Below, piece by piece: positions 1 to 64,000 of a stretch of DNA of 64,000 nt. This stretch comes from Paralcaligenes sp. KSB-10 (lineage in GTDB: Bacteria > Pseudomonadota > Gammaproteobacteria > Burkholderiales > Burkholderiaceae_B): assembly GCF_021266465.1 (NCBI RefSeq), contig NZ_CP089848.1, positions 682,001 to 746,000 of the forward strand, written 5' to 3'. Under the pieces are notes generated by a model. That model did not search any database and had not been told where the DNA came from. It saw only the letters and a program-made list of their open reading frames with translations. The translations under genes were made by a program, and so were the position numbers. The stretch's first letter is position 1. Each line of letters begins with the position of its first letter.

Positions 1-1308
1 TTCGTAGCGCACGCGGGCAAGCTTCAGCGTTTCGGCCGTGGAACTTTCTTGCGAGCGCAAAGCATCAAGCTGATTCGTATAGGTCGCTTCGCCAGCCAGG
101 GCGTCGGCCACTTCCCGGAATGCGGTTTGTATAGTTTTCTCGTACTGTGCAACGGCAATATTCTTGCGCGCCTTGGCCAGATCCAGATTGCCGCTGACTC
201 CGCCCGAAAACAAAGGCTGGGTAATTTGCGGTGAAAACGACCAGAAACGATTGCCCGACTGAAATAGCCCGCCCAGAGCCGGGCTGGCGAAACCCAACAG
301 GCCGGTAATGGAGATATTGGGAAAGAAGGCCGCCCTGGCCGCTCCGATATTGGCGTTCGCCGCCAGCAGGTTATTCTCGGCGCCCATGATATCGGGCCGA
401 CGTTCGAGCAAGTCCGACGGCAAGCCGACTGGAATCGCCGCAAGCAATTGATCTTTGCCGAATACCGCGCCAGCGGGCAGATTCGACGGAATCTGTTCAC
501 CCAGCAGAAGCTGCAAGGCATTGCGGGCCTGTGACTGGCTGCGTGCAATCGAGGCCAAATCGGCCCGCGCCGAATCGAGCTGGCTCTTGGCCTGATTGAC
601 GTCCAGCGACGATGCCACTCCGGCATTGAAGAGCGACTGCACCAGGGTATAGGTCTGCTCGCGCGAGACCAATGTTTTCTGCACCAGGTCAGATTGCTGC
701 TCGGCAGCCCTGAGATTGAAATAGGCCTCCGCAACCTGGCCTATCAGATTGATCTGGACTGTACGCTGCGCCTGCTTGCTTGCCAGGTACTGCTGGTACG
801 CCGCTTCGCTCAGGTTCTTGATGCGGCCAAAAAAGTCCAACTCGAAGGACGACATGCCGACGCCTGCCTGGAAACTGCGGCTTACCCGGCCAAGCCCTTC
901 GGTGCCGGCCATGACCGAGTCGGTATTCCTCTGTATTTGCGCGTTCCCGCCTATGCCCAGGGTGGGAAGGCGCGCACTTTCCTGGATGCCATACTGGGCG
1001 CGAGCCTCGAGCACGCTTTGAACCGCCACACGCATATCGCGATTGTTATCCAGCGCGATCCCGACCAGGGCGACAAGGCGTGGATCGCGAAAGAACTGGC
1101 GCCAGCCCAGATCGGCGGACACCGTTACTGAAGGGGCAATTGCGTGAGCGCTTAATCCGCCTTTTTCCCGGGCGGATGCCGACTGGTCTGGGTACTGGCC
1201 CGGAATGGGTGCCTGCGGGCGCTCGTACTTGGGAGCCAGCGAGCACCCGGCCAGAACCAGCACCAGCAATGCCGGCATCGCTGTCAATCTAAACGCTCGC
1301 GGACTCAT
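1..1308 (-). CDS. RND efflux outer-membrane lipoprotein, OprM/NodT family (partial)
   Basis: Reading the minus strand from the ATG at 1306-1308 gives 436 codons that stay open to the window edge, so the 3' end is missing. The protein starts with a lipoprotein signal ending in a LAGC lipobox and continues with the repeated outer-membrane-factor pattern: QFFRDPRL, FELDFFGR, AEAYFNLRAAE, LPSDLLERRPDI and FSPQITQPLFSGG. These are hallmarks of NodT/OprM trimeric channels, which carry drugs across the outer membrane for an RND pump. Its ATG overlaps the pump gene's TGA in an ATGA junction, so the two are probably translationally coupled. Family is certain; substrate is unknown. Confidence 0.93.
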   Translation of the reverse strand, partial: MSPRAFRLTAMPALLVLVLAGCSLAPKYERPQAPIPGQYPDQSASAREKGGLSAHAIAPSVTVSADLGWRQFFRDPRLVALVGIALDNNRDMRVAVQSVLEARAQYGIQESARLPTLGIGGNAQIQRNTDSVMAGTEGLGRVSRSFQAGVGMSSFELDFFGRIKNLSEAAYQQYLASKQAQRTVQINLIGQVAEAYFNLRAAEQQSDLVQKTLVSREQTYTLVQSLFNAGVASSLDVNQAKSQLDSARADLASIARSQSQARNALQLLLGEQIPSNLPAGAVFGKDQLLAAIPVGLPSDLLERRPDIMGAENNLLAANANIGAARAAFFPNISITGLLGFASPALGGLFQSGNRFWSFSPQITQPLFSGGVSGNLDLAKARKNIAVAQYEKTIQTAFREVADALAGEATYTNQLDALRSQESSTAETLKLARVRYE

Positions 1309-4300
1309 GCTTTATCCCCTTCGGCGGGCGGCGAAGGCTCCGCCGGATTAGGTCCTGCATCGACATGGTGATGCGCAGGCACATGGCCAAGCAGCTTGGG
1401 CTTGGTTTTGAACAGTGTCAAAACCACGACAAAGAATGTCGGCACAAACAACACGGCCAAAGGCGTCGCCGCAAGCATGCCGCCAAGCACGCCGAGGCCG
1501 ACCGCATTTTGGCTGGCGGCACCGGCGCCGGTAGCGACGGCCAGCGGCAACACCCCCAGAATGAAAGCGAACGAGGTCATGAGGATAGGCCTGAATCTCA
1601 GGCGTGCCGCCTCGACGGTGGCCTCGCGCATGCTGCCCCCGCTGGCATATGTATCTTTGGCAAACTCGACAATCAGAATCGCATTTTTGGCTGCTAGGCC
1701 TATCACTGTCACCATCCCCACCTGGAAGTACACGTCATTGGCCATACCCAAGCCGTAAATCAGGCCCACGGCACCCAGCATTCCCAATGGAACCGCCAGC
1801 ATGACCGACAAGGGGATAGCCCAACTTTCATACAAGCCGGCCAGCACCATGAACACAACCAGCATGGCCAGACCCAGCAAGATTCCCGATTGGCTGCCGG
1901 CTTTCTTTTCCTGGTAAGACAAGCCGCTCCATTCGTAGCCAAAGCCTTGCGGCAATTGGGCCACCATTTTTTCCATTTCAGCCATCGCGGCTCCCGTGGA
2001 ATAGCCCGGGCCGGCGGAGCCGCCGATACGCACCGATTCGTAGCTGTTGTAGCGCACGATCTGCACTGGGCCTTTAGTCCATTTGGCGGTGACGAATGAC
2101 GAGAGAGGCACAGGCTGGCCCTGGCTGTTAAGAGCGCTGAGCTTCATGATATCGTCGACATTCATTCGATGCGACTGATCGGCCTGCACCCATACGTTCT
2201 GCATCCAGCCCATATTGGGGAATTTGTTGACAAACGCGGAGCCGATTGACGTGGATATAAGACTCGCTACTTCACCGAAATCCACGCCCAATGCGGCCGC
2301 TTTATCCCTATCGATGGTCAGGCTCAATTGCGGCCCAGGCCCCAGGCCTGTAACACGGGTCTGGGCAAGAACTGGATTTTTCATTGCCATTTGCAGCAAT
2401 TGTTGCGTTGCCGCCATCAATGCATCGTGTCCGAGGCCTCCGCGGTCTTCAAGGCGCATATCGAAACCCGTAGCATTACCCAAGGACGAAATAGCCGGCG
2501 GCACAACCGCGAAAACCATGGAATCGGGCAAACCGAACAAGAGGTTCTGGGTCGCCTTGGCGGCTATCGCCTGGGCCGAATCGCCCGGGCCCTTGCGATC
2601 GGCAAAATCCTTCAACGGGACAAATACAATGGCCGAGTTCAAGCCATTACCGTTAAAGCTGAAGCCCTGGACCGCAATGATGTTCTGCACCTGCGGTTGT
2701 TTCTTGAAATAATCCTCGACCTTCTCGATCACCTCAATCGTGCGATTCGCGGTCGCCCCGGCCGGCAATTCGATATTGGCAATGATATAGCCCTGATCCT
2801 CTTCCGGCAGGAATGAGGTGGGCAAGCGCAGATACATCCAGCCCAGGCCAATAAGCAGGACCAGGTAAATCAGCATCATCCGCCCGCCCCTGGCCAGGCT
2901 ACGCCCCACCCAGCTTTCGTATTTGTCGGTCGTGCGTTCGAAACCTCGATTGAACCAGCCGAAAAACCCCTTTTTGCTTTCGTGATGGCCTTTGGGGATG
3001 GGCTTGAGTATGGTTGCGCACAAGGCAGGAGTAAACGATAGCGCCAGGAAAGCGGAAAACAGGATGGACACGGCCATCGCAACCGAAAACTGCCGATAGA
3101 TCACCCCCACCGATCCGCCCATGAACGCCAGGGGCAAAAATACCGTGGATAGAACCAGAGTAATCCCGACAATGGCGCCGCTGATTTGCGGCATGGCCTT
3201 TTTGGTCGCTTCTTTAGGCGAAAGGCCATCTTCAACCATGATGCGCTCGACGTTCTCCACCACGACAATGGCGTCGTCGACCAGAATGCCGATAGCCAGC
3301 ACCATGGCAAACATGGTGAGCACATTGATCGAAAAACCCAGTGCGAGCATTACTGCAAATGCACCCAGAATGGCCACTGGAACAACAAGAGCGGGTATCA
3401 GGGTATAACGCACGTTTTGCAAGAACAGGAACATCACGACGAACACCAGCACCATGGCTTCAAGCAATGTATGCACGACCTGCTCGATCGAAATCTTTAC
3501 ATAGGGAGAAGTATCGTAAGGTATGGCATAGCTGATATTGCCGGGAAAAAATTTGGCAAGCTGCGCCATTTCCGTTTTGACGCCTTGCGCCGTAGACAAT
3601 GCATTGGCGTCGGGCGAAAGGGATATGGCAAATGCCGCGGTCGGCTTGCCATTCAAGCGCGCACCGAATTGATAGTTATCGGCGCCGATTTCCGTGCGCG
3701 CCACATCGCTCAAACGAACGCTGGACCCGTCCACATTCGAACGCAGCACAATCTTGCCGAAATCCTTGACCGACGATAATTGGCCGTTGACCACGATCGG
3801 AGCCGTCACACGCTGCGCCTCGGGATTCGGCGGCGACCCGATAATTCCCCCTGAAATCAGCACATTCTGTCTTGCAATGGCGGCATTCACATCGGCCATG
3901 CTGAGGTTGTAGCCAGTCAATTTGTCCGGATCGACCCATATGCGCATGGCTCGGGGAGCCGCGAACAATTGGAATTTGCCCACGCCCGGAATTCGCGAAA
4001 TGGGATTCTGCACATTGCGCGTGATGTAGTCAGCCAGAGCCGTCTGATCCAGCGAGCCATCTTTCGACGACAGGGTGACCACCATCAGGAAACCCGTATT
4101 GGTCTGGCTGACCTTCAAACCCTGCTGTACGACCGCCGTGGGCAAACTAGCCGTAATGTTGGACATCCGGTTTTGCACATCGACCTGGGCCAGGTCCGGA
4201 TTGGTGCCTGGGGCAAAGGTCACGGTAATCTGCGACTGACCATTCGAATCGCTGACCGATTCGTAATACAACAAGCCCTTTGCGCCGTTGAGCTCATTTT

Positions 4301-4496
4301 CAATCACGCTCGAAACTGAATTCGCCACATCCTGGGCCGATGCGCCGGGATAGGATGCGTTGATCGTAATGGCCGGAGGCGCCACCTCGGGATACTGTGC
4401 CACCGGCATATTGGGAATGGCCAGCAAGCCGGCCAAGGTTATTGCCAATGCAACAACCCAGGCAAAAATAGGTCTTTCAATAAAAAACTGTGGCAT
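1305..4496 (-). CDS. RND multidrug efflux inner-membrane transporter, HAE1 family (AcrB/MexB-like)
   Basis: This 1063-residue protein has the length and layout of AcrB/MexB: an N-terminal MPQFFIERPIFAWV segment, two large periplasmic loops and twelve predicted membrane helices. The proton-relay aspartate pair sits in GILVDDAIVVVENVERI, and the partner lysine in AAKNAILIVEFAK near residue 940. It would take amphiphilic drugs from the periplasm or outer leaflet using the proton gradient. It lies 65 bp downstream of the adaptor gene and overlaps the channel gene by 4 bp, giving an operon of adaptor, pump and channel. Substrate range cannot be read from sequence; no dedicated repressor gene lies beside it in this window. 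Confidence 0.95.
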   Translation of the reverse strand: MPQFFIERPIFAWVVALAITLAGLLAIPNMPVAQYPEVAPPAITINASYPGASAQDVANSVSSVIENELNGAKGLLYYESVSDSNGQSQITVTFAPGTNPDLAQVDVQNRMSNITASLPTAVVQQGLKVSQTNTGFLMVVTLSSKDGSLDQTALADYITRNVQNPISRIPGVGKFQLFAAPRAMRIWVDPDKLTGYNLSMADVNAAIARQNVLISGGIIGSPPNPEAQRVTAPIVVNGQLSSVKDFGKIVLRSNVDGSSVRLSDVARTEIGADNYQFGARLNGKPTAAFAISLSPDANALSTAQGVKTEMAQLAKFFPGNISYAIPYDTSPYVKISIEQVVHTLLEAMVLVFVVMFLFLQNVRYTLIPALVVPVAILGAFAVMLALGFSINVLTMFAMVLAIGILVDDAIVVVENVERIMVEDGLSPKEATKKAMPQISGAIVGITLVLSTVFLPLAFMGGSVGVIYRQFSVAMAVSILFSAFLALSFTPALCATILKPIPKGHHESKKGFFGWFNRGFERTTDKYESWVGRSLARGGRMMLIYLVLLIGLGWMYLRLPTSFLPEEDQGYIIANIELPAGATANRTIEVIEKVEDYFKKQPQVQNIIAVQGFSFNGNGLNSAIVFVPLKDFADRKGPGDSAQAIAAKATQNLLFGLPDSMVFAVVPPAISSLGNATGFDMRLEDRGGLGHDALMAATQQLLQMAMKNPVLAQTRVTGLGPGPQLSLTIDRDKAAALGVDFGEVASLISTSIGSAFVNKFPNMGWMQNVWVQADQSHRMNVDDIMKLSALNSQGQPVPLSSFVTAKWTKGPVQIVRYNSYESVRIGGSAGPGYSTGAAMAEMEKMVAQLPQGFGYEWSGLSYQEKKAGSQSGILLGLAMLVVFMVLAGLYESWAIPLSVMLAVPLGMLGAVGLIYGLGMANDVYFQVGMVTVIGLAAKNAILIVEFAKDTYASGGSMREATVEAARLRFRPILMTSFAFILGVLPLAVATGAGAASQNAVGLGVLGGMLAATPLAVLFVPTFFVVVLTLFKTKPKLLGHVPAHHHVDAGPNPAEPSPPAEGDKA

Positions 4497-4561
4497 GTGT
4501 GATCACTCTAAAAGCAGTATCGTTGCGGGCGGCCCTGGCACACCCCACAGACAGTGTTCTT

Positions 4562-5848
4562 TTAGCCTTTGGCAGAAGGCTTGGAGGACGGCGCTTTATC
4601 GGCCGATGGAGACGCCGATTTGTCATCCTTCGCGGCAGCCGGAGTGGCGGGCCCGGTTGAGGCGGCCTTATTGTCCGAAGCCGCCTGGCCCGCCTGCGGC
4701 TTGCCCTTCCATGGAATGCCCTGAACCGCAGCGCCGGGTCGAATTTTCTGAAATCCTTCCACGACCACGACATCGCCGGGAGCAAGACCTTTGTTGATCA
4801 CTGACTTGCCGTTGATTTCGGGCCCTACCAGCACGGACACCGGCGCAGCCTTGCCATCCTTCACAACGAACAGGCTGGACAAACCGTCGGCAGTGCGCTG
4901 CAGCGCCTGCTGCGGCACCAGGAGAGCTTTCTGGTCAACCCCCTGCTCTATCCTGACGCGCACATACATGCCTGGCAAAAGTATTTGATCGGGATTGGGG
5001 AATTCGGCGCGCAGATTGACCTGCCCGGTCGTAGGATCGACAGTCACACCGGAAAACAGCAGATTTCCGGTGTGATCGTAACGGGTGCCATCTTCCAGCA
5101 CGACTTCAGCCTTGGCCATGTTCTGCCCGGTCTGTTCCAGATCGCCGCTGGCCAAGGCCCGGCGCAATTGCGACAGCTCGGTTGTGGAACGAGTGAAATC
5201 GACATATACCCGGTCCAGCGCCTGGACTGTCGCCAGTTGGGTGGCCGAGGTAGCGCTTGCCAAAGCGCCTTCGGTTACCAGCGATTTGCCTATGCGGCCG
5301 GATATCGGCGACACCACCTTGGTATAGCCCAAATCGATATCGGCGGCTTCGAGCGCCGCCTTGGCTCCGGCAACCGCGGCATCGGCCTGGCCCGCCTGGG
5401 CGACGGCATTGTCGTAATCCTGGCGGCTGATGGCATTGACCTTGATCAGTTTCGAATAACGCTGCGCCAGCAACTGCGCGCTGCGGGCATCGGCCTGGGC
5501 TTTTTTGAGTTGTGCCGCAGCCTGATCGCGCGCGGCCCGGTATGGGGCCGGATCGATCGTGAACAAAAGCTGGCCTTCCTTGACGTCGCTGCCCTGGACG
5601 AAATTGACCTTAGTCACAATGCCATTGACGCGAGCGCGGATCTGGGCATCTTTGATCGCTTCGACACGGCCCGGCAATTCGGTGAAAATTTCGGTGCGCG
5701 TCGGTTCGACCGTTACGACACTGACAGGTACTTTCATCTCGCCCATTGCAGGCTTGGGTTTTTCGCCGCACGCGGCAAGCACAATTACAGAGGCAAAAAC
5801 AGCAGCACGGGCGGCTGTCTGCCATGCACGCGGACGAACTCTGGACAT
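4562..5848 (-). CDS. RND efflux periplasmic adaptor lipoprotein (AcrA/MexA-like)
   Basis: A 428-residue membrane-fusion protein. The signal peptide ends in VIVLAACGEK, a lipobox, so it is an inner-membrane-anchored lipoprotein. A biotinyl-lipoyl-like part (DAQIRARVNGIVTKVNF and, after the hairpin, VVSPISGRIGKSLVTEGAL) brackets an Ala/Gln-rich coiled-coil hairpin at about residues 100-170. The beta-barrel and membrane-proximal domains follow, and the C-terminus is an Ala/Lys/Ser-rich low-complexity tail from about residue 385. It links the RND pump to the outer-membrane channel. It is the first gene of the three-gene efflux operon. Confidence 0.94.
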   Translation of the reverse strand: MSRVRPRAWQTAARAAVFASVIVLAACGEKPKPAMGEMKVPVSVVTVEPTRTEIFTELPGRVEAIKDAQIRARVNGIVTKVNFVQGSDVKEGQLLFTIDPAPYRAARDQAAAQLKKAQADARSAQLLAQRYSKLIKVNAISRQDYDNAVAQAGQADAAVAGAKAALEAADIDLGYTKVVSPISGRIGKSLVTEGALASATSATQLATVQALDRVYVDFTRSTTELSQLRRALASGDLEQTGQNMAKAEVVLEDGTRYDHTGNLLFSGVTVDPTTGQVNLRAEFPNPDQILLPGMYVRVRIEQGVDQKALLVPQQALQRTADGLSSLFVVKDGKAAPVSVLVGPEINGKSVINKGLAPGDVVVVEGFQKIRPGAAVQGIPWKGKPQAGQAASDNKAASTGPATPAAAKDDKSASPSADKAPSSKPSAKG

Positions 5849-5918
5849 GTATTACTCCCACACAGCCTCGAGCCCTGTTGAGGCACGGCTGCGACGGTTT
5901 GGTTTTTTGTAAACGGCG

Positions 5919-5968
5919 AGTATAAAGCGAAAATGCGCCAATCGCATCCAAATCGATTTCATTCGATT
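5919..5968 (-). promoter_or_regulatory. Putative promoter and operator of the efflux operon
   Basis: Within the 233-bp gap upstream of the adaptor gene the minus strand reads TATACT at 5924-5919, a plausible -10 box about 70 nt before the start codon. No convincing -35 box is correctly spaced. Just upstream lies a perfect dyad, AATCGA-6 nt-TCGATT, at 5951-5968, the size expected of a TetR-family operator. The assignment is inference from symmetry and position only. Confidence 0.3.
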
Positions 5969-6081
5969 ACAAAAAACCGCATATAAGCGTCTATTTCCGT
6001 GAACACGCAGTGTTACAGGTGTCGGGAAAAACGCCGTGAGATGGCGATCCGCGGAATATTGGGCCGCACGGGATGGCTTTC

Positions 6082-6876
6082 CTAGCCGAGCAGCAAGGCA
6101 TCGTCGGAGATTTTTTCGCCACGCACCCGTTCGAACATGGCCAGCAGATCCGGAACATCCAGGCCTTTGCGCTCGGCTCCCGACACATCAAGGACCACCG
6201 CGCCCTGATGCAGCATGACAGTGCGCTCGCCGACATCCAGCGCCTGGCGCATGCTGTGCGTCACCATCATGGTCGTGAGTTTGTTTTCCTCGACAATGCG
6301 GCTTGTCAGTTTCAGGACAAAGTCGGCCGTGCGCGGATCGAGCGCCGCCGTATGCTCGTCAAGCAAAAGTATGCGTGACGGCTGCAAGGCGGCCATGAGC
6401 AGGCTTACCGCCTGCCGCTGCCCTCCAGAAAGCAGGCCGATGCGATCGCTGAGGCGGCTCTCAAGGCCCAGACCGAGTATTGACAGGCGCTCCCGAAACA
6501 GCTCGCGCATCGGTTTTTTTACAGCCATGAACAAGCCGCGGCGCATGCCGCGGTTATAGGCCAGAGCCATGTTTTCCTCGATGGTCAGGTCTTCGCAAGT
6601 ACCGGCCATGGGATCCTGGAATACCCGCGCCACTTGGTTTGCCCGCGTCCAGACAGCCTGGTTGGTGACGTCTTTGTCATTGATGACGATGGTGCCGCTG
6701 TCGATAGGCAAATCGCCTGAAATCGCGTTCAGGAACGTGGACTTGCCCGCGCCGTTGGAGCCAATCACGGTCACAAACTGACCGCTGGGGATTTCCAGCG
6801 ACATGTTCCGCAACGCCTTGGTTTCAATGGGAGTGCCGGCATTGAAGGTAATATTGAGATTCTTTGCGCTCAACAT
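6082..6876 (-). CDS. ABC transporter ATP-binding protein of an ABC_sub_bind-type importer
   Basis: A 264-residue ABC ATPase with Walker A GSNGAGKS, Q-loop VFQDPMAG, signature LSGGQRQAVS, Walker B ILLLDEHTAAL (His follows the catalytic Glu) and H-loop VTHSMRQA. I chose the ATG at 6874-6876: it lies 1 nt after the permease stop with AAGGAGG about 8 nt upstream, whereas a longer reading would overlap the permease. With the permease and binding protein upstream it forms an importer resembling the TrpXYZ/YtgABC-like systems. These have been linked to aromatic amino acids in Firmicutes, but the substrate here is unknown. Confidence 0.9.
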   Translation of the reverse strand: MLSAKNLNITFNAGTPIETKALRNMSLEIPSGQFVTVIGSNGAGKSTFLNAISGDLPIDSGTIVINDKDVTNQAVWTRANQVARVFQDPMAGTCEDLTIEENMALAYNRGMRRGLFMAVKKPMRELFRERLSILGLGLESRLSDRIGLLSGGQRQAVSLLMAALQPSRILLLDEHTAALDPRTADFVLKLTSRIVEENKLTTMMVTHSMRQALDVGERTVMLHQGAVVLDVSGAERKGLDVPDLLAMFERVRGEKISDDALLLG

Positions 6877-6877
6877 G

Positions 6878-7768
6878 TTAGCGCCCTCCTTTGCCACGCA
6901 AGCGTTTCTTGACCAGCGGGATCACCAGCGCGACGGTTACCAGCAGCGCCGTCACGAGATTGAGGTCTTGTGCCTGCAGGCCGATGAAATCGGCGTTCAG
7001 CGCCAGGGCAATAAAAAAACGATACAGCACGGCGCCGACAATCACCGCCAGGGTCACAATAATAAGCCGGCGCGAGGGCAGCACGCTTTCGCCGACGATC
7101 ACCGCCGCCAGGCCGATCACAATCGTGCCGATTCCCATGGAAATATCGGCGCCGCCTTGCGATTGCGCAAAAAGCGCGCCTGCCAGGGCCACCAGAGCGT
7201 TGGAAATCGCCATGCCGGCCAACACCATGGAGCCGGTTGCCACACCCTGGGCGCGCGCCATGCGGGGATTCGAGCCCGTGGCGCGCATGGCCAGGCCCGT
7301 TTGCGTTGAAAAATACCAGTCGAGGGCAAATTTGATCACGACCACCAGCACCAGCAGTATCAGCGGCCGGGCGATGTAGTCGCTGAGGCCGGCGGGCTGC
7401 AGGATCGTAAAGACGGTAGGTTCGGATATCAGGGGGACATTCGGACGCCCCATGATCCGCAAATTGATCGAATACAGGGCAATCATCATAAGAATGCTTG
7501 CAAGCAAATCCATGATCTTCAGCTTGACATTCAACCAGCCGGTGATCATTCCCGCCACTGCGCCGGCAAACACGGCGATCAGGGTGGAGGTAAACGGATC
7601 CATGCCGCCGCTGATCAAGGTGGCGGCTACGGCGCCCCCCAACGGAAAACTGCCGTCGACCGTCAGGTCGGGGAAACGCAAAAGGCGAAATGAAATAAGT
7701 ACTCCGAGCGCAACCAGACCAAAGATCAGCCCGATTTCAAAAGCGCCCCACAACGAATAGATTGACAT
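6878..7768 (-). CDS. ABC transporter permease, BPD_transp_2 (branched-chain-type) family
   Basis: A 296-residue hydrophobic protein with about eight to nine predicted membrane segments. It begins MSIYSLWGAFEIGLIFGLVALGVLISF and contains GSFPLGGAVAATL and the Ala/Gly-rich LAGALFAQSQGGADISMGIGT, which resemble the LivH/LivM-like permeases that accompany ABC_sub_bind proteins. It lies between the binding-protein gene, with a hairpin in the gap, and the ATPase gene, with 1 nt between stop and start. As the only permease gene it presumably acts as a homodimer. Confidence 0.88.
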   Translation of the reverse strand: MSIYSLWGAFEIGLIFGLVALGVLISFRLLRFPDLTVDGSFPLGGAVAATLISGGMDPFTSTLIAVFAGAVAGMITGWLNVKLKIMDLLASILMMIALYSINLRIMGRPNVPLISEPTVFTILQPAGLSDYIARPLILLVLVVVIKFALDWYFSTQTGLAMRATGSNPRMARAQGVATGSMVLAGMAISNALVALAGALFAQSQGGADISMGIGTIVIGLAAVIVGESVLPSRRLIIVTLAVIVGAVLYRFFIALALNADFIGLQAQDLNLVTALLVTVALVIPLVKKRLRGKGGR

Positions 7769-7797
7769 GTAAGAACCACTAAAGCGGGCACCCGGCG

Positions 7798-7822
7798 AGG
7801 CAGGTTGCCAGGCAACCTGCCT
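7798..7822. promoter_or_regulatory. 25-nt palindrome between binding-protein and permease genes
   Basis: Twelve-base arms (AGGCAGGTTGCC and its complement) meet around a single central A in the 77-bp gap between the binding-protein gene and the permease gene. No T-tract follows on the minus strand. It therefore looks more like an mRNA-stabilising or partial-termination hairpin that raises binding-protein output over permease than like an intrinsic terminator. Confidence 0.5.
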
Positions 7823-7845
7823 GCATCATCGAATGCGCGTCGATC

Positions 7846-8814
7846 TTATTCGACCACCTTGGTCGCCGATTTGATGAATGCGTCGGAAAGGGTCACGCCC
7901 TGTTTTTTGGCGGCGCCCGGATTGACGTAAAGCTCGAGCTTGTCGCTGGTTTCAGAAGCAATAGTGCCCGGCTTCTGGCCCTTGAGGATTTTAACGACCA
8001 TTTTACCGGTCTGCACCCCGAGATCATGGTAATTGACGCCCAGGGCGGCAATCGCGCCTCGTTTCACGCTGTCGGTATCGGAAGCGATCAGCGGAATCTT
8101 GGCATCGTTGCCCACCTTGACCAGAGATTCGTAGGCCGACACGACGTTGTTATCGGTATTGGTGTAGATGACATCCACCTTGCCGATCAGGCTGCGTGCC
8201 GCCGCCCCGACGTCAACCGTGCGCGCCGCGGTGGCTTCGGCCAGCGACATGCCCGCCTTGGGCAAGAGCTCGCGCAATTGCTTGACGACCACGACCGAGT
8301 TGGCTTCGCCCGGGTTGTACACCATGCCCACGCGCTTGGCATTGGGCACCACTTTCTTGATCAGGTCGATCTGCTTTTGCAGCGCGAGGGCATCCGAAAC
8401 TCCAGTCACGTTGGTTCCCGAAGGCCCCAGGGTCTTGACCAGTTGGGCCGCCACCGGGTCGGTAATGGCCGAATACACGACCGGGATGGTTTTGGTAGCC
8501 GCCACCACCGCCTGGGCAGACGGCGTGGCGATGGCAACGATGACATCGGGCTTGTCGCCCACATATTTACGGGCAATTTGCGCCGCAATGGAGGTATTGC
8601 CCTGAGCCGTCTGGAATTGCCATTTCAAACCCTTGGCCTCGGTATAGCCGGCTTTGGTCAAAGCCTCTTTGATGCCGTCCTTTACCGCGTCAAGCGCCGG
8701 ATGCTCGACAATCGACGTAACCGCGACCGACTGCGCAAAAACCGGCGCCTGCACCAATGCACCGGCAAGCATCGCCGTACCCATTGCCAATTTGGCTGAT
8801 TCAGCAAACTTCAT
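7846..8814 (-). CDS. ABC transporter substrate-binding protein (ABC_sub_bind family)
   Basis: A 322-residue periplasmic protein. A Sec signal peptide (MKFAESAKLAMGTAMLAGAL, cleavage probably after VFAQ) precedes two lobes: SIVEHPALDAVKDGIKEALT, PDVIVAIATPSAQAVVAAT, IPVVYSAITDPVAAQLV, RVGMVYNPGEANSVVVVKQL and IPLIASDTDSVKRGAIAALG. These match the ABC_sub_bind (PF04392-type) fold whose Streptococcus relative TrpX is linked to tryptophan. It is the first gene of the importer operon, preceded by a 209-bp promoter-bearing gap. The ligand cannot be read from sequence. Confidence 0.9.
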   Translation of the reverse strand: MKFAESAKLAMGTAMLAGALVQAPVFAQSVAVTSIVEHPALDAVKDGIKEALTKAGYTEAKGLKWQFQTAQGNTSIAAQIARKYVGDKPDVIVAIATPSAQAVVAATKTIPVVYSAITDPVAAQLVKTLGPSGTNVTGVSDALALQKQIDLIKKVVPNAKRVGMVYNPGEANSVVVVKQLRELLPKAGMSLAEATAARTVDVGAAARSLIGKVDVIYTNTDNNVVSAYESLVKVGNDAKIPLIASDTDSVKRGAIAALGVNYHDLGVQTGKMVVKILKGQKPGTIASETSDKLELYVNPGAAKKQGVTLSDAFIKSATKVVE

Positions 8815-9023
8815 ACGAAGCTCCTTAAACTGTCCATGAGGTCAACGCAAACACGGACGAAACCATTTCGCCGAGTTGCAGATGGGCGTAAGTCTAACTC
8901 CATATACCGCGGATTTCCTCAAGGGATATCCCTGCCGTGGCCAGATTCCCGCATGCGGCAACATAGACAAAGCGGGCCCGCTTCAGCAAGCCAGACCACG
9001 CCGCTTGCAAGCCATACTGTGAT
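8815..9023 (-). promoter_or_regulatory. Promoter region of the ABC importer with two perfect palindromes
   Basis: This 209-bp gap upstream of the binding-protein gene holds AGGGATATCCCT at 8922-8933 and AAGCGGGCCCGCTT at 8970-8983, both perfect palindromes. A further dyad, TACTGT-7 nt-ACAGTA at 9015-9033, spans the stop codon of the upstream gene. The palindromes could be operators or the 3' hairpin of the upstream transcript. No T-tract or clear -35/-10 pair was found. Confidence 0.35.
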
Positions 9024-9821
9024 TCATACAGTAACCACGGGAGATCTGCGCGCCAGCAACGATTTGGCCCAACGCCGGGCAGGCAAGCCATATTGGGTTT
9101 CAACCGCCGCCGCACGATCCAGAAACCGCTGCGTGGACACTTCCAGCACAGGACCTTTGAACGCCAACACCACGCGATTGCCTTCGTCGATCTCCGGCAG
9201 TTCGAGAACCCGCCCCTTGAAGGCCTTGCTTATATTGGCCAGATTACGCGGAAAACTCTCATGATTGCCAAACAGATTGACTGTCATCACCCCCACCTCG
9301 TCCAGGGCGCGATAGCAGCTTTTGTAGAAATCCAGCGATTCGCGTACCGGCCCGCGGGCCTGCGCATCGTAAAGGTCGACCATCAAGCTCAGGTAGTTGC
9401 CGAGGTTCTCGTTCCTTTTCAGCCACACGGCTGCGTCGCTATGATCGACGGCCAGGCGTGCCGATTCGGGCAAACGAAAATAGGCTCTGCAAAGGCTGGT
9501 GACGCGCGGATTCCACTCGACCGCCACCACTTCGCTTGGCGTATGCTTGAGGGTATAGCGCAACAAGGATCCGGCACCCAATCCCAGGATTCCAACCGAA
9601 CTTTGTTTGGTCGGTTCCAGAAACAGCAGCCAGGCCATCATTTGCTGCGTATAGGCCAATACCAGCTCCGAAGGTTTTGCAATGCGCATCGCACCTTGCA
9701 CCCACTCGGTCCCAAAATGCAAATACCGGATGCCGCCCCATTCGGAAAGGGTGGGTTCGTCATCGCCGGCCAGGGATTCCGCCTCTGGGGCATAGCCGGT
9801 ATCTGAAACCGCTTTACGCAC
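9024..9821 (-). CDS. Spermidine synthase-like (class I methyltransferase-fold) protein
   Basis: A 265-residue protein with the polyamine-synthase fold: GILGLGAGSLLRYTL (nucleotide-binding glycine loop), VVAVEWNPRVTSLCRAYF (acidic residue at the end of strand 2) and LMVDLYDAQARGP (aspartate at the end of strand 4). True SpeE enzymes have VEID and DxxDP at these points; here they read VEWN and VDLYDA. Putrescine aminopropyl transfer is therefore doubtful and it is better called spermidine-synthase-like. It starts 11 bp after the thiolase stop and is probably cotranscribed with it. Confidence 0.75.
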   Translation of the reverse strand: MRKAVSDTGYAPEAESLAGDDEPTLSEWGGIRYLHFGTEWVQGAMRIAKPSELVLAYTQQMMAWLLFLEPTKQSSVGILGLGAGSLLRYTLKHTPSEVVAVEWNPRVTSLCRAYFRLPESARLAVDHSDAAVWLKRNENLGNYLSLMVDLYDAQARGPVRESLDFYKSCYRALDEVGVMTVNLFGNHESFPRNLANISKAFKGRVLELPEIDEGNRVVLAFKGPVLEVSTQRFLDRAAAVETQYGLPARRWAKSLLARRSPVVTV

Positions 9822-9832
9822 TTCCGCAGCCC

Positions 9833-11014
9833 CTATACACGTTCAAAGATGGCGGCAATGCCCTGTCCACCCCCTATGCACATGGTGACCAGCGCGTATC
9901 GCCCTTGAATCCGGTGCAGCTCGTGCAGCGCTTTGACGGTAATCAACGCACCCGTTGCGCCAATGGGATGCCCCAGACTGATACCGCTGCCATTGGGATT
10001 GACTTTCGCGGGGTCGAAACCCAGCTCCTTACTGACCGCGCAGGCTTGTGCGGCAAAGGCTTCATTGGCTTCGATCACATCCAGCTGATCGATGCTCAGG
10101 CCTGCTTTTTTCAAAGCCAGACGTGTCGCGGGTACGGGCCCGATTCCCATATACTTGGGATCGACTCCCGCGTGGGCATACGCCACCAGGCGAGCCATGG
10201 GCTTGGCGCCGCGCGCTTTTGCCGCCTTGGCGCTCATAAGCAGGACCGCCGCTGCCGCATCATTGATACCCGATGCGTTGCCGGCCGTCACGGTACCGTT
10301 CTCCTTGATGAAAACAGGCTTTAGCGAAGAAAAATTCTCGGCTGTGGCGCCCATGCGCACATGTTCGTCAATCTCGAATACCACGTCGCCCTTGCGTGTT
10401 TTCCGGACGATGGGAACAATCTGCTCCCGGAAGTATCCCGCCTTGATGGCGGCTTCGGCCCGCTGGTGCGAAGCCAGGGCCAGTGCATCCTGGTCGGCAC
10501 GCGAAATCGAATATTTTTGCGCCACGTTTTCGGCTGTAACGCCCATATGCATTTTGTCGAAGGGATCCGACAGCGCCCCGGTCATCATGTCCACCAGAGT
10601 GCTGTCGCCCATGCGCGCACCCCAGCGCTGGCCCTGCGCAAGATACGGAGCCCGGCTCATGTTTTCGGCGCCGGCGCCAATGGCAATATCGGCGTCGCCC
10701 AGCGAGATGGCCTGCGCGGCCGAAACAATGGCCTGCAAACCCGAACCGCAGAGGCGATTGACGTTAAATGCCGGAGTAGCCTGGGAGACCCCGGCATTGA
10801 GCGCGGCCACGCGAGACAAATACATGTCGCGCGGTTCGGTGTTGATGACATGGCCGAAGACCACATGGCCAATATCGTCGCCCGCCACGCCGGTACGTTC
10901 CAGCACAGCCTTCACCACGGCCGCCCCAAGATCACAAGGCGGTACATCTTTAAGACCGCCACCAAAATCGCCCACCGCGGTGCGGCAAGCTCCGACAACC
11001 AGAACTTCTTCCAT
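9833..11014 (-). CDS. Acetyl-CoA C-acyltransferase (thiolase, BktB/PhaA-like)
   Basis: A 393-residue thiolase of normal length. It has the nucleophile cysteine at residue 89 in NRLCGSGLQA, the NEAFAAQ motif, the GHPIGATGA histidine loop and the C-terminal CIGGGQG cysteine. It condenses or cleaves acyl-CoA with acetyl-CoA in beta-oxidation or in supply of ketoacyl-CoA for polyhydroxyalkanoate. The sequence fits the biosynthetic-type subgroup (BktB/PhaA), but no phaB or phaC gene is adjacent, so the pathway is not fixed. A 68-bp gap separates it from the upstream ClC gene. Confidence 0.93.
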   Translation of the reverse strand: MEEVLVVGACRTAVGDFGGGLKDVPPCDLGAAVVKAVLERTGVAGDDIGHVVFGHVINTEPRDMYLSRVAALNAGVSQATPAFNVNRLCGSGLQAIVSAAQAISLGDADIAIGAGAENMSRAPYLAQGQRWGARMGDSTLVDMMTGALSDPFDKMHMGVTAENVAQKYSISRADQDALALASHQRAEAAIKAGYFREQIVPIVRKTRKGDVVFEIDEHVRMGATAENFSSLKPVFIKENGTVTAGNASGINDAAAAVLLMSAKAAKARGAKPMARLVAYAHAGVDPKYMGIGPVPATRLALKKAGLSIDQLDVIEANEAFAAQACAVSKELGFDPAKVNPNGSGISLGHPIGATGALITVKALHELHRIQGRYALVTMCIGGGQGIAAIFERV

Positions 11015-11082
11015 GATTGCTCTCCAAAAAAATCAGCCTAATAATTTAGGCTGATCATACCCGAGCTTGCACGGACAGGTCT

Positions 11083-13011
11083 TTATGGCCGGCGTGCCCG
11101 CAAATGACGGCGCGCGCGCAGTTTCCGGTATGTGCGCAAACTAAGGTGCCGATGTACGCGCCGCCCTTCTTTCAACCTGCGTGCATGCGCGGAAAGAAGA
11201 TCCCCGCGCGTCAGCATGCCCAGCATCCGCCCAGGATCAGCCTTGTCCACAACCAATAAACGACCTACGTTTTCCACCACCATATGATCCGCCGCTTCGC
11301 GCAAACTATGCTGGGGGGTAATAACCACAGGTGGACGCACGATCAAGACACCCAAAGGGGTCGACGCGGGCCGATGTGGATCGAAGAAAGCACGGCGGGT
11401 CAGCACACCCCGAATACGGCCGGCCTGATCCATAACGGGATATCCCTGATGCTGGCCCGCAGGCAGGCCACTTGCGATCCAGTTGCGGACTTCACCGATG
11501 GTCTGGTCGGTGTTCAGCGTCACGACATTGGTTTCGCACACGTCACCCACCAGGACACGCTCCAGATAATCGGCCTTGTATTCCGACGGAACCCGCACAC
11601 CGCGCCGGGCGATCTTTTCCGTCATGATGGTGTTGCGCATGATCAGGGCCGATACCAGATAGGCTGCGGTGCATGCTCCGAGCAGAGGCAACAGCCCCGC
11701 TGGCTGCGCCGTGGTCTCGAAAGCAAAAATGACCGTGGTCAGGAGTGCCCGCGACGCACCCGCGAAAATCGCGGCCATACCCACCAGCGCGGCAATGCGG
11801 GGGTCCACACCCAACTCGGGCAAGTACATGGCCAGGATCAGGCCCATGATGCCCCCCAGCGACCCGCCGATGGTAAACAAAGGCGCAAGAGTGCCGCCGG
11901 AAGTGCCACTGCCCAGGGAAACCGACCATGAAATGAATTTCATGACGCAAAGATAAGCCAGCGCGCCCATAGCCAGGTGCCCGTTCAGGATATCCTCGAT
12001 ATTGCTATACCCCACCCCTAATGTAAGGGGCGCGAAATAGCCCACTATCCCGACCACCGAGGCGCCAATTGCCGGCCACCACATCCAGTGTATGGGAAGC
12101 TTCTCGAAAGCGTCCTCAATGCCATAGACTATGTGGGTCACGCCTACGCTTACCAGGCCGATAATTGCGCCAATCACGACATAGGCTGCCAAGGCAGCCG
12201 CCCCGGGAGCATCCAGATGCCCCATAAGGAATACCGGAGTCGATCCAAGCAGCAGGTACCGCAGGCCGGTGGCGGTGACACAGGCCAGCGCCACCGGAAT
12301 CAGCGAGCGCGCCCGCAGCTCGAACAGCAGCAGTTCCACGGCCAGGGCTACAGCCGCGATCGGGGCCGAGAATACCGCCGCCATGCCCGCGGCCGCCCCT
12401 GCGGCGAGCAGGACTTTGCGCTCACTGGCCGTAACCTTGAGCAACTGCCCGATTAAAGAGCCCAGAGCACCCCCTGTGGCAATAATTGGGCCCTCCGCAC
12501 CGAATGGTCCGCCCGTTCCGATCACAATGGCGGACGAGATGGGTTTCAAAAAAGTGATGCGTGTCGGGATACGGGACTCATTGAGCAGCACCTGCTCCAT
12601 TGCTTCTGGAATACCATGGCCGCGTATGGCTCGCGATCCCCATCGCGCCATCAAACCAGCAACGACGCCGCCTATTATCGGTATCCAGATCACCCATAGA
12701 CCAAGGTGAGGCACCGCATCAGCCGGGGCGGAAAATGCCGTAGACCAGCGCCCATAGAAACTCAGATTGGTCACCAGGCCGATCAGCAGCATCAGCAACT
12801 TGGCAACTACCGCCGCCGCAATGCCCAGCAACATGGACAACATGATAATGCGCAGCACGCGCCGATCGATCAAGGTCGATCGCAATGGCATCCGGGCGGC
12901 TTCCAGACTAAGGCCAAGACCAGGAGCGACAGGCAGGCCTTCCGTACTGCCTTCTTCACGCACGCCGGTTCTGATGGGTACGGAGGAATCACTTGAATTA
13001 GTTGTTGTCAC
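11083..13011 (-). CDS. ClC-family chloride channel/transporter with two CBS domains
   Basis: A 642-residue protein. A ClC membrane domain (about residues 50-460) carries the gating glutamate in GTGGPFGAEGP, plus GHGIPEA and GTSGGTLAP in place of the textbook GSGIP and GxFxP. Two CBS domains follow (about 480-535 and 545-605; VGDVCETNVVTLN, RGVLTRRAFF, LVVDKADPGRMLGMLTRGDLL), and the tail is strongly basic. ClC proteins move chloride, often with proton exchange, and CBS pairs usually sense adenine nucleotides. It is divergent from xthA. The motif changes appear in a known bacterial subgroup as far as I recall, so function is probably intact. Confidence 0.92.
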   Translation of the reverse strand: MTTTNSSDSSVPIRTGVREEGSTEGLPVAPGLGLSLEAARMPLRSTLIDRRVLRIIMLSMLLGIAAAVVAKLLMLLIGLVTNLSFYGRWSTAFSAPADAVPHLGLWVIWIPIIGGVVAGLMARWGSRAIRGHGIPEAMEQVLLNESRIPTRITFLKPISSAIVIGTGGPFGAEGPIIATGGALGSLIGQLLKVTASERKVLLAAGAAAGMAAVFSAPIAAVALAVELLLFELRARSLIPVALACVTATGLRYLLLGSTPVFLMGHLDAPGAAALAAYVVIGAIIGLVSVGVTHIVYGIEDAFEKLPIHWMWWPAIGASVVGIVGYFAPLTLGVGYSNIEDILNGHLAMGALAYLCVMKFISWSVSLGSGTSGGTLAPLFTIGGSLGGIMGLILAMYLPELGVDPRIAALVGMAAIFAGASRALLTTVIFAFETTAQPAGLLPLLGACTAAYLVSALIMRNTIMTEKIARRGVRVPSEYKADYLERVLVGDVCETNVVTLNTDQTIGEVRNWIASGLPAGQHQGYPVMDQAGRIRGVLTRRAFFDPHRPASTPLGVLIVRPPVVITPQHSLREAADHMVVENVGRLLVVDKADPGRMLGMLTRGDLLSAHARRLKEGRRVHRHLSLRTYRKLRARRHLRARRP

Positions 13012-13336
13012 GGTCTTGCCAGTACGAACTGTCGTTTTTTTATCTTAGCCAAACATTATGACATAACTACCTTTAAATCAGCTGACAACATGGCCTGCGC
13101 ATGCCAGCCAGGCAAATTCGGCGCAACACACAACGCAGCCAACCGTGCCGAACAGCCGCCCCGCTTTCTCTGGATGCCGCTTCGATGCCCGCCTTGGGAT
13201 ACTATGCTACGTATAGTGCTCAGGGAAATATGTCGTGGCTGGCCACTGCAGCCGTGGGCGCCTGAAAAGAGGGCCAGTACAATTTTCAATCGATTCATAT
13301 CCAAAACTTTTAACCGTCAATAGGCTGTAAGTCATA
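13012..13336. other. Divergent intergenic region between the ClC gene and xthA
   Basis: A 325-bp non-coding stretch with no convincing small gene or RNA. It holds an imperfect ACTAT-7 nt-ATAGT dyad near 13201-13217 and AT-rich stretches at each end, suitable for two divergent promoters. No strong -35/-10 pair stands out on either strand. Confidence 0.4.
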
Positions 13337-14131
13337 GTGAAAATTGCCACCTGGAACATAAACTCTCTCAAAGTGCGCCTGCCCCAAGTGTTGGCGTGGC
13401 TCGACAGCCATCCCGTCGACGCGCTGTGCCTGCAAGAGCTGAAACTGCCCGACGAAAAATTTCCATTGGACGCATTCCGGGAAGCAGGCTATCAGGCCCT
13501 ATGGGCCGGACAGAAAACCTATAACGGGGTCGCCATCATATCCCGCCTGCCAGGCACCGATCCGCAACGCAATCTCCCCAACTTCGACGATCACCAGCAG
13601 CGCATCATTGCGGCCACGCTGCCCAGCGCGATCGGTGATATACGCGTGGTAAGCGCCTATTGCCCCAACGGGCAGGCGGTCGGCAGCGAAAAATACGAAT
13701 ACAAGCTCAAGTGGTTCCAGGCACTGCGACTGTGGCTGGCCGATGAGTTGCAGCGTTATCCACGCCTGGCGGTTTTGGGCGATTACAACGTCGCCCCCAA
13801 AGACGAAGACGTGTACGATCCGGCCAAGTGGGCAGGCGATATCCTGGTGTCGGATGCAGAACGCGCGGCCTTTGGCGCCCTGGTCGAGCTCGGGCTGACC
13901 GACGCGTTTCGTGAATTCGAGCAAGAAGAAAAATCGTTCAGTTGGTGGGACTACCGGCAATTCGCCTTTCGCCGCAATGCCGGAGCACGCATAGACCACG
14001 TCTTGCTCTCAGCCGCCCTGAAACCCTATTGCGAGGCATGCGTCATCGACAAAACTCCCCGCAGGAACGAACAGCCATCGGATCATGCGCCGGTCATAGC
14101 CGCCCTGGATTTCTCTCTGAGCAAAGCGTAG
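13337..14131 (+). CDS. xthA: Exodeoxyribonuclease III
   Basis: A 264-residue AP endonuclease/3'-5' exonuclease for base-excision repair. Metal and catalytic residues are visible: N7 in MKIATWNINS, E34 in LCLQELKLPDE, the GDYNVAP loop, the SWWDYR motif, and RIDHVLLS and SDHAPV at the end. The start is GTG at 13337: an in-frame TAA lies three codons upstream, and the protein then begins with the conserved MKIATWN. Monocistronic; a GC-rich hairpin follows the stop. Confidence 0.96.
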   Translation: MKIATWNINSLKVRLPQVLAWLDSHPVDALCLQELKLPDEKFPLDAFREAGYQALWAGQKTYNGVAIISRLPGTDPQRNLPNFDDHQQRIIAATLPSAIGDIRVVSAYCPNGQAVGSEKYEYKLKWFQALRLWLADELQRYPRLAVLGDYNVAPKDEDVYDPAKWAGDILVSDAERAAFGALVELGLTDAFREFEQEEKSFSWWDYRQFAFRRNAGARIDHVLLSAALKPYCEACVIDKTPRRNEQPSDHAPVIAALDFSLSKA

Positions 14132-14161
14132 CGCCGCGCCGCCCGATTTTCCAGCGCGGCG
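14132..14161 (+). terminator. GC-rich hairpin after xthA
   Basis: An 8-bp stem CGCCGCGC/GCGCGGCG with a 14-nt loop starts directly after the xthA stop codon. It lacks a T-tract, so it may act only as a 3' stabiliser or a weak terminator. Confidence 0.45.
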
Positions 14162-14179
14162 ATCGGAACAACGATATAC

Positions 14180-14277
14180 TTAGGCCCAACAACACTGGGC
14201 CTAACGGCGTCTGTGCAAACCGGTAGCACCATTTACAAATGGTAAATGCCGACCCGCACCAGGGCTGCTAACGTTAG
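14180..14277. promoter_or_regulatory. Cluster of three dyads upstream of the methyltransferase gene
   Basis: Three separate symmetric sequences lie in 98 bp: TTAGGCCCA-7 nt-TGGGCCTAA (14180-14204), CATTTAC-5 nt-GTAAATG (14230-14248) and the perfect palindrome CTAACGTTAG (14268-14277). The last ends 25 nt before the start codon of the next gene. The first could be a bidirectional terminator hairpin; the other two look like operators. Confidence 0.45.
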
Positions 14278-14302
14278 GCTAACTAAAACAGGATGGGGCT
14301 GT

Positions 14303-14938
14303 ATGATGCATCGAGTTCTTCGTTTTGAGCGTGCCCAAAGGCTAAATGAATACTTCAAAAACATTGCTCCGGGAATTTTCATACAAGAGCTTTTTACGCA
14401 GCCCGGCGCCATAGGAGCAATCTGTCCCAGCTCACGGTACCTGTCCAAGTATATGGCTCAACAAGTGCCCTGTGACACAGATGGCCTGGTGATTGAACTC
14501 GGTGGCGGCACCGGAGCCATTACGCAAGCATTGCTCGACCGCGGCATCGCGCCCGATAATCTCATGGTGGTCGAATACTCGCGCCCTTTCGTCCAACGCT
14601 TGCGCGAACGATTCGCCAACGTCGAAATCGTGCATGGCAATGCCGCCGAACTGTGCCAATTGGTGCCGCGCGACAAGAAAATCGCGGCCATTGTTTCCAG
14701 CCTGCCGCTATGTTCCTTGCCGGATCACGTTACGCAATTGATCCTGCAGCAATGGCAAACGCTTCTGCAGGACAACGGAGTTGCGGTTCAGTTCAGTTAC
14801 CATTTGCGCACCCCAAAATGGCGCCATTACCTCACCCCCACACACACTCGCTCGAAAATCGTATGGGCCAATCTGCCGCCGGCCAACATTACGACTTTCT
14901 CGTTCAGCGAGCCCAAACTGCATGCAAATATGCCATGA
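14303..14938 (+). CDS. Phospholipid N-methyltransferase-like SAM-dependent methyltransferase
   Basis: A 211-residue class I methyltransferase. It has VIELGGGTGAITQALL (SAM-binding glycine loop), LMVVEYSRPF, VEIVHGNAAEL and AAIVSSLPLCSLP, resembling the PmtA/rRNA-dimethylase-like group that methylates phosphatidylethanolamine. The N-terminal FIQELFTQPGAIGAICPSSRYLSKYMA is typical of that group. The ATG at 14303 (or 14306) fits the family better than an upstream start. Its stop overlaps the next ATG (ATGA), so the following small gene is probably translated with it. The substrate, lipid or other, is inferred from family only. Confidence 0.8.
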   Translation: MMHRVLRFERAQRLNEYFKNIAPGIFIQELFTQPGAIGAICPSSRYLSKYMAQQVPCDTDGLVIELGGGTGAITQALLDRGIAPDNLMVVEYSRPFVQRLRERFANVEIVHGNAAELCQLVPRDKKIAAIVSSLPLCSLPDHVTQLILQQWQTLLQDNGVAVQFSYHLRTPKWRHYLTPTHTRSKIVWANLPPANITTFSFSEPKLHANMP

Positions 14939-15264
14939 ATGCATCAAGCCATATTATCGGCACGCTGCGCAAGGGCGTGGTTCTCGACGTCACACTGGAA
15001 GATTTGCAGTTCAAAGCCTACGTTGTGATCAGCAAGCCCGATATTAATCTGGTAGCCGATTTCATCCCCCAGGAACAATTCGAAGCCAACGGCGACCTGC
15101 ACGTAGCGGCGGTAGTCGCTCCCGGCGACGCGCGCGAACAAGTCCAGGACGTTACCTTCAACATGAATATGAACGATGGCGCGGTTTTTTTATGCATAGA
15201 CCAGTCCTCCTATGCGGCGACGCTGGAGGAGCTTGGCCAACCGCAGCCCAACGCGTTGAACTAG
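14935..15264 (+). CDS. Conserved-looking small protein of unknown function (109 aa)
   Basis: An open frame starting at the ATG that overlaps the methyltransferase stop (ATGA, 14935-14938). The protein begins [20 protein letters not shown] and has alternating hydrophobic strands ([38 protein letters not shown]), with no signal peptide or membrane helix. It looks like a small soluble beta-rich domain. I do not recognise the family. Translational coupling to the methyltransferase suggests a related role, and codon use resembles its neighbours. It lies where yicC would be expected upstream of gmk in many proteobacteria, but it is not YicC. Confidence 0.65.
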
Positions 15265-15359
15265 GCAACCGGTTTAAAAAACCTGTGGACCAGCCGCCAT
15301 TGAAAAAATGGGTCGGCTTTTGCTATTCTTCACTCCTTAATTGTTACCAGTTGATTACA

Positions 15360-15995
15360 ATGGCATCCTATACCGGCAATATTTTCATGGTCGTAGCTCC
15401 AAGCGGAGCCGGCAAATCCAGCCTGGTCAATGCCTTGCTGGCCCAGGATCCTGCCGTGATGCTCTCCATCTCCTGCACCACCCGGGAACCGCGCGACGGC
15501 GAAAAAGACGAGCAGCATTATCGTTTCGTCAGCAAGGACGAGTTCTTCCGGATGCGCGACAGCAATGCCCTGCTCGAATGGGCGGAGGTCCACGGTAATT
15601 ATTACGGCACGCCGCGCGATCGCATCGACGAGGCAATCCGGCTGGGACGCGACGTTTTGCTGGAAATCGACTGGCAAGGCGCACGCCAGATTCTGCAGCA
15701 TTTTCCGGATGCCGTCGGGATCTTTATCCTGCCCCCCTCGATCGCCGCGCTTGAAACCCGCCTTTATCACCGGGGGCAAGATGCGCCGCAGGTCATTTCG
15801 CGCCGGCTGCTGGCCGCCGGCAGCGAAATGTCGCACGCTCCAGAGTTCCAATATGTTATTATTAATCAAGAATTTAGCGTCGCGCTGTCGCAGCTCGCGC
15901 AAATTGTGGCCGCAACACGGTTACGTTATGCGACGCAAGCAGCCCGCAACGCCGATCTTTTCTCCCAGCTAGGCATCAGCAATCCATCCGCCTGA
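15360..15995 (+). CDS. gmk: Guanylate kinase
   Basis: A 211-residue kinase converting GMP to GDP with ATP. The P-loop reads APSGAGKSS; the GMP-binding part shows [17 protein letters not shown] and [12 protein letters not shown]; the LID region is [17 protein letters not shown]. Start is the ATG at 15360, giving [16 protein letters not shown]; a longer in-frame reading upstream lacks homology. It heads a gmk-rpoZ-spoT run on the plus strand, an arrangement well known in proteobacteria that links GTP supply to (p)ppGpp metabolism. Confidence 0.97.
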
Positions 15996-16025
15996 CGCCG
16001 GCAACACTTTGTTTTAAGGTTATTT

Positions 16026-16229
16026 ATGGCTCGCATTACCGTCGAAGATTGTCTGGATCGCATCCCCAACCGCTTTAACCTTACGCTTGCCGCCACGTAC
16101 CGTGCACGCGAACTGGCGCAAGGTCATGAACCTCGCCTCGACAGCAAAGACAAACCAACCGTCACTGCTTTGCGCGAAATCGCTGCGGGCGTTACCGGCC
16201 TCGAAATGCTGCGCAAGGTACCCACCTAA
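16026..16229 (+). CDS. rpoZ: RNA polymerase omega subunit
   Basis: A 67-residue protein starting [20 protein letters not shown], the classic omega signature, and containing [11 protein letters not shown]. It helps assemble RNA polymerase and forms part of the (p)ppGpp site 1 in proteobacteria. It lies 30 bp after gmk and 18 bp before the (p)ppGpp synthetase gene. Confidence 0.97.
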
Positions 16230-16247
16230 ATACAGCCGAGCAAGCTC

Positions 16248-18524
16248 ATGGCGTTTTCTGGTCTGCGGGGTGCTTCGTCTGGGCTGCTGGCGGTACTGAA
16301 AAAGGGCTCGCGCCTTCGCAGGCGCAAGCCGGCGTCTCATCCGTTACAGAGTTCCAGCCCCGAAACCGCCTCCCCCAATACGGCCATTGCATCGCTCGCG
16401 CCGCTTGCCCGCATCATTGATCAGTACCTCGACCCCAAAGAGGTCGAGCGAGTCAAAGAAGCTTACCGATTTTCGGACCAAGCCCATCTAGGCCAGTTTC
16501 GAGCCAGCGGCGAGCCGTATATTTCCCACCCTATTGCCGTTACCGAGATCTGTGCGGGCTGGAAGCTCGACGCCGATTCCCTCATGGCGGCCCTGCTGCA
16601 CGATGTCATGGAAGACCAGGGGGTCGCCAAACAGGAGCTGGCTGAACGTTTCGGTGCCGATGTCGCTGAAATCGTCGATGGCCTCTCCAAGCTGGACCGG
16701 CTTGAATTCGCCACCAAAGCCGAGCAACAAGCCGAAAGCTTTCGCAAAATGCTGCTGGCCATGGCCCGCGACGTACGCGTCATCCTGATCAAGCTGGCCG
16801 ATCGCTTGCACAATATGCGCACGCTCGATGCGGTCAATCCCGAAAAGCGGCGGCGTGTCGCGCGGGAAACGCTCGATATCTACACACCGATCGCGCATCG
16901 CCTGGGCCTGAACGCACTGTTCCGCGAAATGCAGGATCTATGTTTTCATGCGGTCTATCCCAATCGCTACGATGTTCTGCACAAGGCCATGATGTCGGCG
17001 CGGGGCAACCGCCGCGAGGTGCTGGGCAAAATCACCGATTCGGTAAAAGTCGCGCTGCCGGCGGCTGGAATCGAAGCGGAAGTCACTGGCCGGGAAAAAT
17101 CGCTCTACAGCATTTACACCAAAATGGCCGAGCAAAAAAAGTCGTTTTCCGACGTGCTCGACATTTATGGTTTTCGTGTAATCGTGCATACATTGCCTGA
17201 ATGCTATCTGGCGCTGGGGACCTTGCACCAGTTGTATCGCCCGGTTCCCGGCAAATTCAAGGATTACATTGCCATTCCCAAGCTCAATGGCTATCAGTCT
17301 CTGCATACAACGCTGGTCGGCCCCTATGGCACCCCCGTCGAATTTCAGTTCCGCACCCGGGACATGGACCATGTAGCCGAAGAAGGCGTTGCCTCGCATT
17401 GGCTATACAAAGACGACGACGCCACCCTGAACGACCTGCAAAAAAGAACCCATCAATGGCTCCAGTCCTTGCTCGACATACAAAGCCAGACAGGCGATTC
17501 GGGTGAATTCCTGGAGCACGTCAAAGTCGATCTGTTTCCCGACGCGGTATATGTATTCACGCCCCAGGGTAAAATCATCTCGCTGCCGCGCGGTGCCACA
17601 CCGGTCGATTTCGCCTATACGATACACACGGATATCGGCAACCAGACCGTGGCATCCAAAATCAACGGCGAGTTCGCGCCGCTACGCACCGAGCTCAAAA
17701 GCGGCGATGCCGTCGAAATCGTCACATCGCCGGCATCCAGGCCCAGCGCGCAATGGTTGAATTACGTACGCACCGGGCGCGCTCGATCAGAAATCCGCCA
17801 TTACCTGCGCACTGTCAAATACGAGGAATCGGTTGCGTTCGGGCAACGGCTGCTCAACCAGGCGTTCGATCAGCTTCATCTGCCCCACCCCGATCAAGGG
17901 GATCCCGAATGGGACAAGCTGGCGAAAAGTTCCGGCGCCAGTTCACGCGATGAAATCCTCGCCGATATCGGTTTGGGAAAACGCCTGGCTGCAGTTGTCG
18001 CCCGCCGTTTCGCTCCCGAAAATTCAATCCTGGCCACCACCGCGGCGGCGGTCGATGAAATCACGTCCAACGCCAGCACTCCCATACTGATCCAGGGCAA
18101 TGAAGGCCAGGCAGTCCAATTGGCTCCGTGCTGCGGCCCTCTACCGGGCGACGCAATCATAGGCGGCATACGCCTGGGCCACGGGCTGGTGGTACACATG
18201 GCCGAATGTGCCGTCGCGCAACGCCAGCAGGCCCGCGAGCCCGAGCGCTGGATCCCTGTCATGTGGGACACGACCACCGCACGCCACCTGTCTACCCGCC
18301 TCGATGTAACGGTTATCAACGAGCGCGGCGTACTGGGCCGTCTGGCGGCCGAAATTACCGATGCCGACTCCAACATCATGCACCTGACCATGCAGGATGA
18401 CGCCGCCGCCACTGGGCTTCTGCACCTGACCGTGCAAGTCGACAGCCGCAAGCACCTCGCCCACGTCATCCGGGCCATACGCCATGTGCCGCAGGTGCAA
18501 AAGATCGTCAGGATAAAAGGCTGA
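16248..18524 (+). CDS. spoT: Bifunctional (p)ppGpp synthetase/hydrolase (SpoT/Rsh type)
   Basis: A 758-residue stringent-response enzyme with all expected domains. The HD hydrolase has HD at residues 118-119 in LLHDVMED; the synthetase has YSIYTKM, DIYGFRVIV and YIAIPKLNGYQSLH; the TGS domain is VYVFTPQGKIISLPRGATPVDFAY; a C-terminal ACT domain follows the conserved CCGPLPGD segment. The intact HD motif indicates hydrolase as well as synthetase activity. The N-terminus carries a basic, Ser-rich extension of about 45 residues. Start is the ATG 18 nt after rpoZ. Confidence 0.96.
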   Translation: MAFSGLRGASSGLLAVLKKGSRLRRRKPASHPLQSSSPETASPNTAIASLAPLARIIDQYLDPKEVERVKEAYRFSDQAHLGQFRASGEPYISHPIAVTEICAGWKLDADSLMAALLHDVMEDQGVAKQELAERFGADVAEIVDGLSKLDRLEFATKAEQQAESFRKMLLAMARDVRVILIKLADRLHNMRTLDAVNPEKRRRVARETLDIYTPIAHRLGLNALFREMQDLCFHAVYPNRYDVLHKAMMSARGNRREVLGKITDSVKVALPAAGIEAEVTGREKSLYSIYTKMAEQKKSFSDVLDIYGFRVIVHTLPECYLALGTLHQLYRPVPGKFKDYIAIPKLNGYQSLHTTLVGPYGTPVEFQFRTRDMDHVAEEGVASHWLYKDDDATLNDLQKRTHQWLQSLLDIQSQTGDSGEFLEHVKVDLFPDAVYVFTPQGKIISLPRGATPVDFAYTIHTDIGNQTVASKINGEFAPLRTELKSGDAVEIVTSPASRPSAQWLNYVRTGRARSEIRHYLRTVKYEESVAFGQRLLNQAFDQLHLPHPDQGDPEWDKLAKSSGASSRDEILADIGLGKRLAAVVARRFAPENSILATTAAAVDEITSNASTPILIQGNEGQAVQLAPCCGPLPGDAIIGGIRLGHGLVVHMAECAVAQRQQAREPERWIPVMWDTTTARHLSTRLDVTVINERGVLGRLAAEITDADSNIMHLTMQDDAAATGLLHLTVQVDSRKHLAHVIRAIRHVPQVQKIVRIKG

Positions 18525-18590
18525 TCCGTTTTTCATTGCGGCAATGCATGCCGTGATTGCCCGAACGGTTGGCATGCGGTGCGCTTACGA

Positions 18591-18944
18591 TCAATTTAAA
18601 AATCGGGCAATACCCCAAACACACAAACCATAAGCCAGCACACCCGCCAGGGTAGCCCAGGCGATGCTGCCCAGATATTTCTTGCCCAGCGCAACACCAG
18701 CCAGACCTGATACAAGCGGCAGGCCCTCGTTCGCATAAGAACCAGCACCCAGCAAAGACCAGCACGACACGACAATCAGGGCCACAATTGCAGCCGGCCC
18801 GATCGCATCCAGGGACCGTCGCAGAGAACCCCGCATCCAATTGCTGCCCTCTCCTTTTTCATGCCAATGCATAGGCAAATAGCGGATCAGAAACGTACCC
18901 AGGCCGCTCAAGATCGCGACCCATAACAAGGTAGTAGCACTCAG
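18591..18944 (-). CDS. azlD: AzlD-family branched-chain amino acid exporter subunit
   Basis: A small protein with three to four membrane helices: RYLPMHWH, a Gly/Ala-rich IGPAAIVALIVVSCWSLL and VSGLAGVALGKKY. It forms an exporter for branched-chain amino acids with AzlC, encoded 72 bp upstream. No ATG fits the start. A CTG at 18944 has GGAGG 6 nt upstream and would give MSATTLLWVAIL, which resembles AzlD N-termini; a TTG at 18929 is the alternative. Convergent with spoT. Confidence 0.85.
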   Translation of the reverse strand: MSATTLLWVAILSGLGTFLIRYLPMHWHEKGEGSNWMRGSLRRSLDAIGPAAIVALIVVSCWSLLGAGSYANEGLPLVSGLAGVALGKKYLGSIAWATLAGVLAYGLCVWGIARFLN

Positions 18945-19016
18945 CGCACACCTCCATTTGATGAGAACGAAACGTTTGCATTGCGGCCCGTGCCTGGCCG
19001 GCCGGCGCGACGCCCC

Positions 19017-19703
19017 CTAGCCTTTTCTGGCATTCAGAAATGCACCCGCCAACATTCCGACGATGATCGCCCCGTAGGCCGGCAGCAAGAAAAGCCCCAC
19101 CGTGGTCGCCGCCGCAGCTGCGGCCAGCACCGAAACCGGGACAATCTTCCTGATTTCGAGCAGCAAGGCAAAAAACAGGGCCGGCAAGACAAACCCCAGG
19201 GCTTGCGACACGACAGGCGATTGCCTTAGCAAATCCTGGCCAAAAACAGCACCGATTGCCGTGCCGGCTACCCAGGATGAATAAGCGCCAAGCTGCAGCC
19301 CGGCGTACCAGTATTCGCGTTCCTGCGCAGGCCGATATGCCAGCTTGCTTACGGCGGTGGCAAATACCTCATCGGTCAGGCCCGCCGCCAATACAAACAA
19401 AGGCAGCCGCCGATGCTGCCCGTCGAACTTCATGAGCACCGCCGGCCCATAGAAAATATGCCTCAAATTCATCAGCAAAATAATGCCGACCATGCTGACT
19501 GCCGAGCCACCACTGGCGACCAGACTCACCAATATGAACTGGCTGGCTCCCGCGTACACCAACATCGAGACCAATATGACCATCAAGGGCGACAAATCGG
19601 CATGAACCGCCGCCAGCCCAAATGAAATGGCCACGGGTACATAGCCGACAGCGATGGACAGACTATCAAACAAGCCGCGCAGAAAGGGAGATATTTTCGT
19701 CAA
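19017..19703 (-). CDS. azlC: AzlC-family branched-chain amino acid permease
   Basis: A 228-residue integral membrane protein with the AzlC motifs FGLAAVHADLSPLMVILVSMLVYAGASQF and LMNLRHIFYGPAVL, and TDEVFA in the following loop. With AzlD it exports branched-chain amino acids in characterised systems. It is the first gene of a two-gene operon; no Lrp/AsnC or AzlB regulator lies next to it. Confidence 0.93.
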   Translation of the reverse strand: MTKISPFLRGLFDSLSIAVGYVPVAISFGLAAVHADLSPLMVILVSMLVYAGASQFILVSLVASGGSAVSMVGIILLMNLRHIFYGPAVLMKFDGQHRRLPLFVLAAGLTDEVFATAVSKLAYRPAQEREYWYAGLQLGAYSSWVAGTAIGAVFGQDLLRQSPVVSQALGFVLPALFFALLLEIRKIVPVSVLAAAAAATTVGLFLLPAYGAIIVGMLAGAFLNARKG

Positions 19704-19775
19704 TTGAATTCACGCATAAACTCGAACCAGAGGCAAGCGCAGCACCCGTGCAGAAAGAATCCTGCCATGCAAAGC

Positions 19776-20618
19776 CTATGGCCTGAACGCCCCAATAAAT
19801 ATGGCCGGATCGACACGCGCGCCATTCAGGCTCACATTCCAGTGTAAATGCGGGCCAGTCGCCCTGCCGGTCGAGCCGACATAGGCTATTACTTCACCAC
19901 GCTTGACGCTTTGGCCTGGCTTGACCTTGGACGCCGACAAATGGCAGTACATAGTAATAAATCCCTGGCCGTGATCGACGAATACTGTTTTTCCATTAAA
20001 AAAATAATCATCCACAATCGTGACAATACCATCGGCAGGAGCCTTGACGGGGGTTCCCTTGGGAACCGCAAAATCCAGGCCGGAATGCGGGCTGCGCTCT
20101 TCGCCATTAAAAAAACGGCGCAAACCAAAGGGGCTGGACAGCCGCCCATGCACGGGTTCATCAAGCAGCACATTACTGGGCGGAACATCCCGATAGCGGC
20201 CATAGGCGCTCATCTGCGCCAGGTATTCGCGTTCGAATCGCTTCAACTGCGCGGGGTCGGGATTGACCTGATTCTTGTTTTTCAGAGTAATGTGCTGTTC
20301 GCGGTAGGTTCTGGGGCCAACGCTAAAAGCGACGACGCGCTTGCCCTGGGCGGTTTGAACTTGCAAGGCCTGCTTCCCAAGCGGCGTTTTGAGCGCGATT
20401 CCCACTATCGCCACCCACTGTCGATCGCTATCCCGAACCACCAGCACCCTGTTATTCAAATAAACGGCTTCGGGCGCGGCCAACCCTTTGCCAAGTTCGA
20501 TTACGGCCACTCCGCCAGGCACCGGATGATTCAATAGCCGGCCTATATCGCCTTGTGCATGCGCCGCCGTCTGCAATGCCATGGCACACAGCATCAATAT
20601 CACTCTAAACATATTCAT
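19776..20618 (-). CDS. M23-family (LytM) peptidoglycan endopeptidase, exported
   Basis: A 280-residue protein with a Sec signal (VILMLCAMALQTAAHAQG), a beta-rich N-terminal part and a C-terminal LytM domain. The zinc ligands are intact in HSGLDFAVPKGTPVKAPADG and GRATGPHLHWNV. It should cleave peptide cross-links in the periplasm. It starts 28 bp after the YbbA-like ATPase gene on the same strand and is probably cotranscribed with it. Unlike the NlpD-type gene near 38.5 kb, its active site looks complete. Confidence 0.92.
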   Translation of the reverse strand: MNMFRVILMLCAMALQTAAHAQGDIGRLLNHPVPGGVAVIELGKGLAAPEAVYLNNRVLVVRDSDRQWVAIVGIALKTPLGKQALQVQTAQGKRVVAFSVGPRTYREQHITLKNKNQVNPDPAQLKRFEREYLAQMSAYGRYRDVPPSNVLLDEPVHGRLSSPFGLRRFFNGEERSPHSGLDFAVPKGTPVKAPADGIVTIVDDYFFNGKTVFVDHGQGFITMYCHLSASKVKPGQSVKRGEVIAYVGSTGRATGPHLHWNVSLNGARVDPAIFIGAFRP

Positions 20619-20646
20619 CCCAATAAATTCCGTGCCAAGATGCGCA

Positions 20647-21342
20647 TTACGTGCCCATGCCTACCGGATCCGGCGCCACCAGGCGCCCACCCTGCAAACG
20701 CAGCGTGCGCTGGCATCGCGACGCCAATTGCGGGTCGTGTGTAACCAGCACGAGTGTCGCACCCTGTTCTTTGTGCAGGGCAAACATCAAGTCCATGATT
20801 TTTTCCCCGTTGATCTCGTCCAGGCTGCCCGTCGGCTCATCCGCAAACAGCAGCCTGGGTTGCACGACAAAAGCCCGCGCCAGCGAAACACGCTGCTGCT
20901 CGCCGCCGGACAAGGTCTTGGGATAGTGGCCCAGACGGCTTTTCAGGCCGACACGTTCCAGCATGCCTTTGGCCACCGCCAAGGCGGGCTTGCCGGCCAG
21001 TTCCAGCGGAAGCATGACATTTTCCAGCGCGGTCAGGTTAGGCAACAGCTGAAACGATTGAAATACGAAACCCAGATGAGCCGCGCGAAGCGCCGCGCGC
21101 CCTTCTTCATCCAGGGCGAATAAATCATGGCCCAACAACCTCACCGACCCGGCAACGGGCACATCGAGCCCGGCCAATAATCCGAGCAGGGTTGATTTGC
21201 CCGAGCCGGAGCTGCCCGTAATCGCGACGGTCTGCCCTTCTTCAACCGAAAACTCTATATTCTCTAAAATGCTCAAAACGCCTGTCGAATCGGCAACGCG
21301 TTGACACAAACCTTTGACTTCAATCGAACAGGTGTATTTCAT
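20647..21342 (-). CDS. ABC transporter ATP-binding protein, YbbA/LolD-like
   Basis: A 231-residue ATPase of the MacB/LolD/YbbA group: Walker A GSSGSGKST, FVFQSFQLLPNLTALENVMLP, signature LSGGEQQRVSLARAF, Walker B LLFADEPTGSLD and H-loop VTHDPQ. The start MKYTCSIEVKG is an ATG at 21340-21342 that interlocks with the tesA ATG on the other strand (shared CATG). Divergence from tesA matches ybbA/tesA in E. coli. The usual FtsX-like partner permease (YbbP) is absent; an M23 peptidase gene follows instead. Confidence 0.88.
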   Translation of the reverse strand: MKYTCSIEVKGLCQRVADSTGVLSILENIEFSVEEGQTVAITGSSGSGKSTLLGLLAGLDVPVAGSVRLLGHDLFALDEEGRAALRAAHLGFVFQSFQLLPNLTALENVMLPLELAGKPALAVAKGMLERVGLKSRLGHYPKTLSGGEQQRVSLARAFVVQPRLLFADEPTGSLDEINGEKIMDLMFALHKEQGATLVLVTHDPQLASRCQRTLRLQGGRLVAPDPVGMGT

Positions 21343-21985
21343 GCTTACTCGCTGGTGCCTGATTGCGGCTGTATTGTATTGGTTCGGCACGCCTGCGGCG
21401 CTGGCCCAGGCCGCCCCTGCCGCGGCTTCAAACATACGAACGATAACAGTAATTGGCGACAGCCTGTCGGCCGAATACGGGCTTGAACGGGGATCCGGCT
21501 GGGTAATGCTGCTGGGGCAAAAACTGCAGGCCAAATACAAGAACTATCAAGTCAAGAACACCAGTATCAGCGGGGATACGACAAGCGGCGGGTTAAGCCG
21601 CCTGGCGCCCATTCTGAAGCGCGACAAGCCTGCGATTGTGATCATTGAGCTGGGCAGCAACGACGCCTTGCGCGGCCTGCCGTTGAAAATGACCGAATCC
21701 AACCTTTCATCGATGATCGAATTATCTCAAAAAGCGGGCGCCCGCGTATTGCTGCTAGGAATGCAGATGCCGCCCAACTACGGCCGCCAGTACACCAGCC
21801 AATTCAAAGAGCTGTTTGCGGCCCTGGCGGCCCGCTACAGGACCGGGCTGGTGCCTTTTCTGCTGGAAGGCATCGCCACAGACCCGAGCCGGTTTCAAGC
21901 CGATCATCTTCATCCCAACGAAGGCGCGCAAGCCCAGTTGGCGAATAACGTCTGGGCGGGGCTTCAGCCCCTGCTTAAACCCTGA
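21341..21985 (+). CDS. tesA: SGNH-family esterase/lysophospholipase, TesA-like
   Basis: A 214-residue exported hydrolase. A signal peptide (MLTRWCLIAAVLYWFGTPAALAQ) precedes block I GDSLSAEYGL (Ser), the glycine block SISGDTTSGG, block III GSNDALRG and block V DHLHPNE (Asp/His of the triad). It hydrolyses acyl-thioesters or lysophospholipids in the periplasm. Start is the ATG at 21341 with AGGTG 6 nt upstream. That site lies inside the first codons of the divergent ATPase gene. It ends 7 bp from the convergent ppiD stop. Confidence 0.92.
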   Translation: MLTRWCLIAAVLYWFGTPAALAQAAPAAASNIRTITVIGDSLSAEYGLERGSGWVMLLGQKLQAKYKNYQVKNTSISGDTTSGGLSRLAPILKRDKPAIVIIELGSNDALRGLPLKMTESNLSSMIELSQKAGARVLLLGMQMPPNYGRQYTSQFKELFAALAARYRTGLVPFLLEGIATDPSRFQADHLHPNEGAQAQLANNVWAGLQPLLKP

Positions 21986-21992
21986 TCTACGC

Positions 21993-23960
21993 TCAGCTAC
22001 CCTGTGCCGCTTCGCCGGACAGCGCTTTCTCTGCCTCGGGCAACATCTTGATTTTGGCCTGGCCGCGCAAAGCCTGCAGAACGGCGTGTTCTTCGGCCTG
22101 TCCCCACGCCTTGGCCAATTCAGCCGGCAGCGTTGCCAGCATCGGGTCGTCTGTCTTGCCTGCCTGGGCCTGTTTGACATGCACGATGGTGTATCCGTGA
22201 AGGCCCTTGACGCCTTCAAACGCAGGCAGGCTCTTGGCCGGAGCGGCCAGAGCGGCATCGATGAGCGGCTTGGTCAGATTCTGGGGATTAATGCGGCTGA
22301 CTGTAAGCGGCGCCCCGAAATCATCCGGCACTTTCGCCGCACCGGCTTTCTGGAGATCAGCCAGGGCAGCTTGGCCAGCTTTCTCGGCGGCAGCCAATGC
22401 GCGTTCGCTGACAAGCTGCTTGCGTATCAAGGCTGAAACCTTTTCCATCGGCGGCACTTGTGCCGGAACAATCTTGCCAACACGCACGACAACCATGGTG
22501 TCGGGAGAAATTTCAATCACCCCGGAATTCTGCTTATCGGTCAGGACCTGGCTGGAAAACAGGGCGCGGCGTACACGCGCATCATCCAGAATCGACGCAT
22601 CGGCGCTGGAAGACGCTGCCTTGTCGCCGACTTCGGCGGCCGACAGCAGACGGTCACGGGCAATTCCGTCGGCAGCCTTTATTTTCAGGCCAAGCGCGTC
22701 GGCCGCGGGTTGCAAACTGCCCTGGTTGTCATACACCAGGCTTGTCAGTTTGGTCGCCATATCGGCAAACCGGTCGGCGCCGAGCTGGCGGCGCACTTCG
22801 CTCTCGACTTTGGATTTGGCCTGCTCGAAAGACTCGCCCTTTTCAGGCTGGACATCGTTGGCCTCGAAAATATGATAGCCCCCAGGCCCGTCGATCACGC
22901 CCGACACCTCGCCCTTTTTAAGGGCAAAAACGGCTTTCTCGAGTGCGGCAGGCCAGGACCCTTTGGTAATCCAGCCCAGGCGCCCACCATCTTTAGCTGT
23001 TCCGGCATCTTGCGAGTCGGTGCGGGCGATTTCCGCAAACTTGCTTTTGTCGGCTGCCACTTTTTTCGCTACTTTCTGGGCTTCGTCGAACGCTGTTTTA
23101 CGCTGGGCCTCGGTTGCCCCGACCGGCACGGTAATCAAAATATGGCTGAGCATGATTCTGGCGGGCTGCACATAACGGGCCTTGTTCTGCTCGTAATATT
23201 TCTGCATTTCCTCGGTGCTGACCGCGGGCAGACCCTGCATGGCGGCCGCTTCGTTCAGCAACAGGTACTGTGCATCCACCTGTTCGGGCAGCTCCAGCTT
23301 TGCCTTGTTCTGGTCGTACCACGCCTTGACGTCGGCATCGCTGATCTCTATGCCTTTTTGATAGTCGGAGGCGAGATAGCTATGCACACGCACGGTGCGT
23401 TCGGCGGTAAGCGCCTGTTCGATCGAGCCAAGCACTGGCTTCGGTACTCTGGCCGATATGGCTATTGGGCCAAGCACGCGATCCAGGGCAAGTTCGGCGC
23501 GGCGCCCTTGTTCAAAGTCTTTACTGCTGGCACCTATGGACTTCAAAACCTCGTTGTAGCGCTCCGCCGAGAATTGCCCATTGACCTGGAGCTCGGGGAT
23601 GGAGGCAATAGCCTGGCGCAAAGCGGCATCGGAAACGCTGAAATGCTCTTTGGTCGCCGTTGCAATCAACACCTTGCGGTCGATCAAGGAGTCGAGCAAG
23701 GCTTTGCGGGCAGGTTCGTTATCGAGCGCGGTCGGGTCGAAGGTAGCCCGATTGTTTTGCTGCATTTGTTGCAATTGATTGCGACGGGCCTGATCGAAGT
23801 CTTGCAAGGTCACCGCCGACCCGGCCACCTTGACGAGGTCATGATTGCCCGATACATACGTGGAATAGCCACTCACCCCAATCAGGGCGAACGACGGAAG
23901 AATCAGCACCAACAACAAAAGCTGCATCAAACGCTGATGCGTGCGGATAAAATCGAACAT
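21993..23960 (-). CDS. ppiD: Periplasmic peptidyl-prolyl isomerase/chaperone PpiD-like (SurA_N)
   Basis: A 655-residue membrane-anchored foldase. An N-terminal helix (LMQLLLLVLILPSFALIGVSGY) anchors it in the inner membrane. A SurA_N-type domain (about residues 35-200) and one parvulin domain (about 265-365; SHILITVP, FAEIARTDSQD, GGRLGWI, YHIFEANDV) follow, and then a long C-terminal part. PpiD assists newly exported outer-membrane proteins near the Sec translocon. The length fits the family. A terminator-like hairpin lies about 50 nt upstream of its start. Confidence 0.93.
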   Translation of the reverse strand: MFDFIRTHQRLMQLLLLVLILPSFALIGVSGYSTYVSGNHDLVKVAGSAVTLQDFDQARRNQLQQMQQNNRATFDPTALDNEPARKALLDSLIDRKVLIATATKEHFSVSDAALRQAIASIPELQVNGQFSAERYNEVLKSIGASSKDFEQGRRAELALDRVLGPIAISARVPKPVLGSIEQALTAERTVRVHSYLASDYQKGIEISDADVKAWYDQNKAKLELPEQVDAQYLLLNEAAAMQGLPAVSTEEMQKYYEQNKARYVQPARIMLSHILITVPVGATEAQRKTAFDEAQKVAKKVAADKSKFAEIARTDSQDAGTAKDGGRLGWITKGSWPAALEKAVFALKKGEVSGVIDGPGGYHIFEANDVQPEKGESFEQAKSKVESEVRRQLGADRFADMATKLTSLVYDNQGSLQPAADALGLKIKAADGIARDRLLSAAEVGDKAASSSADASILDDARVRRALFSSQVLTDKQNSGVIEISPDTMVVVRVGKIVPAQVPPMEKVSALIRKQLVSERALAAAEKAGQAALADLQKAGAAKVPDDFGAPLTVSRINPQNLTKPLIDAALAAPAKSLPAFEGVKGLHGYTIVHVKQAQAGKTDDPMLATLPAELAKAWGQAEEHAVLQALRGQAKIKMLPEAEKALSGEAAQGS

Positions 23961-24013
23961 TAATGACTCGCTGTCCCGCGCCCCGGACCAGGCCTTGCGC
24001 GACGGTTTATACC

Positions 24014-24038
24014 AAAAAAAGGCGAATCTGGATCGCCT
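24014..24038 (-). terminator. Intrinsic terminator upstream of ppiD (no upstream gene on that strand)
   Basis: On the minus strand a stem AGGCGA/TCGCCT with a 7-nt loop is followed by a run of T residues (24020 down to 24014), a textbook intrinsic terminator. The nearest upstream minus-strand gene is more than 1.7 kb away, and two plus-strand genes lie between. It therefore ends either a short unannotated RNA or a ppiD leader. TATAAA directly after the T-run may be the ppiD -10 box. Confidence 0.65.
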
Positions 24039-24184
24039 CGATGACTGTAACCTTATAGTAGAACATAAAATTTTTCTGGAAGTTTACCATCTCCCAAGTC
24101 TTAACTTGAAGGTATGCTACGCCTGAGCGGGCGAAACGCTTTCCACAGACATCGCCAAAACTCAACAGCAAGGAACCAGCAACG

Positions 24185-24937
24185 ATGACAGACTCTTCGG
24201 CCCCATGGCCATATCCGAAAATAATTGCGCACCGTGGAGCCGGCCGCTTCGCGCCGGAAAATACGCTTGCATCGATGCGCCTGGGAGCGGAACACGGCTT
24301 TTCCATGGTCGAGTACGACGTCAAGCTCAGCAAGGACGGAATCGCTATCCTGCTGCATGACGACTCGATTGAACGTACGTCCAACGGCAGCGGAAATGCG
24401 GGGGAACAATCCTTCGGCGATCTGGCCAGGTTCGATTTCGGCGCATGGCATTCGCAGGCCTATGCCGGCGAACCCATCCCCACCTTGTACTCCGTCGCCG
24501 CTTTTACGCAGGCCAATCAGATTTTAAGCAATATCGAAATCAAGCCGCACACGGGCGCCGAAACCGAAACCGGCACACGGGTTGCCCTGCTGGCCCGGAA
24601 GCTCTGGGCCAAGGCGGCGATTCCCCCCCTGCTCTCGTCTTTTTCCGAGACCGCGCTCGAAGCCGCCCTCGAAGCCGCGCCCGAACTACCCCGCGCCCTG
24701 CTGGTGGCCGGCGCCCTGCCCGATGACTGGCAGGCCCGCCTGATACGGCTGAAATGCATAGGCCTCAACATGGGCAACAAACACACCACCGAACACGTCG
24801 TTCGAACCGTACGCGGCGCGGGCTATAAAATGGCCATCTGGACGGTCAACGACCCAGGCCGCGCCCGCGAGCTGTTCGACTGGGGTTGCGATGCCATTTT
24901 TACCGACGAAATCAAAACCATTACGCCGGATTTTTAA
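24185..24937 (+). CDS. ugpQ: Glycerophosphodiester phosphodiesterase
   Basis: A 250-residue GDPD-family enzyme: IIAHRGAGRFAPENTLASM (catalytic His-Arg and Glu), VEYDVKLSKDGIAILLHDDSIERTSNGSG (metal-binding Glu-Asp and His) and a C-terminal IWTVNDPGRARELFDWGCDAIFTDE. It hydrolyses glycerophosphodiesters to glycerol-3-phosphate and an alcohol. There is no signal peptide, so it is cytoplasmic, as UgpQ is. It is followed 20 bp later by rlmJ on the same strand. Confidence 0.94.
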   Translation: MTDSSAPWPYPKIIAHRGAGRFAPENTLASMRLGAEHGFSMVEYDVKLSKDGIAILLHDDSIERTSNGSGNAGEQSFGDLARFDFGAWHSQAYAGEPIPTLYSVAAFTQANQILSNIEIKPHTGAETETGTRVALLARKLWAKAAIPPLLSSFSETALEAALEAAPELPRALLVAGALPDDWQARLIRLKCIGLNMGNKHTTEHVVRTVRGAGYKMAIWTVNDPGRARELFDWGCDAIFTDEIKTITPDF

Positions 24938-24957
24938 TTTCCCTGCGAGGCCTTTCT

Positions 24958-25815
24958 TTGTTCAGCTACCGACACGCATTCCACGCGGGCAACCATGCCG
25001 ATGTGCTCAAGCACGCCATCTTCGTGCACATTCTGGATTACCTCAATCTCAAAGAGGCGCCTTATTGGGTCATGGATACCCACGCCGGTGCCGGCATCTA
25101 CGACCTGACCAGCGACTGGGCCGTCAAGAATGGGGAATTCATCGACGGGCTGGATCGGGTCCTGGGTGCCAACCCCATGCCGGCCCTGATCGAACGCTAT
25201 CTCGAAGAAATACGGCACTTCAATCCGGACGACGTAGCCAATGCATATCCGGGATCTCCCTGGCTCGCGCTGCATGCCCTGCGGGACCGCGATCGCTTGC
25301 GATTGTTCGAAATGCATCCGTCGGAAATCGACGTGCTCAGGCACAACCTGGCACAGCAGGGCCGTTTGGCGCTGCGCCGTACCGCCGTTTATGAAAGCGA
25401 CGGATTCAGTGGGCTGAAAGCCTTGCTGCCGCCACCGACGCGGCGGGGCGTGGTTCTGATCGATCCTTCATATGAGGACAAGGCCGACTATCGCAAAACG
25501 CTGCAAACAGTCACCGATGGGCTTAAACGCTTTGCCACGGGTTGTTTCGCGATCTGGTATCCCCTGGTTCAGCGCCGCGAATCGCAAGAGCTTGCCAGGT
25601 CGCTGGAGCGCCTGAAAGAAACAGCCTGGGTCCATGCCACCCTGACCGTGCGCAAACCCACTGGTGACGGCTACGGCCTGCACGGCAGCGGCATGTTTAT
25701 CATCAATCCGCCCTGGACCCTGTATAAAGAACTGGAACAAACCCTGCCGTGGCTGAGCGAAAAGCTCGCCATCGACGACCGAGCCTCCTACACGCTGACG
25801 CAACATGCGGTATAG
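24958..25815 (+). CDS. rlmJ: 23S rRNA (adenine(2030)-N6)-methyltransferase
   Basis: A 285-residue protein starting FSYRHAFHAGNHADVLKHA after the initiator, the RlmJ signature. Start is TTG at 24958 with GAGG 7 nt upstream; no ATG is in place, and earlier starts run into the phosphodiesterase gene. The catalytic motif reads VVLIDPSYED where characterised N6-adenine methyltransferases have DPP(Y/F); the first Pro and the aromatic are kept and the second Pro is Ser. Acts on A2030 in 23S rRNA. Confidence 0.92.
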   Translation: MFSYRHAFHAGNHADVLKHAIFVHILDYLNLKEAPYWVMDTHAGAGIYDLTSDWAVKNGEFIDGLDRVLGANPMPALIERYLEEIRHFNPDDVANAYPGSPWLALHALRDRDRLRLFEMHPSEIDVLRHNLAQQGRLALRRTAVYESDGFSGLKALLPPPTRRGVVLIDPSYEDKADYRKTLQTVTDGLKRFATGCFAIWYPLVQRRESQELARSLERLKETAWVHATLTVRKPTGDGYGLHGSGMFIINPPWTLYKELEQTLPWLSEKLAIDDRASYTLTQHAV

Positions 25816-25820
25816 ATTCA

Positions 25821-26555
25821 CTATAAGAACCGCTCGCCTTCTTTAAGGTAGCGCCATTGCCCCGGCGGCAAATCGCCCAGGACGATGCGGCCCATGCGCA
25901 CTCGTTTCAAGCCTATGACTTTCAGGCCGACTTGTTCGCACATGCGGCGGATTTGCCTTTTTTTACCTTCGCGCAGAATAAACCGCAGCTGATCGGCGTT
26001 TTGCCACTCCACTTCCGCGGGCCTGAGCGGCTTGCCATCCAGCGACAGGCCGTAATTAAGCATGGCCAGCCCGTTACCTGAAATTTTTCCCTGTACCCGT
26101 ACCAGGTACTCCTTATCGATATCGGAGTCTTCGCTGATCAACTGACGCGCAATACGGCCGTCTTGCGTCAACACAAGCAGGCCCTGAGAATCGATATCGA
26201 GGCGCCCGGCCGGCGCCAGGCCGCGCAAATGAGCTGGATCAAAGCGTAAAGGCGATTTGTCGGCCCGGTATTGCGAACGGGCATCGATCAGCGAAACGGC
26301 CGGCCGGTAGCCTTGCTCGGCCTGCCCGGACACATATCCAACCGGCTTGTTGAGCAAAATCGTAACACGCGATGTCTGGCGCCGCTGGGCCTGTTTTTCG
26401 AGGGTAATTTTCTGATTGGGATAAGCCTTGCTGCCCAGTTCGGACACTACTATTCCGTCGACACGCACCCAGCCTCGTTCGATATAGGCATCGGCTTCAC
26501 GCCGCGAGCACAAGCCCTGTTCGGCCATTAACTTTGAAATTCGTATTTTTTCCAT
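25821..26555 (-). CDS. rRNA pseudouridine synthase, RsuA/RluB/RluF family
   Basis: A 244-residue protein. An N-terminal S4 RNA-binding domain ([30 protein letters not shown]) precedes the catalytic domain, with the nucleophile Asp in [19 protein letters not shown] and the [24 protein letters not shown] motif. It isomerises a uridine in rRNA. The target position cannot be told from sequence, though it looks closest to RluF-like members. Start is the ATG at 26555, 12 bp from the divergent ubiC frame. Convergent with rlmJ. Confidence 0.9.
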
Positions 26556-26567
26556 AAGCGGTATTGT

Positions 26568-27218
26568 ATGAGTTTGGCGATAATACGGCTTATGGAACCA
26601 CATGCCGCTTTCTGTGGAGGCTGGAAAACCTCCGCAATGCCTTCACTAAGCCGAATACAAAAATACTGGCTGCGTCGCCCGGGAGCCTTGACCGGCGGAC
26701 TGCGGCAATTGGGGCGGGTAGAAATACGCCTCATCGCGGAACACGCCGCCGGCCTCAGCCCTGGCGAAGCGTGGCTGCTCGGCTTCCCGCCACGCATTCC
26801 CGTCTGGATCCGTGAAATCGTGATGAGCATAGACGACGTGAACTGCATCGTTGCCCGCAGCCTTACGCCGCTGAAGGCATCGCATGGCTCCTGGCACAGC
26901 ATGCGGCGCCTGCATACCCGGCCGCTGGCCGATATGCTCTACCGGGATTCAGCGATCACACGCTCCGTTTTCTTCAGCCGACGCCTCAATCGTCACCAGG
27001 CCATCTACGGAACGGCCAAGCGGGCGCTGGGCCTATCGGCCCCTTCGGCACCGGCTCTACTGGCTCGCTGCTCTGTGTTCCGGCGTGCCTGCGAGCCCTT
27101 GGCCGTCGCCGAATGCTTTCTACCCGAATTTTGGCTCCTGGCGGCAAAACAAGCCCACAAACTGGCCATTTTCCCCGACTTTCGACCTAACTTTCAAGAA
27201 CACAAAGGCAATTCATGA
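26568..27218 (+). CDS. ubiC: Chorismate pyruvate-lyase
   Basis: The first committed step of ubiquinone synthesis, chorismate to 4-hydroxybenzoate. Family features include [35 protein letters not shown] and the C-terminal [24 protein letters not shown]. The start is uncertain: ATG at 26568 (216 aa), 26592 or 26637 are all possible, and family members usually begin just before the YWLRR segment, which favours a later start. A GGAGG inside a small hairpin (26616-26633) precedes the third candidate. The stop overlaps the next gene's ATG. Confidence 0.85.
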
Positions 27219-28420
27219 GTGCACCCACTGCTACACGGCCAAGAGGCCGCCACGCCCTCACTCTATCTTGCCTGCAGGCACTGGGAGGAGTCAATCCAGC
27301 CATTGTGATCGCACTGGGAGGCCTGGCCGGGCAACAACTCGCCAGTCGACCCGACCTGGCTACAGTGCCCGTCAGCATCTATAGCCTGGGCCTGGCGTTC
27401 GGCACCATTCCCGCGGCCTTGGTCATGAAGCGCCTGGGGCGGCGAACCGGCTACCTGATTGGCACACTTTTTGGAATAGCCGCCGGCCTGGTCGCCGCTT
27501 ATGGAATATTCAGCCAGGCTTTTCTGATTTTCTGCCTGGGAACCCTCTGTTCCGGCCTATACGCCGCCTATGTGCAAAGCTACCGTTTTGCCGCCGCCGA
27601 CGCGGCGGACCCCGCGTACCGGACACGCGCCATTTCGTGGGTCATGGTCGGCGGTTTGTTTGGCGCAATCATTGCCGCCCAGGCCATTATTCTTACCCGC
27701 AATATTTGGCCGGCCATCCCTTATGCCGCCTCTTTCATGGCACAGGCGAGCATCGCGCTGCTGGCGGTCCCTTTGGTCCTGTCGCTGCGCACCCCGCCGA
27801 CGTCTGTGCGGGAAGAGGCCGTAAAAGGCGGCCGTCCCCTGAAGGAAATCGCCCGCTCACCGCGTTTCGTCATTGCGGTACTGGCAGGCGTAATTTCCTA
27901 CGGGCTGATGAATTTCATCATGACTGCCACGCCACTCGCGATGATAGGCTGCGGGCATTCGCTGCAGGATGCGACGCTAGGCATCCAGTGGCACATATTG
28001 GCCATGTATGGTCCAAGTTTCTTTACCGGCCATATTATCGAACGCTTCGGTAAAATCCCGGTTACCACATTCGGGCTGATTTTAATCGGGCTCGCCGCGA
28101 CAGTCGCTTTGGCGGGCGTGAGCGTATCGCACTTCTGGCTGGCCCTGGTGTTGTTGGGCATGGGCTGGAATTTCGGGTTTATCGGCGCCACCTCGATGGT
28201 GACCGATTGTTATCGCCCCGAAGAAAAAAACCGTGTCCAGGCCTTGAACGACTTCCTGGTATTCGGCTGCGTGGCGGTCGCCTCTTTTTCCTCGGGGCAC
28301 GTACTGGCGACCCAGGGCTGGAACAGCGTCAATGTTCTTGTTTATCCATTCCTGGCCTTTGTCCTGCTCAGTCTCCTATGGCTGTGGAGCCATGACCGCC
28401 GCGCCCGTGCCACTGCCTGA
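27215..28420 (+). CDS. MFS transporter
   Basis: A 401-residue protein with twelve predicted membrane helices and the MFS loop 2-3 signature in the form MKRLGRRTGYLIGT. The first helix (ALGGVNPAIVIALGGLAGQQLA) and VQSYRFAAADAADP resemble the YfmO/YdeG-like permeases often annotated as MFS transporter. The ATG overlaps the ubiC TGA (ATGA), so the two are translationally coupled. The substrate is unknown; export of an aromatic acid would fit the neighbour but is only a guess. Confidence 0.9.
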   Translation: MSAPTATRPRGRHALTLSCLQALGGVNPAIVIALGGLAGQQLASRPDLATVPVSIYSLGLAFGTIPAALVMKRLGRRTGYLIGTLFGIAAGLVAAYGIFSQAFLIFCLGTLCSGLYAAYVQSYRFAAADAADPAYRTRAISWVMVGGLFGAIIAAQAIILTRNIWPAIPYAASFMAQASIALLAVPLVLSLRTPPTSVREEAVKGGRPLKEIARSPRFVIAVLAGVISYGLMNFIMTATPLAMIGCGHSLQDATLGIQWHILAMYGPSFFTGHIIERFGKIPVTTFGLILIGLAATVALAGVSVSHFWLALVLLGMGWNFGFIGATSMVTDCYRPEEKNRVQALNDFLVFGCVAVASFSSGHVLATQGWNSVNVLVYPFLAFVLLSLLWLWSHDRRARATA

Positions 28421-28449
28421 TATCATCAATATGCATCACTGATGGTTTA

Positions 28450-28472
28450 AAGCATTTTGGGTTTAAATGCTT
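28450..28472 (+). terminator. Hairpin downstream of the ubiC-MFS operon
   Basis: An 8-bp perfect stem AAGCATTT/AAATGCTT with a 7-nt loop starts 30 nt after the MFS stop codon. It is AT-rich and lacks a T-tract, so it may be a weak terminator or a 3'-end processing structure. Confidence 0.4.
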
Positions 28473-28508
28473 ACGGCATCCGATGTGTTGGTATTGGTAT
28501 TTAAAGAC

Positions 28509-28710
28509 GCCGTCTATCGGGGCTTGGGGTCAGGACCGGCACGGCGTGCTTGATCCGGATCTACCTCGTCCAGGCGGGCGTCGGGCCAAACTCGCTACGC
28601 CGCTGGCGCGGCTGCGCTCAAACAGGGCCCGCCGAAAGCCCCCGCCTTCCCTACGGTAGCATCCGGCGCACGCCTTACGCCGGTCCTGACCCCAAGCCCC
28701 GATAGACGGC
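28509..28710 (-). repeat. Fold-back element copy 1: 32-bp perfect inverted arms around a conserved core
   Basis: Perfect inverted arms of 32 bp at 28509-28540 and 28679-28710 enclose 138 nt. Further paired segments continue inward (GGCGTGC and CCGGAT on the left match their complements on the right). Read on the minus strand, the core holds a 26-nt block (28652-28627) and a 22-nt block (28585-28564) that are identical in copy 2, about 260 bp away and inverted. No open frame or transposase is present. The whole unit would fold into one hairpin of about 200 nt. Origin unknown. Confidence 0.9.
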
Positions 28711-28968
28711 TCGCGTAATGGCATGCCTGGAATTGCATCACGGGATGCCCGGAATTTACGTGCTTGTACCTACCGTTAATGGGCCTGCACCCCTAGAACC
28801 GTTAACGTGCCCGCACTCATGCCCTCTATCACGTGGCCGTATCTACTTCGATTGACTTCTTGATGGATTGACGACTCGATTGACTAAACGCCCGCCGCCT
28901 CAACGTATCCCGTGATTGGCTAAACGCGGCTTCCCCAACATATACCTCGATGCATTACCTCAACGCGA
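28711..28968. other. Gene-free spacer with degenerate short repeats between the two fold-back elements
   Basis: This 258-bp stretch has no credible coding frame. It contains GATTGAC at 28850, 28866 and 28878, and a related GATTGGC at 28914. The segment GATTGACTAAACGC recurs as GATTGGCTAAACGC 36 bp later, and CTCAACG occurs twice, which suggests a decayed tandem repeat of about 36 bp. Confidence 0.5.
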
Positions 28969-29189
28969 GCCGCAGGGTGGGCGGTGCTGTGCAGTCCGGC
29001 GGTAGTCCAGCGCCGGGTGCTGACGAAGGGAAGGCGGGGGCTTTCGGCGGGCGCTGTCTGAGCCCAGCCTCGCGAGGCTGGGCGAGTTCGCCCGACGCCC
29101 GCCTGGACGAGGCAGACCCGGGTAGTCGGCTAGCGTAGCTAGCCGACCGCTGGACGTGCCGGACTGCACAGCACCGCCCACCCTGCGGC
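28969..29189 (+). repeat. Fold-back element copy 2: 32-bp perfect inverted arms around a conserved core
   Basis: Perfect inverted arms of 32 bp at 28969-29000 and 29158-29189 enclose 157 nt. The arms share their first four and last five bases with copy 1 (GCCG...CCGGC) but only about half of all positions. The 26-nt (29027-29052) and 22-nt (29091-29112) core blocks are identical to copy 1. The apex is a perfect CCCAGCCTCG/CGAGGCTGGG palindrome (29062-29081). A further hairpin, 10-bp stem and GTA loop, sits at 29125-29147 directly after GGTA. No coding frame. Confidence 0.9.
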
Positions 29190-29347
29190 GTCTTTATAGA
29201 ATTAACCGCCGCCTACACAGCAATACAGTCCAAAGCCACAGATCAAGCCTAAAAACAGCTCAAAACAAAAGCCACTGAAACGCGTCCAGCGCCTAAAACA
29301 ATTGAGCCAAAAATACTCCAGCAGCCCATCTTCCTTCGACAAAGCAA
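29190..29347. other. Non-coding AT-richer stretch before the gltL terminator
   Basis: About 160 bp without a credible gene or repeat. It is richer in A and C on the plus strand than the surroundings. Nothing recognised. Confidence 0.3.
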
Positions 29348-29391
29348 TCGGCCTGCCAGCACTCCCGAATTCGGGAGCATCGGCAGGCCGA
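29348..29391 (-). terminator. Terminator-like nested hairpin after gltL
   Basis: TCGGCCTGCC/GGCAGGCCGA (10 bp) encloses a second perfect palindrome, CTCCCGAA/TTCGGGAG. It starts about 28 nt after the gltL stop on the minus strand. The trailing sequence TTGCTTTG is moderately T-rich, so this is a likely but not textbook terminator. Confidence 0.6.
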
Positions 29392-29418
29392 AGCAAGGCT
29401 TCAGGCGGTATTGCAGTA

Positions 29419-30153
29419 TCAGTGCGACAGGATCTTGGACAGAAAGTGTTTGGCTCGCTCAGTACGAGCTTCCGGATGATCGAAAAAATCATCCTTGGAG
29501 CAATCTTCGACTATATAGCCGGCATCCATGAAAACAACGCGATCGGCCACTTTTTTGGCAAACCCCATTTCGTGGGTAACCACCATCATGGTCATTCCTT
29601 CCTTGGCCAGGTCGACCATGACATCGAGCACCTCATTGACCATTTCCGGATCGAGCGCCGATGTGGGTTCGTCGAACAGCATGGCCACAGGATCCATCGC
29701 CAGGGCACGCGCAATCGCCACACGCTGCTGCTGGCCGCCTGAAAGCTGCCCAGGAAATTTGTCGGTATGAGCGCTCAAACCCACCCGCTCGAGCAGCTTG
29801 CGGCCGCGTTCGAGCGCTTCGGCCTCGTTGCGCCCCAGCACTTTGACCTGCGCCAGCGCCAGATTGCGCATGACCGACAAATGAGGAAACAGCTCGAAAT
29901 GCTGGAACACCATGCCTATGCGCGAGCGCAGCTTGGGCAGATTGGTTTTAGGCGCGCCGACTGATATGCCATCGATCCAGATTTCGCCTTTTTGAAACGG
30001 CTCGAGGGCATTGGCTGTTTTGATCAGAGTCGATTTGCCCGACCCGGAAGGGCCGCATACAACCACGACCTCACCCTTGGCTACCGAAGTCGTGCAATCC
30101 GTCAGTACCTGGAAGGAACCGTACCACTTGCTAACATTCTTGAATTCGATCAC
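29419..30153 (-). CDS. gltL: Glutamate/aspartate ABC importer ATP-binding protein
   Basis: A 244-residue polar-amino-acid ABC ATPase: [20 protein letters not shown], Walker [27 protein letters not shown], signature [15 protein letters not shown], Walker [16 protein letters not shown] and H-loop VTHEMGFA. It powers uptake through GltJ and GltK and is the last gene of the gltIJKL operon, 17 bp after gltK. It matches GltL/GlnQ closely; glutamate/aspartate specificity is inferred from the operon pattern with two permeases. Confidence 0.93.
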
Positions 30154-30170
30154 AGAAAACTCCCTTGCCC

Positions 30171-30857
30171 TTAGCGAACAATCGCCATGCGATGTTCAAG
30201 CGTTTTAACGATGCGTGACGCGGTGTACGAAATAACAAAATACACCACCGCCGCAAAAAGAAACATTTCGACCAGGCGGCCGTCGCGCTGGGCAACGTTG
30301 TTGGCAGCGCCCAGGAAATCAGTCAACGACAGTACATATACTAGAGAAGTATCCTGGAACAGCACGATCATTTGCGTGAGCAGGACCGGGGTCATGTTGC
30401 GAAACGCCTGCGGCAATACGATATGGCCCATGACTTGCCAATAGTTCAATCCCAGTGCGTATCCCGCGCCCACCTGGCCCCGGGGAATGGATTGAATACC
30501 CGCACGCATGATTTCGCAGAAATAGGCCGCTTCGAACAGGGTGAACGTGATCCACGCCGAGGTAAACCCGCCCACGGCTATCGGCCGCCCGGCGCCAGTA
30601 ACCCATCCGACGATGTACGGCACCAGAAAATAGAACCAGAAGATGATCAGGATCAGCGGCAAAGAACGCAGGAAATTGACATAGCTGCCGGCCGCGCCCG
30701 ATAAAATCCGGTTGGAAGACAAGCGCATCATGGCCAGCAGCGTGCCCAGCGCCACAGCCCCTATTGTGGCCAGAAACGTCAGCTTGAGGGTAAAAACCAT
30801 GCCGATGCCAAATACATAAGGCAGTGTGCGCAGAATAATTTCGAAGTCAAAATGCAT
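30171..30857 (-). CDS. gltK: Glutamate/aspartate ABC importer permease GltK
   Basis: A 228-residue HisM-type permease with about five membrane helices, the [18 protein letters not shown] segment typical of amino-acid permeases, and the EAA loop [23 protein letters not shown]. It pairs with GltJ to form the membrane channel. It lies 10 bp after gltJ and 17 bp before gltL. Confidence 0.92.
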
Positions 30858-30867
30858 GGCGAACCCC

Positions 30868-31608
30868 TTATTTTTCGGTACCGATGAAACCGGGTACGCT
30901 CATCCATTTTTCAATGTAGCGCATGAGGATCACCACGATCGTATTGATGACTAAATACAATACCGTGGCAGCTGCAAACGACTCGAAGATCTGAAACGAA
31001 AACTCTTGCATGGACCGTGCGGCACCGGTCAATTCCACCAAGCCTATGGTGAACGCCACAGACGTATTCTTGATGAGATTAAGCGCCTCGGAAGTAAGCG
31101 GAGGCATGATGATCCGTGCCGTAATGGGCAGCAGGATATAGCGGTACACCTGGGGGCGCCGCAAACCAAGAGCGGTGCCGGCCATGCTTTGGCCTGTGGG
31201 CAAGGAATTGATACCGGCCCGGATCTGTTCGGCCACACGGGTCGAGGTAAACAGGCCCAGGCAGATCACTGCCGTCCAGTATGTGCTGAGCGTCGGATCG
31301 GCGGATTTGATGAAATCGCCCAGGCTCTTGGGCACAATCTCCGGAAAGACGAAGTACCACAAAAAAAGTTGTACCAGCAAGGGAATATTGCGAAAGACCT
31401 CGACATACCCCGCGCAGATCTTTTCCAACCACTTGATCCGGCTGGTGCGCAGCACGCCAACGGTCACGCCCACTACCAGGGCAATAATCCAGGCCACGGC
31501 GGAAACACCAAGGGTCCAATACACACCTTTGATCAAGGTGTACATATAGGTACCCGAACCATCGGGCGCCGGCGCCCAGAAAATTGACCAGTTCCAGTTG
31601 TAATTCAT
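30868..31608 (-). CDS. gltJ: Glutamate/aspartate ABC importer permease GltJ
   Basis: A 246-residue permease beginning MNYNWNWSIFWAPAPDGSGTYM, characteristic of GltJ, with FRNIPLLVQLFLWYFVFPE and the EAA loop EQIRAGINSLPTGQSMAGTALGL. It partners GltK. A strong hairpin (31646-31679) separates it from gltI upstream, probably lowering permease expression relative to the binding protein. Confidence 0.93.
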   Translation of the reverse strand: MNYNWNWSIFWAPAPDGSGTYMYTLIKGVYWTLGVSAVAWIIALVVGVTVGVLRTSRIKWLEKICAGYVEVFRNIPLLVQLFLWYFVFPEIVPKSLGDFIKSADPTLSTYWTAVICLGLFTSTRVAEQIRAGINSLPTGQSMAGTALGLRRPQVYRYILLPITARIIMPPLTSEALNLIKNTSVAFTIGLVELTGAARSMQEFSFQIFESFAAATVLYLVINTIVVILMRYIEKWMSVPGFIGTEK

Positions 31609-31645
31609 GCATCTGTCCTAAAGATACTATGTATCCAAATACAAA

Positions 31646-31679
31646 TACGGCACAGCCCCGCGTTTAGGGCTGTGCCGTA
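31646..31679 (-). promoter_or_regulatory. Intercistronic hairpin between gltI and gltJ
   Basis: A 13-bp perfect stem TACGGCACAGCCC with its complement and an 8-nt loop lies 11 nt after the gltI stop codon. There is no T-tract on the minus strand. Such hairpins after binding-protein genes commonly protect the upstream mRNA from 3' exonucleases. Confidence 0.65.
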
Positions 31680-31690
31680 CCAATCGATGC

Positions 31691-32590
31691 TTATTTGTAA
31701 ACAGCAGGGTCAGGTGAATCGGTAGGATGCGCAATGACCTTTTTCAGCTCAGGCGTCATGGGCCAGTTCATATTGATATTTTTGGGCGGTATGGCTTTTG
31801 TGAACCATTTGGCATAGAGGCGATCGAGAGTGCCGTCTTTCATCATGGTCTTGACCGCTGTGTCGACAGCAGCTTTAAAAGCTGGATCGCCCTTGGGCTG
31901 GATGATGCCGTAAGGCTCGATAGTGTATGCCGTCTTGCTGATCATCCAGTTGGCAGGTTTGTGCGAGGTAGCCACCAGGCCGGCCAGGAGGATGTCATCC
32001 ATGAAGAAGGCGGAGGCACGACCGCTTTCCACCGTGAGGAAGGCTTCAGGGTGATCTTTGGCAGTGATGATCTTCATGCCCAGCTTTTGCTCTGAATTGG
32101 CTTGAACCAGCCAGCGTAAATTGCTGGTGCCGGAAACGGAAACCACTGTTTTGCCTTTGAAATCGGCCAAATCCTTGAGCTTGGACGATTTAAGCGCCGC
32201 GAAACGCGTGGCCGTCACGAAGGTGGTGGGAGCGAAACTGACCTGCTGCTGCCGCTCGGCGTTATTGGTGGCGGAACCGCAGGAAAGGTCGACCGTGCCG
32301 TTGGCCACCAGTGGAATCCGGGTGGACGAAGTGACAGGCACTTCCTTGATTTTCAGGCTGGCCAGTTTGAGGTCTTTTTTGACAGCGGCGGCAATATTGC
32401 GGCATATGTCCATCGAATAGCCAATCGGCTTCTGATGATCGTCGAGATACGAAAATGGAATGGATGCGTCGCGATAGCCAAGCGTGATTTCACCGCTCGC
32501 TTTAATTTTATCGAGACGGCCTTCTGCGTGTGCGGCACCCATTCCGATAACGGTAACGGCGGCGGCCAAAACGAAGGGCATTAATTTCAT
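31691..32590 (-). CDS. gltI: Glutamate/aspartate periplasmic binding protein
   Basis: A 299-residue solute-binding protein with a Sec signal (MKLMPFVLAAAVTVIGMGAAHAE) and the SBP_bac_3 pattern: LDKIKASGEITLGYRDASIPFSYLDD, IGYSMDICRNIAAAVKK, VDLSCGSATNNAER, FKGKTVVSVSGTSNLR and FFMDDILLAGLV. It captures glutamate/aspartate in the periplasm. It is the first gene of the operon, with SD AAGGAGA just upstream and a long palindrome in the leader region. Confidence 0.94.
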   Translation of the reverse strand: MKLMPFVLAAAVTVIGMGAAHAEGRLDKIKASGEITLGYRDASIPFSYLDDHQKPIGYSMDICRNIAAAVKKDLKLASLKIKEVPVTSSTRIPLVANGTVDLSCGSATNNAERQQQVSFAPTTFVTATRFAALKSSKLKDLADFKGKTVVSVSGTSNLRWLVQANSEQKLGMKIITAKDHPEAFLTVESGRASAFFMDDILLAGLVATSHKPANWMISKTAYTIEPYGIIQPKGDPAFKAAVDTAVKTMMKDGTLDRLYAKWFTKAIPPKNINMNWPMTPELKKVIAHPTDSPDPAVYK

Positions 32591-32657
32591 AATATCTCCT
32601 TTGCTAACCCTGATAGGGTGTATGCATTATGCATTTTTTGGTTTTGCAATCCAACTT

Positions 32658-32682
32658 TACATGCGCTGCGGCAGCGCATGTA
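32658..32682. promoter_or_regulatory. 25-nt palindrome in the gltI leader/promoter region
   Basis: Twelve-base arms (TACATGCGCTGC and its complement) flank one central base, 68-92 nt upstream of the gltI ATG. It may be a 5'-UTR hairpin or a large operator. No T-tract follows on the gltI strand close enough to call it an attenuator. Confidence 0.5.
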
Positions 32683-32839
32683 CTTTGCCTAAAACATGAC
32701 CCGTTTGTGCTTGTGTACAAACAGAACATTAGTCAGGAATTCTCAACAACAGGCATAGTATGCACGATAATGCCAGCGTTTTCTTTGATGAAATACCCTA
32801 ATTGAGCGCAATTCGTTTATATGCCGCGGCTGGCCGGCA

Positions 32840-33376
32840 TCAATGCCAGACCGAAATGTCCACCGGAACGCTATCCCTGTCGGACGTCACCAGCGCGGTG
32901 CCCTCGTCAATACTGATGTGCAGAGTCATGGTGCGCTGGAGGAGCCCGGCCAGGGCTCGAACCGCTTCGGGGGCCACTGAAATGACTTTCAAATTGGGCA
33001 TGCGCGAGACTGTGCTTTGCACCCCCTGCCACCAGACCTGACTGGCGGAGCCCCCATAGCAGCACACAGTAACCTGCGCCGACTTGCCACTGGCCTGCAA
33101 TAGACGCCTTTCATCGGGGTGCCCCAGATCGACCCAGTTCAGAATCAGGCCGGTCAGGTCTTTCTGCCAAAGAGCCGGTTCGTCCGCAATGCTCAAGCCC
33201 CGGGTAAATACCAGTTGCTCGTCGGCGAGCAAGGCAAAAACCAGAATTCGCAGCATCAGGCGCTCTTCGGTTTCGGAAGGATGGCGCGCCAACGTCAGGA
33301 CATGGCTGTTGTAATAGCCGCGCACCATATCGGCAATATGCAGCTCGAGCTTGAAAATCGTAGCACGCAGAGCCAT
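32840..33376 (-). CDS. yaeQ: YaeQ-family protein
   Basis: A 178-residue soluble protein beginning MALRATIFKLELHIADMVRGYY, followed by LTLARHPSETEERLMLRILVFAL and LTGLILNWVDLGHPDERRL. These are the YaeQ signatures; the family adopts a PD-(D/E)XK nuclease-like fold, with D and E in the last segment among the conserved acidic positions. The cellular role is not firmly known; E. coli YaeQ was first noted as an rfaH suppressor. It follows the PII gene by 59 bp and may share its transcript. Confidence 0.92.
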   Translation of the reverse strand: MALRATIFKLELHIADMVRGYYNSHVLTLARHPSETEERLMLRILVFALLADEQLVFTRGLSIADEPALWQKDLTGLILNWVDLGHPDERRLLQASGKSAQVTVCCYGGSASQVWWQGVQSTVSRMPNLKVISVAPEAVRALAGLLQRTMTLHISIDEGTALVTSDRDSVPVDISVWH

Positions 33377-33435
33377 GTCATGCCCCTGCCAGCGGAATAT
33401 CCGGGTCGCGTGCCGCCATCAGGGCCGCATGCGGC

Positions 33436-33825
<390 letters not shown>

Positions 33826-34068
33826 TTAAGCGCCAGGCCGCGCACCATTCGCGAAAACCATTGGTAATGGGGCGCCGCCAATCGCGCCCGAGTAAAGTAT
33901 GCGGCAGCCCGTGGCCAGCCTGGATTTGTTACCAATCATTAAAACCAGGCGCCGCCGTGCGCAGGGAAATAAAGAATAAAATTATCGCATGCCGCCAGCA
34001 TATGAGCGATTCATCAAGACGCTGCCGCAATTTTTTATCGGTAGCGGCTCCTTTATAATCACGGCACT

Positions 34069-35496
34069 ATGTCAAAAAACACGCCCTCCTCACAGCAAAA
34101 TCAATTCGCCAACAAGTCGCAGGCCTGGTCTGCCCGCTTTTCCGAACCGGTTTCCGATCTGGTCAAGCGCTATACAGCCTCGGTCAATTTCGATCAACGC
34201 CTGGCCGGCGTTGACATCCAGGGGTCGCTGGCCCATGCGGACATGCTCGCCTCCATAGGCATCATCAGCGCCGACGACAACGCCGCCATCAAGCGCGGCA
34301 TGGCGCAAATCCTCGATGAAATAGCCGCTGGTCAATTCGTCTGGTCGCTCGATCTTGAAGATGTTCATCTGAACATCGAAAAACGCCTGGTCGAGCTCAT
34401 CGGCGATGCCGGAAAGCGCCTTCACACGGGGCGTTCGCGCAATGACCAGGTCGCCACCGATATCCGCCTCTGGGTGCGCAACGAAATCGATCTTGCCGTC
34501 GATCTGCTGCGCCAGTTGCGCCGTGCCCTGGCCACCCTGGCGCTTGAGCACATAGGCACCATCATGCCCGGGTTCACGCATTTGCAAGTCGCCCAACCGG
34601 TTACCTTCGGGCATCACCTCATGGCCTACGCCGAAATGTTCGGACGCGACGCCGAGCGCCTGATCGACTGCCGCAAGCGTGTCAACCGCCTGCCTCTGGG
34701 GGCCGCCGCCCTGGCCGGCACCTCGTACCCGATAGACCGTGAACTGGTCGCCAAAATACTCGGATTCGAGGAAGTCTGCCGCAATTCGCTCGACGCGGTC
34801 TCAGACCGTGATTTCGCCATCGAGTTCTGTGCCGCCGCCGCGCTGATCATGACGCATATATCGCGTCTGTCCGAGGAGCTTGTACTGTGGATGAACCCAC
34901 GCATGGGTTTCATTGTTTTGGCGGATCGTTTCTGCACCGGCAGTTCGATCATGCCGCAAAAGAAGAATCCCGATGTGCCTGAACTGGCGCGCGGTAAAAC
35001 CGGCCGTGTCTATGGCCATCTGCTCGCCCTGCTCACCCTGATGAAAGGCCAGCCTCTGGCCTACAACAAAGACAATCAGGAAGACAAGGAAGGCCTGTTC
35101 GACTCGGCCGATACCATACGCGACACCCTGACCATTTTCGTCGATATGATGAGCGGCATCAAGGTGCGTGCCGATGCAATGCGCGCGGCTGCACTGCAAG
35201 GCTTTGCAACGGCGACCGACCTGGCCGATTACCTGGTCAAAAAAGGCGTGCCATTTCGCGATGCCCATGAAACGGTTGCCCACGCGGTACGGGCCTGCGA
35301 AGAACAGGGATGCGATCTGGCCGATCTGCCGCTTGAAGCACTGCAAGGCTTTCACCCCGCCATCGAACAGGATATTTACAGCGTCCTGACTCTCGAGGGT
35401 TCGGTGTCAGCACGCAACCATATAGGCGGCACAGCACCGGAGCGCGTCAAGATCGAGGCCGAACGCATCCTGGCCCAAACCAGCCCGGCCTCTTGA
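34069..35496 (+). CDS. argH: Argininosuccinate lyase
   Basis: A 475-residue enzyme of the fumarase/aspartase superfamily that splits argininosuccinate to arginine and fumarate, the last step of arginine synthesis. Visible motifs are [48 protein letters not shown] and the superfamily signature [12 protein letters not shown]. The length is normal. It stands alone with its own upstream gap of 294 bp shared with the divergent PII gene, and is convergent with rlmD. Confidence 0.97.
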
Positions 35497-35526
35497 AAGA
35501 CAATATGCGGGCATGGTGGCAAACAG

Positions 35527-35549
35527 GAGTCCCACGACAAAGTGGACTC
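35527..35549. terminator. Hairpin between convergent argH and rlmD
   Basis: GAGTC-C-CAC, a 6-nt loop and GTGGACTC form an 8-bp stem with one bulged C in the 54-bp gap between the two stop codons. It could serve both transcripts, though neither side has a clear T-tract. Confidence 0.45.
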
Positions 35550-35550
35550 G

Positions 35551-36858
35551 CTATTCAAAGACCGCAATGGACTCCACGTGCCCGGTATGCGGAAACATAT
35601 TGATCACGCCAGCGGCTTGCAAACGATAGCCGCCTTCGTGAACCAGTATGCCGGCATCGCGAGCCAGCGTGGCCGGATTACAGGAGACATAGACAATCTT
35701 TCGAGGGCGTTCCGGCAAAGTTAACGCCGCCAGGGCGCGAGCCACCGCTTCGGCGCCATCGCGAGGCGGATCGATCAGGATACGTTCGAAATGTCCCTGG
35801 TCGCGCAGCCATTGCACATCCACTTCGAACAAATTCAGGGTAGCGAACCGCACACGGGAAGCCAGGCCGTTGTGTTCGGCCCCCGCCTGCGCCCTTTCCG
35901 TCAGAGTCTTGCTGCCCTCCACCCCGACGACCTCGCGAGCCCGCGTGGCCAGAGGCAGGCTGAAATTGCCCAGGCCGCAAAACAGATCTGCCACCCGATC
36001 CGTAACCTGGGGTTCGAGCAGGGTCAACGCCCGGGAAATCAGTGTGCGATTGATGGCATCGTTGACCTGGGTAAAATCGGCCGGCCGGTACAGCATGCGC
36101 AAACCGAACTCGGGTAAGGAATAAGCCAGCTTGTCTGCGTCATCGGGATCCAGGGGATGTATGGTTTCGGGTCCCTTCGATTGCAGCCACCACGATACCC
36201 GATGCTGGGCGCCAAATTCCCTGAGCTTGTCGATATCGGCCGCCGTCAATGCCTCCATGTGCCGCAACAGCAGGGCCGTAGTCTTGTCTCCTACCGACAC
36301 TTCGATTTGCGGCAAACGGTTGGGAGTGGACATCGATCCGATCAAGCCGCGCAAAGGCCACAGCAAATCGGATACATGAGGTGGCAGGACCAGGCAATCC
36401 TTCATATCGGCGACATAACTGCTGCGGCGCTCGCGAAACCCCACCAGCACCCCGCCTTTCTTGGCCACCACGCGTATCGACAGGCGGGCGCGATGGCGAT
36501 AGCCCCAGGTCGGGCCATGCAAAGGCGGCAGCATGCACGCTGGCTTCAATTTGCCTATATGCCACAGAGTATCTTCAAGAACACGCTGCTTGATGGCCAC
36601 TTGTGCCGCGGGTTCCAGATGCTGCATCGCACAGCCACCGCAGATGCCGAAATTTGGACACGGAGGACTGGTACGCTGCGCCGAAGGCTTCAAAACCCGT
36701 TCCAGCCGGGCCGTGTCGAAAGAGGATTTCCGTTTGACAATATGAGCGCTGACCCGTTCTGAGGGCAGCGCCCCATCCACAAACACAACCTTCCCGTCGC
36801 GGCGGGCTACGCCGCGAGCTTCGAGATCCAGCGACTCGATAGCGAATACTTCTGACAT
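35551..36858 (-). CDS. rlmD: 23S rRNA (uracil(1939)-C5)-methyltransferase
   Basis: A 435-residue RlmD/RumA-type enzyme. A TRAM-like start ([27 protein letters not shown]) is followed by the Fe-S cysteines in [17 protein letters not shown], the SAM pocket [25 protein letters not shown], and the catalytic Cys in [14 protein letters not shown]. It makes m5U1939 in 23S rRNA. Start is the ATG at 36858. Confidence 0.96.
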
Positions 36859-36975
36859 GATGATTCGGACATCCTAAAACACGTAGGTCCGAATTTTACA
36901 GTCTTCGGCTGCGCTGGCGCCGCCATGCCCGGCGTCCGTCGGTGAAACACGAACGCGGGCGATGGATTGCTTCAA

Positions 36976-37599
36976 TCAGGAAGCGGCTTTCACAGGAGCG
37001 GAAGCATGCTCGTCGGAGTCGTGATGCTGACGGTGATGACGTCCCTCATGCTTGTAGTGCTTGTCTGCCCTTTCTTTCAGGTAAGCAGCCACTTTCTGTT
37101 GCTGCGCGCTATCCAGGGAATCCCAGACCGCCAGCCATTTCTGAGTGATCTGCTGGCGCTCGCCCTGTGCTTTCTGGACAACAGCGTCCATTGCCTGTTG
37201 AGCAGCGTGGGGGTCGACCTTGCCGGCATCCAGCTGCGCCTTTTTCTCCTGTCTGGCCGATTTCATGGCATCCCACCGGGCATGCCGCAGCGCTTTCTGG
37301 GCCGATTGGGCATCTTCCAGCAGCTTGGCCTGATTTGCGTTCAATGCAAGGGAGGTCACAAGTTTCTGCTTGACCGGGCCATAGCCGGGAATCCACATGG
37401 CCATATCCTTGTCGTGATGATGCCTGCCCATCCGTGGAGAATGGGTCGAAGGAGTTTGGGGAGCGGCAGCTTGCCCGCTAGCCACTTGCGCCGCGCTATC
37501 GGGCGTGGCGGGAGTGGCTGCCATCGCAGCCCCTTGCAAGGCAAGCGCCGCCGCCAGGGCCGCAAACTTGGCTAGTACGGGTGTTTTGGAGTATTGCAT
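36976..37599 (-). CDS. Periplasmic His-rich Spy/CpxP-like protein
   Basis: A 207-residue exported protein. The signal peptide (FAALAAALALQGAAMAAT) is followed by a Thr/Pro/Gln-rich linker, a HHHDKD patch, a mostly helical charged middle with LTXXQ-like repeats (LALNANQAKLLEDAQSAQKAL, WDSLDSAQQQKVAAYLKERADKH) and a His-rich tail (HYKHEGRHHRQHHDSDEH). The helical part resembles LTXXQ-motif Spy/CpxP chaperones. Histidine clusters at both ends suggest metal binding (Ni, Cu or Zn), which is inference. No two-component system is adjacent. Confidence 0.75.
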   Translation of the reverse strand: MQYSKTPVLAKFAALAAALALQGAAMAATPATPDSAAQVASGQAAAPQTPSTHSPRMGRHHHDKDMAMWIPGYGPVKQKLVTSLALNANQAKLLEDAQSAQKALRHARWDAMKSARQEKKAQLDAGKVDPHAAQQAMDAVVQKAQGERQQITQKWLAVWDSLDSAQQQKVAAYLKERADKHYKHEGRHHRQHHDSDEHASAPVKAAS

Positions 37600-37719
37600 A
37601 ATGGTCCGTCCTTGAATGAGGAGTCGCCATTGTCTGCCCGAAGCGGTTTCCGATCTGTTTCAGCCCGGACCAATCGTTTTCAATTGATTTCAGGGCAGCC
37701 CGTACAAAGGCAATACAAG

Positions 37720-38499
37720 CTACGGTGCATCCCACGCGGCCAGGTATTCCTTCCAATGCGGCGCCTGGCTTGCCTCGAGCGTGTCGCGTACCAGGCGGAC
37801 CTCGGAATCGTAGGCGGCTTTGTCGAGCTCGCCTCTCATGAAGCGAAAACGGCAATAAACCAGCCAGGTATTGACCACATCGGTTTCACAATACGCACGA
37901 ACTTCGCCGGCCTGGCCGTTGGACCAGGCTTTCCAAACCTGGCTGCCGTCCATGCCCAGCTTCCCGGGAAAGCCGCAAAGCTTGGCCAGGTCGTCCAGTG
38001 GCGCATTGGCCCGACCGTTATACTTGGCCAGCAGATCCATGAGATCGATATGGCGGTTGTGGTAGCGACTAATGTAATTGTTATATTTGAAGTCGCGATC
38101 GTCGTCGCCCATGTCCCAGTACCGTGGCGCCTGGACGGCATGAATAAGACTGCGGTAATGCAAGACCGGCAAATCGAAGCCCGAGCCGTTCCAACTGATC
38201 AGTCGCGGGGTATAACGCTCTATGGTTTTAAAAAAACCCGAAATCAGTGTTGCCTCGGGGTCGTCGGCATTGCCCAGGGTTTTTACCCGAAATCCCTGAT
38301 CGTCCCGGAATACGCAGCCGACCACCGCGACCTGCTGCAGATGCAAAGGCAGGAAGTCGTTGCCGTGGCTTTCCCGGCGAGCCGCCAGCGCCGCTTCTAT
38401 GACCTCCGCGTCGTTCATTTCCGGCTCGTAATGATTCAGACGACGCAGCCCTGCCGCGTCGGGTATCGTTTCAAGATCGAAAACAAGCGTGGGAATCAT
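37720..38499 (-). CDS. Predicted 3'-5' exonuclease, PolB-like DEDDy family
   Basis: A 259-residue protein with exonuclease motif I LVFDLETIPD, motif II ISWNGSGFDLPVL and motif III YCETDVVNTWLVY (Tyr four residues before Asp, DEDDy). It belongs to the family of stand-alone predicted polymerase-B-like 3'-5' exonucleases. Its ATG overlaps the nlpD stop, so it is the last gene of the surE-pcm-nlpD operon, a place where many betaproteobacteria carry rpoS instead. The substrate is unknown. Confidence 0.88.
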   Translation of the reverse strand: MIPTLVFDLETIPDAAGLRRLNHYEPEMNDAEVIEAALAARRESHGNDFLPLHLQQVAVVGCVFRDDQGFRVKTLGNADDPEATLISGFFKTIERYTPRLISWNGSGFDLPVLHYRSLIHAVQAPRYWDMGDDDRDFKYNNYISRYHNRHIDLMDLLAKYNGRANAPLDDLAKLCGFPGKLGMDGSQVWKAWSNGQAGEVRAYCETDVVNTWLVYCRFRFMRGELDKAAYDSEVRLVRDTLEASQAPHWKEYLAAWDAP

Positions 38500-39302
38500 C
38501 GCGCAGGCAAATACGACATAGGATTGACCGGAGTGCCGCGACGCCGTATTTCAAAATGCAAACGCGGCGACGTGGTATCGGTTTGACCGATGGTGGCAAT
38601 CTTGGCGCCCCGATGCACCTGCTGGCCCGTCTTTACCAGCAGCGTTTGATTATGGGCATACGCAGTGATGAATCCGTTGCTGTGGCCCAGCAGGATCAGG
38701 TTGCCCAACCCCCGCACGCCATTGCCCGCATACATGACCTTGCCGTCGGCCGCCGCATGAACCGGTTCGCCCGGGGCTCCCGAGATGTCTATGCCCTTGG
38801 TCGTGGCGTTGAAGCCCTGAATGATGCGGCCCGACGCAGGCCAGGCCCATTGAATCAGGGCGGCATCACTGGCCTTCTCGGCGGGAGCCGCTTCGGCGGG
38901 AGCGGGAGGAGCAATCGGAACCGGGGTTGCGTTGCCGCCAGAGGGCGCTGGCGATGGAGCTGAACCACCTGAACCGCTCAGATGCAGCGTCTGCCCAACC
39001 CTTAGCTGGCTGGGATCGCTGATGTGATTCAAGCGAGTCAGGGTTGCCACATCGACATTGTTAGCCTGGGCAATTTTGTAAAGCGTGTCGCCAGGCTTGA
39101 CGACGTAAGTACCACCGGTGGCAACGCTGCTGGCGGAGGTTCCGCCCGATAGATCGGCTACCGGCGCGTGAGTCGACCTGGAGGCGCAACCCGCCATGAT
39201 GGATGTAGCCGCCGCAACAGCAGCGATCAATAAATAGCGAGACGTGCGTTTAGGCTGTTCGAATGCCGATTTGGCGATAGGCTGGGACGTCCCTGCTGGC
39301 AT
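38496..39302 (-). CDS. nlpD: NlpD-like lipoprotein with LysM and degenerate LytM domain
   Basis: A 268-residue lipoprotein: signal with a MAGC lipobox (Cys at about residue 39), LysM (TYVVKPGDTLYKIAQANN...LRVGQTLHL, about residues 62-106), a Pro/Ala linker and a C-terminal LytM domain. The HxxxD zinc motif of active M23 peptidases reads KGIDIS here, while SPRLHFEIRR remains, so it is probably an amidase activator like NlpD rather than a hydrolase. Start is the ATG at 39302 with AGGAGAG upstream. Confidence 0.92.
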   Translation of the reverse strand: MPAGTSQPIAKSAFEQPKRTSRYLLIAAVAAATSIMAGCASRSTHAPVADLSGGTSASSVATGGTYVVKPGDTLYKIAQANNVDVATLTRLNHISDPSQLRVGQTLHLSGSGGSAPSPAPSGGNATPVPIAPPAPAEAAPAEKASDAALIQWAWPASGRIIQGFNATTKGIDISGAPGEPVHAAADGKVMYAGNGVRGLGNLILLGHSNGFITAYAHNQTLLVKTGQQVHRGAKIATIGQTDTTSPRLHFEIRRRGTPVNPMSYLPAR

Positions 39303-39319
39303 ATAACTCTCCTGATGAC

Positions 39320-40135
39320 TTATGACTGTATTCCTGCCCTGAGAGGTACGAAACGCACAGACTCCAGTTCTTCGCGGTGCCACGTTGTGGAACCGGTTCG
39401 TTCAACCAGAATCAGGCGTTGCGCCGAGGATCCTTCCGGGGCAATCAAGCGACCCCCAACTGCCAACTGTTCAAGCAGGGCAAGGGGAATTTTAATACCT
39501 GCGGCGGCCACGACAATCGCATCGAAGGGCGCGACGCCGGGCAAGCCCAGCATGCCGTCTCCGTACGAAAGCCGAACCCGTGTGATGAGTTTAAGCGTTC
39601 TGAGATGATTGCGCGCCAGCTCATACAGCCCACGAATGCGTTCGATGCTGTGTACCTCCTTGACGAACTGCGCCAGTACGGCAGCCTGATAACCGCATCC
39701 GGAGCCCACTTCGAGAACCTTGACCGGCAAGCGATTTTCGCATACGGCTGAAATCATGCGGGCAACTATCCAGGGTTGAGAAATCGTCTGGCCATGTCCT
39801 ATCGGCAGCGCGGCATCTTCGTACGCGCGACTGGCCAGGCCTTCATCGACAAACAGATGACGAGGCACCGCCATCATGGCATCGAGCACACGTTCGTCCT
39901 GAATACCCTGGTTGCGCAGACGCTGGATCATCATGCCACGCGAGCGCTCCGAGTTCAAACCCAAATTGACAATCGTTGACGTATTGGCCGCATCGGGCAC
40001 CCGTGGCATAACGGAGCCGGATGAAGAAATACGGGTGTTGCTATTGGATGCAGAAAATCCCCGCCCCAGGCTGGAACGGCCAAAACGGTTATGAGTGCCC
40101 GTCGCGAACGGGAATGGATTTACTGGTTTGCGCAT
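39320..40135 (-). CDS. pcm: Protein-L-isoaspartate O-methyltransferase
   Basis: A 271-residue protein. An N-terminal Ser/Arg-rich extension of about 60 residues precedes the PCMT domain: [65 protein letters not shown] and [10 protein letters not shown]. It methylates damaged isoaspartyl residues for protein repair. It overlaps surE by 16 bp and precedes nlpD by 17 bp. The extension is longer than in E. coli Pcm and could mean a later true start, for example at [10 protein letters not shown]. Confidence 0.94.
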
Positions 40136-40878
40136 AATGAATCCGCCCAGATTTTCACATCGCGCAATTGTTCATAATCGGTCAAATCGAGCCGCAAGGG
40201 TGTAACCGATACGGCATTTTGTTCGATTGCGCCAAAATCCGTATCGGCGGCCGAATCGGACACATTGCCGACGGGGCCTATCCAATATACCGGATCGCCA
40301 TAAGGCGTGCTGCTCTTGACCACAGGCTCCGATGGATGGCGCTTACCCAGACGCGTCACGTGTATGCCTTGCAGCGCCGCCATAGGCACCGCGGGTATAT
40401 TGACGTTGAGCAGCACGTTTTGCTTCAGGGGCTGGGCCAACTGCTGCTCGACCACTTGCCGGGCAATCCCGCCCGCGGTATCGAGATGCTCCCAGCCTTT
40501 CTTTGCCAGCGAAAAGGCGATCGAGGATATCCCGAACAGAAACCCTTCAGTCGCCGCGGCAACGGTACCCGAATACAAGGTATCGTCACCCATATTGGCC
40601 CCATTGTTGATGCCCGAAACGACCAGATCAGGGCGAAAATCCAGCAGACCGGTCAAGGCAATATGCACGCAATCGGATGGCGTGCCATTAACGAAATAAA
40701 ACCCATTGGGCGCCTGTCGAACCGACAAGGGGCGATTCAGCGTCAGGGAATTGGATGCCCCACTGCAATTGGTTTCCGGCGCCACGACGGTCAGGTCTCC
40801 CAAACCCTTCAGGGCCTGGACCAACGCTTCAAGACCCAAAGCGTTGTAACCATCGTCGTTGGACACCAATATACGCAT
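40120..40878 (-). CDS. surE: 5'/3'-nucleotidase SurE
   Basis: A 252-residue survival protein: [23 protein letters not shown] (metal-binding Asp-Asp), [26 protein letters not shown] and [24 protein letters not shown]. It dephosphorylates nucleoside monophosphates. Start is the ATG at 40878 with AAGG nearby; an upstream extension would run into the divergent plsY region. First gene of the surE-pcm-nlpD-exonuclease operon. Confidence 0.96.
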
Positions 40879-40988
40879 TACCTTTCCACAAGAAAACAAA
40901 CGGACCCGTGGATTGTACCCGGTCGTTTTGCCGTTTTGGGTGACGCTCACGGTAGAATCTCGCTGAACCCTTCTGGAGTCCGCATGCC

Positions 40989-41636
40989 ATGTCGTCGATA
41001 AACTCGTCCATTTTGAGTCTGGCCCTGATTTTTCTATCTTATTTGCTCGGATCGATCTCTTTCGCCGTCGCGGTAAGCCGCTGCATGGGCCTGCAAGATC
41101 CCCGTACATTCGGATCGAAGAACCCCGGTGCCACCAACGTGTTGCGGACTGGCAACAAAAAGGCGGCGGCCCTGACCCTGCTGGGCGACATGGCCAAGGG
41201 CTGGCTGGCGGTATGGCTAAGCAGCCTGATCGCCGCGCGATTCCAATTGCCGAGTGCGATCCTGGGTCTGTGCGCCATTGCCGTTTTCATGGGGCATGTC
41301 TACCCCATCTTCCTGAATTTCAAGGGTGGCAAAGGCGTAGCGACCGCGCTGGGCGTGCTGCTGGCTTTGCAACCGTGGCTGGCCGTCGCCACTGTCGCTA
41401 CCTGGCTGATAGTCGCCTATGCCACCCGCTATTCGTCACTGGCGGCCATTTTGGCCGCCATTTTCGCCCCGCTGTATTACCTGTTCGGGGGCGACGTTGC
41501 CTGGGACTTCGACATCGCGATCTGCCTGTCCATCGTGGCCATCAGCGCCATGCTGATTTATCGCCATCAGGCCAATATTGCCCGCCTCATCGCCGGCAAG
41601 GAAAGCCGGATCGGCAAAAAGAAACATCAGGCTTGA
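40989..41636 (+). CDS. plsY: Acyl-phosphate glycerol-3-phosphate acyltransferase
   Basis: A 215-residue membrane protein with about five helices and the three PlsY motifs: [11 protein letters not shown]...[40 protein letters not shown] and a C-terminal [14 protein letters not shown]. It transfers an acyl chain from acyl-phosphate to glycerol-3-phosphate, the first step of phospholipid synthesis. Divergent from surE (110-bp gap), convergent with tsaD. Confidence 0.96.
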
Positions 41637-41658
41637 TCCGTCCCGGCATCGGGGTGCA

Positions 41659-42708
41659 TCAGGCCGTTTCGCGCTCGCAAACATCTTGCAGATCCCAGCG
41701 TGGCTTGACCGTAAATGCATGGCTCGTATCGGCAAGGTCGACCAAGCCAGCCCTGACGCGCTGGGCTGCGGCAAAAGCGATCATTGCACCGTTATCGGTA
41801 CACAGATCGAGCGGCGGAAAAAATACCTGGCCACGTCTCGCGGCAAGCGCCGCAAGCAATTGGCGCCGTAAATGACGATTGGCGCCGACCCCTCCGGCCA
41901 CGACCAGATTTTTCAAGCCGGTCTGTTTCAGCGCCTTGAGCGCCTTGGCGGCCAGGACATCGACAATGGCCGCCTCGGTCGAGGCGGCCAGATTGGCACG
42001 CTGTTGCGCAGACAGGCTGCCACTTTCCTTTTCCAGATGCCTCAGGCGTGTCAAAACGGCTGTTTTCAACCCACTGAAGCTGAAATCCAGATCATGGCTA
42101 TGCAGCTTGGGGCGCGGCAAATCGTAACTGGACGGATCGCCCTGTTCGGCCAGTTGTGACAAGGCAGGCCCGCCAGGATAGCCAAGTCCCATCAATTTAG
42201 CTGTTTTGTCGAATGCCTCGCCGGCCGCATCGTCCAGCGTTTCCCCCAGCAATTCGTAATCACCTACACCGTCCACCCTCATCAACTGCGTATGGCCGCC
42301 GGACACCAGCAAGGCAACAAAGGGAAAATCCGGCCGGGGACTGGCAAGCAGGGGCGACAACAGGTGCCCTTCCAGATGATGGATGGGAATCGCCGGCAAG
42401 CCGCGGGCCCAGGCGAAGGATTGAGCCACACTTGCCCCAACCAGCAAGGCTCCGGCAAGCCCTGGGCCCGCCGTGTAGGCAATGGCGCCGATATCGCCGA
42501 AGGACAAGCCGGCTTTTTGCAAGACCTCGGTGGTCAGCGGCAAGACTCGCCGAATGTGGTCTCGCGAAGCCAATTCGGGCACTACGCCGCCGTATTCCTG
42601 ATGCATGGCGATCTGGCTGTGCAGGGCGTGGGCAAGTAAACCGCGTTCGGTGCAAACGGCCGCCACACCGGTTTCATCGCAGGAACTTTCAAAACCAAGA
42701 ATAATCAT
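41659..42708 (-). CDS. tsaD: tRNA N6-adenosine threonylcarbamoyltransferase
   Basis: A 349-residue protein starting [18 protein letters not shown], with metal ligands in [52 protein letters not shown] and a C-terminal [14 protein letters not shown] and [15 protein letters not shown]. With TsaB, TsaC and TsaE it forms t6A37 in tRNAs reading ANN codons. Start is the ATG at 42708, since the family begins with this motif; divergent from the purine permease. Confidence 0.97.
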
Positions 42709-42808
42709 GATGCATAAGTGTACAACCAGAGCAAAAACCGACTTAGAATTGCGTTCAGCCAACTTTTTTCTATCAACAACTAACAAATAGCCTATTCGGG
42801 GAAAACGA

Positions 42809-44101
42809 ATGCTGGAAAAATACTTCAAGCTGGACGAGCACGACACATCGGTGCGCACCGAAATTCTGGCGGGCATTACCACCTTCCTGACCATGTCCTA
42901 CATTATTTTTGTAAACCCCGAAATCCTCTCGGGCACAGGCATGGACAAAAGCGCGGTTTTTGTGGCCACCTGCCTGGCGGCGTCGCTGGGCACGCTTATC
43001 ATGGCGTTCGTCGCGAACTGGCCCATTGGCATGGCGCCCGGCATGGGCCTGAACGCATTTTTCGCATTTACCGTAGTGGGAGCCATGGGTTACAGCTGGC
43101 AACAGGCTCTGGGCGCGGTGTTTATTTCAGGCGCAATATTTGTCATTCTGACCGTCACCGGCATACGGTCGTGGCTGGTCGACGGCATACCCAAATCCTT
43201 GCGGTCGGCCATAGCGGCCGGCATAGGGCTGTTCCTGGCCATTATTGCCTTGAGCAGCGCAGGCATAGTTATCGCCAATCCCGCGACCAAAGTCGGCCTG
43301 GGCAACCTGACCTCTGCACCCGCTCTGTTTGCGATTCTTGGATTTTTCATCATTGCCGCCCTGGATACGCTCAAGGTTCGCGGCGCCATCCTCATCGGCA
43401 TACTGATCATTACCATCCTGTCGATGCTGACCGGCAACAACCAGTTTCATGGGGTATTTTCGATGCCGCCAAGCCTGGCGCCCACCTTCTTCCAACTGGA
43501 TATCATGGGGGCCCTGCACACCGGCTTCGTTCATGTCATTTTGGTATTCGTGCTGGTTGAAGTATTTGATGCCACCGGCACCATGATAGGCGTGGCCAAG
43601 CGGGCCGGCCTGGTCCAGGAAGGCAAACCCAATCGCCTGGGCCGCGCCCTGTTCGCCGACAGTACCGCCATCGTGGCCGGGTCCTTCCTGGGCACCAGCA
43701 GCACCACAGCCTACATTGAAAGCGCCTCGGGCGTGCAGGCTGGCGGCCGCACCGGACTGACGGCACTCACCATAGGCATATTGTTTCTGCTTTCGCTGTT
43801 TCTTGCACCGCTTGCCGGTTCGGTACCCGCCTACGCCACAGCACCTGCCTTGCTTTACGTGGCCGGCCTGATGTTGCGCGAACTAACCGAAATCGAATGG
43901 GGCGATATCACCGAAGCCGCTCCGGCGGCCCTGACCGCCATTATCATGCCCTTCACCTACTCGATTGCCAACGGCCTGGCATTTGGTTTTATCAGCTATG
44001 TCGTCCTGAAAGCCGTTACCGGAAAATTCAAGGACATACACCCGGCTGCGCTGCTGGTCGCAGCCCTGTTTGTAATCAAATACGGATTTTTCCCCGGCTA
44101 G
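42809..44101 (+). CDS. NCS2-family purine permease (AzgA/GhxP-like)
   Basis: A 430-residue membrane protein. The start [40 protein letters not shown], the [17 protein letters not shown] segment, [22 protein letters not shown] and [20 protein letters not shown] are diagnostic of the AzgA-like guanine/hypoxanthine/adenine permeases. Import of a purine base by proton symport is the family function. Monocistronic by appearance. Confidence 0.95.
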
Positions 44102-44304
44102 GGCGCACACCGGCGCGGGCACGTCCTGCCGCTGCGGCCAAACGCCGTGGCGGCTGGCCAGGCAGGCTTTTCACCGAGCCGGCTGCCGCTATCTATCGGC
44201 ACTATTAGGATTTACCTATTCACCCCATTTAAGGGTAAACAATCACATAAAACACCGAGCAATGGCGCTACACTCTGCGCTTGTTTGCATTACTTTCTTG
44301 ATAG

Positions 44305-44326
44305 GCGGCTCATAAAGCCGCTTTTT
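44305..44326 (+). terminator. Intrinsic terminator immediately upstream of the thioredoxin gene
   Basis: GCGGCT, a 5-nt loop and AGCCGC followed by TTTTT, ending only 14 nt before the thioredoxin ATG at 44341. It could end the purine permease transcript, whose stop is 200 nt upstream. There is, however, no room for a separate thioredoxin promoter after it, so it may act as an attenuator for that gene. Confidence 0.75.
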
Positions 44327-44340
44327 AGTTTGGATTCCCT

Positions 44341-44715
44341 ATGAGTACCATCGATTTAAACAAAGACACCTTTCAAGCAGCAATCCGCGGCAGCCAGCCG
44401 CTCATCGTCGATTTCTGGGCTCCCTGGTGCGGTCCATGCCGCAATTTCGCACCGATTTTCGATGATGCCTCCGACAAGCACGACGACATCACCTTCGCCA
44501 AGGTGAACACCGAAGACCAGCAAGAACTGGCGGCCGGCATGAATATCCGCTCGATACCTACATTAATGGTATTTCGCGAGCAAGTACTGTTGTTCTCGCA
44601 GCCGGGCTCCCTGTCGGCGGGCCAGCTTGACGAACTGATTACCCAGATCAAAGCGATCGACATGGACAAGGTTCATGCCGATATCGCCGAACAGGAAAAA
44701 CAGGAAAGCGCCTAG
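44341..44715 (+). CDS. Thioredoxin-family protein
   Basis: A 124-residue thioredoxin with the active site WAPWCGPCRNF (Cys30 and Cys33), the cis-Pro segment IRSIPTLMVF and the general fold, plus a C-terminal helical extension rich in Glu, Lys and Gln (MDKVHADIAEQEKQESA). No signal peptide, so it is a cytoplasmic dithiol reductant. It is distinct from the classic TrxA by its tail and its FREQVLLFSQPGSL segment. A terminator-like hairpin sits just before its ribosome-binding site. Confidence 0.92.
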   Translation: MSTIDLNKDTFQAAIRGSQPLIVDFWAPWCGPCRNFAPIFDDASDKHDDITFAKVNTEDQQELAAGMNIRSIPTLMVFREQVLLFSQPGSLSAGQLDELITQIKAIDMDKVHADIAEQEKQESA

Positions 44716-44732
44716 CAACAAGCGCGGACAGA

Positions 44733-44800
44733 TGTAGAGGTGGACCTTGTGCCCACCCTCGCCCATCACGGCGGGCAGCCCTGGCAGGGCTGCCCCTACA
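44733..44800. repeat. TGTAG...CTACA palindromic mini-element
   Basis: A 68-bp unit that begins TGTAGAGG and ends CCCCTACA (near-perfect inverted ends). It contains a perfect internal hairpin, GGGCAGCCCT-GGC-AGGGCTGCCC (44773-44795). It fills most of the 80-bp gap between thioredoxin and yigZ, and its right end supplies the TAG stop of yigZ. The pattern resembles widespread short palindromic repeats with CCCCTACA ends. Confidence 0.65.
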
Positions 44801-45404
44801 AATCGACCTGCGGAGTTGGCGCAATTCGCCACTGCCCTTGCCCGCGAGTCAAATTGGCGAACAATTTGCCCAGCGATTGGGCAAGGTCTTGTGGAACGAC
44901 AAGGCGCCATTGCACGCCATTTGCATCGAATATTTCGTTTTCGATGCGAACATGGAAGGCTGGGAAACGCGACTGAATCAGTGCCATCTCCGCAAAAGTG
45001 CAACAGCAATCAATCAGAATTTCGGCAAGCAGTTCGACTCTGTCGGCCAGCCGCAAACACTGAGCGGCTGAGCCTCCGTACGCTCGCATCAGGCCGCCCG
45101 GACCCAGCTTGATGCCCCCGAACCAGCGCGCCACCAGAACCGCCACCCGATCGCACTGCTGCCCTTCGATAGCTTGCAGGATCGGCCGGCCGGCCGTGCC
45201 ACCCGGCTCCCCATCATCGTTGAATCGATATTCGGTGCCGATCCGGTACGCCCAGCAATTGTGGCTTGCCGACGCCACGCGATGCCTTGCGATAAAACTC
45301 AAAGCCTCCGCAGGCGACTGAACCCCCTCGGCAAACACAATGAAACGGCTTTTCCTGATGTCTTCCTGGTACGTTCCCGGTGCGGCAAGCGTATAAAGCA
45401 TCAT
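44796..45404 (-). CDS. yigZ: YigZ/IMPACT-family protein
   Basis: A 202-residue protein: KSRFIVFAEGVQSPAEALSFIARHRVASASHNCWAYRIG, FNDDGEPGGTAGRPILQAIEGQ and VLVARWFGGIKLGPGGLMRAYGGSA are the UPF0029/IMPACT signatures. A DUF1949-like C-terminal domain follows. Eukaryotic IMPACT regulates Gcn2; the bacterial role is unclear. It lies 12 bp after the ABC-F gene, probably in one transcript. Its stop codon is inside the end of a short palindromic element, so its last residues may have been reset by insertion. Confidence 0.92.
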   Translation of the reverse strand: MMLYTLAAPGTYQEDIRKSRFIVFAEGVQSPAEALSFIARHRVASASHNCWAYRIGTEYRFNDDGEPGGTAGRPILQAIEGQQCDRVAVLVARWFGGIKLGPGGLMRAYGGSAAQCLRLADRVELLAEILIDCCCTFAEMALIQSRFPAFHVRIENEIFDANGVQWRLVVPQDLAQSLGKLFANLTRGQGQWRIAPTPQVDL

Positions 45405-45416
45405 GAAAAAAGCGGA

Positions 45417-47018
45417 TCAGGCTTCAATCCCGCGCGAACTCAGGTAATCGTCGTAGCCGCCGAGATAATCAACGATTTCCCCGCTCGGCATGATCTCGAT
45501 GACGCGAGTGGCGACTCCCGATACGAATTCGCGGTCATGCGACACGAACACCAGCGTGCCGGCATATTTCTCGAGCGCAAACTGCAACGACTCGATCGAT
45601 TCCATATCCAGGTGATTGGTGGGCTCGTCCATGAGCAGCACATTGTGGCGACCCAGCATCAATCGTCCGAAACTCATGCGGTTTTTTTCGCCGCCCGACA
45701 ATACCTTGACCGCCTTGGGAATGTCGTCGGCTGAAAACAGCAAACGCCCCAGCACCGAGCGGATCGACTGATCGTCATCGCCCGTTTGCCGATAATCGAT
45801 AAGCCAGTCGAACAGATTGCTGTCGGACTGGAACTGCTCCGAAACGTCCTGAGCCATATAGCCGATATCGGCGTTCTCGGACCATTTGACGGTTCCGCCA
45901 TCCGGAGCCAGATCGCCCGCCAGCATACGCAGCAGCGTGGTCTTGCCCGCCCCATTGGCCCCAATGATCGCGATTTTCTGGCCGGCTTCAATCATGGTCG
46001 AAAACGACCGTATCACCGGCTGATCAAACGATTTGCGTATGTGCTCGAGCGTTACAGCCAGACGGTGCATGACCTTGTTCTGCTCGAACCGGATATACGG
46101 GTTCTGGCGCGAAGAAGGCTTGACCTCAATGGCGCCCGCCTTGATTCTGTCGATCTGCTTCAGGCGCGAAGTAGCCTGGCGAGCCTTGGATTTATTGGCG
46201 GAAAAGCGCCGCACGAAATCCTGCAACTCGGCCACTCGCTCTTTGGCCTTGGCATTAGCCATGGTCACGCGCTCGCGCGCCTGCGTGGAGGCCAGCATGT
46301 AGTCGTCGTAGTTGCCTGGATAGATACGCAGTTCGCGGTAATCCAGATCGGCCATGTGCGTGCAAACCTGATTCAGGAAATGCCGGTCATGGCTGATGAT
46401 GATCATGGTGCTCTGATAGCCGTTGAGCACATCCTCGAGCCAGCGGATGGTGTTGATATCGAGGTTGTTGGTGGGCTCATCCAGCAGGAGCACGTCGGGG
46501 TTCGAAAACAGGGCCTGGGCCAGCAGCACACGCAGCTTCCAGCCCGGTGCGATTTCGCGCATGGGCAGGTTATGCTGATCGACCGCAATTTCCAGCCCCA
46601 GCAGCAATTCGCCGGCCCGCGCCTCGGCGGTGTAGCCGTCGTATTCGGCAAACTTGGCCTCGAGGTTGGCCGCGTGCATGTAATCTTCTTCGGTCGCGTC
46701 CGGATTCGCGTAAATGGCATCGCGTTCAGTCATGGCCTGCCACATTTCCTCGTGGCCCATCATGACGACATCCAGAACCCGGACGTCCTCGAACGCAAAC
46801 TGATCCTGGCGCAACTTGCCCAGGCGCACGCCCGGCTCCAGCGACACATTGCCGCTACTGGATTCGAGATCGCCCCCAATGATTTTCATGAAGGTAGACT
46901 TGCCCGAGCCATTGGCGCCGATCAGGCCGTACCGGTTGCCTTCGCCGAATTTGACGCTGACATTTTCAAAGAGAGGTTTGGGCCCGAACTGAATAGTAAG
47001 ATTTGCGGTGGAGATCAC
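45417..47018 (-). CDS. ybiT: ABC-F family ATPase, YbiT-like
   Basis: A 533-residue soluble protein with two ABC domains (Walker [10 protein letters not shown] and GANGAGKTT; Walker [13 protein letters not shown] and [12 protein letters not shown]) joined by a charged linker, and no membrane part. The first signature reads [15 protein letters not shown] instead of LSGG, a feature of YbiT; the second is [18 protein letters not shown] proteins act on the ribosome in translation or antibiotic protection. A specific role here is not shown. Confidence 0.93.
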
Positions 47019-47197
47019 TGAGAATTATCACGTAAGTAGAGTCAAGACAACCTGCTAGTTTAACAAGTTGCCGGGATATTCGTTGAACACCGGTAAAGTA
47101 CGGCGAATTGCAACAACAGCCGTGCGGGCATGATCGCTATTGCCGACGCGGCAGCGGCGGCTCTTCCCCGGATGTTCTGCCCGCTTTGGGCCACACC

Positions 47198-48109
47198 CTA
47201 GAAATGCTCTTCGAGGACCAGGTGCGCCATGCCTTTTTCGGTTGCGATCCCTACCTTCCTTCCTACCGGCAAGGTGGCTTTCACCTTGACATGACCGTAG
47301 GGCAACCCGGTCACGACCGGTACCTTGACAGTTTGACGCAACCAACGAACCACCGAGGGCATGTCGAAGCCATTGTCGTGATCGGCCAGCCGATAGTCGG
47401 TGAAGTGCCCCAGAACAATAGCCTTTTGGCGTTGAAGTATGCCGGCATGCCACAACTGGGTCAGCATGCGCTCGACCCGGAACGGGTGTTCGCACACGTC
47501 TTCAAGAAACAATATGCCGCCTTTCACTTTCGGAAAATAGGGCGTACCTATCAGCGAAGTTATCATGGCCAGATTACCGCCCCATAAAATGCCACGGGCA
47601 TCGACCGCATCGGAGCCAGGCGACTCGAAGCTGAGGATTTCCAGCTCTCCACGCATGATTTCGGCAAACAGATCCGCGGTCAGGTCGTCCATGGTTTTGG
47701 CGCCAAAGTCGAACACGGCGGTAGGTCCGACAAAACTCGGGGCTCCGGTTCGAGCCAGCAGCGCCAGGTTGAATATCGTAAAGTCGCTCTGTCCGACAAA
47801 TACCTTGCCGCTGTCGGCGGCCGCTTTCCAGTCGATGAACGGCAACAATCGGCTCAGGCCATAGCCACCGCGTGTGGCCATGACAATGGCTTGTTTCTGC
47901 TTGAGCGCGCGGGCAATACCGGCCAGACGCTGCTTGTCGGTTCCCGCAAACCGTTCGTGCACGGCCAGAGCTGCCCGATCTACCGCGGTTTTGAACCCCA
48001 GCTTGGCGAGCCGTACCCTGGCGAGATCAAGCGCCTTGGGATCGGCCACCGCTCCCGATGGAGAAATCAGATAAATACCAGAAGCGGAATGATGCTCGGC
48101 ATGACTCAT
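47198..48109 (-). CDS. ldcA: Muramoyltetrapeptide LD-carboxypeptidase (S66)
   Basis: A 303-residue protein of the LdcA/MccF family: IYLISPSGAVADPKALDLARVRLAKLGF, the nucleophile segment ATRGGYGLSRLLPFIDW, VGQSDFTIFNLALL, GGNLAMITSLIGTPY, LFLEDVCEHPFRVERML and a C-terminal GLPYGHVKVKATLPVG with the catalytic His. It removes the terminal D-Ala from tetrapeptides in cell-wall recycling. Start is the ATG at 48109; the upstream in-frame extension shows no homology. Confidence 0.92.
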   Translation of the reverse strand: MSHAEHHSASGIYLISPSGAVADPKALDLARVRLAKLGFKTAVDRAALAVHERFAGTDKQRLAGIARALKQKQAIVMATRGGYGLSRLLPFIDWKAAADSGKVFVGQSDFTIFNLALLARTGAPSFVGPTAVFDFGAKTMDDLTADLFAEIMRGELEILSFESPGSDAVDARGILWGGNLAMITSLIGTPYFPKVKGGILFLEDVCEHPFRVERMLTQLWHAGILQRQKAIVLGHFTDYRLADHDNGFDMPSVVRWLRQTVKVPVVTGLPYGHVKVKATLPVGRKVGIATEKGMAHLVLEEHF

Positions 48110-48237
48110 AGTTGTACTCGTGAAATCAGAAAAAAAGCCCGAAGGCCATGTTCGAACGGGGGGCGCCTCTTCAGCCGCCAATACAGAGCAGCCATCCGCG
48201 GACACCGCATCGCATGCAAGCGTGTAAGTATAGTTGA

Positions 48238-49627
<1,390 letters not shown>

Positions 49628-49702
49628 ACCAAACCTCTTGCCACGCAGCCAAATGAGGCCGGGTTGAACGTAAAGGTCAAGTGTAACGCCTGGGACGGCC
49701 GT

Positions 49703-51205
49703 TCAGGAGAGCCCGGTTTTCAATTCTTTGAGGCGGCGCAAAACCGTCGGCAAAATAGCCGGCAGATCTTCGGCGATCAAGCCCGGACCGAATTCGCGCG
49801 CGGCCTCGCCATGCAGCCAGGCTGCGGCGGCCGCGGCCAGAAAGGGCTCCATGCCTTGCGCCATCAAGCCCGCAATCAAGCCGGCCAACACATCGCCGGT
49901 ACCACCGGTCGCCAGTTCCGGCGGCGCATTGGTATTGATAATTGCCCTGCCATCGGGCGCCGCGATGATCGTATCCGACCCTTTAAGCAAGACCACTGCA
50001 CCACTCTCGCGCGCGGCATAGCGTGTGCGCATCAGTTTATTCCCTTCGCATGCGAAGATCCGGGCAAATTCACCCTCGTGCGGCGTAAGCACGCAAGGAC
50101 CGGAGATTGCCGCGAAAAGCAGTTGTGGATCGCGGCCGAACGAGGTAATGGCATCCGCATCCAGCACCACGCTACGCTGCGTGGCCAAGGCTTCCAGCAC
50201 ATTCTGCCGGGTTTCGCTGGAAACACCGGCGCCCGGACCGACGACAATGGCATTCTTGCGCGGATCGGCCAGCAATAAAGCCAGGCTGTCGGGCGCTTTC
50301 AGCGGTTGAACCATAACGCTGGTCAGCGCCGTCGCGTAGATGGCGCGGACCGACTCCGGCACCGCCACGGTAACCAGGCCGGCGCCCACTCGTGCCGCCG
50401 CCAGCGCCGCCAAACGCGCCGCTCCTGTCATGAGTTCACCACCCACCAGCAGGACATGGCCTCGCTGATATTTGTGCCCACCGGTTTGCGGCCAGGGATA
50501 ATCGCTCAGCCAGACTTCCGGGCCATTTTCCCATGCATGCGGAGGCTTGCGCTCCAGAAGGGAGGCAGGGATACCGATATCGGCCAGCACCAGTTCGCCG
50601 CACAACAGCTTTCCCGGCAATAGCAAGTGGCCGGGCTTCTTGCGAAAGAAAGTCACCGTCATGTCGGCCGCCGCCGCCACGCCAAGCACCTCGCCTGTTT
50701 CGCCATCCAGGCCGCTGGGCACATCGACGGCACAGATCGGCAGTTTGCGCCGGATCAGGGTTTCGATTACGGTACGCGCCAAGCCTTCGACGGGCCGCGA
50801 CAGGCCGGCGCCGAAAAGCGCATCAACGACCAGGGCTGCACCATCGAGCAATTCAAGTGACAGGGGCTCGATGGCGCCTGTCCATAATGCAGCACAGTAC
50901 GCCGCGTCGCCGGTCAGCCTTGCGCGCTCTCCTGAAAACCCCAGCCGAACCGGCCAGCCCGACTCGGCAAGACGCTGGGCCGCAACGAAACCATCGCCCC
51001 CGTTATTGCCGAATCCGCATATCACCACGACGGGCTGCACCGGCCAGCGCGCGCGCACCGCATCGGCCACTGCTCTTCCAGCCGCTTCCATCAATGCAAT
51101 ACCGCTGATCCCGGCCTTCATGGCTGCCGTATCGGCCGCCCTCATCTCCAGAGGAGTCAGCAGCGCCTTGTCGATTGAATTCATAGCCATACCCGCGTCG
51201 GCCAA
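49703..51205 (-). CDS. nnr: Bifunctional NAD(P)H-hydrate epimerase / ADP-dependent dehydratase
   Basis: A 500-residue fusion of YjeF_N (epimerase; MKAGISGIALMEAAGRAVADAV, CGFGNNGGDGFVAAQRLAE, VDALFGAGLSRPV, AVDVPSGLDG) and the carbohydrate-kinase-like dehydratase (GHVLLVGGELMTGAARLAALAA, VGPGAGVS, LTPHEGEFARIF, TGGTGDVLAGLIAGLMAQG). Together they repair damaged NAD(P)HX. The length and domain order match E. coli Nnr. The first in-frame ATG is used. Confidence 0.95.
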   Translation of the reverse strand: MADAGMAMNSIDKALLTPLEMRAADTAAMKAGISGIALMEAAGRAVADAVRARWPVQPVVVICGFGNNGGDGFVAAQRLAESGWPVRLGFSGERARLTGDAAYCAALWTGAIEPLSLELLDGAALVVDALFGAGLSRPVEGLARTVIETLIRRKLPICAVDVPSGLDGETGEVLGVAAAADMTVTFFRKKPGHLLLPGKLLCGELVLADIGIPASLLERKPPHAWENGPEVWLSDYPWPQTGGHKYQRGHVLLVGGELMTGAARLAALAAARVGAGLVTVAVPESVRAIYATALTSVMVQPLKAPDSLALLLADPRKNAIVVGPGAGVSSETRQNVLEALATQRSVVLDADAITSFGRDPQLLFAAISGPCVLTPHEGEFARIFACEGNKLMRTRYAARESGAVVLLKGSDTIIAAPDGRAIINTNAPPELATGGTGDVLAGLIAGLMAQGMEPFLAAAAAAWLHGEAAREFGPGLIAEDLPAILPTVLRRLKELKTGLS

Positions 51206-51367
51206 TACGGCCAGGATGGAGTCACACCATCATAGTAAAGCACAAGCACAGCTATCGATAGTAGCTACGATACAAGCTGATACGCTCTTGGTTTGCGCTC
51301 TTGTTACTTGAATAGATGATAATAATAATTTATTATTGGACCGACTCAGTTTTCCCAGGAAAATGCC

Positions 51368-51967
51368 ATGCCTCGAGTATCACGCGAACAAACACAAAAA
51401 AACCGCGCCGTCATTGAAAATGTCTCGGCCCGGCTTTTCCGCGAACAAGGCTTCAATGGGGTCAGTGTGGCTGACCTGATGGCGGCGGCCGGACTGACGC
51501 ACGGGGGCTTTTATGGTCATTTCTCGTCCAAAGATGAGCTTACGGATGTGGCCTGTGCGGCAGCGTTCAAACAGTCCTCGCAGCGCCGGAACGAGCGCAG
51601 CAACAAACACGCCGACCCGCGCCATGCGCTTCATGCCCATGTCGACCACTACCTGAGCACCTGGCATAGAGATCATACAGGCAACGGCTGCCCGGCCGTT
51701 GCCCTGGCCGGGGACGTTGCCCGCGAACCGGCCGACAAACCCGTACATCGAACCTATGCGGCAGGCGTCGAAAGCATGGCCGACTCCCTTACCACACTGT
51801 TCGAGGCGAGCGGCGCCCCTCAGCCCAGGTCGCAGGCGCTGGCAACACTGGCCACCCTGGTCGGCGCCCAGGTCCTGGCACGGGCAACACGAGGCTCCCC
51901 CCTGTCTGACGATATACTGGCGGCCGCGCGCGAATTCCTGCTGGATGTGAACATGCTCAATAACTAG
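51368..51967 (+). CDS. TetR/AcrR-family transcriptional regulator
   Basis: A 199-residue repressor-type protein with an N-terminal TetR helix-turn-helix (RAVIENVSARLFREQGFNGVSVADLMAAAGLTHGGFYGHFSSKDEL). The GGFYGHFxSKDEL form is typical of the AcrR subgroup that controls exporters and short-chain dehydrogenases. The C-terminal ligand domain has PAVALAGDVAREP. It lies 74 bp upstream of an MFS gene on the same strand and is a natural candidate to regulate it. AT-rich DNA just upstream (51311-51336) probably carries its promoter. Confidence 0.93.
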   Translation: MPRVSREQTQKNRAVIENVSARLFREQGFNGVSVADLMAAAGLTHGGFYGHFSSKDELTDVACAAAFKQSSQRRNERSNKHADPRHALHAHVDHYLSTWHRDHTGNGCPAVALAGDVAREPADKPVHRTYAAGVESMADSLTTLFEASGAPQPRSQALATLATLVGAQVLARATRGSPLSDDILAAAREFLLDVNMLNN

Positions 51968-52041
51968 GCCTCACGCGACATCGTGACCCGGCTCACGCCA
52001 AAAACCTTCAGGCTTTGCATCACCGACTTTCGGAAACCCAC

Positions 52042-53340
52042 ATGTTCGCCCAACCGTTTTCCAATTGGCTCCACCGGCACGGCATCCACTACGCCTGGAT
52101 AGTGGCGCTCATTTGCTTTCTGACTATGCTCACCTCGTCTGCCGCACTGGGTCTGCCGGGTGTGCTGCTGCAACCGCTGGGCAAAGAATACGGCTGGGAC
52201 ACCGAGCAAATTTCATCGGCGCTTGCCCTGCGCTTTGCACTGTATGGCCTGATGGGGCCTTTTGCCTCGATCCTGATGGATCGTTACGGCCTGCGCAACG
52301 TTATTTGCGCGGCGCTGGCCCTCGTGGCGTCGGGCATGATCCTGGCCACCCAAATGACTGCGCTATGGCAACTGGTCGTGCTATGGGGGCTGATACTGGG
52401 CTTTGGCTCGGGCCTGACCGCTCTGGTTCTAGGCGCCGTGGTGGCCAATCGATGGTTCGACAAGCGCCGCGGGCTGGTGATCGGTTTATTGACCGCCAGC
52501 ACGGCCACGGGCCAACTGGTGTTTCTACCCGGCGCCGCCTGGCTCATTGACCACTACGGCTGGCGCTCGGCCATCACGCCGGTTTGCGTCTCGGCCGCGC
52601 TGGTCATCATTCTGGCAATCTGTTTTGTACGCAATCGGCCGGAAGACGTCGGCATTGCCGCCTACGGCACGGATCCGGCAACTGCCGCCATGCCACCTGT
52701 AGCGCACACGCACACATCCATTTGGGATCCTTTCAAGATTCTGGGAACTGTACGCGGCAACCAGACCTTCTGGATCCTGTTTGCGACCTTCTTTATATGC
52801 GGCCTGAGCACCAACGGCCTGATCCAAACGCATTTCGTGTCCTTGTGCGGCGATTTCGGCCTGACGGCCGTACCGGCGGCGTCCGTGCTCGCCATGATGG
52901 GTGCTTTCGATTTCTGCGGCACGATTCTATCGGGCTGGCTTTCAGACCGCTATGACAACCGCAAACTGCTTTTCTGGTATTACAGCCTGCGAGGCTTGTC
53001 CTTATTCTGGCTGCCGCATTCCGACTTCACTTTCTACGGCCTGTCGATTTTCGCCATGTTCTACGGCCTCGACTGGGTTGCCACCGTGCCGCCAACCGTC
53101 AGGCTGGCAGGCACTGCCTTTGGCAAGGAACGCGCCGGTATGGTGTTCGGCTGGATTTTTGCCGGGCACCAGATGGGCGCTGCCGTGGCGGCATACGGCG
53201 CCGGCGCCACTCGCACCCTGCTGCTGAGCTACACACCGGCACTGTATGTGGCCGGCGGCGCGTGCCTGATTGCAGCGCTGATCGTAATGGGAATCCGGCG
53301 TCCCGACAAAGCGCCGGCGCCAGGGTATCGACCGGCGTGA
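52042..53340 (+). CDS. MFS transporter (oxalate/formate antiporter-like)
   Basis: A 432-residue protein with twelve predicted helices. [52 protein letters not shown] and [30 protein letters not shown] match the monocarboxylate/OxlT-like MFS group. I use the ATG at 52042; an earlier TTG in frame adds residues without similarity. The TetR gene upstream may control it. Substrate unknown. Confidence 0.91.
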
Positions 53341-53410
53341 ACGGGACGGCTACACCAAGCCGTGCGCGCCGGGTACACTACCAGCCACTGATGCCAATCG
53401 ACGGTTTGCC

Positions 53411-54337
53411 ATGACATCCATAATTTCAGTATCCGGCCTGTCCAAAACCTATGCCTCGGGTTTCAGGGCCCTGAAAAACATCAACCTGGAAATACGCCAG
53501 GGAGAAATCTTCGCCTTGCTCGGCCCGAACGGGGCCGGCAAAACCACCCTGATCAGCATTATCTGCGGGCTGGTCAATCCGACCGAGGGCGTCGTGCTGG
53601 CCGATGGCCACAACATTGTTACGGACTACCGCGCGGCACGATCCAAAATCGGCCTGGTACCGCAAGAACTCACCAGCGATGCCTTCGAGTCCGTGTGGAA
53701 CACCGTCAGCTTCAGCCGCGGCCTGTTCGGCAAAAAGGCAAACCCCGCCCATATCGAAAAAGTGCTTAAAGCCTTGTCCTTATGGGGCAAGAAAGACAAT
53801 CGGCTCATGACGTTGTCGGGCGGCATGAAGCGGCGCGTGCTGATTGCCAAGGCGCTCTCGCACGAGCCGCAAATCCTGTTCCTGGACGAACCCACCGCCG
53901 GCGTCGACGTCGAGCTGCGCAAGGACATGTGGGAAATGGTGCGTTCGCTGCGCGCCACCGGCGTCACCATTATCCTGACTACGCACTACATCGAAGAAGC
54001 CGAGGAAATGGCCGACCGGGTGGGCGTAATCAGCAATGGCGAGCTTATTCTGGTCGAGGAGAAGGCCGAACTCATGCGCAAGCTGGGGAAAAAGCAACTG
54101 ATCCTGCAACTGCTCAATCCCTTGGACAAGGTGCCGGAATCGCTTGCCGCCCACCAGATCGAACTGGCCCCCGACGGCAAGGAACTGGTATACACCTACG
54201 ACACTCAACGCGAGCACACTGGCATCACGGCATTGCTCAAAGACCTGAACGACAGCGGTATCACATTCAAGGATCTTCAAACCACGCAAAGCTCGCTGGA
54301 AGATATTTTCGTCAACCTGGTCAAGGAGCGGCCATGA
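53411..54337 (+). CDS. yadG: ABC-2 exporter ATP-binding protein (YadG-like)
   Basis: A 308-residue ATPase of the drug-exporter (DrrA/YadG) group: Walker [11 protein letters not shown]-loop [12 protein letters not shown], signature [15 protein letters not shown], Walker [13 protein letters not shown] and H-loop [16 protein letters not shown]-terminal domain follows. Its stop overlaps the permease start (ATGA). With YadH it forms an exporter whose substrate is unknown. Confidence 0.93.
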
Positions 54338-55095
54338 ACTGGCAGGCGATCCGCGCAATTTATCTGTTCGAAATGGCCAGGACCTGGCGCACACTGATGC
54401 AAAGCATTATTGCGCCGGTCATTTCGACCTCTTTGTATTTCGTCGTGTTCGGCGCCGCCATAGGCGGGCGCATTACCCAGATAGACGGTATCAGCTACGG
54501 AGCGTTCATCGTGCCCGGGCTGATCATGCTGTCGCTATTGACGCAAAGTATCGCCAACGCGTCATTCGGCATTTATTTTCCGAAATTCACGGGCACTATC
54601 TACGAGATTTTATCGGCACCGGTTTCGTACTTCGAGATCACGCTGAGCTATGTGGGCGCCGCCGCTACCAAATCCATTATTCTGGGAGTGATCATTCTGG
54701 CAACCGCGGGCTTTTTCGTGCCGCTCAAAATCGACCATCCATTATGGATGCTGCTGTTCCTGGTGCTGACGGCTTTCACATTCAGCCTGTTCGGTTTCAT
54801 TATCGGAATCTGGGCCGACGGCTTCGAGAAACTGCAACTGGTGCCTCTTTTGATCATCACCCCCCTGACATTTCTTGGGGGCAGCTTTTACTCGATCAAT
54901 ATGCTGCCGCCCTTCTGGCAAACCGTGACCCTGTTCAACCCTGTGGTCTATCTGATCAGCGGCTTTCGATGGAGCTTTTATGGCCTCGCCGATGTCAGCG
55001 TAGCCATAAGCCTGATTATGACGCTGGTTTTTTTGGGCCTGTGCCTGCTCATCGTAGCGCTGATCTTCAAAAGCGGCTATCGGCTCAAGACCTGA
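54334..55095 (+). CDS. yadH: ABC-2 type permease (YadH-like)
   Basis: A 253-residue protein with six predicted helices: [40 protein letters not shown], a [18 protein letters not shown] segment and [28 protein letters not shown], all typical of ABC-2 permeases. The start ATG lies in the overlap with the ATPase stop. Convergent with yajQ, 22 bp from its stop. Confidence 0.93.
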
Positions 55096-55117
55096 GCTCA
55101 ATACCGCGCCAGCCTGT

Positions 55118-55600
55118 CTAATCGCGGAAGTTCTCGAACTGCAGCGGCAACTCGACATCGGTCTTGCGCAACAACGCGATGGCCGTCTGCAAGTCGTCGC
55201 GCTTTTTACCGCTGACGCGCAGCTTGTCGCCATTGATCTGGGCCTCTACCTTGAGCTTGGCGCCCTTCATGGCCGCAATCAGTTTTTTGGAGACGGCCTG
55301 TTCTATACCTTGCTTGATCGTGATTTTTTGCCGGGCTCCCCCCAGGTTTTCAAGCGGATCGGCAATATCCATGCAACGTACATCGATTCCGCGGGCCGAT
55401 AAGCGGCCGCGCAGAATATCGAGCATCTGGTTCAGTTGAAACACCCCAGGCGCCGACTGGGTCACCACAAAGCCTTCCAGTTCGAATTTGGCGTTGGTCC
55501 CCTTGAAATCGAAGCGGGTGACCAACTCCCGGCTGGCCTGATCGATAGCATTGACGAGTTCGTGTTTGTCGACTTCGGAGACGACGTCGAAAGAAGGCAT
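55118..55600 (-). CDS. yajQ: YajQ-family nucleotide-binding protein
   Basis: A 160-residue protein: MPSFDVVSEVDKHELVNAIDQASRELVTRFDFKGTNAKFEL and a C-terminal INGDKLRVSGKKRDDLQTAIALLRKTDVELPLQFENFRD are the DUF520/YajQ signatures. Xanthomonas relatives bind cyclic di-GMP and others bind nucleotides or RNA; the function here is inferred only. The length is normal. Confidence 0.95.
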   Translation of the reverse strand: MPSFDVVSEVDKHELVNAIDQASRELVTRFDFKGTNAKFELEGFVVTQSAPGVFQLNQMLDILRGRLSARGIDVRCMDIADPLENLGGARQKITIKQGIEQAVSKKLIAAMKGAKLKVEAQINGDKLRVSGKKRDDLQTAIALLRKTDVELPLQFENFRD

Positions 55601-55753
55601 GACGATGGTCCTATGAGCAAAGTTCTGGAAACGGCGGCAACTTGCCGCCTACGTGGGTCGTATAGACGCAGCAAAAGAGTGTACCTTGATTCCCGATCGG
55701 TTATGCCCCGGGGCATTAAGGCTTGACACCGCTGACCATTTATTTGAAAATCA

Positions 55754-55776
55754 AATCATCCGATGACTTAATGATT
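55754..55776. promoter_or_regulatory. Putative operator upstream of the GntR gene
   Basis: TCATC-C-GATGA (55756-55766) lies within a wider dyad AATCAT...ATGATT (55754-55776), 9 nt before the ATG of a FadR-type regulator. The position suggests autoregulation; the match is by symmetry only. Confidence 0.4.
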
Positions 55777-55784
55777 TAAATACA

Positions 55785-56468
55785 ATGCTTGCGCAAGCCA
55801 CCAAAACCAGCCTGACCGACAGCGCCTTGGAAGGAATTCGGCAGGAAATCCTCGACGGACGCTGGGCCATCGGCGAGCGGATCCCAAACGAGCCCACGCT
55901 CGCAGCCATGCTGGGGGTCAGCCGCGGTACAGTGCGCGAAGCGGTCAAAATGCTGGCTTCGCAGGGCATGCTGGAAACGCGTCAGGGTTCCGGAACCTAT
56001 GTGCGCGCCAATTTCGATCCCTCCACCAGCGTGCTGCGCATGCGGCAAGCCAATTTGAGAGATCAAGTCGAAACCCGCTGCGCACTTGAAGTCGAAGCCG
56101 CAAGGCTGGCGGCCGTCAGGCACACGCCCGAAGATATCCAGCGTCTGTACGGCTTGCTGGCAGCGCGAGGAAATTCAGACGATCCGCAAACCCGCCCCGG
56201 CCTGGTGGAACGGGATTTCGACTTCCATGCCGAGATCGTCCGCATCGCCCGCAACCGGGCGCTGGCCGAAACCTATTTGTTTTTTTCCGCATCTGTGCAG
56301 GAAATCATCAAAGCCACGGTAGACAAAGAAATACCCGAGCCCGATATGGAAGCGCATGCAGGCTTGGTGCGAGCCATCGAAACCCGCAACCCCGACCACG
56401 CGGCATCGACGGTGCGCCAATTCATGGCGCCTATCCTGTCCGAGCTTAATCGGGCGCTGGCATCATGA
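55785..56468 (+). CDS. GntR/FadR-family transcriptional regulator
   Basis: A 227-residue protein with a winged helix (IRQEILDGRWAIGERIPNEPTLAAMLGVSRGTVREAVKMLASQGMLETRQGSGTYV) and an FCD ligand domain (RCALEVEAARLAA, RDFDFHAEIVRIARNRALAETY, EAHAGLVRAIETRNPDHA). Asp and His residues in the FCD part fit the usual metal-dependent effector pocket. Its stop overlaps the ATG of the CynX-like transporter, so it probably controls that operon. Confidence 0.93.
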   Translation: MLAQATKTSLTDSALEGIRQEILDGRWAIGERIPNEPTLAAMLGVSRGTVREAVKMLASQGMLETRQGSGTYVRANFDPSTSVLRMRQANLRDQVETRCALEVEAARLAAVRHTPEDIQRLYGLLAARGNSDDPQTRPGLVERDFDFHAEIVRIARNRALAETYLFFSASVQEIIKATVDKEIPEPDMEAHAGLVRAIETRNPDHAASTVRQFMAPILSELNRALAS

Positions 56469-57757
56469 GCGCAAGCCAGACAAACGAACAAGCCCTCCTT
56501 GCCCTGGAAACCATGAAACTCGCCACAAAAATACCCAAGGCAAGCTCCGCACACCCTCCGCAAACGGCGCCAGGCATCCGTCGGACGGCAATGATTCTAT
56601 TGGGCTTCAGCCTGATGCTGATTGCCTTTAATCTACGTCCCGTATTTTCGAGCCTGTCAGTGCTTTTGCCCGAAATCATCAGGCAAACAGGTTTGTCATC
56701 GGCCAATGCCGGCTATCTGACCACCCTGCCGGTGTTGTGCCTGGGCTTGTTCGCGCCATTGGCGCCGAAACTTGCGCAGCGCTTCGGTGTCGAACGCACC
56801 CTGCTGGGCATGCTGGTGTTGCTGGCCCTCGGAACCGCCCTGCGCGGATACGGCGGCATCTTCACTCTTTTTATCGGCTCCGCGCTGGCCGGAGCAAGCA
56901 TCGCCGTGGGAAACGTACTGCTGCCCAGCCTGGTAAAGCGCGATTTCGCCCACCATGCCGCCACAATGACCGGACTCTACACCATGGCCTTGTGCGGCGG
57001 TGCGGCGGCGGCAGCGGCATTCACCGTGCCCATCGCACACAAGCTCGGCGGCTCCTGGGCGCTAGCCCTGGCGGCCTGGGCCATACCGGCGGCCATTGTC
57101 GCGCTTATCTGGGCTCCGCAATCATTAAGACAGGGTAAGCTCGCGCGCCAGTCCGCTCGGGCCGTCACCGGCCTGTGGCGCGACCGGCTTGCCTGGCAGG
57201 TCACGTTCTTCATGGGCCTGCAATCAGCCCTGGCGTACTGCGTAATGGGCTGGCTTGCCCCCATTCTGCGAGAACGGGGGCTGGACGGCGTAACGGCCGG
57301 ACTGGTTGTTTCCGTATCGATCATGGTTCAGGTGGTCACCAGTCTCGTAGTGCCGCCCCTGGCCGTCCGCTGCAAAAACCAGCAACTGTTCAATGTGGCG
57401 CTGGCGATCATAGCCGGCGCTGCGTTGCTGGGCCTGCTCTTTGCTCCCACGTCCACAGTGTGGATCTGGGCGATCCTGCAAGGCGTAGGACAGGGAGGGC
57501 TATTCGCCATTGCCCTGACTGTCATTGTTTTACGTTCTCCGGATTCGCATGTCGCCGCGCACCTGTCGGGCATGGCCCAAGGAATCGGATACGTACTGGC
57601 GGCCATAGGCCCCTTGCTGGTCGGGCTTTTGCACAGCTGGACGGGAAGCTACACGGCCACATCCTGGCTGTTCATTGCGCTCACTGCCGGCGCGGCCATA
57701 AACGGTTGGGGCGCCGGACGGGCCATGCATGTCAGGGTCACAAGCGACAAGCCCTAG
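56465..57757 (+). CDS. MFS transporter, CynX/NimT family
   Basis: A 430-residue protein with twelve helices and the CynX/NimT signature LIAFNLRPVFSSLSVLLPEIIRQTGLSSANAGYLTTLPVLCLGLFAPLAPKLAQRFGVERTL. The family includes cyanate and 2-nitroimidazole transporters. No cynS or cyanate regulator is adjacent; a GntR gene is, and it is translationally coupled. The substrate is not assigned. The N-terminal 40 residues are hydrophilic. Confidence 0.92.
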   Translation: MSASQTNEQALLALETMKLATKIPKASSAHPPQTAPGIRRTAMILLGFSLMLIAFNLRPVFSSLSVLLPEIIRQTGLSSANAGYLTTLPVLCLGLFAPLAPKLAQRFGVERTLLGMLVLLALGTALRGYGGIFTLFIGSALAGASIAVGNVLLPSLVKRDFAHHAATMTGLYTMALCGGAAAAAAFTVPIAHKLGGSWALALAAWAIPAAIVALIWAPQSLRQGKLARQSARAVTGLWRDRLAWQVTFFMGLQSALAYCVMGWLAPILRERGLDGVTAGLVVSVSIMVQVVTSLVVPPLAVRCKNQQLFNVALAIIAGAALLGLLFAPTSTVWIWAILQGVGQGGLFAIALTVIVLRSPDSHVAAHLSGMAQGIGYVLAAIGPLLVGLLHSWTGSYTATSWLFIALTAGAAINGWGAGRAMHVRVTSDKP

Positions 57758-57807
57758 ATTCAGTGTCATTGCAAATCATCGCCTGCCGACTGGCCCCCAT
57801 CGAGTTG

Positions 57808-58242
57808 TCAGGCCGTTTGAACAGTGGTCATATAGAACAACTCCGCCCGTAGCGACCTGGCTCGTTCCGGGCCAACCCTGGATTCGAATTCGCCCTGGGC
57901 ATTGCTCCATGCAACAGCAGCCAGATCGAACACACGCTCGCCACTCTTCGATAGACTGAACACATGGGCCCGGCCGTCGCGCTTCGATATTTCGCTGACC
58001 ACAAGCCCATCTCGCTGCAAGGGCTTGAGCGCGCGGACCAATGTCGTTCGCTCCATGACCATTGCATCGGCCAGATCCATTGCCGTAAGACCCGGTGTTC
58101 GCGCCAATCTGGCCAGGATTGTGAACTGCGCGGCAGTCAAGCCTACCTGCCCCAGGTGTCGTTCGTAAATCTGAGTGATGTAACGGGTGGCCTGGCGCAG
58201 CGCAAAGCAATTGCAGTCTTCGTAGAAAATTGATCTGTTCAT
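57808..58242 (-). CDS. MarR-family transcriptional regulator
   Basis: A 144-residue protein, MNRSIFYEDCNCFALRQATRYITQIYERHL, with a winged helix (LTAAQFTILARLARTPGLTAMDLADAMVMERTTLVRALKPLQRDGLV) and wing SEISKRDGRAHVFSLSKSGE. The two cysteines at residues 11 and 13 could be redox-active. Start is the ATG at 58242; a longer reading from 58278 is possible. A TGTGC-ATAC-GCACA dyad (58258-58271) just upstream may be its operator. Confidence 0.92.
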   Translation of the reverse strand: MNRSIFYEDCNCFALRQATRYITQIYERHLGQVGLTAAQFTILARLARTPGLTAMDLADAMVMERTTLVRALKPLQRDGLVVSEISKRDGRAHVFSLSKSGERVFDLAAVAWSNAQGEFESRVGPERARSLRAELFYMTTVQTA

Positions 58243-58257
58243 GCCGGAAATTATACG

Positions 58258-58271
58258 TGTGCATACGCACA
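58258..58271. promoter_or_regulatory. Putative MarR operator
   Basis: TGTGC-ATAC-GCACA, a perfect 5-bp dyad, sits 16-29 nt upstream of the MarR start and between it and the divergent DNA-glycosylase-like gene. It is typical in size for a MarR-site half of autoregulation. Symmetry is the only evidence. Confidence 0.4.
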
Positions 58272-58336
58272 TAATCAAGTTTCATGGCAGCCTTCCGCCT
58301 CGGGCCCAAGCCCGGAATCAGCTAATATTCCCGGAT

Positions 58337-59017
58337 ATGGACACGGGAACCGACTCACAGACACCCCAGGCAATCGATTACGGTCGCTTCAGCGAGCTGG
58401 CGGCGACACTTGCCCAACTGGACCGGCCCGCCTATGCGGCGGCCGGAAAAGACAGCTCGGTGCCTATGATGGGACTCGGCCCAGCCAGCGCAACGCTGTG
58501 CATCATGGGCCGCGACCCCGGCCGAGCGGAAATCGCCGCGGGCGCACCGTTCATGGGCGCATCCGGCCGCATGCTCAGACGCATGCTGACTGCGCACACA
58601 AACCGCGGCGCAGGAACTCCGCCAGCCTCGCTGTTCTGGCTCAATACCGTTCCCTACAAGCCCATCGCCAATCGAGCCTGGCCGCTGGCCGTGCAGCGCC
58701 TGTTCCAGCCGCTGATCCGCGACATTCTGCTATTGCAATGGCGCGGCGATTGTGTGATTACGCTTGGCAATCAGGCTTTTCATTGGTTCGGCATTGGTCA
58801 ACCACCCGCCGAACAGGCACGCATGGCGGCCTACTGGTCTGGCGGTCGACGCTATATCGATCCATTGCGCATCCTGGTCGCTAACGCTGAACGGCAGCGT
58901 TGGCTGACGCTCTACCCGCTGCCCCACCCCTCTCCCGCCAATGCCGTTTGGCGCGAGCGCTTTCCAGCGCTGCTGCAGCGCCACCTCGATGCGCTGACAT
59001 CAAGCCACGAGAAATGA
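58337..59017 (+). CDS. Uracil-DNA glycosylase superfamily protein
   Basis: A 226-residue protein with UDG-superfamily motifs: TLCIMGRDPGRAEIAAGAPFMGASGRMLRRML (motif 1 GxDPG and the FxGxSG turn), WLNTVPYKP, ITLGNQAFHWF and TLYPLPHPSPAN (HPSP). It would excise uracil or related bases. Only two cysteines are present, so the Fe-S cluster of family 4 and 5 enzymes is absent. Start is the ATG at 58337. Divergent from the MarR gene. Substrate unproven. Confidence 0.85.
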   Translation: MDTGTDSQTPQAIDYGRFSELAATLAQLDRPAYAAAGKDSSVPMMGLGPASATLCIMGRDPGRAEIAAGAPFMGASGRMLRRMLTAHTNRGAGTPPASLFWLNTVPYKPIANRAWPLAVQRLFQPLIRDILLLQWRGDCVITLGNQAFHWFGIGQPPAEQARMAAYWSGGRRYIDPLRILVANAERQRWLTLYPLPHPSPANAVWRERFPALLQRHLDALTSSHEK

Positions 59018-59097
59018 TTGCTGGGGCCTTGCGCCGACTGCCGCGCCTCTATAATGTTCGACAGTGACAGCAATACCCGGTCGAACAACAAGGCGCC

Positions 59098-59802
59098 ATG
59101 ATGCCCAAAGGCGAACAATCCATCAATTCAAACACATCGGCGCGGGCCGCCTATCGTCTGGTGCAAGTCTGGGACGCGTCGACACGGCTGTTCCATTGGC
59201 TGGTGGTGCTGCTGGTTGCCGCGGCCTACCTGACCTGGAGGCTGAACTGGATGGATTGGCACGTCCTGATCGGCGAGACGCTGCTTGCGCTGGTGCTTTT
59301 CCGATTGCTGTGGGGCTGCTTCGGCAGCGAAACCGCGCGATTCAGCAACTTTCTGGCCTCACCGGCCGCCGCATTGCGCCATCTGCACCATCTGTTCCGC
59401 CACGAAGCCGACCTGCAGGTCGGCCACAATCCCGCGGGAGGATGGATGGTGCTGCTCTTGCTCGGCCTGCTGCTGGGCGAAACGCTCAGCGGACTTTACA
59501 TCAACAACGACGTCGCGGACCAAGGTCCGTTCACCGAATGGGTCTCGGCGCCGCTTGCCAACGCCATCACGGCGCTGCATGAAATCCTGTGGGATGTGTT
59601 GCTGGTGGCGGTGGCGCTGCACGTACTGGCGATCGCGCTATATGCAGCGGCCAAAGGGCACAATCTCCTGCGCCCCATGCTGACCGGCCGCAAGCCTCTG
59701 CCGGCGAGCGTCGCCGCACCGAGGCTGGCGCCGCCGGTGCGGGCGCTGCTTCTGCTGGCCCTTGCCGCCGCCATGGCGGCGCTACTCGCAACCTACCTCT
59801 GA
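59098..59802 (+). CDS. Cytochrome b561 / hydrogenase-type cytochrome b subunit
   Basis: A 234-residue membrane protein with four main helices and histidines suited to bind two b hemes: STRLFHWLVVLLVAAAYL, DWHVLIGETLLALVLFRLLWGCFGSETARF, GHNPAGGWMVLLLLGLLLGE and ALHEILWDVLLVAVALHVLAIALY. It matches the cytochrome b/b6 family that shuttles electrons from quinol to partners such as cytochrome c. No partner gene is adjacent. An Ala/Leu-rich C-terminal helix follows. Two adjacent ATG codons open the frame. Confidence 0.9.
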   Translation: MMPKGEQSINSNTSARAAYRLVQVWDASTRLFHWLVVLLVAAAYLTWRLNWMDWHVLIGETLLALVLFRLLWGCFGSETARFSNFLASPAAALRHLHHLFRHEADLQVGHNPAGGWMVLLLLGLLLGETLSGLYINNDVADQGPFTEWVSAPLANAITALHEILWDVLLVAVALHVLAIALYAAAKGHNLLRPMLTGRKPLPASVAAPRLAPPVRALLLLALAAAMAALLATYL

Positions 59803-59810
59803 CGAAGGCC

Positions 59811-60269
59811 TCAGTTGCCCTTGGGGGGCAGCACCTGGCCACGAATCTCGCCTGACGGATGATCCTTGGTGTGCACGTTGATATACATTTCACCGGCAAG
59901 GAACTCTTGCGCGTCCGCCGCAGACAGCGTGGCCTGGCCCTTGAAGGGACTGGTGACCGCGCTGCCCTTCTGCGACAGCCAGATCTTCACACCCGCATTC
60001 TTGCCCGCCGCGGCGGGGCCATGGAAATGCGCCATGGTAGGTGCACTGGACAAGCCGGTGAAGCTGATCGTCCAGGTGACGACCTTCGTGCCGGGATCAT
60101 ACGTGAGCTTGACCGTGCCACTGCCCTGGGTCTGGACAGGAGGCACTTCCTGCGCGCCAGTGAGCGGTACGGTAAATGAGACCGGCGCCGCCTGCGCCAG
60201 GGTCATAGCCCCCGTGCACACGAGGCCTGCGAGCACCACAAGGGCCCGCCGTGACATAGAAATATTCAT
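59811..60269 (-). CDS. CHRD-domain exported protein
   Basis: A 152-residue protein with a Sec signal (RRALVVLAGLVCTGAMTLAQA) and one CHRD domain: FTVPLTGAQEVPPVQTQGSGTVKLTYD, ISFTGLSSAPTMAHFHGPAAAGKNAGVKIWL and MYINVHTKDHPSGEIRGQV. CHRD was named from chordin; the bacterial function is unknown, and the protein is periplasmic or secreted. Start is the ATG at 60269 with AGGAGATA upstream. Convergent with the cytochrome gene, 8 bp apart. Confidence 0.93.
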   Translation of the reverse strand: MNISMSRRALVVLAGLVCTGAMTLAQAAPVSFTVPLTGAQEVPPVQTQGSGTVKLTYDPGTKVVTWTISFTGLSSAPTMAHFHGPAAAGKNAGVKIWLSQKGSAVTSPFKGQATLSAADAQEFLAGEMYINVHTKDHPSGEIRGQVLPPKGN

Positions 60270-60608
60270 TTGATTATCTCCTATCGGATATGCCTGGCCG
60301 GAACAATAGCGGTTTGCCGTCGTTTCATGGAGGCAGGAAGGCCGAAAGCCACCCCTTCCGATAGACATCGGATACAGCACCCGTCACACTGCCAGCACGG
60401 ATCCGGAAAGAACAGCCCTAGCCTGTTAACGATGCTAGCACAGTAATAGGCGCCGCCTCGACAGAAATCAGGGCCAACTGGAAAACGCAGTTGCGCATGG
60501 ATGTGGACGTAAGTCGGTCACGCAGAACCCGCCATGTACTCGCGCAGGCAGCATCACTGCCGGATCCGTGCAGGCCGACTCCCGGAAATCAGTACAAAAT
60601 ATGTCTGC
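60270..60608. other. Non-coding region with a spaced 12-bp inverted repeat
   Basis: A 339-bp gap without a credible gene. GCACGGATCCGG at 60395-60406 recurs inverted at 60558-60569; the match reaches 15 of 16 bases when GCC and its complement are included. The two halves enclose 151 bp, suggesting a remnant mini-element. The CHRD promoter should lie at the left end. Confidence 0.4.
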
Positions 60609-62441
60609 TCATGCTTTTCTGGTAAATCCATCTTTACTCCAGCCTTCTGTACCCACCCCGCTATGGACAAAGAATAAGCCTTCGGGGTCGTACTTCTTTT
60701 TGGCGGCCTGGAGTCTCGGATAATTGGGGCCCCAGTATGATTGCGCCCACTCCGTATCGAAATAGTCGCTTTCAGAGACATACGCTCCTGCCTCGTTTTT
60801 GGGAACGGCGCGATAGATTTCTTTCATGGCCTTGCCGATTCTTACCGCATCGGCACGCGCCGCGGCGACATTGGGTTCATGACCCGGAACACCCGGATAA
60901 ACCGGCTCACTACCGGCTGCAATAATGACCAAAGCAAACGCGTTGAGAACCGCGGGATTCATGGCCGTATCCCGGGACCGCTCGATAGCCTCAGGGCGGC
61001 CGCCGGCCAAGCCCTTATTACAATGCAACGACACATTGAAATGCCGAGATGCTGCATAAAAAGCGTCAACCAGGCGCGCTTGTCGCCCCTTTTCAAGCAA
61101 AGCCCCGGGAATCCAGGCCGACTGATAGCTGTGTAGATATTGCCCGGTCTCTTTCAGATTACCCGTCCAGAAAACGTTATCGGATGAGGCTCCCGGACGA
61201 TCGTCGGTAAACACCAGACCAGGTATCCGCTTCAGAAACGCCGGGTCCCAAAACCGCCGGGCCGGCATATCGATTGCGTTTGGCGCTGCCGTGACCGCCA
61301 TATCGGGATCGCTTCTTATCCAATCGAAAAACGGCTTCCACAGAGCGTGAGCCTGGGCCTTGTTTATCCCCTGGAAAACCATGTAAATCTTGATCGAATT
61401 ATCGGAATTCAAAGAGACCTGTTCACCCCAGTGAGGATTGAACAAATTTTCAGCATAAAAAGCGATGAATTTCTCGAGCAGGCGGCGATAAGCCGTATCA
61501 GATTTGGCTTTGACCGTACCAAAATAAGCGCCAAATTTTTCGGGCAGATCGTGAGTTTGAAGAGTAATGCGGGTCACCACGCCCCAACTCCCTCCGCCGC
61601 CGCCCTTCAATGCCCAAAATAGCTCAGGATGGCTGCACCTATTAACAATAAGAATCTTGCCATCGGCAGTGACAATTTCGGCCTCGAGCAGGCTGGCCGC
61701 CGCCGTACCATAATTTTTTGAAAAACTGCCAAAGCCACCGCTTTGAATCAAGCCCGCCACCCCTACAGTACCGCAGCCCCCGCCCTGCACATAGCGCCCG
61801 TGCCTAGTCACAACCTTGTTGTAAGTACGCATCCAAATGGCGCCAGCCCCCACACTAACCGCCGGCTTGGCCGCCACCTTGCCCGAACAGCCTTGGCCGA
61901 CGAAGGCGTCATGCATGGTTACTTTGTCCATGCGACGAGTCCAGATCAGCAGGGAATCGGCCGAATTCGACGTACCCAGATAGCTATGCCCTCCACCCTT
62001 GACAACCAATCGCAGCCTGTTTTCCCGGGCAAAATTGACAGCCGCCGCAACATCGGCCGCCGTCTCGGCGGCCACGGCATAAACACTGGGCGCGGTAGTC
62101 CAAGCGTCGGCCCAGCCCACCGTTTCGGTCAAGGCGACATTATCGCCAATAAAGTACGGATTTTTCAGTTCTTTGAAGAGGCTCGCGCATGCGACGCTTT
62201 GCGACGCACCCACACAGGCATCCAACGGCGACTCGATGGCAATTAACTTGCCTTTGAGTACTGTCTCCAGACTTTTCCAGCGTGCGGGAGATGGCCAACC
62301 CGGATTCGAAGGTCTGACGCGCTGAAAGCCGCTTGCCTTCGCAACGACGACATTCGCACATCCTGTGATTGCGGCGCTCAGAAAAGGGAAAACCGAAATC
62401 GCCCCTGCTCCTTTTAGTAAATCCCGTCTGCTGATAGTCAT
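60609..62441 (-). CDS. FAD-binding oxidase, berberine-bridge-enzyme type, Tat-exported
   Basis: A 610-residue protein. A twin-arginine signal (MTISRRDLLKGAGAISVFPFLSAAITGC) also has a lipobox-like AITGC. The FAD_binding_4 domain (about residues 100-290) carries GGGHSYLG with His152 and GGGCGTVGVAGL with Cys223, the pair used for bicovalent FAD attachment. The BBE domain ends with SYWGPNYPRLQAAKKKYDPEGLFF. Relatives oxidise sugars, alkaloids or other alcohols using oxygen. No partner gene is adjacent; substrate unknown. The DNA 5' of it is decayed. Confidence 0.92.
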   Translation of the reverse strand: MTISRRDLLKGAGAISVFPFLSAAITGCANVVVAKASGFQRVRPSNPGWPSPARWKSLETVLKGKLIAIESPLDACVGASQSVACASLFKELKNPYFIGDNVALTETVGWADAWTTAPSVYAVAAETAADVAAAVNFARENRLRLVVKGGGHSYLGTSNSADSLLIWTRRMDKVTMHDAFVGQGCSGKVAAKPAVSVGAGAIWMRTYNKVVTRHGRYVQGGGCGTVGVAGLIQSGGFGSFSKNYGTAAASLLEAEIVTADGKILIVNRCSHPELFWALKGGGGGSWGVVTRITLQTHDLPEKFGAYFGTVKAKSDTAYRRLLEKFIAFYAENLFNPHWGEQVSLNSDNSIKIYMVFQGINKAQAHALWKPFFDWIRSDPDMAVTAAPNAIDMPARRFWDPAFLKRIPGLVFTDDRPGASSDNVFWTGNLKETGQYLHSYQSAWIPGALLEKGRQARLVDAFYAASRHFNVSLHCNKGLAGGRPEAIERSRDTAMNPAVLNAFALVIIAAGSEPVYPGVPGHEPNVAAARADAVRIGKAMKEIYRAVPKNEAGAYVSESDYFDTEWAQSYWGPNYPRLQAAKKKYDPEGLFFVHSGVGTEGWSKDGFTRKA

Positions 62442-62573
62442 GCGTACCTCTCCGTGGATTCGAAATTATTTTTGAGAAGCAGGCCGTATTGTCTTATTCC
62501 TGCACGCCATAATTTCTTATGGTATGAAGCCTGTTGAAACCAATGGTAACTCCACGAAACAATGGGTGCAATA

Positions 62574-62807
62574 TCATCGATCATCATCAGCTCCATGCGT
62601 TTGCTGCTCGCCCTGGCGGCCAGATCCGTCGCGTTGACGCGATGGCGATATGCCGCATTCCACGTTCCGCCGACCGTTGATGCGGTAGTCGTACCGAAAG
62701 GCCCTCGTGCCAGTTGGGAGCGCCGCCAAGTACATGCCGTCGCGGTCGCCCACTTTGAACATTTTCATCTTAGGCGTTGGCGCGCCGATTTCACGGTCTG
62801 TCAGCAA
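62574..62807 (-). pseudogene. Remnant of a tyrosine-recombinase (integrase) N-terminal arm-binding domain
   Basis: A 77-codon frame reading LTDREIGAPTPKMKMFKVGDRDGMYLAALPTGTRAFRYDYRINGRRN, which matches the N-terminal DUF4102-type arm-binding domain of P4-like integrases. After this the sequence loses the family pattern and stops, and no catalytic domain (Arg-His-Arg-Tyr) follows. The initiator would be TTG. This is a scar of a lost genomic island or phage; no tRNA gene is next to it here. Confidence 0.6.
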
Positions 62808-62999
62808 ATCAAGCCTCGCTTTCTTAATTTACAGCATCTTATTAGGGCAACCTTGCTGTGCACCATGAAAAATACCATGCTCCTTCCGGAGGGACGGCAT
62901 AGCCCATCCCGCCCAGTTGTGGTGCGCTTGGCGCGAGATTCAGCGGATATCTGTCGGCTCCCCGTTGTCCACAAGGAAGGATCACATCGAAACTTGTGA
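62808..62999. other. Unassigned stretch between integrase stub and oxidoreductase fragment
   Basis: About 190 bp with no frame I recognise on either strand; several short overlapping frames lack family features. It is most likely decayed DNA belonging to the same scarred region. Confidence 0.35.
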
Positions 63000-63300
63000 C
63001 CACGATTTATCTGTCGAACTTGACCAAATCCTTGAAGATCAGGTGCCCCAGCTTTTTCCGCGCGTGTGCACAAGCAACCCACCTTCCGAAAGCCCGCCAA
63101 GCTGGATCGGTGCGAAACCGAGTTTTTCCGCAAGCGCACCAACCTCCACCGCGGCGCCGTCATCGTCGCTCGCCAGGAACACGACTCTCCTGCCACCGTG
63201 TACGACCGGGTCCTGGTCAAGGACGGCAGCGGCCAGATGGTTGAAGCTTTTCACCAACCTGGCTCCGGTGAACACCCTCGCGACGAAAGCAGAGGACGGG
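63000..63300 (-). pseudogene. C-terminal fragment of an NADPH-dependent F420-oxidoreductase-like protein, frameshifted
   Basis: The minus strand codes for ARLVKSFNHLAAAVLDQDP, GGRRVVFLASDDDGAAVEV and LAEKLGFAPIQLGGL, typical of the C-terminal half of F420/NADP-binding oxidoreductases. Near 63045 the frame changes: TRGKSWGT-stop in one frame, while another frame continues as GHLIFKDLVKFDR-stop, the expected ending. The N-terminal nucleotide-binding half is missing and is replaced by the end of a dehydrogenase fragment. Non-functional. Confidence 0.55.
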
Positions 63301-63633
63301 AGACCGCCCCAGCGCGATTTCGGCCTCGACCGCCTTGACGAGTTCGGGATTCTCTCGAAAGGCGGCATTCGCATCCGTACGCGTGTAGCCAGGCGCTACG
63401 GCGTTCGCGGTAATTCCGCGTGGCCACAGCTCGGACGCGAGCGCATGGGTCAGGTTGTTGATGGCCGCTTTGGCCATCGGGTGGACGGGAGCGGCTGTCA
63501 CAGGCTTCGTGGCGGCGGCGGAGGAGATATTGATGATGCGCCCACCATCGGCGAGACGTTCGGCGATAGCGCGGCCAATGCCCCGTGATGCCCCGGTAAC
63601 GAGAGCAGTTTTGCCCTTTAGCGATCGTGTCAT
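63217..63633 (-). pseudogene. Short-chain dehydrogenase with internal deletion and foreign tail
   Basis: Starts at the ATG at 63633 with GAGGAGA upstream: MTRSLKGKTALVTGASRGIGRAIAERLAD (cofactor glycine motif), then jumps directly to GGRIINISSAA, which normally lies about 110 residues later. The catalytic Tyr of YxxxK reads His (VHPMAKAAINNL). After NPELVKAVEAEIALGR the frame runs into the oxidoreductase fragment in the wrong frame. Three lesions make it a clear pseudogene. Confidence 0.7.
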
Positions 63634-63646
63634 TTGATTTTTCTCC

Positions 63647-64000
63647 TCAGAGTTGCGCCAAGCCACCGTCAACGGCGACCTCGCTGGCGGTCGTGAAACT
63701 GCTGTCTGACGACGCAAGAAAGGCCGCCACCGCTCCGATCTCCGCCGGATCGGCCATGCGCTGGAGTGGAGTCATCGCACCGTAGGCCTTCTGGCCCTCC
63801 TCGCCTAGCGCTTCCTTCGCGAGTTCGGTCGCAGTCGGCCCAGGCGACAGCACGTTTACCCGGATGCCGGTGCCCTTCACATTGGTGTCGAAGGTTTTGT
63901 CAATGTGCTCGGTGGTGATCTGGCCGAGCGGAAGCGGGCTTCCCGCCCCGGCGTTGGCGAAGACTATGTCGATGCCTCCGCGCTCGGCCTTCACCGCCGC
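63647..64000 (-). pseudogene. Second short-chain dehydrogenase with internal deletion (cut by window edge)
   Basis: The frame reads GIDIVFANAGAGSPLPLGQITTEHIDKTFDTNVKGT and continues at once with GIRVNVLSPGPTATE, then FLASSDSSFTTASEVAVDGGLAQL. In intact relatives about 45 residues, including the serine and the YxxxK catalytic pair, lie between these parts. The frame is kept, but the enzyme would be inactive. The 5' end lies outside the window. It ends 13 bp before the next dehydrogenase fragment. Confidence 0.7.

Follow-up and report, generated by a model that had tools for sequence, protein, structure and literature searches.

Classical attenuators and riboswitches require a leader peptide, a ligand domain, or a competing antiterminator, and the factor-modulated terminators include cases of NusA/NusG-dependent termination and of antitermination by cold-shock proteins. 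A literature search of limited terms and coverage returned no description of a thioredoxin leader terminator. The nearest described case found is the 5′-UTR terminator of Escherichia coli ispU (uppS), which is reported to be an intrinsic terminator, not a Rho-dependent one, with a 6-bp stem-loop followed by eight U residues; in the same study (PMC7815308), the short 5′-UTR RNAs are 60 and 81 nt long, and IspZ was measured.

The window analyzed in this study is a stretch of 64,000 nucleotides from Paralcaligenes sp. KSB-10, and all coordinates refer to it unless a locus is named. The hairpin and T tract that precede its thioredoxin gene are a real, conserved, and locus-specific terminator-like element. 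Placed between a likely promoter and the start codon, this terminator probably throttles the thioredoxin gene in many relatives.

The Hairpin Upstream of the Thioredoxin Gene

The features of the locus are collected in Table 1. The arms of the hairpin, AGGCGGCT (44303–44310) and AGCCGCTT (44316–44323), flank the loop at 44311–44315, and one of the stem pairs is G·U. The preliminary description of this DNA had reported a hairpin with a T run ending at 44326 ahead of an ATG at 44341, and these positions were confirmed from the sequence; the intervening spacer of 14 nt (44327–44340) holds the GGA. Downstream of the thioredoxin gene, the opposite strand encodes a YigZ/IMPACT-family protein. In the window and in its relatives, the element has the makeup of an intrinsic terminator, with a GC-rich stem, a short loop, and a U tract that abuts the stem. 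The folding energy of the window hairpin is −9.1 kcal/mol, in a range of −8.9 to −20.2 kcal/mol over 64 leaders. A terminator score based on a literature formula was above zero in 51 of the 64 leaders and was 12.2 for the window versus a median of 24, and the terminator of the window itself is modest. A search of positions 43900–44800 with Rfam 15 gave no riboswitch or leader family at the gathering score; the sole match, RF00385, scored 16.7 bits versus a threshold of 35 and lies on the other strand, within the thioredoxin frame.

Table 1. Features of the thioredoxin locus in the window
Feature	Position	Strand	Basis and remarks
Upstream permease gene (PF00860)	42809..44101	+	Pfam; 239 nt from stop to thioredoxin ATG
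−10-like box TACACT	44269..44274	+	Pattern match; flanks partly match AAANNCGNTACACTGG of relatives
Predicted transcription start	44282	+	Assumed 7 nt after the hexamer
Terminator hairpin	44303..44323	+	8 pairs, loop CATAA; read from sequence, conserved in relatives
T (U) tract	44322..44326	+	Last two stem bases fall inside the tract; read from sequence
Weak Shine-Dalgarno-like GGA	44332..44334	+	Read from sequence
Thioredoxin, 124 aa, WCGPC motif	44341..44715	+	PF00085, 4.7e-25; TIGR01068, 98.4 bits (cut-off 96.8)

Terminators Elsewhere in the Genome

A loose terminator scan of 8 kb, which picks up this hairpin, found 15 sites as compared with 9.3 (sd 2.6) in shuffled sequence, so that a single terminator-like match means little alone. 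A strict definition was applied to both strands of 464 kb, made up of the window and a 400-kb sample of the same genome, where it gave 36 terminators. Seven of these precede, by 8–40 nt, a start codon on the same strand that opens an ORF of 100 aa or more; three of the seven are within other ORFs, and the four that remain, including the thioredoxin one, compare with a total of 424 ORFs of this length, indicating that the layout is rare in this genome but not unique. The pattern GCGGC-N3..12-GCCGCTTTTT occurs four times in the 4.45-Mb genome. Among the raw ORF ends of the sample, spurious frames included, only 4 of 514 had a terminator score above zero, all four above the 12.2 of the window; intrinsic terminators are sparse in this genome, and the thioredoxin one is not among the strongest. 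Chance is ruled out because the element is conserved in relatives.

Several other sites were observed in these scans. Of the three other strict pre-start terminators, one (L214) is located 29 nt after a stop codon. Another, on the minus strand at L205:13093, precedes the start of a long frame by 14 nt and has no same-strand stop within 120 nt upstream, making it a possible second leader terminator. The third, on the minus strand of the window (45412–45433), overlaps the end of a frame for an ABC-F-type ATPase, the stop of which is at 45417, and leaves 8 nt to the start of yigZ at 45404. A long terminator-like hairpin, also on the minus strand of the window (31647–31676), separates a frame that ends at 31691 from the next same-strand start at 31608; it may be an intercistronic hairpin within a transporter operon.

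Conservation of the Element

At E values up to 1e-40, an ortholog of the thioredoxin was found in 179 of the 268 same-family genomes and in 32 of the 43 genera. The scored set consists of 130 same-family leaders from 31 genera; many of the orthologs outside it belong to one genus (g4). Excluded from the set were L020, which is cut by a contig end, L227, which has too short a flank although its hairpin is visible, L028, a member of the family removed by a numeric filter that has neither box nor stem, and the duplicates L031, L244, L245, and L192. A leader was scored for a box, defined as TA[ACT]ACT at 50–88 nt upstream of the ATG, and for a stem with a positive tail, defined as at least five T in eight positions.

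The box is present in 75 of the 130 leaders as compared with 2.7% in shuffles. Of the leaders with a box, 58 of 75 also have a stem and a positive tail before the ATG (0.35% in shuffles of these 75), and these 58 are distributed over 16 of the 31 sampled genera, a total that rests on a hand-made genus map. Among the 55 leaders without a box, a stem with T was found in two, a stem only in 12, and neither in 41; both of the two belong to genus g10 and adjoin the end of an upstream gene. Shuffles over all rows gave a stem with T in 0.24% and any stem in 7.7%. The 130 rows include six repeats of identical leaders (124 without them), and when identical leaders are counted once, the stem with T is present in 54 of 70 leaders with a box versus 2 of 54 without. 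In the preliminary description, conservation of the hairpin in close relatives was proposed as a check, and the hairpin is present in all five loci (5/5) of the nearest genus, g29. The pattern TACACT-N16..46-GCGGC-N3..14-GCCGCTTTT matched once per genome in 9 of 41 genomes, by coordinates at the thioredoxin gene in all nine, and its reversed control gave one match.

The remaining leaders with a box comprise two groups. (i) In six of the 75 (L011, L114, L134, L149, L165, and L229), the stem is followed by fewer T. (ii) In 11 of the 75, including L004, L115, L141, and L143, no stem was detected by the scan, which overlooks hairpins with long loops or weak ends; one or two of these 11 have a stem by eye (L006 and L222). 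Three leaders of genus g30 (L015, L144, and L147) retain the stem and have neither T tract nor box. In these exceptions, the terminator may be decaying, or the stem may serve a different purpose. Loci of the Bordetella and Achromobacter types have no box and no hairpin plus T.

Outside the 130, 61 further rows were scored, and a stem with T was found by scan only in L036, L038, L250, L251, and L260, the last of which has three bases between the stem and the T. The first four, with L037 and L253, in which the hairpins were assigned by eye, are from Thiobacillaceae. The stem in this group (GGCGCGA...) is unrelated in sequence, but the layout is the same: the stem begins ∼7 nt after TGATAGGGT or TGATACGGT, it is followed by TTTTTA or TTTTTT, and the ATG is some 30 to 56 nt away. 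On a tree built from 174 protein rows, the element falls into two clades: an unstarred one of Alcaligenaceae with support 89, where 60 of 77 rows have it, and a starred one of Thiobacillaceae, where all six rows do. The four hairpins found by eye (L006, L222, L253, and L037) were scored as present in the tree labels only, where at least four T were also accepted. The tree needs 11 trait changes versus 53 in shuffles, and the starred branches require just three; it is a quick tree built from few columns with many open forks.

A Promoter-like Sequence Upstream of the Hairpin

The box hexamer was chosen by pattern and so provides no independent evidence, but its flanks do. In 57 non-redundant leaders aligned on the box, A is found at positions −8 to −6 in 39, 45, and 49 of the 57, C at −3 in 35, G at −2 in 34, and GG after the box in 38 and 35; no −35-like element was found in this alignment. 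The corresponding stretch of the window is AATGGCGCTACACTCT, a partial match to the conserved flanks. The region at 44251–44284, taken together with the 57 relatives, shows a AAANNCGNTACACTGG box conserved at the thioredoxin gene in the absence of a −35. In the sample, TACACT is over-represented outside ORFs, with 15 of 44 matches in the 13% of sequence that is noncoding by this measure, as is expected of a −10 element.

The frequency of the box in the family leaders relative to shuffles favors a likely promoter upstream of the hairpin, and transcripts from such a promoter would have to cross the terminator. The other possibility raised in the preliminary description, a nearly leaderless start, is disfavored because just 14 nt separate the T run from the ATG and they contain nothing promoter-like.

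Two wider assignments of the box were rejected. As a general promoter class, AAANNCGNTACACTRG gave six matches (in 6 of 41 genomes) versus 13 in 10 genomes for the reversed control, and so shows no overall enrichment; five of the six are immediately upstream of thioredoxin by coordinates, and there is no match in the genome of the window itself. TACACT resembles the −10 element of sigma-S promoters, but RpoS (TIGR02394) was over the cut-off in none of 37 same-family genomes; the 11 of 61 searched genomes in which it was over the cut-off are all in other families.

Leader Geometry and Stem Structure

With the start assumed to lie 7 nt after the box, the predicted distance from start to stem in the 64 leaders is 2–25 nt (mean 14.9). 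The end of the stem is 15–24 nt from the ATG (mean 19.4, sd 2.0), and the predicted RNAs ending with the T run are 25–53 nt long (mean 41). In predicted folds of the leader with 36 nt of coding sequence, the mean stem probability is 0.96, with the exceptions of L162 (0.01) and L184 (0.30). A competing antiterminator fold was considered and rejected, since the leader ahead of the stem pairs poorly with the 5′ arm in most of the 64 leaders: the duplex between them has a mean energy of −2.1 kcal/mol versus −14.0 kcal/mol for the hairpin, and the strongest such duplexes are those of L016 (−7.5 kcal/mol), L149 (−6.4 kcal/mol), and L118 (−6.2 kcal/mol). With 2–25 nt predicted ahead of the stem, neither a leader peptide nor a ligand domain nor a classical antiterminator could be accommodated. 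The attenuation suggested in the preliminary description is unlikely, on both grounds, to work by alternative folding, and nothing in this analysis points to the redox control that had been proposed with it.

In 52 aligned leaders, 95.9% of the stem cells pair as compared with 72.4% in the best slid register (+3); the former percentage is partly by construction because the aligned rows were selected by the hairpin scan. Double-sided changes were found in 32 stem cells, whereas shuffles gave 8.9 and none of 500 reached 32. The number of pairs with such changes was 5 versus 3.2 (7 of 500 as high), and that of further pair types was 10 versus 8.5 (56 of 500 as high). Most of the co-variation falls in the outer A-U/G-C pairs, and the loops drift. 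The CGGC/GCCG core is nearly invariant in these sequences, which may reflect nothing more than the two transversions needed for each G-C swap. RNAalifold recovers the same eight pairs unaided. Tail positions 2–5 are T in 50, 52, 48, and 43 of 53 distinct hairpins; the tail is specifically T, not A/T, and starts directly at the end of the stem.

The placement of the stem close to the predicted 5′ end and 15–24 nt before the ATG, together with its retention without a T tract in some lineages, is what would be expected if the element acted in the finished mRNA, with the 5′-proximal stem blocking decay, a U-rich spacer aiding ribosome loading by protein S1, and termination being incidental. A T tail that abuts the stem is needed for termination, however, and not for ribosome loading, and the Thiobacillaceae show no tight spacing to the ATG, so we regard a role of this kind as unlikely, although it deserves some weight.

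Genes Upstream of the Element

In 62 of the 75 family loci with a box, a permease gene is upstream on the same strand, and in six of these 62 its stop is <100 nt from the thioredoxin ATG, where the permease may share the terminator. The element could accordingly be the terminator of the upstream gene, with the thioredoxin promoter happening to precede it and the resulting loss of transcripts being tolerated. Against this, the element persists when the upstream gene is a different one. It is found downstream of EAL/GGDEF genes in L112, L113, L168, and L224, and behind a MerR-family gene (L125:862–1380) that replaces the permease just upstream of thioredoxin and that may be read as SoxR-like from its cysteine cluster. 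In L032 and L145, which share one leader and count as one species and one clear case, the upstream gene is tsaD on the opposite strand (divergent), the interval from tsaD to thioredoxin shows no gene on the thioredoxin strand, and the element is retained; the hairpin there cannot be only a gene end. Furthermore, a mere gene end does not need the tight spacing to the ATG. Ownership of the terminator by the upstream gene is consequently improbable. A tRNA or tmRNA gene as its owner was also considered and rejected, none being present in 11 loci.

Discussion

The hairpin, the T tract, their conservation and co-variation, the conserved −10-like box upstream, and the persistence of the element beside a divergent gene were all computed directly. 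The interpretation that we favor, and consider reasonably probable, is that the element is a promoter-proximal intrinsic terminator in the thioredoxin 5′ UTR that attenuates its own transcript. We infer the use of the box as a start site, the termination in cells, and the modulator of read-through. RNA polymerase would start from the TACACT promoter at ∼44282, the GC hairpin would form after some 20 nt, and the U tract would then be transcribed. A fraction of the complexes would stop near 44326, releasing an RNA of about 45 nt, and the remaining complexes would continue through the Shine-Dalgarno sequence into the thioredoxin frame, so that the terminator would cap thioredoxin output. The fraction reading through would most likely be set by the general conditions of elongation (polymerase speed, NusA/NusG, and RNA-melting proteins of the cold-shock type), and not by a riboswitch, a leader peptide, or a competing fold.

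A more specific proposal, which we put forward as speculative and rather doubtful, is that the locus-specific box (AAANNCGNTACACTGG) and a terminator within ∼25 nt of the start form a single-gene control module that responds to a protein signal, possibly tied to redox state, which opens the terminator without an alternative RNA fold, and that has arisen at least twice, in Alcaligenaceae and in Thiobacillaceae. It is very unlikely that the promoter and terminator constitute a gene for a trans-acting small RNA, with the thioredoxin mRNA as a by-product of read-through; the two would yield an RNA of 25–53 nt, which can be compared with IspZ (PMC7815308), but neither the loop nor the bases ahead of the stem show conservation from genus to genus, leaving no shared seed, and in every locus examined the element adjoins the thioredoxin gene. 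The nearly invariant core might suggest that a dimeric regulator binds the inverted repeat as a DNA operator immediately past the start site. This is scarcely credible, since in the counted rows the arms are separated by anything from 3 to 10 nt, which a dimeric operator could hardly tolerate, and the strand-specific T tract would have no role.

Should termination occur as predicted, the element would be an attenuator of a thiol-redox gene that is widely conserved and yet so near its promoter that no textbook antitermination fold could form. Such an element would offer a small system for asking how elongation factors alone set read-through, and it would illustrate that a terminator need not mark the end of a gene.

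The thioredoxin leader resembles those of classical attenuators and riboswitches in having a predicted terminator between a putative promoter and the coding sequence, but differs from them in that only 2–25 nt are predicted ahead of the stem and no good competing pairing is found in most leaders. As in the factor-modulated terminators, read-through into thioredoxin could be set without a competing fold. As compared with ispU/IspZ (PMC7815308), the gene and the bacteria are different, the predicted RNAs are shorter (25–53 nt), and there is no conserved seed; the two systems have in common an intrinsic terminator within the 5′ UTR and a short 5′-UTR RNA, predicted here from sequence.
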